Below, piece after piece: positions 1 to 43,826 of a DNA stretch of 43,826 nt (position 1 is the first letter of the stretch; each line of letters begins with the position of its first letter). Under the pieces are notes generated by a model, which saw nothing but the letters and a program-made list of their open reading frames with translations, ran no database searches and had not been told where the DNA came from. This stretch comes from Alloprevotella sp. (GTDB taxonomy: Bacteria; Bacteroidota; Bacteroidia; Bacteroidales; Bacteroidaceae). The DNA lies in NCBI GenBank assembly GCA_017476545.1, contig JAFUZP010000025.1:1-43826 (forward strand), in the 5' to 3' direction. Both the position numbers and the translations under genes were made by a program.

Positions 1-21
1 ACTTGAAGGTCACCGATAAAA

Positions 22-54
22 GAAAAAGCACTTGCGAGAAACTCGTAAGTGCTT
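22..54 (-). terminator. Rho-independent terminator downstream of tRNA-Met
   Basis: A 13-bp inverted repeat (26-38 and 42-54, one mismatch) with a 3-nt loop. Read on the minus strand it is followed by a T-rich run (CTTTTTCTTTT). It lies just after the 3' end of the tRNA, so it probably ends that transcript. Confidence 0.85.
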
Positions 55-65
55 GATTTTCAGTG

Positions 66-139
66 TGGACCAGCCAGGGCTTGAACCTGGGACCTCCAGA
101 TTATGAGTCTGTTGCTCTAACCAACTGAGCTACAAGTCC
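66..139 (-). tRNA. tRNA-Met (anticodon CAT)
   Basis: A complete 74-nt cloverleaf reads on the minus strand. The acceptor stem is GGACTTG/CTGGTCC (one T-T mismatch), the D-stem GCTC/GAGC, the anticodon loop CTCATAA with CAT, and the T-arm CCAGG-TTCAAGC-CCTGG. The discriminator is A and no CCA is encoded, as usual in Bacteroidota. The GG start and normally paired first acceptor base suggest elongator Met rather than initiator. A tRNA-Ile2 that is lysidine-modified at C34 also carries a CAT anticodon in DNA and cannot be excluded by eye. Confidence 0.93.
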
Positions 140-169
140 GTTGCACGTGCGTTGTTTGCTTGTGCGGTG

Positions 170-201
170 CAAAAGTAATGATTTCTTTGGTTACCACCAA
201 A
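170..201 (-). promoter_or_regulatory. Bacteroidota-type promoter of tRNA-Met
   Basis: On the minus strand TTTG (201-198) is followed after 20 nt by TACTTTTG (177-170), matching the phylum's -33/-7 consensus TTTG and TAnnTTTG. The inferred start lies about 25 nt before the tRNA. The rest of 140-336 shows no gene I can support. Confidence 0.7.
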
Positions 202-336
202 TGTGCCGGGCATTTTCAAGGACACGAGGGCGGAGTGAAGAAAAACGGTACAAGATGGGGGAGAAGCGGAAGGACAGGAAGAAAGAAAATGGAGAAGTCA
301 GAAAAAGTGCGGGAGGGGCTGGTTAGAGGCAGGCCG

Positions 337-1224
337 TCAGTTTGAAATGGGACGTTGGTGCTTCCAGCGTTTGTGGCTCCAAAGCCAGAGAGAGGGCTGG
401 CGGCGGATAATTTCCTCGAGCTGGTACATATAGAGTTCTGTGAGTTGGTAGTCGGGGAGCTTGCGCACGTTAGTTGATAAGGGGCGGAAGGTGCAGTGGT
501 AATAGCCCCGGCGAAGGCGTTGCACATCAGCAAAAAAAGCGGCGGCATCCACTTTCTTCGCGATACGCTCCGTTCCCGTAAAAACGGGCGTATCCTGATG
601 TAGGAAGTCCACCCAGTCGTGGATATTGATCGGCTGGGGGCTCTGGTCGCTAATAAAGCCGATGATAGACTTCTGTCCCTGACTCTTGAGTGCGAGGATG
701 CGGCGCAAGGCCTCACTTTTCGCAATGTTTTCTGCCCCGAAGCGGGTGCGGAGGCGCATGAAGACGGTTTCAAAACCTTCGTTATTGAGAGGTCGGTACA
801 GCTGGGCGCAATGGTACTTCTTGTTAACCCAAAGCGGAAGGGTAGAAATCCACTCCCAGTTGCAATAATGGCCGAGGTAAATGAACACGAAGTCGTGGTC
901 CGCGAGTGCGTCTTCCATCTCGCGGATGCCGTCAAAAGTCATCCTGCGCCGTATTTCCCGTTCGGGTATGGTAAGCAGACGACAAGTCTCAACGATATAG
1001 TCGCAGAAGAAGCGGTAGAAACCACGCTCTATAGCACGCTGTTCCGCCTGTGTCTTTTCTGGGAAAGAACGTTCTATGTTACTACGAACGACGCTACGGC
1101 GATAGCGCACCGCATAGTAAATAATCGGATATAGCAGACTAGCAAGGAAATAGTGCAGCGGTGTGGGCAGCAGGGAGGAGAGGGTGAAAAACTTCTCTAC
1201 AAGGTATGCAACGACTCTTTTCAT
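337..1224 (-). CDS. Lipid A biosynthesis acyltransferase (LpxL/HtrB family)
   Basis: The 295-aa product matches the membrane-associated acyltransferases that add a secondary acyl chain to lipid A on the inner leaflet of the inner membrane. It has an N-terminal hydrophobic anchor (about residues 15-40), the family's catalytic H-x4-E motif (GHYCNWE, His119 and Glu124), and the downstream SDQSP motif near residue 195. Length is normal for the family. It follows folK closely (8 nt), so it may be the last gene of the ftsX-folK transcript. Bacteroidota usually have one or two such enzymes; which acyl position it serves cannot be read from sequence. Confidence 0.9.
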   Translation of the reverse strand: MKRVVAYLVEKFFTLSSLLPTPLHYFLASLLYPIIYYAVRYRRSVVRSNIERSFPEKTQAEQRAIERGFYRFFCDYIVETCRLLTIPEREIRRRMTFDGIREMEDALADHDFVFIYLGHYCNWEWISTLPLWVNKKYHCAQLYRPLNNEGFETVFMRLRTRFGAENIAKSEALRRILALKSQGQKSIIGFISDQSPQPINIHDWVDFLHQDTPVFTGTERIAKKVDAAAFFADVQRLRRGYYHCTFRPLSTNVRKLPDYQLTELYMYQLEEIIRRQPSLWLWSHKRWKHQRPISN

Positions 1225-1232
1225 AGTAGAAC

Positions 1233-1679
1233 TTATGCAGGCGTAGCGCTTCTCTTGATTTCCCCGGCCACATCGGGTGCAATCTCCGCAAGTGGCTCCA
1301 TCACAAATGCCCGGCTGGCGGCACGCGGATGGGGGAGTGTCAGGCCGGGTGTGCTGATGCGGATATTCTCCATATACAGTAAATCAATATCAATGGTACG
1401 GTCATGGTATATGCCGCCACGGCTCTTCCGCGTCCGCCCCAGTTCCCGTTCTATCTGTTGCGTGATGTCCAGCAGTTCCACAGGCGAAAGGGTGGTTTCA
1501 AAGGCGGCGACGGCATTGAGAAAGTCGTGGTCAGAACGGAAGCCCGATGGCTTCGTCTCGTATAGACCGGAGAGTTTCGTCTGCCGACCGATACGCGCTT
1601 CCAACAGGCCGACAGCATGGCGGATATTCCACTCCCTGTCACCTAAATTGGAACCCAGTCCGATGTACACTTCCGGCAT
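1233..1679 (-). CDS. folK: 2-amino-4-hydroxy-6-hydroxymethyldihydropteridine pyrophosphokinase
   Basis: HPPK transfers pyrophosphate from ATP to 6-hydroxymethyl-dihydropterin in folate synthesis. Seen here: the N-terminal LGSNLGDREWN motif, the ETKPSGF segment, and the HDRTIDIDLL motif whose two aspartates bind Mg2+ in the family, then the LPHPRAASRAFV C-terminal signature. I chose the ATG at 1679, whose A is shared with the queA stop (TGATG); an in-frame TTG one codon upstream is also possible. 148 aa is typical for a stand-alone HPPK. It is tightly coupled to queA. Confidence 0.95.
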   Translation of the reverse strand: MPEVYIGLGSNLGDREWNIRHAVGLLEARIGRQTKLSGLYETKPSGFRSDHDFLNAVAAFETTLSPVELLDITQQIERELGRTRKSRGGIYHDRTIDIDLLYMENIRISTPGLTLPHPRAASRAFVMEPLAEIAPDVAGEIKRSATPA

Positions 1680-2767
1680 CAATCCATGATTAGCAAGGCA
1701 TCACCGAAGGGACCGAACTGGTATCCTTCCTCCAGCGCCACATTGTAAGCATCCATCACCCGCTCGTAACCGCCGAAAGCGGCAGTGAGCATCAGCATGG
1801 TAGAGTAGGGCAGGTGGAAGTTAGCAACCATGGACGTAGCTACATTGAAGTCATAGGGCGGGAAGATAAACTTATTCGTCCAGCCTTCGTACTCCTTGAT
1901 GTGTTTGTCCGGCCCTACGCATACTTCCAACGCACGCTGCACCGTAGTGCCGACAGCCAGAATGCGGCGTTCTTCGTCATGAGCTTTATTCACGATATCG
2001 CAGCACGTCTTCCCTACAAACATCTGCTCACTCTCCATTTTGTGCTTCGTCAGGTCCTCCACGTCCGTACTGCGGAAATTACCGAGGCCACAATGAAGAG
2101 TGAGGAAAGCCGTATCAATACCTTTTATCTCCATCTTCTTCATCAGCACTTTGGAGAAGTGCAGTCCCGCTGTTGGTGCGGTAACAGCCCCCTCGTGCTT
2201 GGCAAAGATGCACTGAAAGCGCTCCAGGTCTTCGGGCTCACTCTCGCGACCGACAAAACGGGGTATCGGCGCCTCACCGAGGGCATAGAGCGAACGGCGG
2301 AACTCATCGTGGTCGCCGTCGTAGAGGAAGCGGAGCGTGCGCCCACGGCTCGTCGTATTGTCAATAACCTCGGCCACAATGCTGTTGTCCTCGCCGAAGA
2401 AAAGTTTGTTACCGATACGTATCTTCCGCGCGGGGTCCACCAACACGTCCCAAAGCCTCAGCTCCTGATTCAGCTCGCGGAGCAAAAACACCTCTATGCG
2501 GGCTCCCGTCTTTTCTTTGTAACCATATAGGCGGGCGGGAAACACCTTCGTGTCGTTGAAGACGAATAGGTCGTGCTCATCATAATAATCAAGAAGATCA
2601 CTGAACGTACGGTGCTCTATTTCCCCGGTATTCTTGTGGAGAACCATCATCTTGCAGTCATCGCGGCCAAAGGCTGGGTACTTTGCGATGCGGTCTTCAG
2701 GTAGTTTGAACTTGAACTGCGAAAGCTTCATGTTCACCGGGGTTGTAATGGGATCAAACTGTTGCAT
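1679..2767 (-). CDS. queA: S-adenosylmethionine:tRNA ribosyltransferase-isomerase
   Basis: QueA transfers and rearranges the ribose of SAM onto preQ1 at tRNA position 34, giving epoxyqueuosine. The 362-aa protein is full length: [15 protein letters not shown] near the N-terminus, the GAPIPRF-like segment (GEAPIPRF), [11 protein letters not shown], the [10 protein letters not shown] segment, and the C-terminal [18 protein letters not shown]. It starts with [18 protein letters not shown]; the ATG 12 codons in (MKLSQFKF) is the more usual family start, so the first residues are uncertain. It sits between truB and folK, in a cluster mixing tRNA modification and envelope genes. Confidence 0.96.
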
Positions 2768-2948
2768 ATCTTGTTTTTTAAGTTTCTAGTAATGATTGGA
2801 GGCTTTGCAGAGCCTTTTTCCTCGGCCATCGGGAGTTACGTCCATGCGCCGGAAAAATGCTGCGCGCCGTCCTGTACGTAGCGCTTAGCTTCCGCTTTAG
2901 GCTTCATTTCCACTTCATTGTTTATTGCCGTAGGCCGGTACATCGCGT

Positions 2949-3653
2949 TCAGTCCAGGTCGTTTTCTATCGTCTGCTGCGAGAGCCACGCCTCGAATCCT
3001 TCCTCTGTAAAGCAGTCCTCCACGCGGATGTCACCCACTCTGGTGCGCCGAAGGGAGGTGAGGTGCGCCCCGCTACCCAGTGCCTCACCAATGTCGCGGG
3101 CCAGCGCGCGGATGTAGGTACCCTTACCGCACGTCACGCGGATACGGGCATAGTCGGGCAGGCGCAACTCTTCCAGTACAATGCTGTCTATATGTATGCG
3201 CTTAGGCTTCAACTCCACGTCCTTCCCTTTCCGCGCCAGTTCGTAGGCGCGCTTCCCGTCTGCATGACAGGCGGAGAATATGGGGGGCACTTGGTCCGTA
3301 TCACCCTCAAAACGGTGCAGTGTCTCACGGACGAGCGCGTCTGTTATATGTGCCGTAGGATATACGGCATCCACGGGATGCTCCAGGTCGTAGCTGGGCG
3401 TAGTCGCACCTAAGCAAAGCTCTGCCACGTACTCCTTCGTGTGTCCCTGCAACGCCTCAATGGTCTTTGTCGCCCGCCCGGTGCAGATAACGAGCACGCC
3501 GGTGGCCAGCGGATCGAGCGTTCCGGCATGCCCCACCTTCAGACGCCGGCCTATACGCTTAGTCAGCAACCGCCGCACGTGGGCTACCATACGGAAGGAT
3601 GTAGCACGATAGGGCTTGTCAAAAGCCAGCACTTGTCCTTTCAGGAAGTTCAT
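2949..3653 (-). CDS. truB: tRNA pseudouridine(55) synthase
   Basis: TruB makes pseudouridine 55 in the T-loop of tRNAs. The 234-aa product carries the catalytic motif GHAGTLDPLATGVL with nucleophile Asp47, the DKPYRATSF N-terminal motif, the KEYVAELCLG strand, and the RVTCGKGTYIRALARD motif. It is shorter than the E. coli enzyme because the C-terminal PUA-like part is reduced, which is common in this phylum. Its ATG lies at the uppP stop codon, so the two are translationally coupled. A 181-nt gap separates its end from queA. Confidence 0.96.
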   Translation of the reverse strand: MNFLKGQVLAFDKPYRATSFRMVAHVRRLLTKRIGRRLKVGHAGTLDPLATGVLVICTGRATKTIEALQGHTKEYVAELCLGATTPSYDLEHPVDAVYPTAHITDALVRETLHRFEGDTDQVPPIFSACHADGKRAYELARKGKDVELKPKRIHIDSIVLEELRLPDYARIRVTCGKGTYIRALARDIGEALGSGAHLTSLRRTRVGDIRVEDCFTEEGFEAWLSQQTIENDLD

Positions 3654-4486
3654 CAGCTACCGAATATGAGTATCAGCAGACCTACGATGCCGCAGTAGGC
3701 GGCAAAGTATATCAGTTTGCCGCGTCGCACAATGCCTATCATCCACTTACAGGCGAAGATGCCCGAGACAAAGGCTGCAATGAAGCCCACACTGAGCGCC
3801 GTAAGGGACAAACCGCCAAAAGCAGCCTCTACGCCGCCGCGTAATACCTTGACCGTATCCAGCAACGCCTCGCCGAGAATGGGCGGTATGACCATCAGGA
3901 AGGAAAACTGCGCCAGCGTGCTTTTCTTGTTACCAAGTAGCAGGCCGGTAGCTATCGTCGCGCCGGAACGGCTGAGGCCGGGCAGCACCGCGAGTGCCTG
4001 CGCCAAACCGATGATGAAACCATCGCGTAGGGAGATGCGCTCCTTCCTCCTCGGACGCGCTACAGCCGTGAGTCCTAAGAGTGCTGCCGTAACCAGCAGG
4101 CAGCAGCCCACCACGAACAAACCCGAACCGAAGATTTCCTCCACCTTATCCTTGAAGAAAAGACCGACGATGCCGATGGGTATCATTGACACGAGGATGG
4201 CCAGCACGTAACGCTGGTCATTGTTCAGGCGTTCCAATCCCCGGGCATTGCAGCGCAAAGGGTGGAAAGTGCCTTTCAGCAGACCTATGATTTCCCGCCA
4301 AAGCACTACGAGTGTACTCAGTACGGTTGCGATGTGGACGGCTACGGTGAACATCAGGTTTTCCTCCCCCGCCGTACCCAGCAAGGCAGAGCCGATGGCC
4401 AAGTGGCCGCTGCTACTGACAGGAAGATATTCCGTCAGGCCCTGCACGATGCCGAGCAGGAGAGCTTCCAGCGTACCCATACTCAT
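3653..4486 (-). CDS. uppP: Undecaprenyl-diphosphate phosphatase (BacA type)
   Basis: UppP dephosphorylates undecaprenyl pyrophosphate at the outer face of the inner membrane, recycling the lipid carrier for peptidoglycan and glycan export. The 277-aa product is a multi-pass membrane protein with [18 protein letters not shown] near the N-terminus (Glu19 and His28 of the family active site) and the second motif [10 protein letters not shown]. It overlaps the DUF3098 gene by 4 nt and abuts truB. Confidence 0.97.
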
Positions 4487-4731
4487 TTATCCCCCTCCTG
4501 CGGACGGGGACGGCGCACGATTGCGTAAATCATGAACAGGTAGCCGAAAAGGCACACCAACGGTGCAATGCGGATGCGCAGCGTGCTGAAGATTTCCGGA
4601 TTGAAGTGCTCCGTGTCCGAACGGCCGCCGGACATGAGCACCATTCCCAGCAGGACAACGGCCACACCGATGCCCAGAAGGATGAAGTTCACCCGGTCAA
4701 AAGCGAACACACGCTTATCTTTCTTTTCCAT
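4483..4731 (-). CDS. DUF3098 family small membrane protein
   Basis: An 82-aa protein with two predicted membrane helices (about 14-33 and 52-70) joined by a short polar stretch. The family is recognised from its GxxxxxxGxxLMSGG segment and its invariable place between ftsX and uppP in Bacteroidota. No biochemical function is known to me; proximity to ftsX and uppP suggests an envelope or division role, but that is inference. Confidence 0.88.
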
Positions 4732-4756
4732 TATCGTTATAGTTAGTTGTGAATCT

Positions 4757-5629
4757 TTATTTGAGAAATACGTCTTCTTCGTCCATCCGTAAGAAACGGC
4801 TCACGCTGAAAAATGCGCACCCCACCGTAAGCAACAGACCGGCCACGAGGACAGTGCCCAGCGTCACGCCGGCCACGAAGGTGGTAAGCAGGCGGCTGAG
4901 GAAAAAGTCCAGCTGCCACAGGAAGTACATGCCGGCTGCGAGCAATCCGCCAGCCAGCAGCACGGAGACGACCCCCATGCCCAGCGCGCGCCACAGGAAG
5001 GGACGGCGGATGAAGCCCCACTTCGCGCCCGCCAACTTCATCGTGTGGATACTCTCACGGCGCGCATAAACGCTCATCCTGACCGTGTTGTTTATCAGCG
5101 CGAACGAGACAACCGTCAGCAGGACGGCAACAACAAGCAGTACCAGTCCCACTACGGGCAGCGCACCGTTCACAGCCTCAATGGCGTTCTGCGGATAGAC
5201 AACATCCGTCACATAGGCATTCTTGCGCAACGCCGGCTCAAATCGGGCGATGCTGTCCCTGTTGGCGTATTCCGCCCGCAGATACACTTCAAACTCCGCC
5301 GGGATAGGGTTCACTCCCTGGAATTCCACGGCATCCGCACCCAACACTTTGCTCATCTCCTCCGCACCGCGCTCCTTCGAAAGGAATGCCACGTGACGCG
5401 CATAAGGGGCGGCACGCAGTTCGGACTGCATACGCAGCAACTCGGCGTGGGGCGTGGCGTCATCCATAAGCACCTCCACCATGAAATTCTCCCGCAGGGC
5501 ACGGCTGAAGCTATGCGCCAACAGCGTGAACAACACTACCACTCCCAAAAGCAGCAGCACCATCGTTGTGCTGATGCAGGATGTCAGCGTGTTGAACCGC
5601 CCGCCGGTACGTCTCTTTTTATTTGCCAT
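4757..5629 (-). CDS. ftsX: Cell division ABC-transporter permease FtsX
   Basis: FtsX is the membrane partner of the ATPase FtsE and activates peptidoglycan hydrolases at the septum. The 290-aa product has a short basic N-terminus, a first membrane helix (about 22-43), a periplasmic domain (to about 160), and three C-terminal helices, the standard FtsX topology. The motif NTVRMSVYARRESIHTMKLAGA, split here as NTVRMSVYARR followed by MKLAGA, is the family's cytoplasmic coupling region. No ftsE is adjacent. It is the first gene of the ftsX-DUF3098-uppP-truB-queA-folK run and has its own promoter. Confidence 0.95.
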   Translation of the reverse strand: MANKKRRTGGRFNTLTSCISTTMVLLLLGVVVLFTLLAHSFSRALRENFMVEVLMDDATPHAELLRMQSELRAAPYARHVAFLSKERGAEEMSKVLGADAVEFQGVNPIPAEFEVYLRAEYANRDSIARFEPALRKNAYVTDVVYPQNAIEAVNGALPVVGLVLLVVAVLLTVVSFALINNTVRMSVYARRESIHTMKLAGAKWGFIRRPFLWRALGMGVVSVLLAGGLLAAGMYFLWQLDFFLSRLLTTFVAGVTLGTVLVAGLLLTVGCAFFSVSRFLRMDEEDVFLK

Positions 5630-5698
5630 ATCCGTTTATAAAGCTTTCCTGCGCAATGCACCCGGTCTGCGTATGGGCACACTACGCGCAATTTGCCG

Positions 5699-5729
5699 CA
5701 AAAATACAATATCGGGGCGGAAAAGCAAG
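5699..5729 (-). promoter_or_regulatory. Promoter upstream of ftsX cluster
   Basis: On the minus strand CTTG (5729-5726) is followed after 19 nt by TATTTTTG (5706-5699), a good match to the TAnnTTTG -7 box with a TTG-core -33 box. The inferred start gives a leader of about 60 nt before ftsX. The rest of 5630-6037 holds the 22-nt repeat array and a hairpin after the C1B peptidase gene. Confidence 0.65.
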
Positions 5730-5919
5730 TCGGCGGCGTATTTTTTGCAGGAAAGAGATGAGGCCGTCCAAGGGGACGATGGAAGCTCCGGGAATCCCAC
5801 TAAAAAACACCGAAGGGGGCATGGCTATGCTCAGTCCGCTACGCTTCCTACAGCCCGACACATTACTTACAGAAAATAAAAAGAGGGGGACTTCCCGACT
5901 TTCCATAAGGCGCGGTTCA

Positions 5920-6007
5920 GTAACCCTAGGGTTAGTCCGCCGCAACTGTAGGGTTAGTCCGCCGTAACCGTAGGGTTAAGAATGCGCAACCGCAGGGATA
6001 CGAAGAA
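5920..6007 (+). repeat. Intergenic 4 x 22-nt dyad array, copy 1
   Basis: Four consecutive 22-nt units begin at 5920, 5942, 5964 and 5986. Their cores are GTAACCCTAGGGTTA, GCAACTGTAGGGTTA, GTAACCGTAGGGTTA and GCAACCGCAGGGATA. Units 1 and 3 contain the dyad TAACC-N4-GGTTA, and units 1 and 2 also share the spacer AGTCCGCC-like tail. It lies 30 nt after the stop of the C1B peptidase gene and about 290 nt before ftsX. Three more arrays with the same period, number of units and order occur in this window. Confidence 0.9.
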
Positions 6008-6032
6008 TACCGGGGTGTACCGGCATTCTTCG
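6001..6032 (-). terminator. Possible hairpin terminator of the C1B peptidase gene
   Basis: A 13-bp inverted repeat (CGAAGAATACCGG at 6001-6013, CCGGCATTCTTCG at 6020-6032, one A-C mismatch) with a 6-nt loop lies 5 nt after the stop codon. There is no clear T-run after it, so efficiency is doubtful. It overlaps the last unit of the 22-nt array. Confidence 0.5.
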
Positions 6033-6037
6033 GGGCT

Positions 6038-7423
6038 TCACTCCTCTTCCGCGAAAAGGGGGTCCCAAGCGGGCAGGCGAACGGGCTGCTGGCGGTAGAG
6101 CTCCTGCAGGTCCTGGGGGACATACTTGCGCTCGGCTACAAGGCGGAAGAAGTATTCGCGGAACCAGGCGGCGGTCATGACGAGGTGCCCCTTCAGCCCG
6201 GCATCGGCACCCCAGGAGTTCTCCACTTTCCACTTCAACGGCCGTCCGTCGGCATCAAGATCCACGCCCATGAGCGTCATAGCGTGGCTGGAGGCACTGG
6301 CATAGGTCTGTATGCGCTCGGCCTTGTTCATCGGGAAGTCCGTCCCGAAAAGGTCGCCGTAGGCATAGTTGTCCAGCGAGAGGACTCCGCTCTTCGCATC
6401 GTACTGCTTGCCGACGTCGCAGCTCATGTAAAGCATCGTGCTGTCCTTGATGGAAGCGATAGCGATGGGTTCTATGCGCTCCATGGGCAGGTTCAGGTAG
6501 GTCCAGTCGCGCCCGTCGTAGCTGTGGCGGTCGTACTGGATGGTGTAGGTCTTGTAGTAAGGGCGTGTGGGGTCATTCATCAGGAGGATGTAGTCGCCCT
6601 TCAGGTCGGTACCGACGTAGGTCTGGTAGAATTCCTGCGGGGTGAAAGTGCGTGTCTCCAGTGCCTTCCCGTCAGCATCGCGCATGGTCCAGGTGAACGT
6701 CTCCGGGGGCGTGCCAAGACACATGGCAAGGATACGCCAGACGGTGGAGAGCATCTCACCTTTGCGCTGCTGCACAGCCTTGGGTTTCGAGGCAGCGAGG
6801 CGGCGGAGTTCCAGCCCGTACTCCCGCAACTTGAGCGAGAGGATGGAGGACATACGGGAGGTGTTGTTGGCGTTGTAGCTCTCGGGCATGACCTCGGCGG
6901 GCACGAGGCCATACTTGGTGATGATGTCCTGCGCGCCACAGAAGGTGCCGCCATCGGACAGCGGGTGCTGGAAGAGCCACTGGTTTGTCTGCGTGTCCAT
7001 GGGTTCGGCGGCGTTGTCAATGACAGCTTGCAGGAAGAGATTGGACTTTTCCAGCTGGTCGTAGAAGAAGTTGTAGCTTTGGGAAAAATGGAAACTGCCG
7101 AGACCGTATTTCTTAATCATGCGCGCGCGTAGGACATTCATGCTGGTGAAGAGCCAGCAGCGGCCGCTCTGTTTCTGGTCGGAAATGCCCTTGGATGGAA
7201 CTTCGTTGGAGAAATGAGTGTCTGTGGCGGCGGGGTTGCCGGCCTGGAGGGCCAGGTCGTTGATTGCGTTTCGGGAGAGCGCGTTGCGCAGGGCGCGGTC
7301 GGTGGCCGTTGGCTGGTTGTCTGCCCGGAGCTGGCGGAGCAGGTCGGGCGTGATGCTCCCCGCTACTTGAGCCTGTACGACAAGGGGGAGAAAGATGAAA
7401 AGGGAGAGAAAGATTTTCTTCAT
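6038..7423 (-). CDS. Secreted C1B-family cysteine peptidase (bleomycin hydrolase/PepC-like)
   Basis: A papain-fold peptidase of the PepC/bleomycin hydrolase type. From the ATG at 7423 it has 461 aa and begins with a clear signal peptide (MKKIFLSLFIFLPLVVQAQ); an open frame extends 32 codons further upstream but would bury this signal. The catalytic segment DQKQSGRCWLF gives Gln83 and Cys89, SSHAM gives His380, and VENSWG gives Asn402. Classical PepC is cytosolic; Bacteroidota commonly have secreted versions, probably for peptide use in the periplasm. It is the last of a six-gene minus-strand run. Confidence 0.93.
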   Translation of the reverse strand: MKKIFLSLFIFLPLVVQAQVAGSITPDLLRQLRADNQPTATDRALRNALSRNAINDLALQAGNPAATDTHFSNEVPSKGISDQKQSGRCWLFTSMNVLRARMIKKYGLGSFHFSQSYNFFYDQLEKSNLFLQAVIDNAAEPMDTQTNQWLFQHPLSDGGTFCGAQDIITKYGLVPAEVMPESYNANNTSRMSSILSLKLREYGLELRRLAASKPKAVQQRKGEMLSTVWRILAMCLGTPPETFTWTMRDADGKALETRTFTPQEFYQTYVGTDLKGDYILLMNDPTRPYYKTYTIQYDRHSYDGRDWTYLNLPMERIEPIAIASIKDSTMLYMSCDVGKQYDAKSGVLSLDNYAYGDLFGTDFPMNKAERIQTYASASSHAMTLMGVDLDADGRPLKWKVENSWGADAGLKGHLVMTAAWFREYFFRLVAERKYVPQDLQELYRQQPVRLPAWDPLFAEEE

Positions 7424-7460
7424 AGCTGTAGTGTTTGTGGATATGTGTAAAGGCGGCGTG

Positions 7461-8450
7461 TCAGCCCCGCGTATGCAGTTCGGAATAGTAGTAGTGGGTA
7501 ATGTAATAGAATAGTACACCGCTCAGCAATCCGCCAAAGACATCGATCAAGTAGTGCGCGCCTATATAGACGGTAGAGAGACAAAGGAGAATATAGAAGG
7601 GTAGGGCGACGTAAGCCGTACCCCGGTTGTGGCGGTAGAGCAGTATCATGAGAATGGTACTGATGCCAACGTGGGAAGAGGGAAATGCCGCTGTGGGGCG
7701 TTCGCCGGCAGCCTGCATCACATGGACAAGCCAGCTGAAGAAGCCGGAAGGTACGGGTACGCCAGTAAGCTCTGTATGGGTGCGGAAATAATCGCCGAGG
7801 GCGGGAAAATGCCGAGCCGTTATATTGGGAACGCCAACTGCCTGAAAGTAGTACTGCGGGCCGGCCACCGGAAGAAAAAGGTATATCAGATAATAAAGTA
7901 GGAAGGAGGCGAGGACGATGAAGGCTGTCTTCTCAAACAAGCGACGGTTCTTCTGGAGCGGCAGGGCCAGCGTGATGAGGATGAGGGGATAATAGGAAAA
8001 ATAGCCGAGATTGAAGAGTTCGCGCCAGAAAGTGCCGGACAGCGCGTTGGGAAAGCTAAGGCTTGGTTGGTCCAAAAACACGAGGTACTCAAAACTGGCG
8101 AAGACGTGGTCCATATTTTGGAATGCCTGGCAGAAATCGTATGTCTCAGGATACCAATAAGCGGTCAGTGCGATAGGGAAAAAACTGCGTAGCAGGCGTG
8201 TGGCGCGACAGGGGCGGCGGCGGTGGAAAACATATAGCCCGGCCATGACTGCCAGGAAGCCAGCGCGCCAGAGGAGCAGCGAAACGGGATGCTGCATACG
8301 CACCCAAAGCAGAGCGACCAGCAGGGCCGTACCCACGATATAGGCGAGTGTGACTTTCTCTATCGGGAGCAAGTTCCGTTTCACCCGCGAAGGCTCCCAA
8401 AGACCCCGGCGCTTACGGGTTACGGCGTTTCTGTCAAAAGTAGGTTCCAT
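7461..8450 (-). CDS. PAP2-superfamily membrane phosphatase / phosphotransferase
   Basis: A 329-aa protein with six or more membrane helices. The acid-phosphatase motifs FPSSHVGIST and GAHYLIDVFGG near the C-terminus mark the PAP2 (lipid phosphatase) superfamily, with the catalytic histidines in SSH and the second motif. The long N-terminal membrane half resembles the Aur1/inositol-phosphorylceramide-synthase-like branch more than small PAP2 phosphatases. Substrate is unknown: lipid phosphate hydrolysis or a head-group transfer to ceramide are both possible, and Bacteroidota do make sphingolipids. The neighbours, an extended SDR and a lipid-type ABC exporter, fit a lipid role. Confidence 0.82.
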   Translation of the reverse strand: MEPTFDRNAVTRKRRGLWEPSRVKRNLLPIEKVTLAYIVGTALLVALLWVRMQHPVSLLLWRAGFLAVMAGLYVFHRRRPCRATRLLRSFFPIALTAYWYPETYDFCQAFQNMDHVFASFEYLVFLDQPSLSFPNALSGTFWRELFNLGYFSYYPLILITLALPLQKNRRLFEKTAFIVLASFLLYYLIYLFLPVAGPQYYFQAVGVPNITARHFPALGDYFRTHTELTGVPVPSGFFSWLVHVMQAAGERPTAAFPSSHVGISTILMILLYRHNRGTAYVALPFYILLCLSTVYIGAHYLIDVFGGLLSGVLFYYITHYYYSELHTRG

Positions 8451-8468
8451 AGTATTAAAGTTCTCTTT

Positions 8469-9485
8469 TCAGAGCCATCCGCTGGTACGATACCAGGCGA
8501 CGGCCTCTTTCACACCGCGTGCAAGGGGGTATTGCGGCTCGTAGCCGAGCTCCTCCCGGGCGGGAAGAATGTCGCAACGCCAATTGCGCTGGCGAAGTAT
8601 ATGGTACTTATCGGTGTTCAGCGTAGAGGTAGTCCCGAACAGCCCGGCGGCGGTCCCGGCTATGCCGCAGGCGGCACGGAGTACCCATAACGGAGCCTTG
8701 ACGTGCAGCACGCGGTGCACCCCCATCTCCTGCTGCAAAAGGTCGGAAAAGGCGCGGCTGCTGTATTCGCCCCCGTCGGTGAGGAAGTAGGCCCTGCCGC
8801 ATGCACCGCGCTCCAGCGCGAGAAAGGCGGCGGCGACGAGGTCGCGCACATAAATGAACGTAATGGTCTGCGGCTTGAACCCTACGGAAAAATCAACGTG
8901 GCGGGCGATACTCTGCGCCATAAGGAAGTAGTCACGCTCGCGTGGCCCATAGACACCCGTCGGACGAAGTATAACGTAATCCAGTCCGGGGACGCGCCCT
9001 AATGCCTGCTCGGCCTGCAGCTTGCTCTGTCCATAGGCCGTATCGGGAACAGGCGTGTCAGTCTCCAGAATGGGCAGACCGTCGGCTTCGCGCGCAGGAC
9101 CATAAACACTGAGACTGCTGAAATATACGAAACGGCCACGCAACGTACCCGTCTCCATCAATAGACGTGCCAGACGATCCGTCCCGACAGTGTTAATACG
9201 GAAAAAATCGTTGCGGTGGCGGCACTTTGTCGCCCCGGCAGCATGTATTACATGGTCGAAAGGGCCGCTTTCCGCCCTGAACCGCTCAAGGGATGCCCGC
9301 AATGCGGTCTCATCGTCCAAACGAAGATCAAAGAAACGGATGCGTTCGTCCTGCAGCCACTGACGGCTACTCGAACGGCGGACGGCGGCCCATACCTCAA
9401 AACCGCGTTCCAAAGCCTCCTCAACGAGGAAACTCCCGATGAAACCACTCGCTCCAGTGATGAGTATCTTCATAGTTTCTTGCAT
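8469..9485 (-). CDS. NAD(P)-dependent epimerase/dehydratase (extended SDR)
   Basis: A 338-aa Rossmann-fold enzyme. The N-terminal ITGASGFIGSFL gives the GxxGxxG nucleotide-binding motif, YFSSLSVYG supplies the catalytic Ser, and TAYGQSKLQAE gives the YxxxK pair. The C-terminal half resembles 3-beta-hydroxysteroid/dihydroflavonol reductase-like SDRs rather than sugar epimerases with known specificity. The first ATG directly follows the stop of the ABC exporter (TAAATG); a second ATG four codons on is equally plausible. Substrate unknown. Confidence 0.88.
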   Translation of the reverse strand: MQETMKILITGASGFIGSFLVEEALERGFEVWAAVRRSSSRQWLQDERIRFFDLRLDDETALRASLERFRAESGPFDHVIHAAGATKCRHRNDFFRINTVGTDRLARLLMETGTLRGRFVYFSSLSVYGPAREADGLPILETDTPVPDTAYGQSKLQAEQALGRVPGLDYVILRPTGVYGPRERDYFLMAQSIARHVDFSVGFKPQTITFIYVRDLVAAAFLALERGACGRAYFLTDGGEYSSRAFSDLLQQEMGVHRVLHVKAPLWVLRAACGIAGTAAGLFGTTSTLNTDKYHILRQRNWRCDILPAREELGYEPQYPLARGVKEAVAWYRTSGWL

Positions 9486-11324
9486 TTAGAGCTGTTGCAT
9501 ATCGTGGAGACGCTTGTAGTAGCCATCCAAAGCCAGCAGTGAGTCGTGCGTACCGCGCTCTACAATTCTTCCTTCATAGAGCACGCATATCTCGTCGGCG
9601 TTCTTTATGGTGGAGAGACGGTGCGCTATGGCGATGGTAGTGCGCGTCTTCATGAGGCGTTCCAAGGCTTCCTGAACGAGCCGCTCACTCTCCGTGTCAA
9701 GCGCACTGGTGGCCTCGTCAAGAATAAGTATGTCCGGATTTTTCAGGATGGCGCGGGCGATGGAAATCCGCTGGCGCTGCCCGCCGCTGAGACGGCAGCC
9801 CCGGTCGCCCACATTGGTATCGTAACCCTGCTCGCTCTCCATGATGAAGTCGTGCGCATTGGCCACTTTGGCGGCCTCAACCACCTGCTCCATCGTCGCG
9901 TTCTCTACGCCGAAACTGATATTATTGAAGAATGTGTCGTTAAAGAGTATAGCCTCCTGATTGACATTCCCTATAAGCCCGCGCAAGTCGGCAATGCGGA
10001 AGTCTTTCACGTTGGTGCCGTCAATGAGAATTTCGCCGCCCGTCACATCGTGGAAGCGCGGGAGTAAATCAACCAAAGTACTCTTTCCCGAACCGCTCTG
10101 CCCGACAATTGCGATAGTCTGCCCACGCCTAACGGTAAGGTTCACGTCGGTCAGTACGTCCGTCTTACCCGTATAGCTGAACGTCACCCCTTTGAATTCT
10201 ATCTTCTCCCTAAGCCCGGAAACTTTCTTCGGCGCGATAGATTCCACGATGTCATTGCGCGCGTTCAAAATCTTATTGACTCGCTCTACACTGGCCATAC
10301 CCTTAGGAATGCTGTAAGCTGCCTTTGAGAAATCCTTCAGCGGCTGGATAATGCTATAGAGTATAACCATATAGAAGATGAACTGCGGGGCATCAATCGG
10401 CGGATTGGACGTGTCAAGAATAAGTGTGCCGCCGTACCAGAGCACCAACACGATGAGGCACGTGCCCAGGAACTCACTGACAGGATGGGCTGAGGACTGA
10501 CGTATGCTCACCCGGTTGGAGGCGCGGCGGAACTCATCCGTGGATCGGTCAAAACGGTCACACATTTTATGCTCCGCCGTAAAGGCTTTGATTATCCGCA
10601 TACCGCCGAGTGTCTCTTCCAACTGCGCCATCGTTTCACTCCATTTGTTCTGTGCGTCAAGCGATTTGTGCTTCAATTTGCGCCCAATCTTACCCATAAT
10701 CCAACCCATAACGGGTAGCACGACAATGGTAAACAGGGTCAGTTCCCAGCTGGTATATATCAACACGCCGAAATAGCACACCAAAAGAATGGGGTTCTTA
10801 ATGAGCATGTCCAACGAACCGGTGATAGAGTTCTCTATCTCGTTTACGTCGCCGCTCATCCGCGCTATGATATCGCCCTTCCGCTCCTCTGAAAAAAACG
10901 AAAGAGGCAGGGAAATGATTTTGTGATATACGCTTTCCCGAATATCACGTACAATCCCGGTGCGCATCGGTACCATAATGGCGACACTCGCAAAGTAGCA
11001 GCTCGTCTTCAGCAACGTAGCCGCAATCAGGAACAGGCCAAGGAACAACAACGTGCGCGACGCGCCGTAATGGCTCATCCATTCCGAGGTATAAAAATAT
11101 AAGTTATTGATGAGGATATCCTTAAAGTTCGCCCCTTCCTGCTCCCAGGGTATGTAGGCGTACTGCTTCGTGTCGATGCGGAAAAGTATGTTCAGCATCG
11201 GCATGATGGAAATGAAGGAAAAAACGTTCAAGGCCGCCGAGAAAAAGTTAAAGACCAATGACCCGAACATGTACCGCTTATAGGGTGCGACGTAACGACG
11301 GAGAACTTTTAAGAATTCTTTCAT
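9486..11324 (-). CDS. MsbA-type ABC exporter (fused membrane and ATPase domains)
   Basis: A 612-aa half-transporter that should work as a homodimer. Residues 1-330 form the six-helix exporter domain. Residues 350-612 form the ATPase: Walker A GQSGSGKST (408-416), signature LSGGQRQRIS, Walker B ILILDEATSALD and H-loop IAHRLST. The overall layout resembles MsbA, the lipid A-core flippase. It lies between an RNase H gene and an SDR. Lipid export is likely but other exporters of this shape carry peptides or drugs. Confidence 0.93.
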   Translation of the reverse strand: MKEFLKVLRRYVAPYKRYMFGSLVFNFFSAALNVFSFISIMPMLNILFRIDTKQYAYIPWEQEGANFKDILINNLYFYTSEWMSHYGASRTLLFLGLFLIAATLLKTSCYFASVAIMVPMRTGIVRDIRESVYHKIISLPLSFFSEERKGDIIARMSGDVNEIENSITGSLDMLIKNPILLVCYFGVLIYTSWELTLFTIVVLPVMGWIMGKIGRKLKHKSLDAQNKWSETMAQLEETLGGMRIIKAFTAEHKMCDRFDRSTDEFRRASNRVSIRQSSAHPVSEFLGTCLIVLVLWYGGTLILDTSNPPIDAPQFIFYMVILYSIIQPLKDFSKAAYSIPKGMASVERVNKILNARNDIVESIAPKKVSGLREKIEFKGVTFSYTGKTDVLTDVNLTVRRGQTIAIVGQSGSGKSTLVDLLPRFHDVTGGEILIDGTNVKDFRIADLRGLIGNVNQEAILFNDTFFNNISFGVENATMEQVVEAAKVANAHDFIMESEQGYDTNVGDRGCRLSGGQRQRISIARAILKNPDILILDEATSALDTESERLVQEALERLMKTRTTIAIAHRLSTIKNADEICVLYEGRIVERGTHDSLLALDGYYKRLHDMQQL

Positions 11325-11334
11325 GGCTTCATTA

Positions 11335-12018
11335 CTATTTCCTGCCGAAGTCAGCGGGAATTTCCCCCCACTTGCCGGTTTCCCACTTCAGCAGCGGATT
11401 GGTATAGGTATGCTCCCGCAGCCACTTCTCCGCCCGGCGTATCATACTGAACACCTCTGCGGTCTTCGCGTTCTCCACTAATTTTGTCTTACACCTCCGC
11501 TGCCTGACCCACAACATGGCATTGCGGCTGTCACTATACAGCGCATCCTGTCGCCCTTCCTTATCCAAAAGGGCAAGCGCATGGACGATAGCGAGAAATT
11601 CCCCTATATTATTTGTTCCGAAGACCGGGCCGAAATGAAACAGTACCATCCCTGTGCGCAAATCCACACCGCGATACTCCATCCGGCCGGGATTGCCGGA
11701 GCAAGCGGCATCCACGGCAATGGCTTCCGCCACTACTCCCGGCGGCAACGGCAGTACGGTATCGGTCCGCCAGTCGGGCGGATTCTGCAGTCCACCTGCC
11801 GAACTGTTTGAGGTTTTCCGCACCCCGCCTCCTTTCCTGGCGGGCATTTCGGGCGCACCTTCCACAAAGGCGCACGCCGCTTCCTCACGCGTAGGGAAGG
11901 ACTTATAGCGGGCACCTTCCTGGCCGTTCACCTGCCGCTTGCAAGTTTCCCAGGATGTATAAATACCCGGCTCGCGCCCTTGCCAAACTACGTAATATTT
12001 CTCTTTCGCTTTACTCAC
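11335..12018 (-). CDS. Ribonuclease H with N-terminal viroplasmin (RHBD) domain
   Basis: A 227-aa protein with two parts. Residues 5-53 (YYVVWQGREPGIYTSWETCK and the region ending FPTREEAACAFVEG) form the small RNA/DNA-hybrid-binding viroplasmin domain of eukaryotic RNase H1 and caulimovirus proteins. Residues 95-227 form RNase HI, with the acidic residues in AIAVDAACSGNPG, NIGEFLAIVHAL and LYSDSRNAM, and a final Asp near the C-terminus. It removes RNA from RNA-DNA hybrids. The start codon is GTG; no upstream ATG fits. It lies 10 nt from the exporter and 15 nt from argS. Confidence 0.9.
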   Translation of the reverse strand: MSKAKEKYYVVWQGREPGIYTSWETCKRQVNGQEGARYKSFPTREEAACAFVEGAPEMPARKGGGVRKTSNSSAGGLQNPPDWRTDTVLPLPPGVVAEAIAVDAACSGNPGRMEYRGVDLRTGMVLFHFGPVFGTNNIGEFLAIVHALALLDKEGRQDALYSDSRNAMLWVRQRRCKTKLVENAKTAEVFSMIRRAEKWLREHTYTNPLLKWETGKWGEIPADFGRK

Positions 12019-12033
12019 CTCAACTGTAATCTA

Positions 12034-13854
12034 TCACATCCGTTCCGGCATTTCAATCCCGAGTAAATTCATTCCGAGGCGCACCACTTTGGCCACGTTC
12101 GCCGAGAGGACGAGCCGCAAGAGCCGCTTATTTTCGTCCACCTCGCGCAGAATAGGATAGTCATGGTAGAACTGGTTGTACTCTTTCACGAGGTCATAAC
12201 AATAATTGGCTATGACAGCCGGAGCGAAGTCCGTCCCGGCCTGCTGCACCACGGCCTCAAATTCGGCGGTATGCTGGATGATTTCTTCTTCTTTGACGCT
12301 CAATTCCGTATCAACTGCCAGCCGGCAGGAACGGATGTCGTTATCTATGCTGGATTTACGCAGGATAGAGCGAATTCTGGCGTATGTGTACTGAATGAAA
12401 GGCCCTGTATTACCGTTAAAGTCTATGCTCTCTTCGGGATTGAACAGCATGTTCTTTCGTGCGTCCACCTTGAGCAGGAAATACTTCAGTGCGCCCATAC
12501 CGACCACGCGCGCCACGTTCTGCTTTTCTTCCTCGCTCATATCGTCAAACTTACCTGCGGCATCCACCGTCTCACGAGCCTCGCGAATCATGCCGGCCAC
12601 GAGGTCGTCGGCATCTACCACCGTGCCTTCGCGGCTCTTCATCTTACCGTTAGGAAGTTCCACCATGCCGTAGCTGAAGTGTACAAGACCCTTGCCCCAC
12701 TCAAACCCGAGGCGGTCGAGCAACAGACTGAGTACTTGGAAATGGTAGTTCTGCTCATTGCCGACAACATACACCATCTTATTGATGTCAAAGTCGCGGA
12801 AACGCTGTGCTGCCGTACCGATATCCTGCGTCATGTAAACGCTTGTGCCGTCCGAACGGATGAGCAACTTCTGGTCAAGCCCTGCATCGGAAAGGTCGGC
12901 CCAGACGCTCCCATCATCGTGACGCTCAAAGAGTCCTTTTTCCAGCCCCTCAAATACTTTCTGCTTCCCGTCCAAATATGTCTGGCTTTCATAGTAAATT
13001 TTGTCAAAACCAACACCGAGTGCTTTATAGGTCTCGTCAAAACCCTCATAAACCCAGCCGTTCATCATCTCCCAAAGCGCGCGCACTTCTGCATCACCCT
13101 GTTCCCACTTCACCAACATCGCGCGGGCTTCCTGCATCAACGGAGCTTCCAGTTCCGCCTTTTCCTTAGCAGCGTCTGGTGTCAGGCCTGCAGCGATATA
13201 TTCTGCTGCAAGTGTGTTTATTTCCTCACGGTAGTGCTTGTCAAACAATACATAATAGTCGCCCACCAAGTGGTCACCCTTCTTACCGCTCGTAGCAGGT
13301 GTCTCCCCGTTGCCGTACTTCTGCCAGGCAAGCATAGACTTGCATATATGGATGCCCCGGTCATTGACTATATTCGTCTTGACTACCTTGTTGCCGCAGG
13401 CTTCCAACACTTGCGCCAAAGCCCAGCCGAGCAAGTTATTGCGCACATGACCCAAATGGAGCGGTTTGTTCGTATTGGGTGAAGAGTATTCCACCATTAT
13501 TAACGGACTTTCCGCCGTAACAGGCTTTATTCCGTAGGATTCGGAAGCATTTATCTCATTGAGTAAGGATACCCAGGCTGCTGGAGCGATAACGAGATTG
13601 AGGAAACCTTTCACCGCGTTCCATGAGGCGACAAGTTCCGGGTGGCTGATATGTAGGGCTTCACCTATTTCCGCTGCCGTCTGCTCCGGCCCCTTGCGGC
13701 TCATGCGCAGGAAGGGAAAAACAACAAGTGTAAGGTGACCTTCAAATTCCACGCGGGTTTTTTGTAATTGCACCTGTCCGGCGTTTACTTCCTGCCCGTA
13801 AAGTTTCCCGAGTACGTTGCAAACGGCGGTCGTTAATTGGTGTTCTATTTTCAT
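12034..13854 (-). CDS. argS: Arginyl-tRNA synthetase
   Basis: A full-length 606-aa class I synthetase. It has the N-terminal Add-1 domain (about 1-100), the HIGH-type motif SSPNTNKPLHLGHVRNN, the KMSK-type segment GKMKSREGTVVDADDL, and the C-terminal DALR anticodon-binding domain ending in LLGIEMPERM. It is the first gene of the run argS to C1B peptidase. Confidence 0.98.
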   Translation of the reverse strand: MKIEHQLTTAVCNVLGKLYGQEVNAGQVQLQKTRVEFEGHLTLVVFPFLRMSRKGPEQTAAEIGEALHISHPELVASWNAVKGFLNLVIAPAAWVSLLNEINASESYGIKPVTAESPLIMVEYSSPNTNKPLHLGHVRNNLLGWALAQVLEACGNKVVKTNIVNDRGIHICKSMLAWQKYGNGETPATSGKKGDHLVGDYYVLFDKHYREEINTLAAEYIAAGLTPDAAKEKAELEAPLMQEARAMLVKWEQGDAEVRALWEMMNGWVYEGFDETYKALGVGFDKIYYESQTYLDGKQKVFEGLEKGLFERHDDGSVWADLSDAGLDQKLLIRSDGTSVYMTQDIGTAAQRFRDFDINKMVYVVGNEQNYHFQVLSLLLDRLGFEWGKGLVHFSYGMVELPNGKMKSREGTVVDADDLVAGMIREARETVDAAGKFDDMSEEEKQNVARVVGMGALKYFLLKVDARKNMLFNPEESIDFNGNTGPFIQYTYARIRSILRKSSIDNDIRSCRLAVDTELSVKEEEIIQHTAEFEAVVQQAGTDFAPAVIANYCYDLVKEYNQFYHDYPILREVDENKRLLRLVLSANVAKVVRLGMNLLGIEMPERM

Positions 13855-14007
13855 TTTCTTCTGATTTTCTTTTCCTTACAATCCTATTTATTAAATTTTG
13901 GGTGCTAAAATACAAAAAAATATACGAACGGACGCGACGCGCGCACGCAATGTGTATTTTTCAACTACTCAACCATTGCGCGAAAACACCTTTATAAAAG
14001 ACTTTTC

Positions 14008-14095
14008 CTATCCCTAGGGATAGTTTTCCGTAACCCTATGGTTAATTTCCTGTAACGCTAGGGTTAGTAAAAAGTAACCGCAGGGATACTCTAAT
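14008..14095 (+). repeat. Intergenic 4 x 22-nt dyad array, copy 2
   Basis: Four 22-nt units begin at 14008, 14030, 14052 and 14074. Cores are CTATCCCTAGGGATA, GTAACCCTATGGTTA, GTAACGCTAGGGTTA and GTAACCGCAGGGATA. Unit 1 with its next base is a perfect 16-bp palindrome (CTATCCCTAGGGATAG) in which both arms differ symmetrically from the TAACCCTAGGGTTA form. The array sits 43 nt past the stop of the TrmH-like gene and 153 nt before argS. The rest of 13855-14138 is AT-rich and shows no gene. Confidence 0.92.
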
Positions 14096-14138
14096 AAAAT
14101 AGTCAATTATTCCTTTGGAATATACCGAACGAATTGTA

Positions 14139-14666
14139 TTACCCTATCTGACGGAAAAATTCAAAAACGACTATGCCGCCTGCTACAGATACATTAAGGG
14201 AATGCTTAGTACCGTATTGGGGAATTTCAAGCGCACCGTCACAGAAATCTACGGCAGACTGGCTCACACCGAACACCTCATGCCCGAATATAACAGCATA
14301 CTTTTTTCCTTTTTCCAATTGTACTTCGTTCAATTTTATGCTCCCGCTCACTTGCTCTGCCGCCAGAATAGTATAACCTTCTGCGCGCAATTGCTGCAAA
14401 GCATCCAGCACATCTTGAAAATATTCCCAGTCCACACTTTCCTCCGCCCCTAAGGCTGTTTTATGAATTTCCGGGGAAGGCGGACAACCGGTTATACCGC
14501 AGAGAAAAATCCTCCCTATGCGGAAAGCGTCCGCCGTGCGGAAAAAACTCCCTACATTATGGATACTGCGGATATTATCCAGTACCAGAACAAGCGGTAA
14601 CTTTTCACTTTTTTTGTACTCCGCTATGTTAAGGCGGCGCATCTCTTCAATGGTAAGTTTATGCAT
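14139..14666 (-). CDS. TrmH/SpoU-family RNA 2'-O-methyltransferase
   Basis: A 175-aa SPOUT methyltransferase with all three family motifs: NIRSIHNVGSFFRTADAF (motif 1, catalytic Arg), VIFGHEVFGVS (motif 2), and IPQYGTKHSLNVSVAGGIV (motif 3, which forms the trefoil-knot SAM pocket). There is no N-terminal substrate-binding extension as in RlmB. A tRNA or rRNA ribose target is expected; which one is not evident. It is the first gene left of the proposed origin and is directed away from it. Confidence 0.93.
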   Translation of the reverse strand: MHKLTIEEMRRLNIAEYKKSEKLPLVLVLDNIRSIHNVGSFFRTADAFRIGRIFLCGITGCPPSPEIHKTALGAEESVDWEYFQDVLDALQQLRAEGYTILAAEQVSGSIKLNEVQLEKGKKYAVIFGHEVFGVSQSAVDFCDGALEIPQYGTKHSLNVSVAGGIVVFEFFRQIG

Positions 14667-15156
14667 AATCGTTCACACGATAACAGCGTGGACTGCAAAA
14701 ATAAAAAAGTGTGTGGAAAAAATGTATATAAACCTGTGGAAAATTCATTAGAAGGAGGTGGAAAACAACATTATCAAACATTGAAAAATAACCAACATTG
14801 TTTTCCACAAAACCAACTGCCATATGCGTAAAAAATATCCTTATATCCATATAATTCTTAACACCCCAAACCTAAAAATTTTCCGCTTGAAAAATAATCC
14901 ACAGCGTTTTTAAAAAAGTGCGGTTTCATCGGATATTTTCCCTGTATTACAGCATCTTTAGATTTTATATTATACGTGGAAAATAAGTGTAAAAGTGGGT
15001 ACAAAATGTTAAGAGGGGGATAAGCAAGCGAATGGGTAAAAAAGTGTCCACTTTATCCACGCACAATTATCATCTTCATCAGTAATAAATCTTATATTCA
15101 TATCATCTAAAAATAAAATACTATAAAATTAGTATGGCCTGCGGGAGACTTGTGGA
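14667..15156. other. oriC: Putative chromosomal replication origin (oriC)
   Basis: A 490-nt AT-rich non-coding region between the TrmH-like gene and xerD. It holds DnaA-box-like 9-mers: TTTTCCACA (complement of 14712-14720 and 14735-14743; direct at 14801-14809), TTTTCCACC (complement of 14757-14765), TAATCCACA (14895-14903; complement of 15151-15159, touching the xerD stop), TTTTCCACG (complement of 14975-14983) and TTATCCACG (15053-15061). A very AT-rich stretch at about 15063-15130 could be the unwinding element. All 13 protein genes and the tRNA to the left run leftwards, and most genes to the right run rightwards. Inference; no skew plot or experiment supports it here. Confidence 0.65.
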
Positions 15157-16050
15157 TTACTTATTGCGCGGAAAGTGGCTTATGATCTGTTCGCGGAGGA
15201 AACTTCTGTCTATGTGCGTATAGATTTCCGTTGTGGCGATACTCTCGTGCCCGAGCATAGCTTGTATAGCACGCAGGTTGGCTCCCCCTTCAAGCAAGTG
15301 TGTTGCGAAACTATGTCTGAGGGTATGTGGCGATATGGTCTTCTTTATATCGGCCAGTTCGGCGTAATTTTTCAAATTGTGGAACACGGTGATGCGCGAC
15401 AGGTGCTTCTTGCGCAGGGCACTTAGGAATACATAGTCCTCTTCGCCAGGTTTCGGGGTTATTTCGCTGCGTAAAGTAAACCAATTCCGCAGTTCTTCCT
15501 GTGCTGTGTGGGAGATGGGGACGAGGCGCTGCTTGTTTCCTTTTCCGTTGGCAACACGTAGGAAACCTTCATTCATAAACAAGTCCGACATACGCAGGTT
15601 GCACAATTCGCTGACGCGTAGCCCGCAGCTGTAGAGTAGTTCTATGCAAACTTTATCACGGGCACCTTCCGTTGTATTTGTTGCTAGGGCGGCGGCCTGT
15701 ATGGCGTTGATTTCTTCTACGCTGAGGACTTCAGGCAAATGTTTCCCTATCTTCGGTGATTCAAGCAGTTCTGTCGGGTCTTCCTCAGTGTAGTTTTCCA
15801 GGAGCAGATAGCGGTAGAAGGAACGCAGGCCGCTGTGGATTCGTGCGATGGACCGTGCGGAAATTCCTATTTCGTGGAGTGTCCAGCTAAATTCGTGTAG
15901 GTCTGCCAGCGTGGCCTGCGTGAAGTTTTTCCCTTTTTCGTCCAAAAATTCTTTGTAGCGTGCCACGTCATGGATATATGCCTCACGGGTATTCTCTGAC
16001 AACCCCTTTTCAAGCAAGATATATGTTTTGTATTTATCAAATAAGTCCAT
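15157..16050 (-). CDS. xerD: Site-specific tyrosine recombinase XerC/XerD family
   Basis: Xer recombinases resolve chromosome dimers at dif. From the ATG at 16050 the protein has 297 aa, typical for XerD; the frame stays open upstream but that part is not conserved. Residues 1-85 form the SAM-like core-binding domain; the catalytic domain follows with Arg145 (SCGLRVSEL), Lys in NGKGNKQR (about 170), HTLRHSF (His242, Arg245), GHES (His268) and nucleophile Tyr277 (TEIYTHI). xerD is the better choice because of its pairing with aroQ, common in this phylum, but xerC cannot be excluded. No dif site was recognised here. Confidence 0.88.
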   Translation of the reverse strand: MDLFDKYKTYILLEKGLSENTREAYIHDVARYKEFLDEKGKNFTQATLADLHEFSWTLHEIGISARSIARIHSGLRSFYRYLLLENYTEEDPTELLESPKIGKHLPEVLSVEEINAIQAAALATNTTEGARDKVCIELLYSCGLRVSELCNLRMSDLFMNEGFLRVANGKGNKQRLVPISHTAQEELRNWFTLRSEITPKPGEEDYVFLSALRKKHLSRITVFHNLKNYAELADIKKTISPHTLRHSFATHLLEGGANLRAIQAMLGHESIATTEIYTHIDRSFLREQIISHFPRNK

Positions 16051-16101
16051 CCCCGTGAAATTGTTTTGCGGTGGGTGGGTGCAAATTTCGCGAAATGTTT
16101 T

Positions 16102-16109
16102 TAACTTTG
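16102..16109 (+). promoter_or_regulatory. -7 promoter box upstream of aroQ
   Basis: TAACTTTG matches TAnnTTTG and lies 29 nt before the aroQ ATG in the divergent xerD-aroQ gap. The -33 element is weak (TTTC at 16086-16089). Confidence 0.5.
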
Positions 16110-16138
16110 CCACACGCGACAAAGAAATTTTACTGCTT

Positions 16139-16558
16139 ATGAAATTGCTTATAATGAACGGTCCCAACCTGAACCTACTTGGTGAACGGGAACCCGGCAT
16201 ATATGGTGACGGGACCATGGAGGCATGTATGGACGAATTACGCCGGCGTTATCCTGATGTGGAACTGGATTATTTCCAAAATAACGTAGAAGGACTGCTC
16301 ATCAACAGATTGCAGGAGGCGAGAAAGGACGGTACGCAAGGCATCCTGCTCAATGCCGGTGCATATACGCACACGAGCGTGGCACTGCATGACTGCATCC
16401 GTAGTCTGAATATTCCCGTTGTGGAGATACATATAAGTAATGTACACGCGCGCGAGGAGTTCCGCCATACGTCGCTCATAGCCGCCGCCTGCAAAGGTGT
16501 GATAGGTGGATTTGGTATGGATTCCTACAGGCTTGGTATTGAAGCGTTGCGGGGATGA
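16139..16558 (+). CDS. aroQ: 3-dehydroquinate dehydratase, type II
   Basis: AroQ removes water from 3-dehydroquinate in the shikimate pathway and acts as a dodecamer in the cytosol. The 139-aa protein has the N-terminal signature NGPNLNLLGEREPGIYG with the catalytic Tyr and Arg, the LLNAGAYTHTSVAL motif (Asn) and the EIHISNVHAREEFRH motif (catalytic His). The ATG at 16139 fits the family N-terminus; an upstream in-frame extension overlaps the promoter. Its stop overlaps the next gene by ATGA. Confidence 0.96.
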   Translation: MKLLIMNGPNLNLLGEREPGIYGDGTMEACMDELRRRYPDVELDYFQNNVEGLLINRLQEARKDGTQGILLNAGAYTHTSVALHDCIRSLNIPVVEIHISNVHAREEFRHTSLIAAACKGVIGGFGMDSYRLGIEALRG

Positions 16559-17193
16559 ACATGGAGCGACTGGAGGGTTATATGCTCTCGAACAGTACGG
16601 CGGAACATCCTTACCTGCACCGCCTCTACCGGGCAACGCAGACACAGTTGCTCCGCCCCCGGATGGCATCGGGTCATCTCCAGGGGCTTTTTCTTAAAAT
16701 GGTGGCTCAACTCGTCAATCCCCGCCTGGTGCTGGAAATTGGTACGTACTCCGGCTATTCCGCCCTTGCCCTCGCTTCGGGTATGATGCCCGGAAGCAAA
16801 CTCATCACTTATGAGATAAACGATGAGCAGGAGGACTTTACGCGGCCGTGGCTGGAAGGTAGTCCGTTTCCTGCCGTGATAGAAATGCGCATAGGCGATG
16901 TGTTGGAATTGCTTCCGGCAGCCGGTGAGGCGGATTATGATATGGTTTTTATTGACGGAAACAAGCGCGATTATGTAAAATATTACGACCTCGTGCTTCC
17001 ACGCCTGCGTTCCGGCGGCATCATACTCGCGGATAATACACTCTGGGACGGGCATATTGCCGATGCAGCATACAATGATGACCCGCAAACGCAGGGTATC
17101 CTAGCTTTTAATGCGCGGGTGGCTGCGGACGACAGTGTGGAGAAACTCATTCTACCCCTGCGCGACGGATTGACAGTGATACGTAAGAAGTGA
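16555..17193 (+). CDS. Class I SAM-dependent O-methyltransferase (catechol-OMT-like family 3)
   Basis: A 212-aa protein of the O-methyltransferase family 3 fold. It shows the SAM motif I VLEIGTYSGYSALALA, an acidic motif II (ITYEINDEQ), the metal-binding segment DYDMVFIDGNKRDYVKYYD and ILADNTLWDG, typical of metal-dependent catechol-like OMTs. Substrate is unknown; in bacteria some relatives modify tRNA 5-hydroxyuridine (TrmR). The gene overlaps aroQ by 4 nt, so the two are probably co-translated. A second ATG two codons in is possible. Confidence 0.9.
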   Translation: MNMERLEGYMLSNSTAEHPYLHRLYRATQTQLLRPRMASGHLQGLFLKMVAQLVNPRLVLEIGTYSGYSALALASGMMPGSKLITYEINDEQEDFTRPWLEGSPFPAVIEMRIGDVLELLPAAGEADYDMVFIDGNKRDYVKYYDLVLPRLRSGGIILADNTLWDGHIADAAYNDDPQTQGILAFNARVAADDSVEKLILPLRDGLTVIRKK

Positions 17194-17204
17194 AAAAGTT
17201 GTAT

Positions 17205-17212
17205 TACCTTTG
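17205..17212 (+). promoter_or_regulatory. -7 promoter box upstream of rbfA
   Basis: TACCTTTG matches TAnnTTTG and lies 30 nt before the rbfA ATG. No convincing TTTG is present 19-21 nt upstream, so this is a moderate candidate for an internal promoter. Confidence 0.45.
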
Positions 17213-17242
17213 CAACCGGCAACCGATAGTTAATTTTTCGTT

Positions 17243-17584
17243 ATGGAGACCACAAGACAACAGAAGATAGGGCGGCTCATCCAGAAAGAGCTGAGTGATA
17301 TATTTCAACGTCAGACCCAGTTGATGCGCGGCGTACTGGTGACAGTAAGCAAAGCGCGCATCTCGCCAGACTTGAGTATATGTAAGGTATATTTAAGTGT
17401 GTTTCCGTCTGAACGCGGGGAAGAGTTGATGGATAATGTCGCGGTAAACGTGCGTTCCATCCGTTACGAACTCGGTAAACGGGTGCGCTATCAGCTGCGC
17501 ATCATTCCGGAGCTGAAATTCTTTTTGGATGACTCATTGGATTATATAGACCACATCAACGAACTGTTAGCGGGCGGTAACTGA
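17243..17584 (+). CDS. rbfA: 30S ribosome-binding factor RbfA
   Basis: RbfA binds the free 30S subunit and helps mature the 5' end of 16S rRNA. The 113-aa product is one KH-like domain with the family segments RLIQKELSDIF, GVLVTVSKARISPDL, CKVYLSVFP, LGKRVRYQLRIIPELKF and DDSLDYIDHINELL. Its stop shares an A with the next ATG (TGATG). Confidence 0.95.
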   Translation: METTRQQKIGRLIQKELSDIFQRQTQLMRGVLVTVSKARISPDLSICKVYLSVFPSERGEELMDNVAVNVRSIRYELGKRVRYQLRIIPELKFFLDDSLDYIDHINELLAGGN

Positions 17585-18804
17585 TGAGTTTCCCTTTTTA
17601 TGTGGCGCGCCGCTACTTGTTTTCACGGAAAAAGAATAATGCGATAAACATTATTAGCGGTATAAGTGTCGGTGGAATAACGCTCGCTACGGCCGCCATG
17701 GTCTGCGTTCTCTCGGGATTTAACGGTTTTCGGGATTTAATAGGTAGCCTCTTCACTACGTTTGACCCACAAATTGAAATAGTTCCGGCGAAGGGAAAGT
17801 TTGCCGCTATGGACGACCCGGCACTCACTGCGGTTTCGAAAAATCCGGATGTGGCGGCAGTCAGCGGCTGCATAGAGGACAATGCGCTTATACTCTTCCG
17901 GGGGCGACCTACCGTCATCACTATAAAAGGTGTGGATGACGGGTACAAAAATAGCACCGACATACTGTCCATCCTTTACGGAGAGGGTGATTACAAGTTT
18001 GAACGGGCGGGTGTACATTTCGGCATACCTGGCTACGGACTTGCCCAGCAGATGGGCGGGCCGGATTTCGGGACTATCCAAATTTGCGTACCCCGTAAGG
18101 GAGAAAAAATCAACTTGACGAATCCTATTGAGAATATCAACGTTGATGACATTACTGCCACGGGGTTGTGTTTCCAAGTGCACCAAGGAAAGTATGACAA
18201 CGGCATGATGCTTTCTTCACTCAGCTTTGCCCAGCGCTTGTTTGAGCAGGAGGGAAACATAACTCAGTTGGAGGTAAAACTGAAGGCGGGAGTGAGCGAA
18301 GATAAAGTGAAAGCGGAACTGAAAAAACTGGTGGGTGACCGGTATGATGTTAGGGATAGGTACGAGCAGCAGGAGGATACGTTCAACGTAATGAAGATTG
18401 AGAAAGTATTTGCTTTTTTCTTCCTTTCATTTATTGTTCTCGTGGCCTGTTTTAATATTATAGGTAGCCTTTCAATGCTCATTATTGATAAGCGGGAAGA
18501 TGTTAGTACGCTGCGTAGTTTGGGTGCTACGGACAGTGAAATAATAAAAATATTCCTTTATGAGGGACGGCTTATTACGTTAGTGGGTGCTGTCGCCGGT
18601 GTTGTTATAGGTTTGGTGCTGTGTTTGTGCCAACAGCAGTTCGGATTGCTGAAACTTGGGGGTGGTTCTGATAATTTCATTGTGAGCGCATATCCTGTCA
18701 GTATCCACTTTTTAGATATCCTTATCGTACTGTTCATTGTTATCTTAGTGGGGTTCATTTCTGTTTGGTATCCGGTTCGCTATTTAAGCAAACAGCTGTT
18801 GTAA
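17584..18804 (+). CDS. LolC/LolE-family ABC permease (FtsX/MacB superfamily)
   Basis: A 406-aa inner-membrane permease with one N-terminal helix (about 24-46), a large periplasmic domain (50-265), and three C-terminal helices (about 272-295, 325-348, 372-395). That is the four-helix layout of LolC/E, which release lipoproteins to the LolA chaperone. The motif IIDKREDVSTLRSLGATDSEI is the FtsX-superfamily coupling helix. No LolD ATPase is adjacent, which is usual in this phylum. Coupled to rbfA by a 1-nt overlap. Confidence 0.87.
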   Translation: MSFPFYVARRYLFSRKKNNAINIISGISVGGITLATAAMVCVLSGFNGFRDLIGSLFTTFDPQIEIVPAKGKFAAMDDPALTAVSKNPDVAAVSGCIEDNALILFRGRPTVITIKGVDDGYKNSTDILSILYGEGDYKFERAGVHFGIPGYGLAQQMGGPDFGTIQICVPRKGEKINLTNPIENINVDDITATGLCFQVHQGKYDNGMMLSSLSFAQRLFEQEGNITQLEVKLKAGVSEDKVKAELKKLVGDRYDVRDRYEQQEDTFNVMKIEKVFAFFFLSFIVLVACFNIIGSLSMLIIDKREDVSTLRSLGATDSEIIKIFLYEGRLITLVGAVAGVVIGLVLCLCQQQFGLLKLGGGSDNFIVSAYPVSIHFLDILIVLFIVILVGFISVWYPVRYLSKQLL

Positions 18805-18828
18805 TTTTTCTATCCGAAGTTATAAAAA

Positions 18829-18868
18829 TGGAAAACTTTTGTTAGAAAAAAGAGAAAGAAGTTTTCCA
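18829..18868. repeat. Inverted TGGAAAACTT / AAGTTTTCCA pair
   Basis: TGGAAAACTT at 18829-18838 and its exact complement AAGTTTTCCA at 18859-18868 form a 10-bp inverted repeat with a 20-nt loop, 25 nt past the permease stop and upstream of the nrdD promoter. Two further direct copies occur in the nrdD leader. Confidence 0.75.
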
Positions 18869-18889
18869 AAAAAATAATTCAAAGAAAAA

Positions 18890-18920
18890 TTTGCATATCT
18901 AAAACCTTACTGTACCTTTG
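18890..18920 (+). promoter_or_regulatory. nrdD promoter
   Basis: TTTG (18890-18893), 19 nt, then TACCTTTG (18913-18920) match the Bacteroidota consensus exactly. The start site should be near 18927, giving an unusually long leader of about 200 nt before nrdD. Confidence 0.78.
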
Positions 18921-19063
18921 TGTCGCATTTCGCTGAAAAGAAAGAGTATTAGAAGTTAATCTTCCCTTTATTTATCGGCATTTTGCTACCATTTAAGAAT
19001 TCTGTGAGCAAGGGTTGCGGATGCATACTGCGCCTCTTACGAAAGAATGTCGCTAGATGTTTT

Positions 19064-19097
19064 TGGAAAACTTACAGGAATATTTTTTGGAAAACTT
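19064..19097 (+). promoter_or_regulatory. Direct repeats TGGAAAACTT in the nrdD leader
   Basis: TGGAAAACTT at 19064-19073 and 19088-19097, both preceded by a T-run and spaced 24 nt start to start. Together with the inverted pair at 18829-18868 there are four exact 10-mers within 270 nt. An operator for a regulator of nrdDG is a reasonable guess; the site does not match the NrdR box. No other gene is seen in 18805-19126. Confidence 0.55.
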
Positions 19098-19126
19098 GTT
19101 ACAATTATAACTAACACTACGGTAAT

Positions 19127-21223
19127 ATGTGTATAGATAACTTTCAAATTACAAAGCGGGACGGCAAGACTGAAAATTTCTCGCTGGACAAAATCAAATC
19201 AGCCGTACTGAAAGCTTTTTCGGCTGTAGGGCAACCGATTGACAATGACGGGTTGCAGAAAATCATGGGTCACCTGCGTTTTTGCAATGGCATGAGCGTT
19301 GAGGATATCCAGAATCAGGTGGAGGTAGCGCTGATGGCAGAGCGGCACTTCAAAGTGGCCAAAAGTTTTATGCTCTACCGGCAGCACCACACCGAAGACC
19401 GCGAGGCTGCGGAAAAACTAAGTTTCCTTTTCCGTTATGTTGATGCGGAGAATCCGGCAACTGGTTCTAAGTTTGATGCGAACGCCAACGTGGAGAACAA
19501 GAACATCGCCACCCTTATTGGCGAACTGCCCAAGCAGGGATTCATCCGGCTCAACAGACGTCTTATCACGGACCGCCTGAAGCAGATGTACAACAAGGAA
19601 CTGTCCGACCGTTATCTGTACCTCCTCAATAATCACTTTATCTATAAGAACGATGAAACAAGTCTGGCCAATTACTGTGCCAGCATTACGATGTATCCCT
19701 GGTTGCTCAGCGGAACGAGAAGCATAGGTGGTAACTCCACGGCTCCTACCAACCTGAAGAGTTTCTGCGGAGGCTTCGTCAATATGGTCTTCATCGTCAG
19801 CTCCATGCTTAGCGGGGCTTGCGCCACGCCGGAGTTCCTCATGTACATGAGCCATTTCCTCCAGAAGGAATATGGTGACGACTTCTACGAGCGTGCTGAC
19901 CAACCCGCCGACCTTTCGTTAAAAAAGCGCACTATCGACAAAGTAATCACGGACTGCTTCGAACAAATAGTATATAGTATCAATCAGCCCACGGGTGCGC
20001 GCAACTTCCAGAGCGTGTTCTGGAATATATCCTACTACGACCAGAACTACTTTGAGAGCATCTTTGGCGAGTTCTACTTCCCCGACGGGAGCAAGCCAAG
20101 CTGGCCTGCACTGAGCTGGTTGCAGAAGCGCTTCATGCGCTGGTTCAACCAAGAGCGCACTAAGTGCGTGCTAACGTTCCCTGTGGAGACGATGGCGCTG
20201 CTGACAAAGGACGGTGAGGTAATCGACAAGGAGTATGGCGACTTTACAGCCGAGATGTACGCAGCCGGTCACAGTTTCTTCACCTACATGAGTGATAACG
20301 CTGATTCGCTCGCATCCTGCTGCCGACTGCGCAATGAGATACAGGACAACGGCTTTAGCTATACGCTTGGTGCCGGCGGTGTCAGCACTGGTTCGAAGAG
20401 CGTGCTCACCATAAATATAAATAGGTGTGTGCAGCAGGCCACGCGGGAGGGCATCCCTTATACGGAATACCTTGAACCCATCATCGACCTCGTGCACAAG
20501 GTACAGCTTGCTTATAACGAAAACCTCAAGTACCTCCAGGAAAAGGGTATGTTGCCCCTCTTTGATGCCGGCTATGTCAATATCCAGCGGCAATACCTCA
20601 CTGTCGGCGTAAACGGTATAGTAGAGGCAGCGGAAAGTCTCGGCATCACCATCAGCGACAACAAGGAGTACGAGAGTTTCGTAGGCGATATCCTAGGCCT
20701 CATTGAGAAGTACAACAAGCAGTACAGATCCAAGGATGTCATGTTCAACTGCGAGATGATTCCCGCTGAGAACGTAGGCGTGAAGCATGCCCGCTGGGAC
20801 CGCGAAGCCGGTTACTACGTACCGCGCGACTGCTACAACAGCTACTTCTATATTGTGGAGGACACGAACACCGACCCCATCCAGAAGTTCCGCCTCCATG
20901 GCCGCCGCTACATCCAGCACCTCACCGGCGGTTCGGCGCTACACATGAACCTTGACGAGCACCTTTCCAAGGAGCAGTACGCCCAGCTCCTGCGCATCGC
21001 CGCTAAGGAAGGCTGCAACTACTTTACATTCAATATACCCAATACGCTCTGTAACGACTGTGGCCATATCGACAAGCGCTATCTCAAGGAGTGCCCCCAC
21101 TGCCACAGCGAGAACGTGGATTACCTCACGCGTATCATCGGCTACCTGAAGCGGGTCAGCAACTTCTCGCTCGACCGTCAGAAGGAGGCAAGCCGGCGCT
21201 ACTACGCACACGCGGAAGTGTAG
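19127..21223 (+). CDS. nrdD: Anaerobic (class III) ribonucleoside-triphosphate reductase
   Basis: NrdD reduces ribonucleotides to deoxyribonucleotides without oxygen, using a glycyl radical. The 698-aa product has an N-terminal ATP-cone (about 5-92, from ITKRDGKTENFSLDKI), the catalytic barrel, a C-terminal zinc site (Cys642, Cys645, Cys656, Cys659 in CNDCGH and CPHCHSE) and the glycyl-radical segment TRIIGYLKR with Gly672. It is followed 130 nt later by its activase nrdG. A class III enzyme fits an anaerobe; I see no class I or II reductase here. Confidence 0.97.
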   Translation: MCIDNFQITKRDGKTENFSLDKIKSAVLKAFSAVGQPIDNDGLQKIMGHLRFCNGMSVEDIQNQVEVALMAERHFKVAKSFMLYRQHHTEDREAAEKLSFLFRYVDAENPATGSKFDANANVENKNIATLIGELPKQGFIRLNRRLITDRLKQMYNKELSDRYLYLLNNHFIYKNDETSLANYCASITMYPWLLSGTRSIGGNSTAPTNLKSFCGGFVNMVFIVSSMLSGACATPEFLMYMSHFLQKEYGDDFYERADQPADLSLKKRTIDKVITDCFEQIVYSINQPTGARNFQSVFWNISYYDQNYFESIFGEFYFPDGSKPSWPALSWLQKRFMRWFNQERTKCVLTFPVETMALLTKDGEVIDKEYGDFTAEMYAAGHSFFTYMSDNADSLASCCRLRNEIQDNGFSYTLGAGGVSTGSKSVLTININRCVQQATREGIPYTEYLEPIIDLVHKVQLAYNENLKYLQEKGMLPLFDAGYVNIQRQYLTVGVNGIVEAAESLGITISDNKEYESFVGDILGLIEKYNKQYRSKDVMFNCEMIPAENVGVKHARWDREAGYYVPRDCYNSYFYIVEDTNTDPIQKFRLHGRRYIQHLTGGSALHMNLDEHLSKEQYAQLLRIAAKEGCNYFTFNIPNTLCNDCGHIDKRYLKECPHCHSENVDYLTRIIGYLKRVSNFSLDRQKEASRRYYAHAEV

Positions 21224-21238
21224 AGTAAGCTCTTTGTC

Positions 21239-21308
21239 CGCGCCTACGGCACACTGGTTTCTGTTTCGCAACCCCCGAGAGGGGAATAACCAAAGTGCCG
21301 TAGGCGCG
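21239..21308 (+). ncRNA. Three-tier stem-loop between nrdD and nrdG
   Basis: A perfect 14-bp stem (CGCGCCTACGGCAC at 21239-21252, GTGCCGTAGGCGCG at 21295-21308) encloses a second stem (TGGTT 21255-21259 with AACCA 21288-21292) and an apical hairpin CCCC-GAGA-GGGG (21273-21284) with a GNRA tetraloop. There is no T-run, so it is not a standard terminator. It could stabilise the nrdD message, be a processing site, or be a repeat element. Function unknown. Confidence 0.7.
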
Positions 21309-21352
21309 AACTTTACGTGTAATTAAGAAGAGTTGCGCAGCAACCATTGAAT

Positions 21353-21817
21353 ATGCTCAAGTACGTAAATCACGATATAGTATTCCAGGAATTTCCCGAC
21401 GAGGTAACGCTGGCCATCAATCTGTCCCTGTGCCCGAACTTCTGTCCCGGCTGCCATAGTCCTTATCTCTGCGGCGACCATGGCGAAGAACTCACAGAGG
21501 AACGTCTCTGTGCGCTTTTGGAGGATTACGCGGGTGAGGTGACTTGCGTTGGTCTGATGGGTGGCGACAACGATCCGCAGGAGGTGGAACGTCTCTGTGC
21601 GCTGGTGAAGCAACGCTTTCCGGGACTGAAGACAGGCTGGTACAGCGGACGGCAGGAACTGCCCGAAGGCATACATCTCGATGCTTTTAACTATGTGAAG
21701 GTGGGACCCTACCGCGAGGACTGCGGACCACTGAAGAACCCCGATACCAACCAGCGCCTGTATCGCACGGATGGCTACGAACTGACGGACATCACCAACC
21801 GCTTCTGGAAGAAATGA
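21353..21817 (+). CDS. nrdG: Anaerobic ribonucleotide reductase-activating protein (radical SAM)
   Basis: NrdG uses a 4Fe-4S cluster and SAM to create the glycyl radical on NrdD. From the ATG at 21353 it has 154 aa; an in-frame TTG two codons earlier is less likely. The radical-SAM motif LCPNFCPGCHSPYL supplies Cys27, Cys31 and Cys34 (CxxxCxxC), and GLMGGDND is the GGE-like SAM motif. A small hairpin GTTGC-GCA-GCAAC (21332-21344) ends 8 nt before the start codon and might affect translation. Confidence 0.94.
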   Translation: MLKYVNHDIVFQEFPDEVTLAINLSLCPNFCPGCHSPYLCGDHGEELTEERLCALLEDYAGEVTCVGLMGGDNDPQEVERLCALVKQRFPGLKTGWYSGRQELPEGIHLDAFNYVKVGPYREDCGPLKNPDTNQRLYRTDGYELTDITNRFWKK

Positions 21818-21857
21818 GTGGCGACGGGGGTGCGCAATAGCCGAAAGCGCGGCAGAT

Positions 21858-21896
21858 AAAAGATGTGCGGAGAAAACTTGCCTCCGCACATCTTTT
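21858..21896. terminator. Bidirectional terminator after nrdG
   Basis: A perfect 15-bp inverted repeat (AAAAGATGTGCGGAG at 21858-21872, CTCCGCACATCTTTT at 21882-21896) has a T-run on both strands. It lies 40 nt past nrdG and in the convergent gap before the OmpA lipoprotein gene. Confidence 0.88.
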
Positions 21897-21899
21897 GTA

Positions 21900-21987
21900 T
21901 TACCCCTAGGGTTACGGGAAACTACCCATAGAGTTGCACATGCCTAACCCTACGGTCAGACATCCGTAACCATGCGGTTACGGAATA
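21900..21987 (+). repeat. Intergenic 4 x 22-nt dyad array, copy 3
   Basis: Four 22-nt units begin at 21900, 21922, 21944 and 21966. Cores are TTACCCCTAGGGTTA, CTACCCATAGAGTTG, CTAACCCTACGGTCA and GTAACCATGCGGTTA. This is the most diverged copy, yet the 22-nt register is exact and unit 4 keeps perfect GTAACC/GGTTAC arms. It fills the convergent gap between the nrdG terminator and the stop of the OmpA gene. Confidence 0.85.
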
Positions 21988-22044
21988 TCTTCCGATATCC
22001 CCGCGTGACGGGGTCTGTATGCCGTCGGTCTGTTGTATCGGGTG

Positions 22045-22926
22045 TCAATCGCCCGTTTCCGGTGCCTTGTCAATCAGGTCGAGGAACTGGTCGAGCTTCG
22101 GCGTCACGATAATCTGCGTGCGGCGGTTACGCTGCCGACCCAGTTCGGAGCTGTTGTCTGCTATAGGGTTGTACTCTCCGCGTCCTCCGGCAGTGAGGCG
22201 TGTGGGGTCCACACCGTACATTTCCTGCAAGGCGATGACTACGCTTGAGGCGCGCAGGCAGGAGAGGTCCCAGTTGTTGCGTATGTTCGTGCGGTTTATG
22301 GGCACGGGATCTGTGTTGCCTTCCACGAGTACGTCGTATTCGCCGTAGTCCTTGATGATTTTCGCTATTTTGGAGAGGGTCAGCTGTCCGCGTTCGTTGA
22401 TTTCGTAGCTGCCGCTCTTGTAGAGCATGTTATCCGCCAGCGAGATGTACACTACGCCTTTGAGTACCTTGACGTCCACTTCCTGGAGTTCGTCGCGCGA
22501 GAGGGAGCGGGTCAGGTTGTTGGTCAGCACCATGTTGAGCGAGTCGCTCTTCGATTTAGCCTCCACAAGTTGCTTGATGTACCGGTTGGAAGCGTTGATT
22601 TCATCCACGAGTTTGGATATGTTCACGTTGCCCTGAGAGTTCTGGGCGATGCTCCTGTCGAGCGATCCCTGCAGTGTCTGCAGGTCGCGGCGCAGGTCAG
22701 CGTTTCGCCGCTGCTCGTCGGCCAGCCGCTGTTCCAGGCTTTTGTTCTCCGTGCGCGTTTCCACGAGCATCACTTCCGTGCCCTGGTGGGCGTTCTGTAG
22801 GTCGGCGTACTGTGTCTGCAACGCTGAGTGCCGCTGTTCCAGGTCGGCAAATTTTTTCTTGCTGACGCACCCCGTGGCTGCTATCAGCGTCCCGGCGGCG
22901 GCCAGGAGCAGGATGTTTCTTTTCAT
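22045..22926 (-). CDS. OmpA-family peptidoglycan-binding lipoprotein with coiled coil
   Basis: From the ATG at 22926 the protein has 293 aa. It starts with a lipoprotein signal whose lipobox IAATGC gives Cys20. A heptad-rich coiled coil (about 25-120) follows, then a C-terminal OmpA/MotB-like domain (about 155-285) with EGNTDPVPI and LGRQRNRRTQII, segments that bind the peptide stem of peptidoglycan in the family. It probably ties the outer membrane or an envelope complex to the wall. An upstream in-frame ATG would add eight residues before the signal and is less likely. Confidence 0.9.
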   Translation of the reverse strand: MKRNILLLAAAGTLIAATGCVSKKKFADLEQRHSALQTQYADLQNAHQGTEVMLVETRTENKSLEQRLADEQRRNADLRRDLQTLQGSLDRSIAQNSQGNVNISKLVDEINASNRYIKQLVEAKSKSDSLNMVLTNNLTRSLSRDELQEVDVKVLKGVVYISLADNMLYKSGSYEINERGQLTLSKIAKIIKDYGEYDVLVEGNTDPVPINRTNIRNNWDLSCLRASSVVIALQEMYGVDPTRLTAGGRGEYNPIADNSSELGRQRNRRTQIIVTPKLDQFLDLIDKAPETGD

Positions 22927-22970
22927 TTCGCGTAAGTTTTGGTTACACATGTTGTTTCCGTTTGACCTTT

Positions 22971-22984
22971 CGCGAGGCCTCGCG
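22971..22984. promoter_or_regulatory. 14-bp perfect palindrome upstream of the OmpA lipoprotein gene
   Basis: CGCGAGGCCTCGCG is a perfect palindrome 45 nt upstream of the start codon, probably inside the leader RNA if a weak -7 box (TACCTTGC, complement of 23000-23007) is used. It could be a hairpin in the 5' UTR or a protein site. Confidence 0.45.
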
Positions 22985-23033
22985 GTTTAATTCCCGGCGC
23001 AAGGTAAGCATATCCCCCGGTATTACGCGCCGC

Positions 23034-23070
23034 TTTCACACACTTTAAGAAGCCTTTTCACACACTTTAA
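23034..23070. repeat. Two direct repeats TTTCACACACTTTAA, 22 nt apart
   Basis: TTTCACACACTTTAA occurs at 23034-23048 and 23056-23070, exactly 22 nt start to start, in the gap between the divergent OmpA and crp/fnr genes (22927-23261). They lie about 110-145 nt upstream of the OmpA start codon. The rest of the gap is GC-rich with short hairpins and no gene. Confidence 0.65.
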
Positions 23071-23226
23071 TACTGCCCGTCGGGCGCATCCGCGGCCGCT
23101 GCGCCGGAAAGAGCATTGAAAAGTTGTCCGCATAGCCGGAGTTTCTCCTGCGGATATTGTCGGTTTCTTCCCGAATGATGCGGGAAGTTTCCTCCCTTCG
23201 GGGAGTGGTGGACGCGAACTTTTTCT

Positions 23227-23234
23227 TACTTTTG
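23227..23234 (+). promoter_or_regulatory. -7 promoter box upstream of crp/fnr-type gene
   Basis: TACTTTTG matches TAnnTTTG and lies 27 nt before the ATG. No TTTG element is visible at the usual distance, which would fit an activator-dependent promoter. Confidence 0.5.
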
Positions 23235-23261
23235 CGTACGGTTACTTAATTCAGTTTCAGC

Positions 23262-23885
23262 ATGGATGAATTAACGGAGCGGTTGGCGGAAGTGCCTGCC
23301 TTCAGGGGTTGCGATGCGGAATCGATACGGGGTTTGCTCGCAGCCGTCCCTTACCGTACGCGGCGCAAGGCGGCGAGTGCGCACATCGCGTATAGGGGTG
23401 AGGCGTGTACGGACCTGATAGTTCTCCTTGACGGGGAGATTTACACGTCTATGGTACACCGCGACGGGAAGGAGGTCGTGGTGCATTCGCTTGCGGCTCC
23501 CGAGGTCCTTGCGCCTGCGTTCCTCTTTGCGGAGGGAGGCTGCTTCCCTGTGAACGTGGTGGCTCGGACGGACTGCCGGCTGCTCTACATCGGGCGCGAC
23601 AGCTTTGCCGAGTGGCTCCACCGTGACCGCCGGATGATGATGAACTTCATAGGCATCCTCTCCGACCGCTGTGAGCGTCTGAGCCAGCGGGTCAAGGACT
23701 TTGCCTTGCAGTCGCTGAAGGAGCGGGTGACGGAGTACCTGCGCATACACCGTCGTATAGACAACGTGCAGTGGCTGGCCCGGGTGCTGGGCGTGGCACG
23801 GCCGTCGCTCTCGCGCGTCCTGTCCGAACTGAAGGCGGAAGGGGTCATTGAGCGTACGCTGGAGGGGCTGGAACTGAAAATTTAG
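23262..23885 (+). CDS. Crp/Fnr-family transcriptional regulator
   Basis: A 207-aa regulator with an N-terminal cyclic-nucleotide-binding-like beta-barrel (about 10-125), a dimerisation helix (about 105-140) and a C-terminal winged helix (148-207) whose recognition region is WLARVLGVARPSLSRVLSEL. It lacks an FNR-like N-terminal cysteine cluster, so direct oxygen sensing by iron-sulphur is unlikely; heme-based NO sensing as in HcpR is possible but not shown. The next genes, a cupin and a hemerythrin-like/DUF438 protein, and a palindrome before them suggest they are its targets. Confidence 0.9.
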   Translation: MDELTERLAEVPAFRGCDAESIRGLLAAVPYRTRRKAASAHIAYRGEACTDLIVLLDGEIYTSMVHRDGKEVVVHSLAAPEVLAPAFLFAEGGCFPVNVVARTDCRLLYIGRDSFAEWLHRDRRMMMNFIGILSDRCERLSQRVKDFALQSLKERVTEYLRIHRRIDNVQWLARVLGVARPSLSRVLSELKAEGVIERTLEGLELKI

Positions 23886-23901
23886 TTAAGTTATCTGAAA
23901 T

Positions 23902-23915
23902 GTAACCTATGTTAC
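23902..23915. promoter_or_regulatory. Crp/Fnr-type operator candidate GTAAC-N4-GTTAC
   Basis: GTAACCTATGTTAC is a dyad with perfect 5-bp arms. It is centred at 23908.5, about 42 bases before the start site inferred from the -7 box at 23938-23945, the class II activator position. It lies between the regulator gene and the cupin gene. Confidence 0.6.
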
Positions 23916-23937
23916 GCCCGCCGCACTGGAAAGGGGC

Positions 23938-23945
23938 TATCTTTG
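23938..23945 (+). promoter_or_regulatory. -7 promoter box of the cupin operon
   Basis: TATCTTTG matches TAnnTTTG, 35 nt before the cupin ATG. The -33 box is not evident, consistent with dependence on an activator bound at 23902-23915. Confidence 0.6.
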
Positions 23946-23980
23946 CCGTCGGAATACATGTTTAAGTAACGGCAAAGATT

Positions 23981-24313
23981 ATGGTAAATGCAGAAAAGGG
24001 CCGGGTGTTCGTTCCCGGCGACATGGTTGATTATGCCGATGGCGGCATAGTTTCGAAGGAACTTATCCATACCTCAGGGGGCAGCATGACGCTGTTCTCC
24101 TTCGATGCGGGGCAGCGGCTCTCAGAACACAGCGCGCCGTTTGACGCGGTAGTGAGCGTAGTAGAGGGCGAGCCCGAGATTATGATTGACGGGAAGCCGC
24201 ACTATCCCAAGCACGGCGAGATGCTGGTGATGCCGGCCAACCATCCGCATGCGGTGAACGCGAGGACGCGGTTCAAGATGGTACTCACGATGATAAAGGA
24301 ACAGACGCTATGA
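23981..24313 (+). CDS. Small single-domain cupin protein
   Basis: A 110-aa single-domain cupin. Residues around LSEHSAPFDAVVSVVEGEPEI form the first cupin motif with one metal-binding His and acidic residues; HGEMLVMPANHPHAVNA forms the second with His residues. Family members bind a metal and may act as sensors or small enzymes; no substrate is evident. Its stop overlaps the next ATG (ATGA), so the pair is co-translated under the Crp/Fnr-like regulator. Confidence 0.85.
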   Translation: MVNAEKGRVFVPGDMVDYADGGIVSKELIHTSGGSMTLFSFDAGQRLSEHSAPFDAVVSVVEGEPEIMIDGKPHYPKHGEMLVMPANHPHAVNARTRFKMVLTMIKEQTL

Positions 24314-25830
24314 AGCAGATAGACCTCAGCAAGACGGTTTACGAGCTGGTAAACCAATATCCCGAGCTGACGGAAATTATGGCCGGGCTGGGTTTCACGG
24401 AGATACGGAAGCGTCCGCTACTCCTGTCCGTAGGCAAACTAATGACTATTCCCAAGGGGGCGAAGATGAAGCACATCGATATGGCCGATGTCGTGGCCGC
24501 ACTCGTGCGGAACGGCTTCACCATAGCGGGCGAGATGCCCGCATCGGCCTTGTCCGGCGAGCCCGCAAAGGGGAACGGGGAGCCCGGGAAGAAGGAAAGA
24601 AGCAGATCGGAGCAGTTGAAGGACTACTTGCGCCGGCTGGGCAGCGGCGAGGACTTGGAGGCTGTGCGCAGGGACTTTGTGGAGAATTTTACTGATGTGG
24701 AAGCGGCCGAGATTATGCGTGCCGAGCAGGAACTACTGCGCGAAGGCACGCCGCTGAGCGAGGTGCAGCGGCTCTGCGATGTCCACTCGGCCCTCTTCCA
24801 TGGGCGCACGCGGGAAGAACGGATAGCCCGTGCCGAGCGCGAAGTGGAGGCTTCCTTGGCGCGGGAACAGGAGCGGCTGCGTTCCGAGGGGCTTGGGGAC
24901 GTGGAGGCGGACGATGCGGGCGGGCAGAGCGCAGCCGAGCTGGGCCGCATTGAGGGGCATCCGCTCCAGACTTTCTTCCGAGAAAACGAGGCACTGGCCG
25001 CACTGCTGGAGGAAGCCCGGGCGGTGCGTGAGGATGCGGACGCGCTGGCCGCACTCCTGCCAAAGGTGAGGGAAGTGGCCGTACACTACGCTAAGAAGGG
25101 CGACTTGCTCTATCCGCACCTGAAAGTGAACTACGGCATATCCGGCCCTTCGCAGGTCATGTGGACCGTGGACGACGAGATTCGCGACGCGCTGTCAGCC
25201 CTGGTGACCGACCCCCAGCGCGGCGCGGCGTGGCGTTCGGATGCCGCCGCCGTGCTGGAGCGTATAGAGGAAATGGTATATAAGGAGAACAACATCCTCT
25301 TCCCGCTCTGCGCTGCCAACTTCACCGAAGGGGACTGGAAGCGCATCTACCGCGACAGCAAGGACTACGCACCGTGCCTCGGCGTGCAGCCCGAGTCGTG
25401 GGACGGGGACGGGGCGCAGGCCGGAGCGCCCTTCAGGCATGATGGCGAGGTAGTCATGCCGGGCGGCCATCTCTCCGTGGAGCAGCTCACGGCGATGCTC
25501 AACACGCTACCCATGGAGATTACCTTCGTGGATGCCGGCGACATCAACCGTTACTTCAACGAAGGGTCCAAAGTGTTCAAGCGTCCGCAGATGGCTATAG
25601 ACCGCGATGTCTTCAGCTGCCACCCGCCCAAGGTGGAGCCCATGGTGCGATCCATCATCGGGGACTTCCGTGCCGGGCGCCGCAGCCAGGTCCCCGTCTG
25701 GATGGAGAAGAACGGGCGCACCATGTATGTGTGCTACATGGCCGTTCGCGACAGGACGGGCGCGTACCTCGGCACCGTTGAGGTCGTGCAGGACATGGAG
25801 TTCGCCCGCGAACATTTCACGAACGGATGA
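24310..25830 (+). CDS. DUF1858-DUF438-hemerythrin-like-PAS multidomain protein
   Basis: A 506-aa cytosolic protein with four parts: DUF1858 (about 1-75, DLSKTVYELVNQYPEL), DUF438 (about 95-175, LKDYLRRLGSGEDLEAV to HSALFHG), a hemerythrin/HHE-like helical bundle (about 215-345, with EGHPLQTFFREN, VHYAKKGDLLYPHL and YKENNILFPLC), and a C-terminal PAS domain (about 390-500). Hemerythrin-like domains bind a di-iron site used for O2/NO sensing or iron-sulphur repair. The operon with a cupin after a Crp/Fnr regulator suggests a redox or nitrosative response. Exact function unknown. A GC-rich 78-nt gap to the convergent gene holds a palindrome at 25872-25885. Confidence 0.87.
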   Translation: MKQIDLSKTVYELVNQYPELTEIMAGLGFTEIRKRPLLLSVGKLMTIPKGAKMKHIDMADVVAALVRNGFTIAGEMPASALSGEPAKGNGEPGKKERSRSEQLKDYLRRLGSGEDLEAVRRDFVENFTDVEAAEIMRAEQELLREGTPLSEVQRLCDVHSALFHGRTREERIARAEREVEASLAREQERLRSEGLGDVEADDAGGQSAAELGRIEGHPLQTFFRENEALAALLEEARAVREDADALAALLPKVREVAVHYAKKGDLLYPHLKVNYGISGPSQVMWTVDDEIRDALSALVTDPQRGAAWRSDAAAVLERIEEMVYKENNILFPLCAANFTEGDWKRIYRDSKDYAPCLGVQPESWDGDGAQAGAPFRHDGEVVMPGGHLSVEQLTAMLNTLPMEITFVDAGDINRYFNEGSKVFKRPQMAIDRDVFSCHPPKVEPMVRSIIGDFRAGRRSQVPVWMEKNGRTMYVCYMAVRDRTGAYLGTVEVVQDMEFAREHFTNG

Positions 25831-25908
25831 TACATATAATATATATAATGTGTATAGCGATGCCGTCGCCGGGTCCGCGCGGACCGTTTCCCGCACTCCC
25901 CGGGCGCT

Positions 25909-28224
25909 TCATTTCACCTCCAGCGCGCGCCGGATGCAGTCGGCCAGCGAAGCGTAGTGCGCCCGCGTGGCCGCGTCGGCGGCGGTAGCACCCTCCAGCC
26001 TAGGCAGCAGCTCGCGCAGCAGCTGCAGCACGGCGGGCCGCGCCCTGCTGCCGAGCCCCGCCACTGCGAAGCCCTTCGTCAGGTTCAGCATGAACGTCTC
26101 CTGCACCGTCCGGCGGTAGTCGCCGACCGCACCGCCGCCGGGCAGCTCCCTGAAGACGAGTGCGCAGAGCTCCGATAGGTACTCCTCTGCGGGCCACTCG
26201 GCGTTCATCTCTCCGAGCAGGCCGATGGAGGAAAGCTGTCCGACCACGTTCTGCGCGACAGGCACGAGGAGTGTCCGCACGTCCGGGGCGAGGCTCATCG
26301 CGTAGTCTTCCGCGATGAGCCACGACGGCTCCTCAAGCGCCTGCTCCGCCACGAAGCGCAGGCACTCCCGCTGGCGCGCCTTCGGCACGTTGCGGTATAG
26401 GATTCCGCCGTCGTCCTGCGTGCGCCAGTCCTTGTAAACGCCGCCGATGTTCCCGATGACATGCCCCATGTAGCGGAGGAACTGCGTGCGCACCTGCCTG
26501 TACATATTGCTCAGGTTCGCGGCGTAGAAGTCATTGCGCTGGTACGTCCAGTCGGGCAGCGCCTTCACCTCGCGCTTCAGGTTGAGGATGCCGAGTGCGC
26601 TCGCCTTCACCGCGTCATCGCCCAAGTCCTCCGTCTGGCAGCGTGCGTCGCGCGTCTGGTTCGTCTCCCCGTCGCCGAACCACAGGCGCCGGTTCGCCTT
26701 CACCTCCGGCGTGAAGAGGGCCTGCAGGAAGTAGCGGTCGCTCTCGTCATCGTAGGCCTGCGGCATGGGCGTATAACCCCACTTGATGGCCCACTTGTCG
26801 TAATCGCCGATACGGGGGAAGATGCCATCGTGCCCGATGCTGTCCTCCGGCTGCGCCACGTAGTTGAAGCGGGCGTAGTCCATAATGCTTGGCGTATGTC
26901 CGTGGGTCTCTACCCACTCCTTGTCGCGCAGGCTGTCCACGGGAACCGTACTGGAGCTGCCGAAATTGTGGCGCAGGCCGAGGGTATGCCCCACCTCGTG
27001 GCTGGACACGAAGCGGATGAGCTGCCCCATCAGCTCCGTGTCGTACTTCATCTGCCGCGCGGCTTCATCGAGCGTTCCCGCCTGTATCATGTACCAGTCG
27101 TGTACAAGCGTCATCACATTGTGGTACCAGCAGATGTGGCTCTCCAGTATCTCACCGGAGCGCGGATCGTGAACCTGCGGTCCGTAAGCGTTCTCAATGG
27201 GCGATGCAAGATAGCGGATGACGCTGAAGCGGGCGTCCTCCATTGACATCGTCTTATCGGAGTCGGGCCATTCCTTCGCCACAATGGCGTTCTTGAACCC
27301 GGCCTGCTCGAAGGCTGGCTGCCAATCCTCAACGCCTTGCATGAGGTATGGACGCCACTGCTTGGGAGTGGCGGGGTCGATGTAATAGACTATCTGCTTC
27401 TTCGGCTCCACCAGTTCGCCCCGCTTCATGCGCTCGGCGTCGGCGGAGTCTTTAGGCTCCAAGCGCCAGCGGGTAATGAAACGCTTCGGCTCAACGCGCT
27501 GCTGGTAGTCGCTGTAATAGACGAAACTGTCCGTGAAATAGCCTACGCGCGGATCGAAGAAGCGGCGCGTCATGGGCTTCTCGGGCAGGAGGACGAAGGA
27601 CACGTTCAGCCCGACGGTGACTTTACCCGTGGCGCGGCCCGCAAAAGTGGCGGGCTGTGAACTGCTCCACGTCTTCACCGTGCGCACTTCCGTGTTCATC
27701 GGGAAGCTCTTTATACTCTCAATATAGGACAATGCGGGCAACAGGCCGGCCAGACCGAAGCGTTGCTTGTGCCACTGGGCCAGGCCGAGCGCGGCATTGT
27801 CCTCGTTGAAGAAATCTGTCACCTTGATGCGCAAGCGTCCGCCGGTACTCTTCTCCACCTTAAAGGCTCCTATGATGGGGTTGGCATTACTGATGATAAC
27901 GGCACGGTTGATGGCGGAGAGCGTGTCGCTCACGTTAAGCATCAGTTCCGAGCGGAGCAGGAGCTTATCCTGCACTTTCTCGAAATATACCGTCTGCTGG
28001 TTTACCTGCTCACCGCCGTACTGTCCGGTATTGGCCGGCGAGGAGGTGAGGCGTACCGTAGCGAGGAAGCGGCGGCCTACAAGGGATTCGGGAATGTCAA
28101 GGAAGTAGTCCTTTCCCTGTTGCGATACGCCGAACATCGGTGTGTCACTCTTTTTGTCGCCCTTCTGCGCCATAGCTGGAGCGCACAGGAGGAGGGCGAA
28201 AAGGATGGTCAGTGTCTTTTTCAT
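25909..28224 (-). CDS. Secreted zinc-dependent metalloprotease (DUF5117/DUF4953 type)
   Basis: From the ATG at 28224 the protein has 771 aa with a clean signal peptide (MKKTLTILFALLLCAPAMAQ). The catalytic motif SSHEVGHTLGLRHNFG gives His409, Glu410, His413 and His419, the extended zincin (metzincin-like) signature. DUF5117-like sequence precedes it (about 60-230) and the C-terminal third is DUF4953-like. Such proteins are common in gut Bacteroidota; substrates are unknown. Last gene of a minus-strand operon, 7 nt after the preceding gene. Confidence 0.9.
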   Translation of the reverse strand: MKKTLTILFALLLCAPAMAQKGDKKSDTPMFGVSQQGKDYFLDIPESLVGRRFLATVRLTSSPANTGQYGGEQVNQQTVYFEKVQDKLLLRSELMLNVSDTLSAINRAVIISNANPIIGAFKVEKSTGGRLRIKVTDFFNEDNAALGLAQWHKQRFGLAGLLPALSYIESIKSFPMNTEVRTVKTWSSSQPATFAGRATGKVTVGLNVSFVLLPEKPMTRRFFDPRVGYFTDSFVYYSDYQQRVEPKRFITRWRLEPKDSADAERMKRGELVEPKKQIVYYIDPATPKQWRPYLMQGVEDWQPAFEQAGFKNAIVAKEWPDSDKTMSMEDARFSVIRYLASPIENAYGPQVHDPRSGEILESHICWYHNVMTLVHDWYMIQAGTLDEAARQMKYDTELMGQLIRFVSSHEVGHTLGLRHNFGSSSTVPVDSLRDKEWVETHGHTPSIMDYARFNYVAQPEDSIGHDGIFPRIGDYDKWAIKWGYTPMPQAYDDESDRYFLQALFTPEVKANRRLWFGDGETNQTRDARCQTEDLGDDAVKASALGILNLKREVKALPDWTYQRNDFYAANLSNMYRQVRTQFLRYMGHVIGNIGGVYKDWRTQDDGGILYRNVPKARQRECLRFVAEQALEEPSWLIAEDYAMSLAPDVRTLLVPVAQNVVGQLSSIGLLGEMNAEWPAEEYLSELCALVFRELPGGGAVGDYRRTVQETFMLNLTKGFAVAGLGSRARPAVLQLLRELLPRLEGATAADAATRAHYASLADCIRRALEVK

Positions 28225-28231
28225 ATATTTA

Positions 28232-28924
28232 TTATAATAATAGAATTTTACGGAAGCTTTCGAAGTTTTCATCCAAGCGGCTGAGCTGGTAGTGCTCTAG
28301 CCGTAGGGAGAAAGTGCCGGGGAGGTCGGGCAAGCCAAAGTAGGCCTGTGTAATGCTGGCGAGGTTGAAACTGAGTTTGTCACCGCGTGACATCAGCTGC
28401 AGGCAATAGCGGCGGAGCAGTTCCGGCAGGTGGTCGAGCTGGCGGAAGTTGCGGAAGAGCTCGTAATAGCACGGGGCGGTTGCTGTGGGAAGCAGGAAAG
28501 CGATGCGCGCTTGCGGCCGGTCTTCGCAGTAGAGGGCGAGCAGGCGGCTCACCTCATGCGGGGTGGCCGCAACAGGCAGTAGCGTTTCCAATATCTTACG
28601 GCCGTCAATAAGACTGGCTTTTGCTGCAAATGTTTCCAGTTCTGGCGCATCAAGACTGAGATCGCCGCAACGGTAGAGGCTCACCGCCGCCTTAAGAAAC
28701 GTGCCGAGGTAAGCCTTCGGTTCGGCGGGTACGAGGCATAGGAAAAACTTCCAGAAGTCCGCGCCGCTAAGTGTGGGCAGCAACGTCTCGGCCAAGAGGT
28801 AGCCCGCCGTGCGGAAGTCCGTGTTGGAGAGCGATCGCAGGCAGGTCAGGAGCCCCTCGGCATCGCCCGTCGCCGTGAAGTTCTGTAGGCGGTGTTCAAG
28901 CTGTGGGTTATGGCGTTTAAGCAT
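28232..28924 (-). CDS. Unrecognised soluble protein between rlmD and the zinc protease
   Basis: I do not recognise this 230-aa protein. From the ATG at 28924 it is rich in leucine and aromatic residues with regular helices and no signal peptide or membrane helix; a helical-repeat fold is possible but unproven. It overlaps the end of rlmD by 8 nt (ATGCTTAA). An upstream in-frame start would extend it further into rlmD and is unlikely. Confidence 0.75.
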   Translation of the reverse strand: MLKRHNPQLEHRLQNFTATGDAEGLLTCLRSLSNTDFRTAGYLLAETLLPTLSGADFWKFFLCLVPAEPKAYLGTFLKAAVSLYRCGDLSLDAPELETFAAKASLIDGRKILETLLPVAATPHEVSRLLALYCEDRPQARIAFLLPTATAPCYYELFRNFRQLDHLPELLRRYCLQLMSRGDKLSFNLASITQAYFGLPDLPGTFSLRLEHYQLSRLDENFESFRKILLL

Positions 28925-30368
28925 CGGTGTCCTCCTTTGCTTTGAGAAGCACGACGTTCTCCACGTGGTGCGTATGTGGGAACATATCCACCGGCTGTAC
29001 CTTTTCAATGTGATAGTCGGAAACCATCATTTCAAGGTCGCGTGCCTGCGTGGCCGGGTTACAGCTGACATAGACGATGCGGCGCGGCGCGGCGTTGAGT
29101 ATAGTGCGGACGACATCGGGGTGCATACCGGCACGTGGCGGATCAGTGATGATAACGTCGGGCCGGCCGTATTCGGCAATGAAGGTATCCGTCAGAATGT
29201 CCTTCATATCCCCGGCAAAGAAGAGCGTTTTATCCTCCAGCCCGTTCAGACGGGCATTCTCTTTGGCGTCCTCTATGGCTTCGGGTACATACTCTATGCC
29301 CACGACGCGCCTTGCCTGTTTGGCCACAAAATTCGCAATGGTCCCCGTGCCAGTATAGAGGTCGTAAACGAGTTCGTCTCCCGTGAGTCCGGCAAAGTTG
29401 CGGGCCACTTTGTAGAGCTCATACGCCTGTTCCGTGTTCGTCTGGTAGAAACTCTTCGGCCCGACTTTGAAGCGCAGTTCTTCCATCATTTCGTAGATGA
29501 AAGGCTCGCCACTGTGGCAATGCACCTCAAGGTCGGTGATGGTGTCGTTACACTTTGTGTTATTGACCCACAGCAGCGAGGTTATTTCCGGGAAAGTCTG
29601 CCGTGTCCATTCCAGTACCGCTTCGGCCTGCTTCAGCTCTTCTGCAGTGCGGATGCAGAATTGTATGAGTAGCATCAGTCCATCCCTACGCCCGCTCTTG
29701 TCGTGAGCGGTGCGTAGCATAATATTACGCAGTAATCCTGTTTGCTGACGGATGTCATAGAACTCTAAACCATGCTGTAAGGCGTACTCCCTTATGCCAT
29801 TACGTATGCGGTTATTCACGTCGTCCATCAGCTTGCAGCAAGTGATATCAAGGATCTTGTCAAACGCCCCGGCGATGTGGAAGCCTAGGGCGTCCATCAC
29901 GTCAAAACGCTCATCGCTCTCAATCTGTTCACGTGTGAGCCACTTCTTATTGGAGAAGCCGAACTCAAGCTTGTTCCTGTACTCGGTAGTGTTTCTGCTG
30001 CCAAGGATGGGGAGCCACTCACGGGCCTCTACGTGTCCGATGCGCCGCAGGGAGTCCTCCACCTGCTGTTGCTTGTAGCGCAGCTGTTCTTCGTAAGGTA
30101 GCATTTGCCACTTACAGCCGCCGCACACACCGAAGTGGGGGCAGGCGGGCGCTGTTCGCTTCGGGGAATATTGGTGAACCTTAACCACCTCGGCTTCGGC
30201 GTAGCTGTGCTTCTTACGCGTCAGCTGCAAGTCCACTACATCACCGGGAACAGCATAGGGAACAAAGACTACCAGCCCGTCTATTTTCACTATCGCCTTT
30301 CCTTCAGCTGCTACACCCGTAATCTCTACTCGTTCCAGTAGCGGTAAGGGTTTCTTCTTTCTGGACAT
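28917..30368 (-). CDS. rlmD: 23S rRNA (uracil-C5)-methyltransferase RlmD/RumA family
   Basis: A 483-aa RNA m5U methyltransferase. It has an N-terminal TRAM domain (about 10-70), iron-sulphur cysteines (Cys76, Cys82, Cys85 in ACPHFGVCGGC, and one in LDITCCKLMDD), SAM motif DLYTGTGTIANF, TDPPRAGMHPDVV, and the catalytic YVSCNPATQ cysteine. The E. coli counterpart methylates U1939; Bacteroidota often have more than one paralogue, so the exact position is inferred. It lies 23 nt after the opine-dehydrogenase-like gene. Confidence 0.92.
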   Translation of the reverse strand: MSRKKKPLPLLERVEITGVAAEGKAIVKIDGLVVFVPYAVPGDVVDLQLTRKKHSYAEAEVVKVHQYSPKRTAPACPHFGVCGGCKWQMLPYEEQLRYKQQQVEDSLRRIGHVEAREWLPILGSRNTTEYRNKLEFGFSNKKWLTREQIESDERFDVMDALGFHIAGAFDKILDITCCKLMDDVNNRIRNGIREYALQHGLEFYDIRQQTGLLRNIMLRTAHDKSGRRDGLMLLIQFCIRTAEELKQAEAVLEWTRQTFPEITSLLWVNNTKCNDTITDLEVHCHSGEPFIYEMMEELRFKVGPKSFYQTNTEQAYELYKVARNFAGLTGDELVYDLYTGTGTIANFVAKQARRVVGIEYVPEAIEDAKENARLNGLEDKTLFFAGDMKDILTDTFIAEYGRPDVIITDPPRAGMHPDVVRTILNAAPRRIVYVSCNPATQARDLEMMVSDYHIEKVQPVDMFPHTHHVENVVLLKAKEDTDA

Positions 30369-30391
30369 ATTTTTATATTATATGCTTGTCG

Positions 30392-31429
30392 TTATATTAA
30401 ATGCTTGTGGTTTTGCTTATCTGTTGCTTCCGTCATCATTCGCTCGCCCCAGAGTAAGACGCGGCCGATTTCCGGCGTAGCAATACCGTATCGCGCGGCG
30501 GTTTCCGCAATGGGGCGTAGGCCGAACGGGAAATCCTCCGTGAAATAACGGCTGGACACGTCGGGTATGAAACCACCGCCGGCCTTCAGCATGGGGGATG
30601 ATATGGATTGGAATGCGGTGATGCTGCGCAATTTGCGGGCAAGGGATGGCGCATCGTGACTTTCATAATAGGTCAGGACATCGGGAACGGCACCTTCACG
30701 GATACCGAGGTGGCGGAGCAGTTTCTGTAGTTCTGCGTCCATGTTAATGTACAATTCCGCCGCTTCTTCTGTCCATTCGGCATAGAATGCGGGCACCCCT
30801 TTGTAAGTTATGCCCGGCCGCCAGTCATGCCATAAGTCGTAAAGACGAGCTGGATGCAAAAGGGGGTTGCTGTTGGATAAACTTGCCTCAAAATGGGATT
30901 CCAGCAGGCTGACGGGTGTCTGCAGCAGGTTTTCAAGTACGCTTCTTAAACCTTCTGGATTATCAAAGCGTTCCGTTGCGACATAAAGACGCGTCTTATG
31001 TCCCAGGATGGCGACGCGTTGTCCGTAAGTTTCTGTGCGTGCTATGAATGGTACGCGCTGGAATCCGAAGAGCGGGGTGGTGGGGTGGAGGATATCCTGT
31101 GCCGCGAAAAAGAATCCCGTGTTGCAGACTGCGCTTCCTACAGCGGTATTTGGCTCCAGGTGTGGGCGTAGTGCTTTAAGTGTAGGACGGATGGCAAATC
31201 CCGGCAGGCAAAGCAGTACGAGATCGCTACCCTTGACGGCCTTTTCCGCCTGGTCTGTGATGAGGCTTATTTTCCCGATGGATTCGTAGTTTTTGTCTGC
31301 AACGACAAGGTTTTGAATCCATTCCTTCGGACGTGTGGTGAGCAGGCGCACGTTGCCCGTATGGTGCGCGGCAATGAAGCCTGCGCAGGCATGGCCGATA
31401 TTTCCGCCCCCGCAGATAGTAATCGTCAT
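30392..31429 (-). CDS. NAD/NADP octopine/nopaline dehydrogenase-family protein
   Basis: A 345-aa two-domain protein. The N-terminal TITICGGGNIGHACAGFIA is a Rossmann NAD(P)-binding motif, and GSDLVLLCLPGFA follows as in the 6-phosphogluconate/opine dehydrogenase fold. The C-terminal helical domain has SNSNPLLHPARLY, close to the catalytic N-x2-x-H segment of opine dehydrogenases. Such enzymes condense an amino acid with a keto acid using NAD(P)H. The start overlaps the stop of the upstream fusion gene by 4 nt, so the two probably share a pathway. Substrate unknown. Confidence 0.83.
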   Translation of the reverse strand: MTITICGGGNIGHACAGFIAAHHTGNVRLLTTRPKEWIQNLVVADKNYESIGKISLITDQAEKAVKGSDLVLLCLPGFAIRPTLKALRPHLEPNTAVGSAVCNTGFFFAAQDILHPTTPLFGFQRVPFIARTETYGQRVAILGHKTRLYVATERFDNPEGLRSVLENLLQTPVSLLESHFEASLSNSNPLLHPARLYDLWHDWRPGITYKGVPAFYAEWTEEAAELYINMDAELQKLLRHLGIREGAVPDVLTYYESHDAPSLARKLRSITAFQSISSPMLKAGGGFIPDVSSRYFTEDFPFGLRPIAETAARYGIATPEIGRVLLWGERMMTEATDKQNHKHLI

Positions 31430-33240
31430 AGGTGTTTCAGGGCTTCTACAAGCTGGTCGTTGTCTTTACTGTCACGGACGGCGATGCGTACGACGTTGCG
31501 CCCTTCGAGCGTTTTCTTCGTGTTGCAGTCACGGATGAGTATGTCGTGCTTCATTAGCAACTGCCGTGTTAGTTCCGCAGAAGTGTAGGGTGGGAGCACT
31601 TGACACAGGAAGTAGTTGGCCTGCGAAGGGAGTACGCGCAGGAACGGCACTTTGCTTAGACGGTTCATGAAGCGCTTCCGTTCTTCCACGAAGCAGTCGC
31701 AAGCGTGGTCGTAGTCAGCGACATATTTCCCGTATATCTGCATGTAGAATTCCGCGAAACTGTTGATATTCCAAATGCTGACGTCGTGTTTTATCCAATC
31801 CACCAGCGGTTGGTCCGCACTGGCCAGTACGCCGAGGCGCAGTCCGGGTACGCCATAGCTTTTCGAGATGCTCTTCACAACGATAAGATGTGGGTATTGG
31901 CGTAGAACTTCCTCATTGAGCAGGGAATTGTCTCGGAAACCTTCGCTGAAGTCCACGAAGCTCTCGTCCACCACGAGCCGCACTCCCTGCTGTTCCGCCC
32001 ATGCCGCCAGTCGCAACACATCGGCTTTCGGGATGAAGTTGCCGCTGGGGTTGTCCGGGTTGATGAGGAGCAGGGCGGAAATGTCCTTGTCGGCGAAAAA
32101 GCTCATGAGGTCGTCTGCCGAATAGCGTAGGTCCGGGTCTGATGTCAGGAAGGGTTCAATGTCCGTCCCTTCCCTGCGGTTCGGGTATTCTTCAAAGGTC
32201 GGGAAGGGTATGCCTACCCGCCCCTTCGTTTTCTCCATAAGGCTTTTGATGAGTTCGGCAGCCCCGTTCCCCACGACGATATGTTCCTGCTTTACGCCGA
32301 AATACTTGCCCGCAAGGAGCGAATTGACGTACATACCCGAAGGGTATTCCGTCAGGAGCGTATCAAAGTTGGCACGCAGTTCGTCGCGCATCCGCTCCGT
32401 CGGGAAATACGGGTTCACTAGGTAGCAGAAATCCAGCATCCTCGGAAAGCGCCAGTGTCCGCCATAGCGTTGGTTGTAACGCCGCATGATTTCCTCTTTG
32501 TCCGCGAAGATGGTTTCCGCGATGTCCAGGTCCTGCACGTCGTCTATCTCGTACCACTTTAGTCCGTCGGCCGGTACGGCTTTCATCCCCGCGCCGTCAA
32601 TGAGCGTCAGCACGCGGAGCACCTGTTCATAATACTCGTTGTTGCCCATTGCTTTGCAGTAGGCTTCAAGAAACGGGACGTACTTATTCCGGCTGAAGTC
32701 GCGGCTGAATTTATATATGTTTACGGTTTTGTAATAGAAGTCGGCATCAGCATAGCTGAACGCCCGCTTCGGGACGAAGCTGACGATATAGCCCGACTTG
32801 TCCAGCCGTACCATTGTGCCGTCCATCCATGGCTCGTATTTCGCCACAAGGGCGGCATCGGGTTCCGGGCTGCTGATGAGGCGGCGGAGTAGCTGGGGGT
32901 CAAAGATGAGGTCGCTTTCTATCAGGAGCGTGTCCTCCTGCTGCATTTCCTCCTTGGCGAGGGAAAGGCTATAAATATTATTGGTTCGCGCGTAGTCGGG
33001 GTTGTGTCTGTAAGCTATTTTCAGACGGTCGTCATAGCGTGTCCCTATGTGTGCTTTCAGTCTGTCGGCTTTGTAGCCTGTCACGATGAGCACGCGGCTG
33101 ATGTTTCCTAAGTCTGCAAGGGCATTGAGCGTACGGTCAATGAGGCGTTGTCCGCAGACGGGCACCATGCACTTCGTGTCCTCGCGCGTCACTTCGCCGA
33201 GACGGCGGCCCATACCGGCCGCGAGAATGATTGCTTGCAT
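31426..33240 (-). CDS. Nucleotidyltransferase-aminotransferase fusion protein
   Basis: A 604-aa fusion from the ATG at 33240. Residues 1-240 form a sugar/choline-phosphate-type nucleotidyltransferase (IILAAGMGRRLGEVTREDTK, then the acidic LIESDLIFD). Residues 260-604 form a fold-type-I PLP enzyme of the HisC/CobD-like class, with NPDNPSGN, DESFVDF and the PLP lysine in KSISKSYG (Lys460). LicC-like enzymes make CDP-choline-type products, and such fusions occur in phosphonate tailoring (PntC is related in design, with a different PLP class). Together with the opine-dehydrogenase-like neighbour it suggests a nucleotide-activated small amine or amino acid for a surface glycan. This is inference. 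Confidence 0.85.
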   Translation of the reverse strand: MQAIILAAGMGRRLGEVTREDTKCMVPVCGQRLIDRTLNALADLGNISRVLIVTGYKADRLKAHIGTRYDDRLKIAYRHNPDYARTNNIYSLSLAKEEMQQEDTLLIESDLIFDPQLLRRLISSPEPDAALVAKYEPWMDGTMVRLDKSGYIVSFVPKRAFSYADADFYYKTVNIYKFSRDFSRNKYVPFLEAYCKAMGNNEYYEQVLRVLTLIDGAGMKAVPADGLKWYEIDDVQDLDIAETIFADKEEIMRRYNQRYGGHWRFPRMLDFCYLVNPYFPTERMRDELRANFDTLLTEYPSGMYVNSLLAGKYFGVKQEHIVVGNGAAELIKSLMEKTKGRVGIPFPTFEEYPNRREGTDIEPFLTSDPDLRYSADDLMSFFADKDISALLLINPDNPSGNFIPKADVLRLAAWAEQQGVRLVVDESFVDFSEGFRDNSLLNEEVLRQYPHLIVVKSISKSYGVPGLRLGVLASADQPLVDWIKHDVSIWNINSFAEFYMQIYGKYVADYDHACDCFVEERKRFMNRLSKVPFLRVLPSQANYFLCQVLPPYTSAELTRQLLMKHDILIRDCNTKKTLEGRNVVRIAVRDSKDNDQLVEALKHL

Positions 33241-33322
33241 AAGGATGGAGTCTTTTCGTTTCGCATGGCCGTAACCGCCGAAGTGCGGGTAGGTGTCGGA
33301 CACGGCGGTGCTAGGCCGTCTG

Positions 33323-33330
33323 CAAAGTTA
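33323..33330 (-). promoter_or_regulatory. -7 promoter box of the NTase-aminotransferase operon
   Basis: TAACTTTG on the minus strand (complement of 33323-33330) matches TAnnTTTG and lies 83 nt before the start codon. The -33 element is weak. It shares the gap with the divergent glycosyltransferase promoter. Confidence 0.45.
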
Positions 33331-33338
33331 GGATTATT

Positions 33339-33370
33339 TTTGCACATAATAAATAAAAGTGCTACTTTCG
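33339..33370 (+). promoter_or_regulatory. Promoter of the glycosyltransferase gene
   Basis: TTTG (33339-33342), 20 nt, then TACTTTCG (33363-33370), one base off TAnnTTTG. The start codon is 28 nt further on. Confidence 0.6.
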
Positions 33371-33398
33371 CCGTCGATAAGTGATAAAACCGTACGAT

Positions 33399-34415
33399 AT
33401 GTTACCAGCCAAGACGGACATCGCCGTCCTCATCCTATTCTTCAATCGCCCCGATGCCCTGCGTGCCGTCTTTAGCGAGGTGCGCAAAGCACGCCCTTCC
33501 CGCCTCTTCCTTTACCAAGACGGGCCGCGCGGCGAGCAGGATATGCCGGGTATCAATGCCTGCCGCGACATTGTGGCTGACATTGACTGGGAGTGTGACG
33601 TACAGCGTCTCTATCAGGAGCGCAACTTTGGCTGCGACCCCTCGGAATACCTCTCCCAGAAATGGGCTTTTTCCATGGCCGATAAGTGCATCGTATTGGA
33701 GGACGATGACATTCCGTCCCAGTCCTTTTTCCCCTTTTGTAAGGAGTTGCTGGACCGTTATGAGGACGATCCGCGCATCAGCATGATAACCGGGACGAAC
33801 TATGACGAGTGCACAGAGGATATACCCTACGACTATTTTTTCGCTACCACGTTCTCCATTAGCGGCTGGGCGTCGTGGCGGCGCGTCGTGGACCAGTGGG
33901 ACGAGCACTATAGTTTCTTGGACGACGAATTCAACCTGCGCCAGTTGTCCGATTATATCAAGGAACGTAAGTTCCAGCAGGACTTCATAGATTTCTGTCG
34001 ATACCACCGGCAAACGGGCAAGGCCTATTACGAGACGATTTTCCATGCCGCGATGTTCTTCAGCTCCGGGCTGAGTATCGTGCCGCGTGTCAATATGATA
34101 AACAACCTTGGTGCTTGTGGCGAGGGCGTCCACCTCAGTGGGACGAACGCCACGATGCCGCGTGCCTATCGCCGCATCTTTGAGATGGGCCGCCATGAAC
34201 TGGACTTTCCGCTGCGCCACCCCCGTTATGTCATAGAAAACGTTAAGTATAAAGAGCGGATGTTCCGCATACAAGGGTGGGGACACCCGTGGATTAAGGT
34301 CGGGCGCTCCTTTGAGGAGCTTTGGCTCACTATGCGCCACGGCGAGTGGAAGCGCATACCCCAGGCCGTCCGCAACCGCGTCCGCAAACTGTTCGGGAAG
34401 AGCAAGTGGGACTGA
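33399..34415 (+). CDS. Glycosyltransferase (GT-A fold, family-2-like)
   Basis: From the ATG at 33399 the protein has 338 aa (a GTG six codons earlier is also open). The N-terminus IAVLILFFNRPDALRAVFSE is the nucleotide-sugar entry strand of GT-A enzymes, and KCIVLEDDDIPS carries the metal-binding acidic cluster. There are no membrane helices, so it is cytosolic or peripheral. It is divergent from the NTase-aminotransferase gene, which could make an activated substituent for the same glycan. Donor and acceptor unknown. Confidence 0.85.
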   Translation: MLPAKTDIAVLILFFNRPDALRAVFSEVRKARPSRLFLYQDGPRGEQDMPGINACRDIVADIDWECDVQRLYQERNFGCDPSEYLSQKWAFSMADKCIVLEDDDIPSQSFFPFCKELLDRYEDDPRISMITGTNYDECTEDIPYDYFFATTFSISGWASWRRVVDQWDEHYSFLDDEFNLRQLSDYIKERKFQQDFIDFCRYHRQTGKAYYETIFHAAMFFSSGLSIVPRVNMINNLGACGEGVHLSGTNATMPRAYRRIFEMGRHELDFPLRHPRYVIENVKYKERMFRIQGWGHPWIKVGRSFEELWLTMRHGEWKRIPQAVRNRVRKLFGKSKWD

Positions 34416-34564
34416 CGCCCCTCTTCCGAAGCGTTTTTGTCCCCATACGGGGGGAGACAGGCGGCAAGTATGGCGTACCCCCTTGGGGTTACGGAAGGAC
34501 GGCTACGAAGCCACCGGGTTTACAAGCGGGGAGGTTTCTTGTTTTTTGTACACGTTTTCCCGCG

Positions 34565-34596
34565 TTTGGCTGTGCAGGAAAGATTTTGTAACTTCG
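34565..34596 (+). promoter_or_regulatory. Promoter of the lrp-like gene
   Basis: TTTG (34565-34568), 20 nt, then TAACTTCG (34589-34596), one base off TAnnTTTG, 42 nt before the ATG. The preceding part of the gap (34416-34564) shows only GC-rich dyads such as ACCCCCTTGGGGT near 34477. Confidence 0.6.
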
Positions 34597-34638
34597 CGCC
34601 ACGAAGTTCAAAAACCAGATAAGTTTTTTCGTAAAAGT

Positions 34639-35169
34639 ATGGACAAAATAGACAGCCTGGATCTGAAAATACTGAAAGTCCTCACGGCGGACGCGCGTGT
34701 CCCCCTGAAAGAGTTGGCGGATACGTGCGGCATGAGCCGTGCGGCCGTGCACCAGCGCATCATGCGCCTTATGGAAGCGGGCACCATCACGGGTAGCGGC
34801 TATCATTTGAACCCGAAATCGATAGGCTACAACACGTGTACGTACGTCGGCATCACGCTGGAACGCGGATCTATGTACCGCGCCGTGGCGGCACGGCTGG
34901 AGCAGATTCCTGAAATTGTGGAGTGCCACTTCACAACGGGGGCGTACACGATGCTCGTCAAACTCTACTCCCACGACAACGCGCATCTCATGGAACTGCT
35001 CAACGAGGGCATACAGGGCATTGAGGGTGTCACCTCCACCGAGACGCTTATCTCCCTTGAGCAGACCATACACCGCGAGATACCCATTGTCGCCCTGCCC
35101 GCCACCAGCGAGAAACCGCGCCAAGAGAAGCGGGGGCGTAAGCCGAAAAAGACGAAGACCGCACCATGA
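34639..35169 (+). CDS. Lrp/AsnC-family transcriptional regulator
   Basis: A 176-aa regulator from the ATG at 34639. Residues 1-60 are the helix-turn-helix (KIDSLDLKILKVLTADARV, then MSRAAVHQRIMRL); residues 65-145 are the RAM ligand-binding domain. The last 20 residues are strongly basic with RGRKPKK, resembling an AT-hook-like tail that most Lrp proteins lack. An upstream in-frame stretch is not conserved. Its stop overlaps the DUF4491 start (ATGA). Ligand and targets unknown; the family often senses amino acids. Confidence 0.92.
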   Translation: MDKIDSLDLKILKVLTADARVPLKELADTCGMSRAAVHQRIMRLMEAGTITGSGYHLNPKSIGYNTCTYVGITLERGSMYRAVAARLEQIPEIVECHFTTGAYTMLVKLYSHDNAHLMELLNEGIQGIEGVTSTETLISLEQTIHREIPIVALPATSEKPRQEKRGRKPKKTKTAP

Positions 35170-35489
35170 ACTTGCAGGGAGCGCTGCTCGGGCTGTGTAC
35201 GTTCCTCATCATAGGATTGTGTCACCCCATAGTCATCAAGGCGGAATACTACTTCGGTACGCGGCCGTGGTGGGCTTTCCTCCTCGTGGGCGTAGCCGGA
35301 ACGGTAGCTGCCTTGCTGATACGGGATTTTTTCTGGAGCAGCCTGTGTGCCATCACGGGCTTCTCTTTCCTTTGGGGCATCAAGGAACTGTTCGACCAGG
35401 AGAAGCGCGTGCAGCGCGGCTGGTTTCCTAAAAATCCGAAACGCCGCTACAAGGACGCTTCGGGCGGGGAGACCAGAAATGCGGCGTGA
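35166..35489 (+). CDS. DUF4491 family membrane protein
   Basis: A 107-aa protein with three hydrophobic helices (about 5-25, 35-52, 55-72). The N-terminal NLQGALLGLCTFLIIGLCHP and IKAEYYFGTRPWW match DUF4491. Function unknown. It overlaps the lrp-like gene by 4 nt and is probably co-expressed with it. Confidence 0.85.
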   Translation: MNLQGALLGLCTFLIIGLCHPIVIKAEYYFGTRPWWAFLLVGVAGTVAALLIRDFFWSSLCAITGFSFLWGIKELFDQEKRVQRGWFPKNPKRRYKDASGGETRNAA

Positions 35490-35580
35490 GGGCAAGGAAG
35501 AAATGTGACGACTTATAATCAGCAAATACAACCAAATTTAATATAAAGCCTATGCGGGACCGCCCGCAACCAGAATTATT

Positions 35581-37344
35581 ATGAATTTCGACCCAATTAG
35601 CGACTACCAAGCACAGACCGACCATTTCCCGAACCACTCCTGCCGCCCTGTTATCGGCATAACAGGCAACTACGGTGACAAGGGGTGCGAACTTGCCGAA
35701 GGATACTGGCGAAGCATTGAGGCTGCGGGCGGCATTCCTGTCGCGCTGCCTCCGACGGACAGTCCCGCCCTGTTACTCTCCCTACTTGACAGGATAGACG
35801 GCCTTATGCTGAGCGGCGGGGCGGATATCAACCCGCTCTATCTTGGCGAAGAGCCCCTGCCGGCACTTGGCAACGTGAACTCCCGGCGCGACCGGGGGGA
35901 ACTCCTGATTGTCCGGTTGGCGTATGACCGGCAAATACCTATCCTCGGAATCTGCCGGGGCATACAGACACTGGCCGCCGCACTGGGCGGCAGTATTCAT
36001 CAGGACTTGGCTTCTTGCCTGCCGGAGGGCACGCCGCTGCTGAAACATTCGCAGGAAATGGCACGTGGCGCAGCCTCCCACTTCATTGAAGCTGAGGAGG
36101 GCTCGCTCGTAGAGTCACTGTTGGGCAAGCGCGTGGCCGTCAATTCTTTCCACCACCAGGCCGTGCGGGAGCCTGGCCCCTTGCTCCGCGCTACGGCATA
36201 CGCCGCAGACGGTGTCATTGAGGCGGTGGAGAGCGTTGAGCACAAGAGCGTCCTGGGCGTGCAATGGCATCCCGAATGCTTCATCCTTGAGGGTGACAAG
36301 AGCATGAGCCCGCTTTTCCGCTGGTTTGTGGAAGAGTGCGAGAGCTACCGCCGTGCCGTGGACACTCACAACCAGGTACTTACGCTGGACTCCCACGTTG
36401 ATACGCCCATGTTCTTCGACCAGGGTGTGCGCTTTGACCACCGCGACCCGAAGGTGCGTGTTGATATGCACAAGCTCACGGAAGGGCGCATGGATGCTGT
36501 TGTCATGGCGGCCTATATCAAGCAGGAGGCACGCACGGAGGAAGGACTCGGGCTCGCGCAGGAAAAGTGCGACCGTCTCTTGTATGAGATACAGGAGATG
36601 GTGAATGGTGTCAGGGGGGCGCAGCTCGCTTATACGCCAAAGGATGCGTTCCGTCTCAAAGCTATAGGGAAGAAAGCCGTATTTCTCGGCGTAGAGAACG
36701 GCTATGCCATCGGAAAAGACCTTGCCAGGATTGAGGATTTACGCCGCATTGGTGTGACTTACATGACGCTCTGCCACAACGGCGATAATGACATATGCGA
36801 CTCGGCCATGCGCTCCGAAAAGGAATGGGGCGGGCTTTCACCGTTCGGACGCGAGGTGGTTAGGGAAATGAACCGTGTGGGAATGATGGTGGACTTGAGC
36901 CATGCGGCGGAGAGTTCCTTCTATGACGCAATCGCGGAGAGCGTGTCACCCGTTGTTTGCTCCCACTCGTCCAGCCGTGCCTGCTGCGACCATCCCCGAA
37001 ACCTCACGGACGACCAGTTGCGCGCCCTCGCCGACTGCGGTGGTGTGGCGCAAGTTACGTTCTATCCGAGCTTCCTGCGAGAGGACGGCGCGGCGACAAT
37101 TGATGACGCAGTGCGCCACCTGATGCACATGATCGAGGTGGCTGGAATAGACCATGTCGGCGTTGGGTCCGACTTCGACGGGGACGGCGGCGTGCCGGGC
37201 CTCAATTCGGAAGCGGAAATGCTCAACCTGACGCGCCGCATGATAGCGGAAGGACTGAATACCTCCCAGATACGGAAAATTTGGGGCGGGAACTTCATTC
37301 GTGTGATGAGCCAGACGCAGTACAAAGGCGAGGTGAAACTCTAA
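35581..37344 (+). CDS. Peptidase C26 amidotransferase-like / M19 membrane dipeptidase fusion
   Basis: A 587-aa fusion. Residues 22-258 form a class I glutamine-amidotransferase-like hydrolase (gamma-glutamyl-GABA hydrolase type) with nucleophile Cys125 in GICRGIQ and His230 in VQWHPE. Residues 265-580 form an M19 renal-dipeptidase-like zinc enzyme with LDSHVDTP (His272, Asp274), the SHSSSRA segment and GSDFDGDGG. No signal peptide is seen, so a cytosolic role in gamma-glutamyl or dipeptide breakdown is plausible. It opens a run with the glutaminyl cyclase, sufE and tyrS. Confidence 0.9.
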   Translation: MNFDPISDYQAQTDHFPNHSCRPVIGITGNYGDKGCELAEGYWRSIEAAGGIPVALPPTDSPALLLSLLDRIDGLMLSGGADINPLYLGEEPLPALGNVNSRRDRGELLIVRLAYDRQIPILGICRGIQTLAAALGGSIHQDLASCLPEGTPLLKHSQEMARGAASHFIEAEEGSLVESLLGKRVAVNSFHHQAVREPGPLLRATAYAADGVIEAVESVEHKSVLGVQWHPECFILEGDKSMSPLFRWFVEECESYRRAVDTHNQVLTLDSHVDTPMFFDQGVRFDHRDPKVRVDMHKLTEGRMDAVVMAAYIKQEARTEEGLGLAQEKCDRLLYEIQEMVNGVRGAQLAYTPKDAFRLKAIGKKAVFLGVENGYAIGKDLARIEDLRRIGVTYMTLCHNGDNDICDSAMRSEKEWGGLSPFGREVVREMNRVGMMVDLSHAAESSFYDAIAESVSPVVCSHSSSRACCDHPRNLTDDQLRALADCGGVAQVTFYPSFLREDGAATIDDAVRHLMHMIEVAGIDHVGVGSDFDGDGGVPGLNSEAEMLNLTRRMIAEGLNTSQIRKIWGGNFIRVMSQTQYKGEVKL

Positions 37345-37354
37345 TCGGGCGGCT

Positions 37355-38332
37355 ATGAAAACCAAAATACTCCTTGCGTCGCTCGTTACCTTGTGTGCGC
37401 TCAGTGGCTGCCGGACCAACGAAACACCTTCTGAGGGCGGCGGCCAACAGGCGGAAGTCGCGCCCGTTACTTTCAATGCGGACAGCGCATACCTGCATAT
37501 AGAGCGGCAGTGCGCTTTCGGTCCGCGTGTGCCTGGTTCCAAGGCACATGCCGATTGTGCTTCCTATATACAGCGTGAGTTTCGCCGTTACGGGCTCAAC
37601 GTGGCGGTACAGAACGCCACTGTGACGGCTTGGGACGGGAAAGCTCTTCCCTGTCTGAACATCACGGCGTCCTACCTCCCCGATTCCGCCCGGCGCATCG
37701 TCATCGCAACGCATTGGGATAGTCGCCCCTGGGCCGACCACGACCCCGATGAGGCTAACCACCGCACACCCGTGCCCGCTGCCAACGACGGGGCAAGCGG
37801 CGTTGCCGTTGTGCTGGAGGTAGCGCGACAGCTCGCCGAACTGCGTCCGGCAGTCGGCATAGACTTTGTTTGCTTTGACGTAGAAGATTATGGCGCACCG
37901 ACCTGGGCCGAGGGACCCGCCGACGGCAGCGACTGGTGCTTGGGTAGCCGCTATTGGAGTACGCATTTGCCTGATGGCTACCGTCCGCTTTACGGCATCC
38001 TGCTTGATATGGTAGGTGGTGCGGATGCCCGTTTCCGTTTTGAGTACTTCTCGCGCCGGTATGCCGAGGCCGTCCTGGCAAAAGTCTGGGGGTGTGCAGC
38101 AACGGCGGGTGCATCGGACTATTTCCTCGCCGAGGACGGGATGTCGGCAATGGACGACCACATACCGATGAATGAGCAGGCCCGCATTCCGACAATTGAC
38201 ATCATAGCGGACAACGGCAATGGCTTTGCGGCGACGTGGCACACGGTGGATGATACGCCGCAGAACATCTCGCGTTCCACCCTCAAAGCCGTAGGGCAGA
38301 CGCTGCTGCAGGTTCTCTTCGAGGAAAGGTGA
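37355..38332 (+). CDS. Glutaminyl-peptide cyclotransferase lipoprotein (M28 fold)
   Basis: A 325-aa lipoprotein with lipobox ALSGC (Cys19). The M28/QC fold is shown by THWDSRPWADHD, then NDGASG (Asp145), DVEDYG (Glu177) and TWHTVDDT (His296), the three zinc ligands of mammalian-like type II glutaminyl cyclases. Such enzymes in Porphyromonas and Prevotella relatives form pyroglutamate on exported proteins whose signal cleavage leaves an N-terminal Gln. That fits here, where several secreted products end their signal with AQ. 10 nt from the preceding gene. Confidence 0.92.
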   Translation: MKTKILLASLVTLCALSGCRTNETPSEGGGQQAEVAPVTFNADSAYLHIERQCAFGPRVPGSKAHADCASYIQREFRRYGLNVAVQNATVTAWDGKALPCLNITASYLPDSARRIVIATHWDSRPWADHDPDEANHRTPVPAANDGASGVAVVLEVARQLAELRPAVGIDFVCFDVEDYGAPTWAEGPADGSDWCLGSRYWSTHLPDGYRPLYGILLDMVGGADARFRFEYFSRRYAEAVLAKVWGCAATAGASDYFLAEDGMSAMDDHIPMNEQARIPTIDIIADNGNGFAATWHTVDDTPQNISRSTLKAVGQTLLQVLFEER

Positions 38333-38367
38333 CTTTCCGCATAGACGCAAAAGATACGACAGAAAGT

Positions 38368-38793
38368 ATGACCATCAACGAGACACAAGATCAAATTATC
38401 GAAGAGTTCTGTGAACTGGACGATTGGATGGACCGCTACCAACTGCTCATCGATATCGGTTCCGAGCAGGGGCCACTCCCTGCGGACTGCAAGACGGAGC
38501 AGAACCTTATTGACGGTTGCCAGAGCCGCGTGTGGCTGGTATGTGAACGTGAAGGCGGCTTGCTCCGTTTCAGGGCTGAGGCTGATGCCCTCATTGTCAG
38601 CGGAATCGTCGCGCTGCTTGTGCGGACGCTTTCCGGGCACACTCCGGACGAGATTCTCAACGCCCAGCTCTATTTTATCCAGCGTATAGGGCTGGACGAG
38701 CACCTCTCGCCCACCCGTTCCAACGGTCTGCTGGCTATGGTGAAGCAGATGCGGATGTACGCGCTCGCCCTCAAGGCGAAAGGCGGTGTATGA
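38368..38793 (+). CDS. sufE: SufE-family cysteine-desulfuration protein
   Basis: SufE takes sulphane sulphur from SufS for iron-sulphur assembly. From the ATG at 38368 the protein has 141 aa; an upstream GTG would add 13 unconserved residues. The catalytic loop LIDGCQSRVWL provides the sulphur-accepting Cys, and the family segments IIEEFCELDDWMDRYQLLID and LSPTRSNGLLAMVKQM are present. No sufS lies nearby. Confidence 0.93.
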   Translation: MTINETQDQIIEEFCELDDWMDRYQLLIDIGSEQGPLPADCKTEQNLIDGCQSRVWLVCEREGGLLRFRAEADALIVSGIVALLVRTLSGHTPDEILNAQLYFIQRIGLDEHLSPTRSNGLLAMVKQMRMYALALKAKGGV

Positions 38794-38816
38794 ATATAGT
38801 TAAACAACCATAAGCG

Positions 38817-40115
38817 ATGAAGAAAAACTTTGTAGAAGAGCTGCGCTGGCGCGGTATGCTGGCGCAAATTATGCCGGGTACGGAGGAACTGCTCCAGCGG
38901 GAAACCGTCACGGCTTACCTCGGCACGGATCCGACGGCGGACTCCCTGCACATAGGCCATCTTTGCGGCATCATGATGCTCCGCCACTTGCAGCGTTGCG
39001 GCCACAAACCCGTAATCCTTGTCGGCGGTGCAACGGGTATGATTGGCGACCCGAGCGGGAAAAGTCAGGAGCGCAACCTACTTGACGACAAAGCACTGCG
39101 GCACAACCAGGAATGTATCAAGCGGCAAGTGGCGAAGTTCCTCGACTTTGAGGCCGAAGGGAGTACGCGGGCAGAGATGGTTAATAACTACGACTGGATG
39201 AAGGATTTCACCTTTCTCGACTTCGCGCGTGAGGTGGGAAAACACATTACCGTGAACTATATGATGGCCAAGGAGAGCGTCCAGCAACGCCTGAACGGTA
39301 CGGCGCGCGACGGTCTTTCCTTCACCGAATTTACCTACCAGCTGCTCCAGGGTTACGACTTCCTGCACCTTTACCGCACGATGGGCGTGAAGCTCCAGCT
39401 TGGCGGTAATGACCAGTGGGGTAACATGACCACCGGGACGGAACTCATCCGCCGCACGCTGGGCAGCGACGTGGAGACGTTCGCCCTAACCTGCCCGCTC
39501 ATCACGAAGGCGGACGGCAAGAAGTTCGGAAAGACGGAGAGCGGGAACATCTGGCTCGACCCGGTACGCACTTCGCCCTACCGCTTCTACCAGTTCTGGC
39601 TCAACGTCTCGGACGAAGAGGCGGAGAAGTATATCAAAATATTCACATCTCTGGACCGCCCCACCATAGAGGCACTCGTTGCGGAACATGCGGCCGACCC
39701 CGGCCGGCGCACGTTGCAGCGCCGCCTGGGCGAGGAGGTGACCGCTATGGTACACGGGCGCGAAGCGCTGGAGGCTGCAATTGAGGCTTCCGGCATCCTC
39801 TTCGGGAAGGCCACGCGCGAGAGCCTGGCCAAACTGGACGAACAGACGCTGCTTGATGTCTTTAGCGGTGTGCCCCAATTCGACATTGACCGCAGCCAAC
39901 TCGGCCAGCCCGCAGTGGAACTTTTCACGCAGGCCGCAGCCGTCTTCCCCTCGAAGGGCGAGATGCGGAAGCTGGTGCAGGGCGGTGGAGTGAGCCTGAA
40001 CAAGGAAAAATTGGCAGACTTCCAGCGTCCCGTTACGGCGGAAGACCTCATTGCCGGGCGTTACCTGCTCGTGCAGAAGGGCAAGAAGAATTACTTTCTG
40101 CTCACTGTCCGCTGA
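38817..40115 (+). CDS. tyrS: Tyrosyl-tRNA synthetase
   Basis: A full-length 432-aa class I synthetase. HIGH is at 45-48 (SLHIGHLCG), the KMSK-like KFGKT at 236-240, and a C-terminal S4-like RNA-binding domain covers about 365-430 ([13 protein letters not shown]). It is the last gene of the run from 35581 and is followed by a strong terminator. Confidence 0.98.
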
Positions 40116-40208
40116 ACAACGCCGCTTCCTGTCCGCTTTCCTGGTGCAGGGAGGAAGGCTTTCGTGCCGGAACGAGCCTGTTTCTTACGGGTAAACGGAA
40201 AATGTATC

Positions 40209-40242
40209 CCGCGCGTCAGTATTTTCTGACGCGCGGTTTTTT
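40209..40242 (+). terminator. Rho-independent terminator of tyrS
   Basis: A perfect 11-bp stem CCGCGCGTCAG / CTGACGCGCGG with a 6-nt loop, followed by six T. It ends 127 nt past the tyrS stop and 2 nt before the fourth 22-nt array. Confidence 0.95.
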
Positions 40243-40243
40243 A

Positions 40244-40331
40244 ATAATCCTAGGGATTGGCAATCCTAACCGTAGGGTTACGGTGAACTAACCATAGGGT
40301 TACAGTGAATGAACCGCAGGGTTAGGAAAAG
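40244..40331 (+). repeat. Intergenic 4 x 22-nt dyad array, copy 4
   Basis: Four 22-nt units begin at 40244, 40266, 40288 and 40310. Cores are ATAATCCTAGGGATT, CTAACCGTAGGGTTA, CTAACCATAGGGTTA and TGAACCGCAGGGTTA. Units 2 and 3 keep perfect TAACC-N4-GGTTA arms. The array directly follows the tyrS terminator. The rest of 40116-40657 holds a promoter and leader but no gene. Confidence 0.92.
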
Positions 40332-40533
40332 CCGACTGCGGAGGTATTCGGTGCAGGCTTTGCGGCGGTGTGAAACGGGCCCGGGCTATACGGAGCAGTT
40401 ATAGGGCGCGTGCGAAAAAAACGGCGGTTTCATCGGGATTTTTTCAGGCCTCTTTGCTGATTAGCCCCGGGGAATTTCACGAAAAGACTAGATTATTTTA
40501 TGAAATGATAACTTCCGCGTACCACTAAATGTA

Positions 40534-40541
40534 TATTTTTG
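40534..40541 (+). promoter_or_regulatory. -7 promoter box of the secreted unknown gene
   Basis: TATTTTTG matches TAnnTTTG. The leader to the ATG is about 110 nt and starts with a CATCA...TGATG hairpin (about 40542-40560). The -33 box is weak. Confidence 0.5.
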
Positions 40542-40657
40542 CATCATCGCTTCGGTGATGTTAAGCCGTGAGGGTTCGCTAAAGTTTGCTCGTGCGGGCA
40601 AGAAGCGTGCGACATTCCGGCGGATAAGACATTCAAACCCTATAAAAATAAGAAAGT

Positions 40658-41857
40658 ATGAAACAGACAATGAAACGAGTGCTGGTGGCTGCGGTAGTCC
40701 TGTTCGGGATGCAGGCCACGGCAAGTGCACAGTTAGGTGGCCTTGGCAACAAGGCAAAGGGCCTGGTGAAGGGCACTGTGGACAAAGTAGCAAGGACGCA
40801 GAAGGAAAAAGCCGACAAGAAAGTGAAGGAAGTGTCCCAGAAGGCAAAGCAAAAGGCCGTGGACAAAGTGCTGGGATCCGTAGGGCGGCCGGACTGCCCC
40901 TGGACCATGTCGGCGGAATCCTTCTACAACGGGAACGACCGTAGCAATCCAAAAAACATTAACACCTATATCTGGAACCTTGAGAACGTATCTGACGAAG
41001 AGGTACAGGCTCTGCGCGACCAAATGGACGCCCGACTGAAGAGTAACTACAAGCTGCTTAAGGCGCAGGCTGAGGGACTGATAACGAGCAATAATCCGCT
41101 CTTCGATGAATGTCTAAAGGCGAAAGAAGAAATCAGCCGCTGGGATACGTTCTACGGTGCGTTGGCTCAGATGTTCTATATCTGCGTTTCCGGCATCCGT
41201 GTTGAGGACGGCGGTATCATGGGTGTGGCGGATGCGAAATACCTTGTGCACCATAACGGTGGCGGCGGTCTCGGTGCGTACGCTGTTGGTACGATAAACG
41301 GCGATTGCAAGTTTGTGGATGTGCTTTCGTCTGGCGGGGACAAGTATCTTGATGACGAGAAGATAGAATGGGCCAATCGTGCTGTCAAGCGGATGCGGAA
41401 GGTGCAGATTTTGGGTTACAATATCCGTGGGCTTGCCACAGAGGTAGGGATGCAGATTAAAGGAACGGACTACCTGCCCGTCCTCTATAACCTCGCGGGG
41501 ATGTATGCCGGCGTGACGGAGAAGGCTATCGCGAACAACAAGCCCGAGAATATTGAGCGCAAGGCTCGTCCCGCAGCAGGCGCGCTTCATGCATCCCTCA
41601 AGGCGAAGGCATTGGCCGTAGCCAAAGCACAGGATTCCAGCGTGACGGACGTAATTATCACGAGCAAGGCGTGGGACGTGAAGCGCAAGGGCGCGGTCAT
41701 AACCCACCGTTCCGTTTACGGTTACTATCTGGTGAAGGACAAGCTCGGCACCAAGTGCGTGCCCCGCGCCTGGACGCAGGATTATAAAGGTGGCGGCAAG
41801 TATGGCGCGCTCCGTGCCGGAGGTGTTGGCACGACGGCGGAGTTCTACGTTAAGTAA
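40658..41857 (+). CDS. Unrecognised secreted protein with Lys-rich N-terminal helix
   Basis: I do not recognise the family. The 399-aa product has a signal peptide (MKQTMKRVLVAAVVLFGMQATASA, cleavage before Gln). A lysine-rich amphipathic helix (about 30-70) follows, then a mixed domain of about 320 residues with a Gly-rich patch (HHNGGGGLGAYAVG). It is soluble after cleavage, so periplasmic or exported. The mature Gln would suit the glutaminyl cyclase encoded nearby. It has its own promoter and a following hairpin. Confidence 0.8.
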   Translation: MKQTMKRVLVAAVVLFGMQATASAQLGGLGNKAKGLVKGTVDKVARTQKEKADKKVKEVSQKAKQKAVDKVLGSVGRPDCPWTMSAESFYNGNDRSNPKNINTYIWNLENVSDEEVQALRDQMDARLKSNYKLLKAQAEGLITSNNPLFDECLKAKEEISRWDTFYGALAQMFYICVSGIRVEDGGIMGVADAKYLVHHNGGGGLGAYAVGTINGDCKFVDVLSSGGDKYLDDEKIEWANRAVKRMRKVQILGYNIRGLATEVGMQIKGTDYLPVLYNLAGMYAGVTEKAIANNKPENIERKARPAAGALHASLKAKALAVAKAQDSSVTDVIITSKAWDVKRKGAVITHRSVYGYYLVKDKLGTKCVPRAWTQDYKGGGKYGALRAGGVGTTAEFYVK

Positions 41858-41921
41858 AGCCGTGTGAAGATTCTTCCGGGTAGTTCCGGCCCGCTCGCGC
41901 TGGGAGGCCCGTAAGCATAAG

Positions 41922-41952
41922 TCCCCCGCTACAGACTGCCTGTGGCGGGGGA
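41922..41952 (+). terminator. Hairpin after the secreted unknown gene
   Basis: A 12-bp stem CCCCCGCTACAG / CTGTGGCGGGGG (one G-T pair) with a 5-nt loop, 65 nt past the stop. No strong T-run follows, so termination is likely but not certain. The rest of 41858-42143 shows no gene. Confidence 0.6.
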
Positions 41953-42078
41953 GTATGTTTATCCAAGTGTCTGGCTCCCTTTGTGGAGGTATCCAAAATT
42001 CCTGACGGAGCAGGAATTTTTTACCAAATGTCCGGGAATTTGGTTGTTAGTAGTTCTTTCCTATCGGTTGCGGGACAG

Positions 42079-42103
42079 AAAAACGCCCGCAACTGCAGGC
42101 GTT
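42079..42103 (-). terminator. Terminator of the Ca2+/Na+ antiporter gene
   Basis: On the minus strand AACGCC (42103-42098), a 10-nt spacer and GGCGTT (42087-42082) form a hairpin that runs into TTTTTC, 40 nt past the antiporter stop. Confidence 0.7.
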
Positions 42104-42143
42104 AGAAAATTGTTCGGAAGGTTGCTGGTGGATGGTTGCAGGG

Positions 42144-43076
42144 CTATGTCGCCGCCTGCCACACGAGCCACGCCGTGTAGGCCGCGTAGAGCAGTATGAG
42201 TCCGCCGCCTTCCCAGCGTTCAATGCGGCGCTTTGTGAACGCCATGCCCCAGAGTAGCAGTGTCGATCCGACGAGTACGACGAAGTCTGTCGCGGCGATA
42301 CCGTTCGTCTGCATCGGGCAGACGATGCCTGTCACGCCGATGACCATCAAACTATTAAAGACATTGCTGCCGATAACATTACCGAGCGCAAGTCCCGACT
42401 GCCTCTTCCGGGCTGCGACAACGCTGGTGGCCAGTTCCGGCAGACCGGTCCCGGCGGCGGCGATGGTGAGGCCCACGATGGCGTCGCTTACGCCCAATCG
42501 CCGTGCAACGTCGGATGCGCCGTCCACGAAGTAGCTGCTGCCCGCCACGAGTGCGGCCAGACCGATTATTATATATAGGATGCAACGCCAGGTTCCTAAG
42601 CGTGCTGGTTCGGTCTCCTCCTTCGTCTCGCTCCTTGGTGCCCGCATCGTGTAGGCCATGAATACGATAAAGACCGTCATGAGTAGCGCGCCGTCCAAGC
42701 GGGTCACGTCTCGGTCCATACAGAGTGCAGCCAAAAGCACTGCCGAAATAAGGGCTTGTGGAATGTCCCTCGCCAGTGAGCCGCGCATCACGGTGATTGG
42801 CGCGACAGCTGCCGCCGCACCAGTGATGAGCAGGGCGTTGAAAGTATTACTTCCCACGACGTTGCCCACAGCTATGTCGGCGGCACCCTTCAGTGCCGAG
42901 GCGAAACTGACGCAGAACTCGGGCAGGCTCGTCCCTAAGGCCACGACGGTCATGCCAATCACCATTTGGGGAACACGGAAACGGCGCGCGATGTCGGCCG
43001 CACCGTCGGTGAACAGGTTCGCGCCCCACAGAACGGCGGCGATACCGCTTAGAATAAAAAGAATACTCAGTGCCAT
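42144..43076 (-). CDS. Calcium/sodium antiporter (CaCA family, YrbG-like)
   Basis: A 310-aa membrane protein with about ten helices in two inverted halves. The alpha-1 repeat ALGTSLPEFCVS...GNVVGSNTFN and alpha-2 repeat AAGTGLPELATS...GNVIGSNVFN hold the ion-binding acidic and Asn/Ser residues of the Ca2+:cation antiporters. I chose the ATG at 43076; a TTG four codons upstream is open. A TAACTTTG box on the minus strand (complement of 43086-43093) lies only 10 nt before the start, so the message would be nearly leaderless. Confidence 0.93.
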   Translation of the reverse strand: MALSILFILSGIAAVLWGANLFTDGAADIARRFRVPQMVIGMTVVALGTSLPEFCVSFASALKGAADIAVGNVVGSNTFNALLITGAAAAVAPITVMRGSLARDIPQALISAVLLAALCMDRDVTRLDGALLMTVFIVFMAYTMRAPRSETKEETEPARLGTWRCILYIIIGLAALVAGSSYFVDGASDVARRLGVSDAIVGLTIAAAGTGLPELATSVVAARKRQSGLALGNVIGSNVFNSLMVIGVTGIVCPMQTNGIAATDFVVLVGSTLLLWGMAFTKRRIERWEGGGLILLYAAYTAWLVWQAAT

Positions 43077-43147
43077 AACTGGCCGCAAAGTTAGTATTTT
43101 TCAAGAAATATCCCTGCTTTTGAGACGTACAAAAGGTAAACGCAGTT

Positions 43148-43544
43148 ATGTTTTCGTTGCTTATCAGTTTGGCCCGCCTCGTTGCAGGCTACTTCCGCTA
43201 CGGACAGGCAGTGGAGCGTGTCTTTGGCCCTGACGGTCGCCGCACGCCCGCCTTGGAACGTGGCGGGCGCGAACGGCTTCAATATCATATGGAGTTCTTT
43301 CGGATGGAGCAACCAGACGTTGGCCGTATTTACCCTATGGGTGGCACCCGTCTATCTCGCCAAGGAGCGGAAACCCTATGTGGTCACGTTGCTGTCCGCC
43401 CTCTTCATGCCCACTGTCTGCGTCACGTTTATCTGTGGTGCAGGGATTGGTTTCGGCTTGGACTGGGGTATTGCCTATGCTATCGGGCTTGCCGGCCTGC
43501 TGGCGGCGCGCGTCTGGTTCGTCTGGTGGAAGCGTAAGCACTGA
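43148..43544 (+). pseudogene. cstA: cstA remnant with internal deletion and frame shift
   Basis: CstA is a peptide/pyruvate transporter of roughly 480 aa or more. Here the first 38 codons (43148 to about 43262) read MFSLLISLARLVAGYFRYGQ, then VERVFGPDGRRTPALER, a good CstA N-terminus. The sequence then jumps, in another frame, to NGFNIIW, SSFGWSNQTLAVFTLWV and PVYLAKERKPYVVTLL, the CstA C-terminus, ending at 43544. The middle of the protein (roughly 350 residues) is missing. The two ends are in different frames, so no intact protein is made. Confidence 0.82.
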
Positions 43545-43589
43545 CCGACCAGGCCTCTGCCCTCCGTTACGCCAGTTTTTTATTATTGG

Positions 43590-43723
43590 TGTCCGCTAAA
43601 ACTTTTTATTTCCATAGAAACGGCTTTCAATCGCTGATTATATGCGATATCGAGTTGTCTTTTTCAAAAGTAAGCCCCTAATCACGTATTATTCTGCAAA
43701 TTCCATCGGCTGTCCGCTAAAAC
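43590..43723. repeat. Direct repeats TGTCCGCTAAAAC in the right-edge non-coding region
   Basis: The 13-mer TGTCCGCTAAAAC occurs at 43590-43602 and 43711-43723. The region 43545-43826 is AT-rich and has no gene I can support; it may be the end of an insertion sequence that continues past the window. Confidence 0.5.
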
Positions 43724-43826
43724 GAACTCATAAAAGCAAGATGGGCATCCCAAAATTTGCTTTTGGAAGCCTTTAACGGCCGACTATGGAGTAAAATAGT
43801 TCAATGGTATGGCCATATTTCGTTAT

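Follow-up and report, generated by a model that had tools for sequence, protein, structure and literature searches.

REP, BIME and REPIN sequences, which go with RAYT transposases, are described as many intergenic palindromic copies that are bound by protein in some hosts, and a role in chromosome organisation has been proposed for them (PMC2817692, PMC3733652, PMC3116915, PMC3686654). The arrays that we report are likewise numerous, intergenic and palindromic. They differ in that they usually hold four dyads in strict 21/22-bp phase and avoid each other, that several of the genomes carrying them have no RAYT match, and that, one gene family apart, whole arrays are not copies of each other. 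A second comparison is with BrickBuilt, a MITE of Porphyromonas gingivalis. It has leader and tail subunits, inverted-repeat ends, no spacers and a 23-nt tandem unit, with 19 intergenic copies in ATCC 33277 (PMC4596501). Our arrays share with BrickBuilt the order Bacteroidales, the intergenic location and a tandem unit of similar length, but they have no inverted-repeat ends, a period of 21/22 and an estimated ~175–190 members.

The sites parS (ParB), NBS (Noc), matS (MatP) and those of SlmA are single, widely conserved palindromes that are read by dimers, spread along the chromosome and not gene-specific. The arrays resemble them in being palindromes of similar size distributed along the chromosome, and differ in forming phased rows that change within one genus. 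Plasmid iterons such as those of pPS10 and R6K have a direction, measure 22 bp and are set in helical phase, in numbers of about four and upwards. The arrays match this in direction, length (~22 bp), phase and number, but there are many of them along the chromosome, and no Rep_3 initiator was found in nine genomes. DNA-uptake-sequence dialects and Chi are short single sites that occur genome-wide and vary between related species, as the arrays also do. Those sites are far denser and single, whereas the arrays are rows of phased dyads.

Each single ingredient thus has a parallel, in REP, BrickBuilt, parS/NBS, iterons or uptake-sequence dialects; we know of no system that combines phased multi-dyad rows, mutual avoidance and dialect change within a genus. 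The initial annotation of this DNA did not recognise the repeat as a known family. This agrees with the open-access literature on such arrays, BrickBuilt or Lrp, in which we found no description of such arrays, most subscription journals lying outside that scope.

Results

Four phased arrays in the window

The window, the whole stretch of 43,826 nucleotides analysed here, is the entire contig C13 of a Bacteroidales MAG (G000; 1,980,113 bases, 80% complete). Its anaerobic ribonucleotide reductase has its best matches in named genomes among uncultured Bacteroidales MAGs, some of them from the rumen. Four arrays are present:

Array 1, 5921..6000, plus strand: four 14-bp dyads at 5921, 5943, 5965 and 5987 in 22-nt steps; units mostly in plus orientation, unit 4 scoring opposite; between an ftsX-like gene (minus) and the 3' end of the ORF 6038-7519 (minus).
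Array 2, 14009..14088, plus strand: dyads at 14009, 14031, 14053 and 14075, unit 4 scoring opposite; between argS (minus) and an RlmB/TrmH-like methyltransferase gene (minus).
Array 3, 21901..21980, minus strand: dyads at 21901, 21923 (degenerate), 21945 and 21967, unit directions mixed; immediately beyond a hairpin (by eye) 3' of an nrdG-like ORF, convergent with an OmpA/MotB-like gene.
Array 4, 40245..40324, minus strand: dyads at 40245, 40267, 40289 and 40311, the one at 40245 degenerate and opposite in direction; adjoining a hairpin and T-run (by eye) downstream of tyrS (plus).

All four arrays of the initial annotation are found, with coordinates corrected by one base (dyad starts 5921, 14009, 21901 and 40245). 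The 22-nt spacing is exact in all four, and the proposed TAACC-N4-GGTTA core is matched at two mismatches or fewer by 14 of the 16 units; the two weak units start at 21923 and 40245. Taken singly, dyads show a slight enrichment in the window (23, vs 13.3 after shuffling, with at least 23 in 2 of 100 shuffled sequences); the case for these arrays rests on the 22-nt register. Tandem Repeats Finder detects three of the four. The window also contains two near-identical 19-nt AT-rich direct repeats at 30373-30412, where two minus-strand ORFs meet.

Genome-wide census and unit structure

At up to three mismatches, G000 contains 444 neighbouring dyad pairs in 22-nt register, and the reversed pattern gives 0. 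Arrays were called with a dyad matrix and 22-nt chaining, using reversed sequence as a control, in 793,600 sampled bases plus the window (837,426 bases, 42% of the assembly). We found 79 arrays in these 837 kb, far beyond the four of the window, and none in the reversed sequence. They occur in 13 of the 13 contigs sampled, and extrapolation from this 42% of the assembly gives a total of ~175 (at least three units) to ~190 arrays for the genome.

Four units per array, initially described as exact, hold as a strong mode (52 of the 79 arrays) but not as a law: the range is 2–8, with 5 arrays of two units, 2 of three, 13 of five, 6 of six and 1 of eight, and 72/79 have at least four. Unless stated otherwise, the results that follow are for the 74 arrays of three units or more, the 5 two-unit arrays being set aside. 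The 14-bp dyad likewise stands as the core of a longer unit. The complete unit spans 22 bp and is directional, TAACCCTAGGGTTA-GTTYNYCG, and 292 of 323 units point the same way as their own array. The 8-nt spacers carry a consensus of their own, GTTYNYCG, and are not the unrelated, near-repeat-length spacers of a CRISPR. A special first 'cap' unit was suspected early; it is clearest in the arrays of a paralogous leader family (see below) and is not claimed.

Arrays avoid each other along the chromosome

The 61 inter-array gaps of G000 have a mean of 11.5 kb, a minimum of 3.0 kb and a CV of 0.51. Placement in random intergenic gaps yields a CV of 0.82–0.86 (sd 0.09), and values of 0.51 or lower were obtained in 0/5000 trials for each of three null models. 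Gaps below 5 kb, some of which could be concealed by contig breaks at arrays, number 5 of 61 against 19.7 expected (0/5000), while those above 25 kb fall a little short of expectation (1 vs 3.9, P 0.04). When the 12 paralogous arrays are removed, the CV is 0.62 vs a null of 0.85 (P 0.005), with 1 gap below 5 kb vs 14.1 expected (0/5000) and 4 above 25 kb vs 4.8. The pattern is one of mutual avoidance at distances under ~5 kb, not of a true period.

In two relatives, too, the gaps are more even than under uniform placement: in G005 (10 gaps of 5.6–16.7 kb, CV 0.36, P 0.006) and in one 60-kb stretch of G010 (9 gaps, CV 0.40, P 0.003). Beyond that stretch, G010 has four more gaps on short contigs, two of them of 1.2 and 1.3 kb. 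Four G005 contigs (C3, C4, C10 and C11; L209, L210, L216 and L217) start less than 130 bp from an array, as would be expected if assembly tended to stop at arrays; array counts in drafts may be too low.

Rows of sites or copies of an element

Mutual avoidance below ~5 kb is what target immunity would yield if the arrays were non-autonomous mobile repeats of REP/REPIN or MITE type, kept apart by a Tn7- or Mu-like mechanism. The right end of Tn7 carries four 22-bp TnsB sites and confers immunity. The ~175–190 intergenic copies and their species-specific families would also fit such repeats, and 12 arrays did spread together with a leader and a gene. The copies of this paralogous leader-plus-gene family in G000 are located as follows:

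C10: 4227, 104380 and 122926
C11: 35010
C18: 6892
C29: 19268
C36: 46582 and 49570
C37: 2892 and 36955
C42: 13959 and 36166

The leader is conserved over up to ~410 bp and contains inverted repeats and a promoter-like sequence, which we take to be of the Bacteroidales type. Ten of the 12 copies are followed by a predicted gene of 160–229 aa with K-x-Y-V-x-P...LLA-type motifs near its start, and each of the 12 has an array directly upstream.

Outside this one family no conserved flank was found, and there are no conserved terminal inverted repeats. Flank words of 4, 5, 6 and 8 nt show no clear excess over permuted pairs, giving no clear sign of target duplication. These results speak against a MITE or transposon end. 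Units are barely more alike within arrays than between them (dyad 0.758 vs 0.742; spacer 0.493 vs 0.456). Identical adjacent units are found in 6 of 74 arrays, so local duplication occurs. For the 60 arrays with at least four units, the 12 paralogous ones excluded, the mean best whole-array identity is 0.811, and 0.805 (sd 0.003) once units have been exchanged at random between arrays. By these comparisons, and the paralogous family apart, the arrays have the appearance of sites in rows, each held close to a common consensus, and not of copies of an element.

G003, G005, G010 and G030, which all carry arrays or array pairs, lack a match to the RAYT domain (PF01797), and G000 has only a 51-position match in a 332-aa ORF; these five MAGs are 80–87% complete. 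G004 has 2 matches, yet no array excess in 220 kb. The TnsB/MuA-type domain PF09299 was matched in 0 of 10 genomes, and 0 of 14 control genomes matched either. While immunity would account for the avoidance, the absence of target duplication, of a shared flank, of whole-array likeness and of RAYT in several carriers makes mobile repeats an unlikely explanation.

Arrays are indifferent to gene arrangement

According to our own gene calls, based on codon statistics, none of the 74 arrays of G000 lies inside a predicted gene, although coding regions make up 87.5% of the total; where arrays overlap a gene end, as a few do, the overlap is 40 bp at most. The neighbouring genes are tandem for 45 arrays, convergent for 14 and divergent for 12, with 3 arrays at the end of a stretch, while the available intergenic gaps of at least 130 bp comprise 133 tandem, 52 convergent and 50 divergent ones. 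Since arrays are present in all three kinds of gap, a promoter is not required. Array direction is unrelated to gene strand in tandem gaps (14/12/10/9) and to the sign of the GC skew (27/26/11/10).

These data bear on a local role in gene control, in which the arrays would be operators, insulators or operon-end road-blocks bound by a global regulator. In tandem gaps, 35 of 45 arrays lie nearer the 3' end of the upstream gene (mean position 0.34), which would fit such a role, and the 12 paralogous arrays sit directly upstream of a leader with promoter-like sequence. Three of the four window arrays adjoin a hairpin, by eye. This terminator association looked strong in the window but is not so genome-wide: a terminator-like site is found in 29 of 79 array gaps vs 31 of 108 array-free gaps of at least 200 bp. 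A facing terminator-like site within 150 bp accompanies 14 of 74 arrays, and in 4 of these 14 the site is flush with the array. Convergent gaps hold arrays about as frequently as divergent ones, orientation is independent of gene strand, and gene regulation would not predict mutual avoidance. We therefore regard local gene control as quite improbable.

Relatives carry phased arrays of other sequence

Among 58 genomes of the genus searched at up to three mismatches, the G000 pattern was found outside G000 only in G018 (1 pair) and G077 (2 pairs); the other 55 had none, and one further genome gave one reversed-control match. In G077 this is a single array-like place with a related unit, not a family. 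With two mismatches at most, none of 60 further genomes from the genus and the order contains the pattern.

Relatives were also scanned for intergenic self-similarity at periods 16–30, with short-period, heptamer and coding peaks filtered out. In 135 loci (2.33 Mb), period 21 was found 57 times and period 22 21 times, every other period 2–10 times. The first contigs of 20 same-genus genomes gave 12 and 3 for periods 21 and 22 vs a mean of 0.8 for the other periods, the nearest NrdD loci 13 and 4 vs 0.6, and two groups of other NrdD loci 17 and 3 vs 2.6 and 14 and 13 vs 1.7. There is no clear 21/22 excess in 20 genomes from other families of the order (4 and 1 vs 2.0). The complete same-genus genome G004 has no excess in 220 kb (1 and 0 vs 0.8), which means that in G004 the system can be done without, has been lost or takes another form. 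The initial suggestion of selection on spacing, unit number and dyad is supported; the two-turn spacing of 21 or 22 bp recurs in other species, and neighbouring periods do not.

In the dialect of G010 the unit is AACTtActCnGagTaAGTT with a period of 21, and 20 arrays occur in 125 kb, 12 of them with three units; the pattern gives 404 pairs genome-wide. Its loose form also matches G003 (12) and G017 (3), which have sequences of their own, and the distant G046 (1 pair), but not G000 (0); five genomes of other families gave 1–3 reversed-control matches. In G005 the unit is cGtAGaAatTtCTaCg, with 19 arrays of broadly varying unit number in 185 kb and 117 pairs genome-wide. G019 (79 pairs) and G007 (42) share a near form of it, and G015 and G021 have 1 and 2 pairs. 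The dyad claim for other species rests on the G010 and G005 arrays and on the pattern counts, the symmetry of a single array seldom reaching significance (8 of 78 at 0.05, median 0.56).

Reciprocal pairs with the G000 samples number only 19 for G010 and 18 for G005, with one shared array gap in each case. A search for a gene family flanking arrays across species ranked nrdD and nrdG first, an ascertainment effect, as those loci were fetched with NrdD.

Intergenic heptamer tandem repeats in several relatives (such as GGGTTAG or ACTCTAC) mimic a period of 21 and were filtered out:

L088: heptamer repeat at 3721
L069: heptamer repeat at 5692
L065: heptamer repeats at 9345 and 14077
L171: heptamer repeat at 3345

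An AT-rich relative (L035) has several degenerate period-21 arrays with AAAC..GTTT-like units (90, 9216 and 16685), which are probably a further dialect, from a different lineage.

That the dialects are specific to species, with similar forms in some relatives, is what would be expected of self-marks, i.e. species tags that, in the manner of Chi or DNA-uptake sequences, tell own from foreign DNA in uptake or recombination or for a nuclease or loop extruder. The presence of arrays in all 13 sampled contigs, independent of genes and GC skew, would suit such tags, as would the rarity of the exact two-unit pattern in viruses: it was found in 2 of 2.9 million viral contigs (GC 0.41 and 0.68), neither of which has more than two units. 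When 3 kb of the window was searched against plasmids, no match was obtained. Chi and uptake sequences, however, are short single sites, and no self-mark system known to us needs a row of phased dyads. Self-marking thus seems a doubtful role for the arrays.

The arrays are probably recognised as DNA rather than RNA

Covariation was tested at the five stem pairs of the dyad (1/14 to 5/10), with inner, outer and non-paralogous units analysed apart. In 148 inner non-paralogous units, the three variable pairs show 0, 0 and 2 paired double changes, where chance would give 0.4, 2.1 and 3.3; the pairs 4/11 and 5/10 are nearly invariant and too constant to tell. Pair 3/12 has an excess across all 323 units (25 paired double changes vs 16.9 expected, sd 3.4), which stems from outer units (19 vs 14.7, sd 3.0) and paralogous copies, the inner units having 2 vs 3.3. 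One-sided changes greatly outnumber paired ones (117 at pair 3/12 and 87 at pair 2/13, all units). On the transcribed strand in tandem gaps, G-U mismatches (46) do not exceed A-C mismatches (54).

Although every unit can fold into a short stem-loop and pair 3/12 shows its excess over all units, the dominance of one-sided changes, the lack of any inner-unit excess or G-U preference, an orientation random to transcription, the strict 21/22 period and the lack of an Rfam match to an array in the window, L101 or L204 leave RNA-level hairpins, terminators or transcript processing signals scarcely credible. The absence of compensatory changes in inner units, the random orientation and the strict helical period favour recognition of duplex DNA, which supports the earlier view of a DNA-level rather than an RNA-level feature.

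Candidate binding proteins

Several known DNA-binding proteins were considered as readers of the arrays, and none of them fits. The Rep_3 initiator (PF01051), expected if the arrays were plasmid iterons, was matched in 0 of 9 genomes, while two control genomes matched. G000, G005 and G010 each have a single parB and no Noc-like paralogue, and ParB/Noc was rejected; the HTH region of ParB seems by eye to be conserved, whereas the arrays have nothing in common between dialects.

Lrp forms octamers of four dimers. The only Lrp/AsnC-type regulator found in G000 is encoded in the window (~34846-35064). Its recognition helix, SRAA(V/I)HQR, is identical in G000, G003, G005, G006, G010, G019 and G004c and differs in G017, and G030 has no match to the protein. 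The helix is constant across dialects, G017 excepted, so Lrp/AsnC as the reader of the dialects is not supported.

Discussion

Avoidance, random orientation and indifference to gene arrangement point to a role for the chromosome and not for single genes. We favour, at a little under an even chance, the reading that each array is a cooperative docking site on duplex DNA for a row of dimers, serving chromosome architecture rather than single genes. A putative sequence-specific protein would usually bind an array as four dimers, placed on the same face of the DNA at intervals of two helical turns. The ~175–190 putative nucleoprotein knots per genome would have their role at the scale of the whole chromosome. 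Most probably they would be anchors or topological barriers dividing it into stretches of ~5–20 kb, and not switches of adjacent genes. The dialects would arise as the protein and its sites change together.

More tentatively, the arrays may belong to a clade-wide system new to science, in which rows occupied by dimers divide the chromosome and the protein and its sites co-evolve fast, in the manner of self-recognition. The results point to an array class unrecognised so far, a chromosome-wide and fast-changing protein-DNA system.

The arrays provide a countable and testable feature, with ~175–190 arrays per genome, mutual avoidance, a sharp minimum size and a sequence that changes between species. 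Scans of intergenic DNA for helical periods reveal arrays that sequence-based searches miss. The dialects within one genus constitute a natural experiment on the joint change of a protein and hundreds of its sites. To our knowledge, chromosome organisation in Bacteroidales is poorly known, and identifying the protein that binds the arrays would be a way into it.
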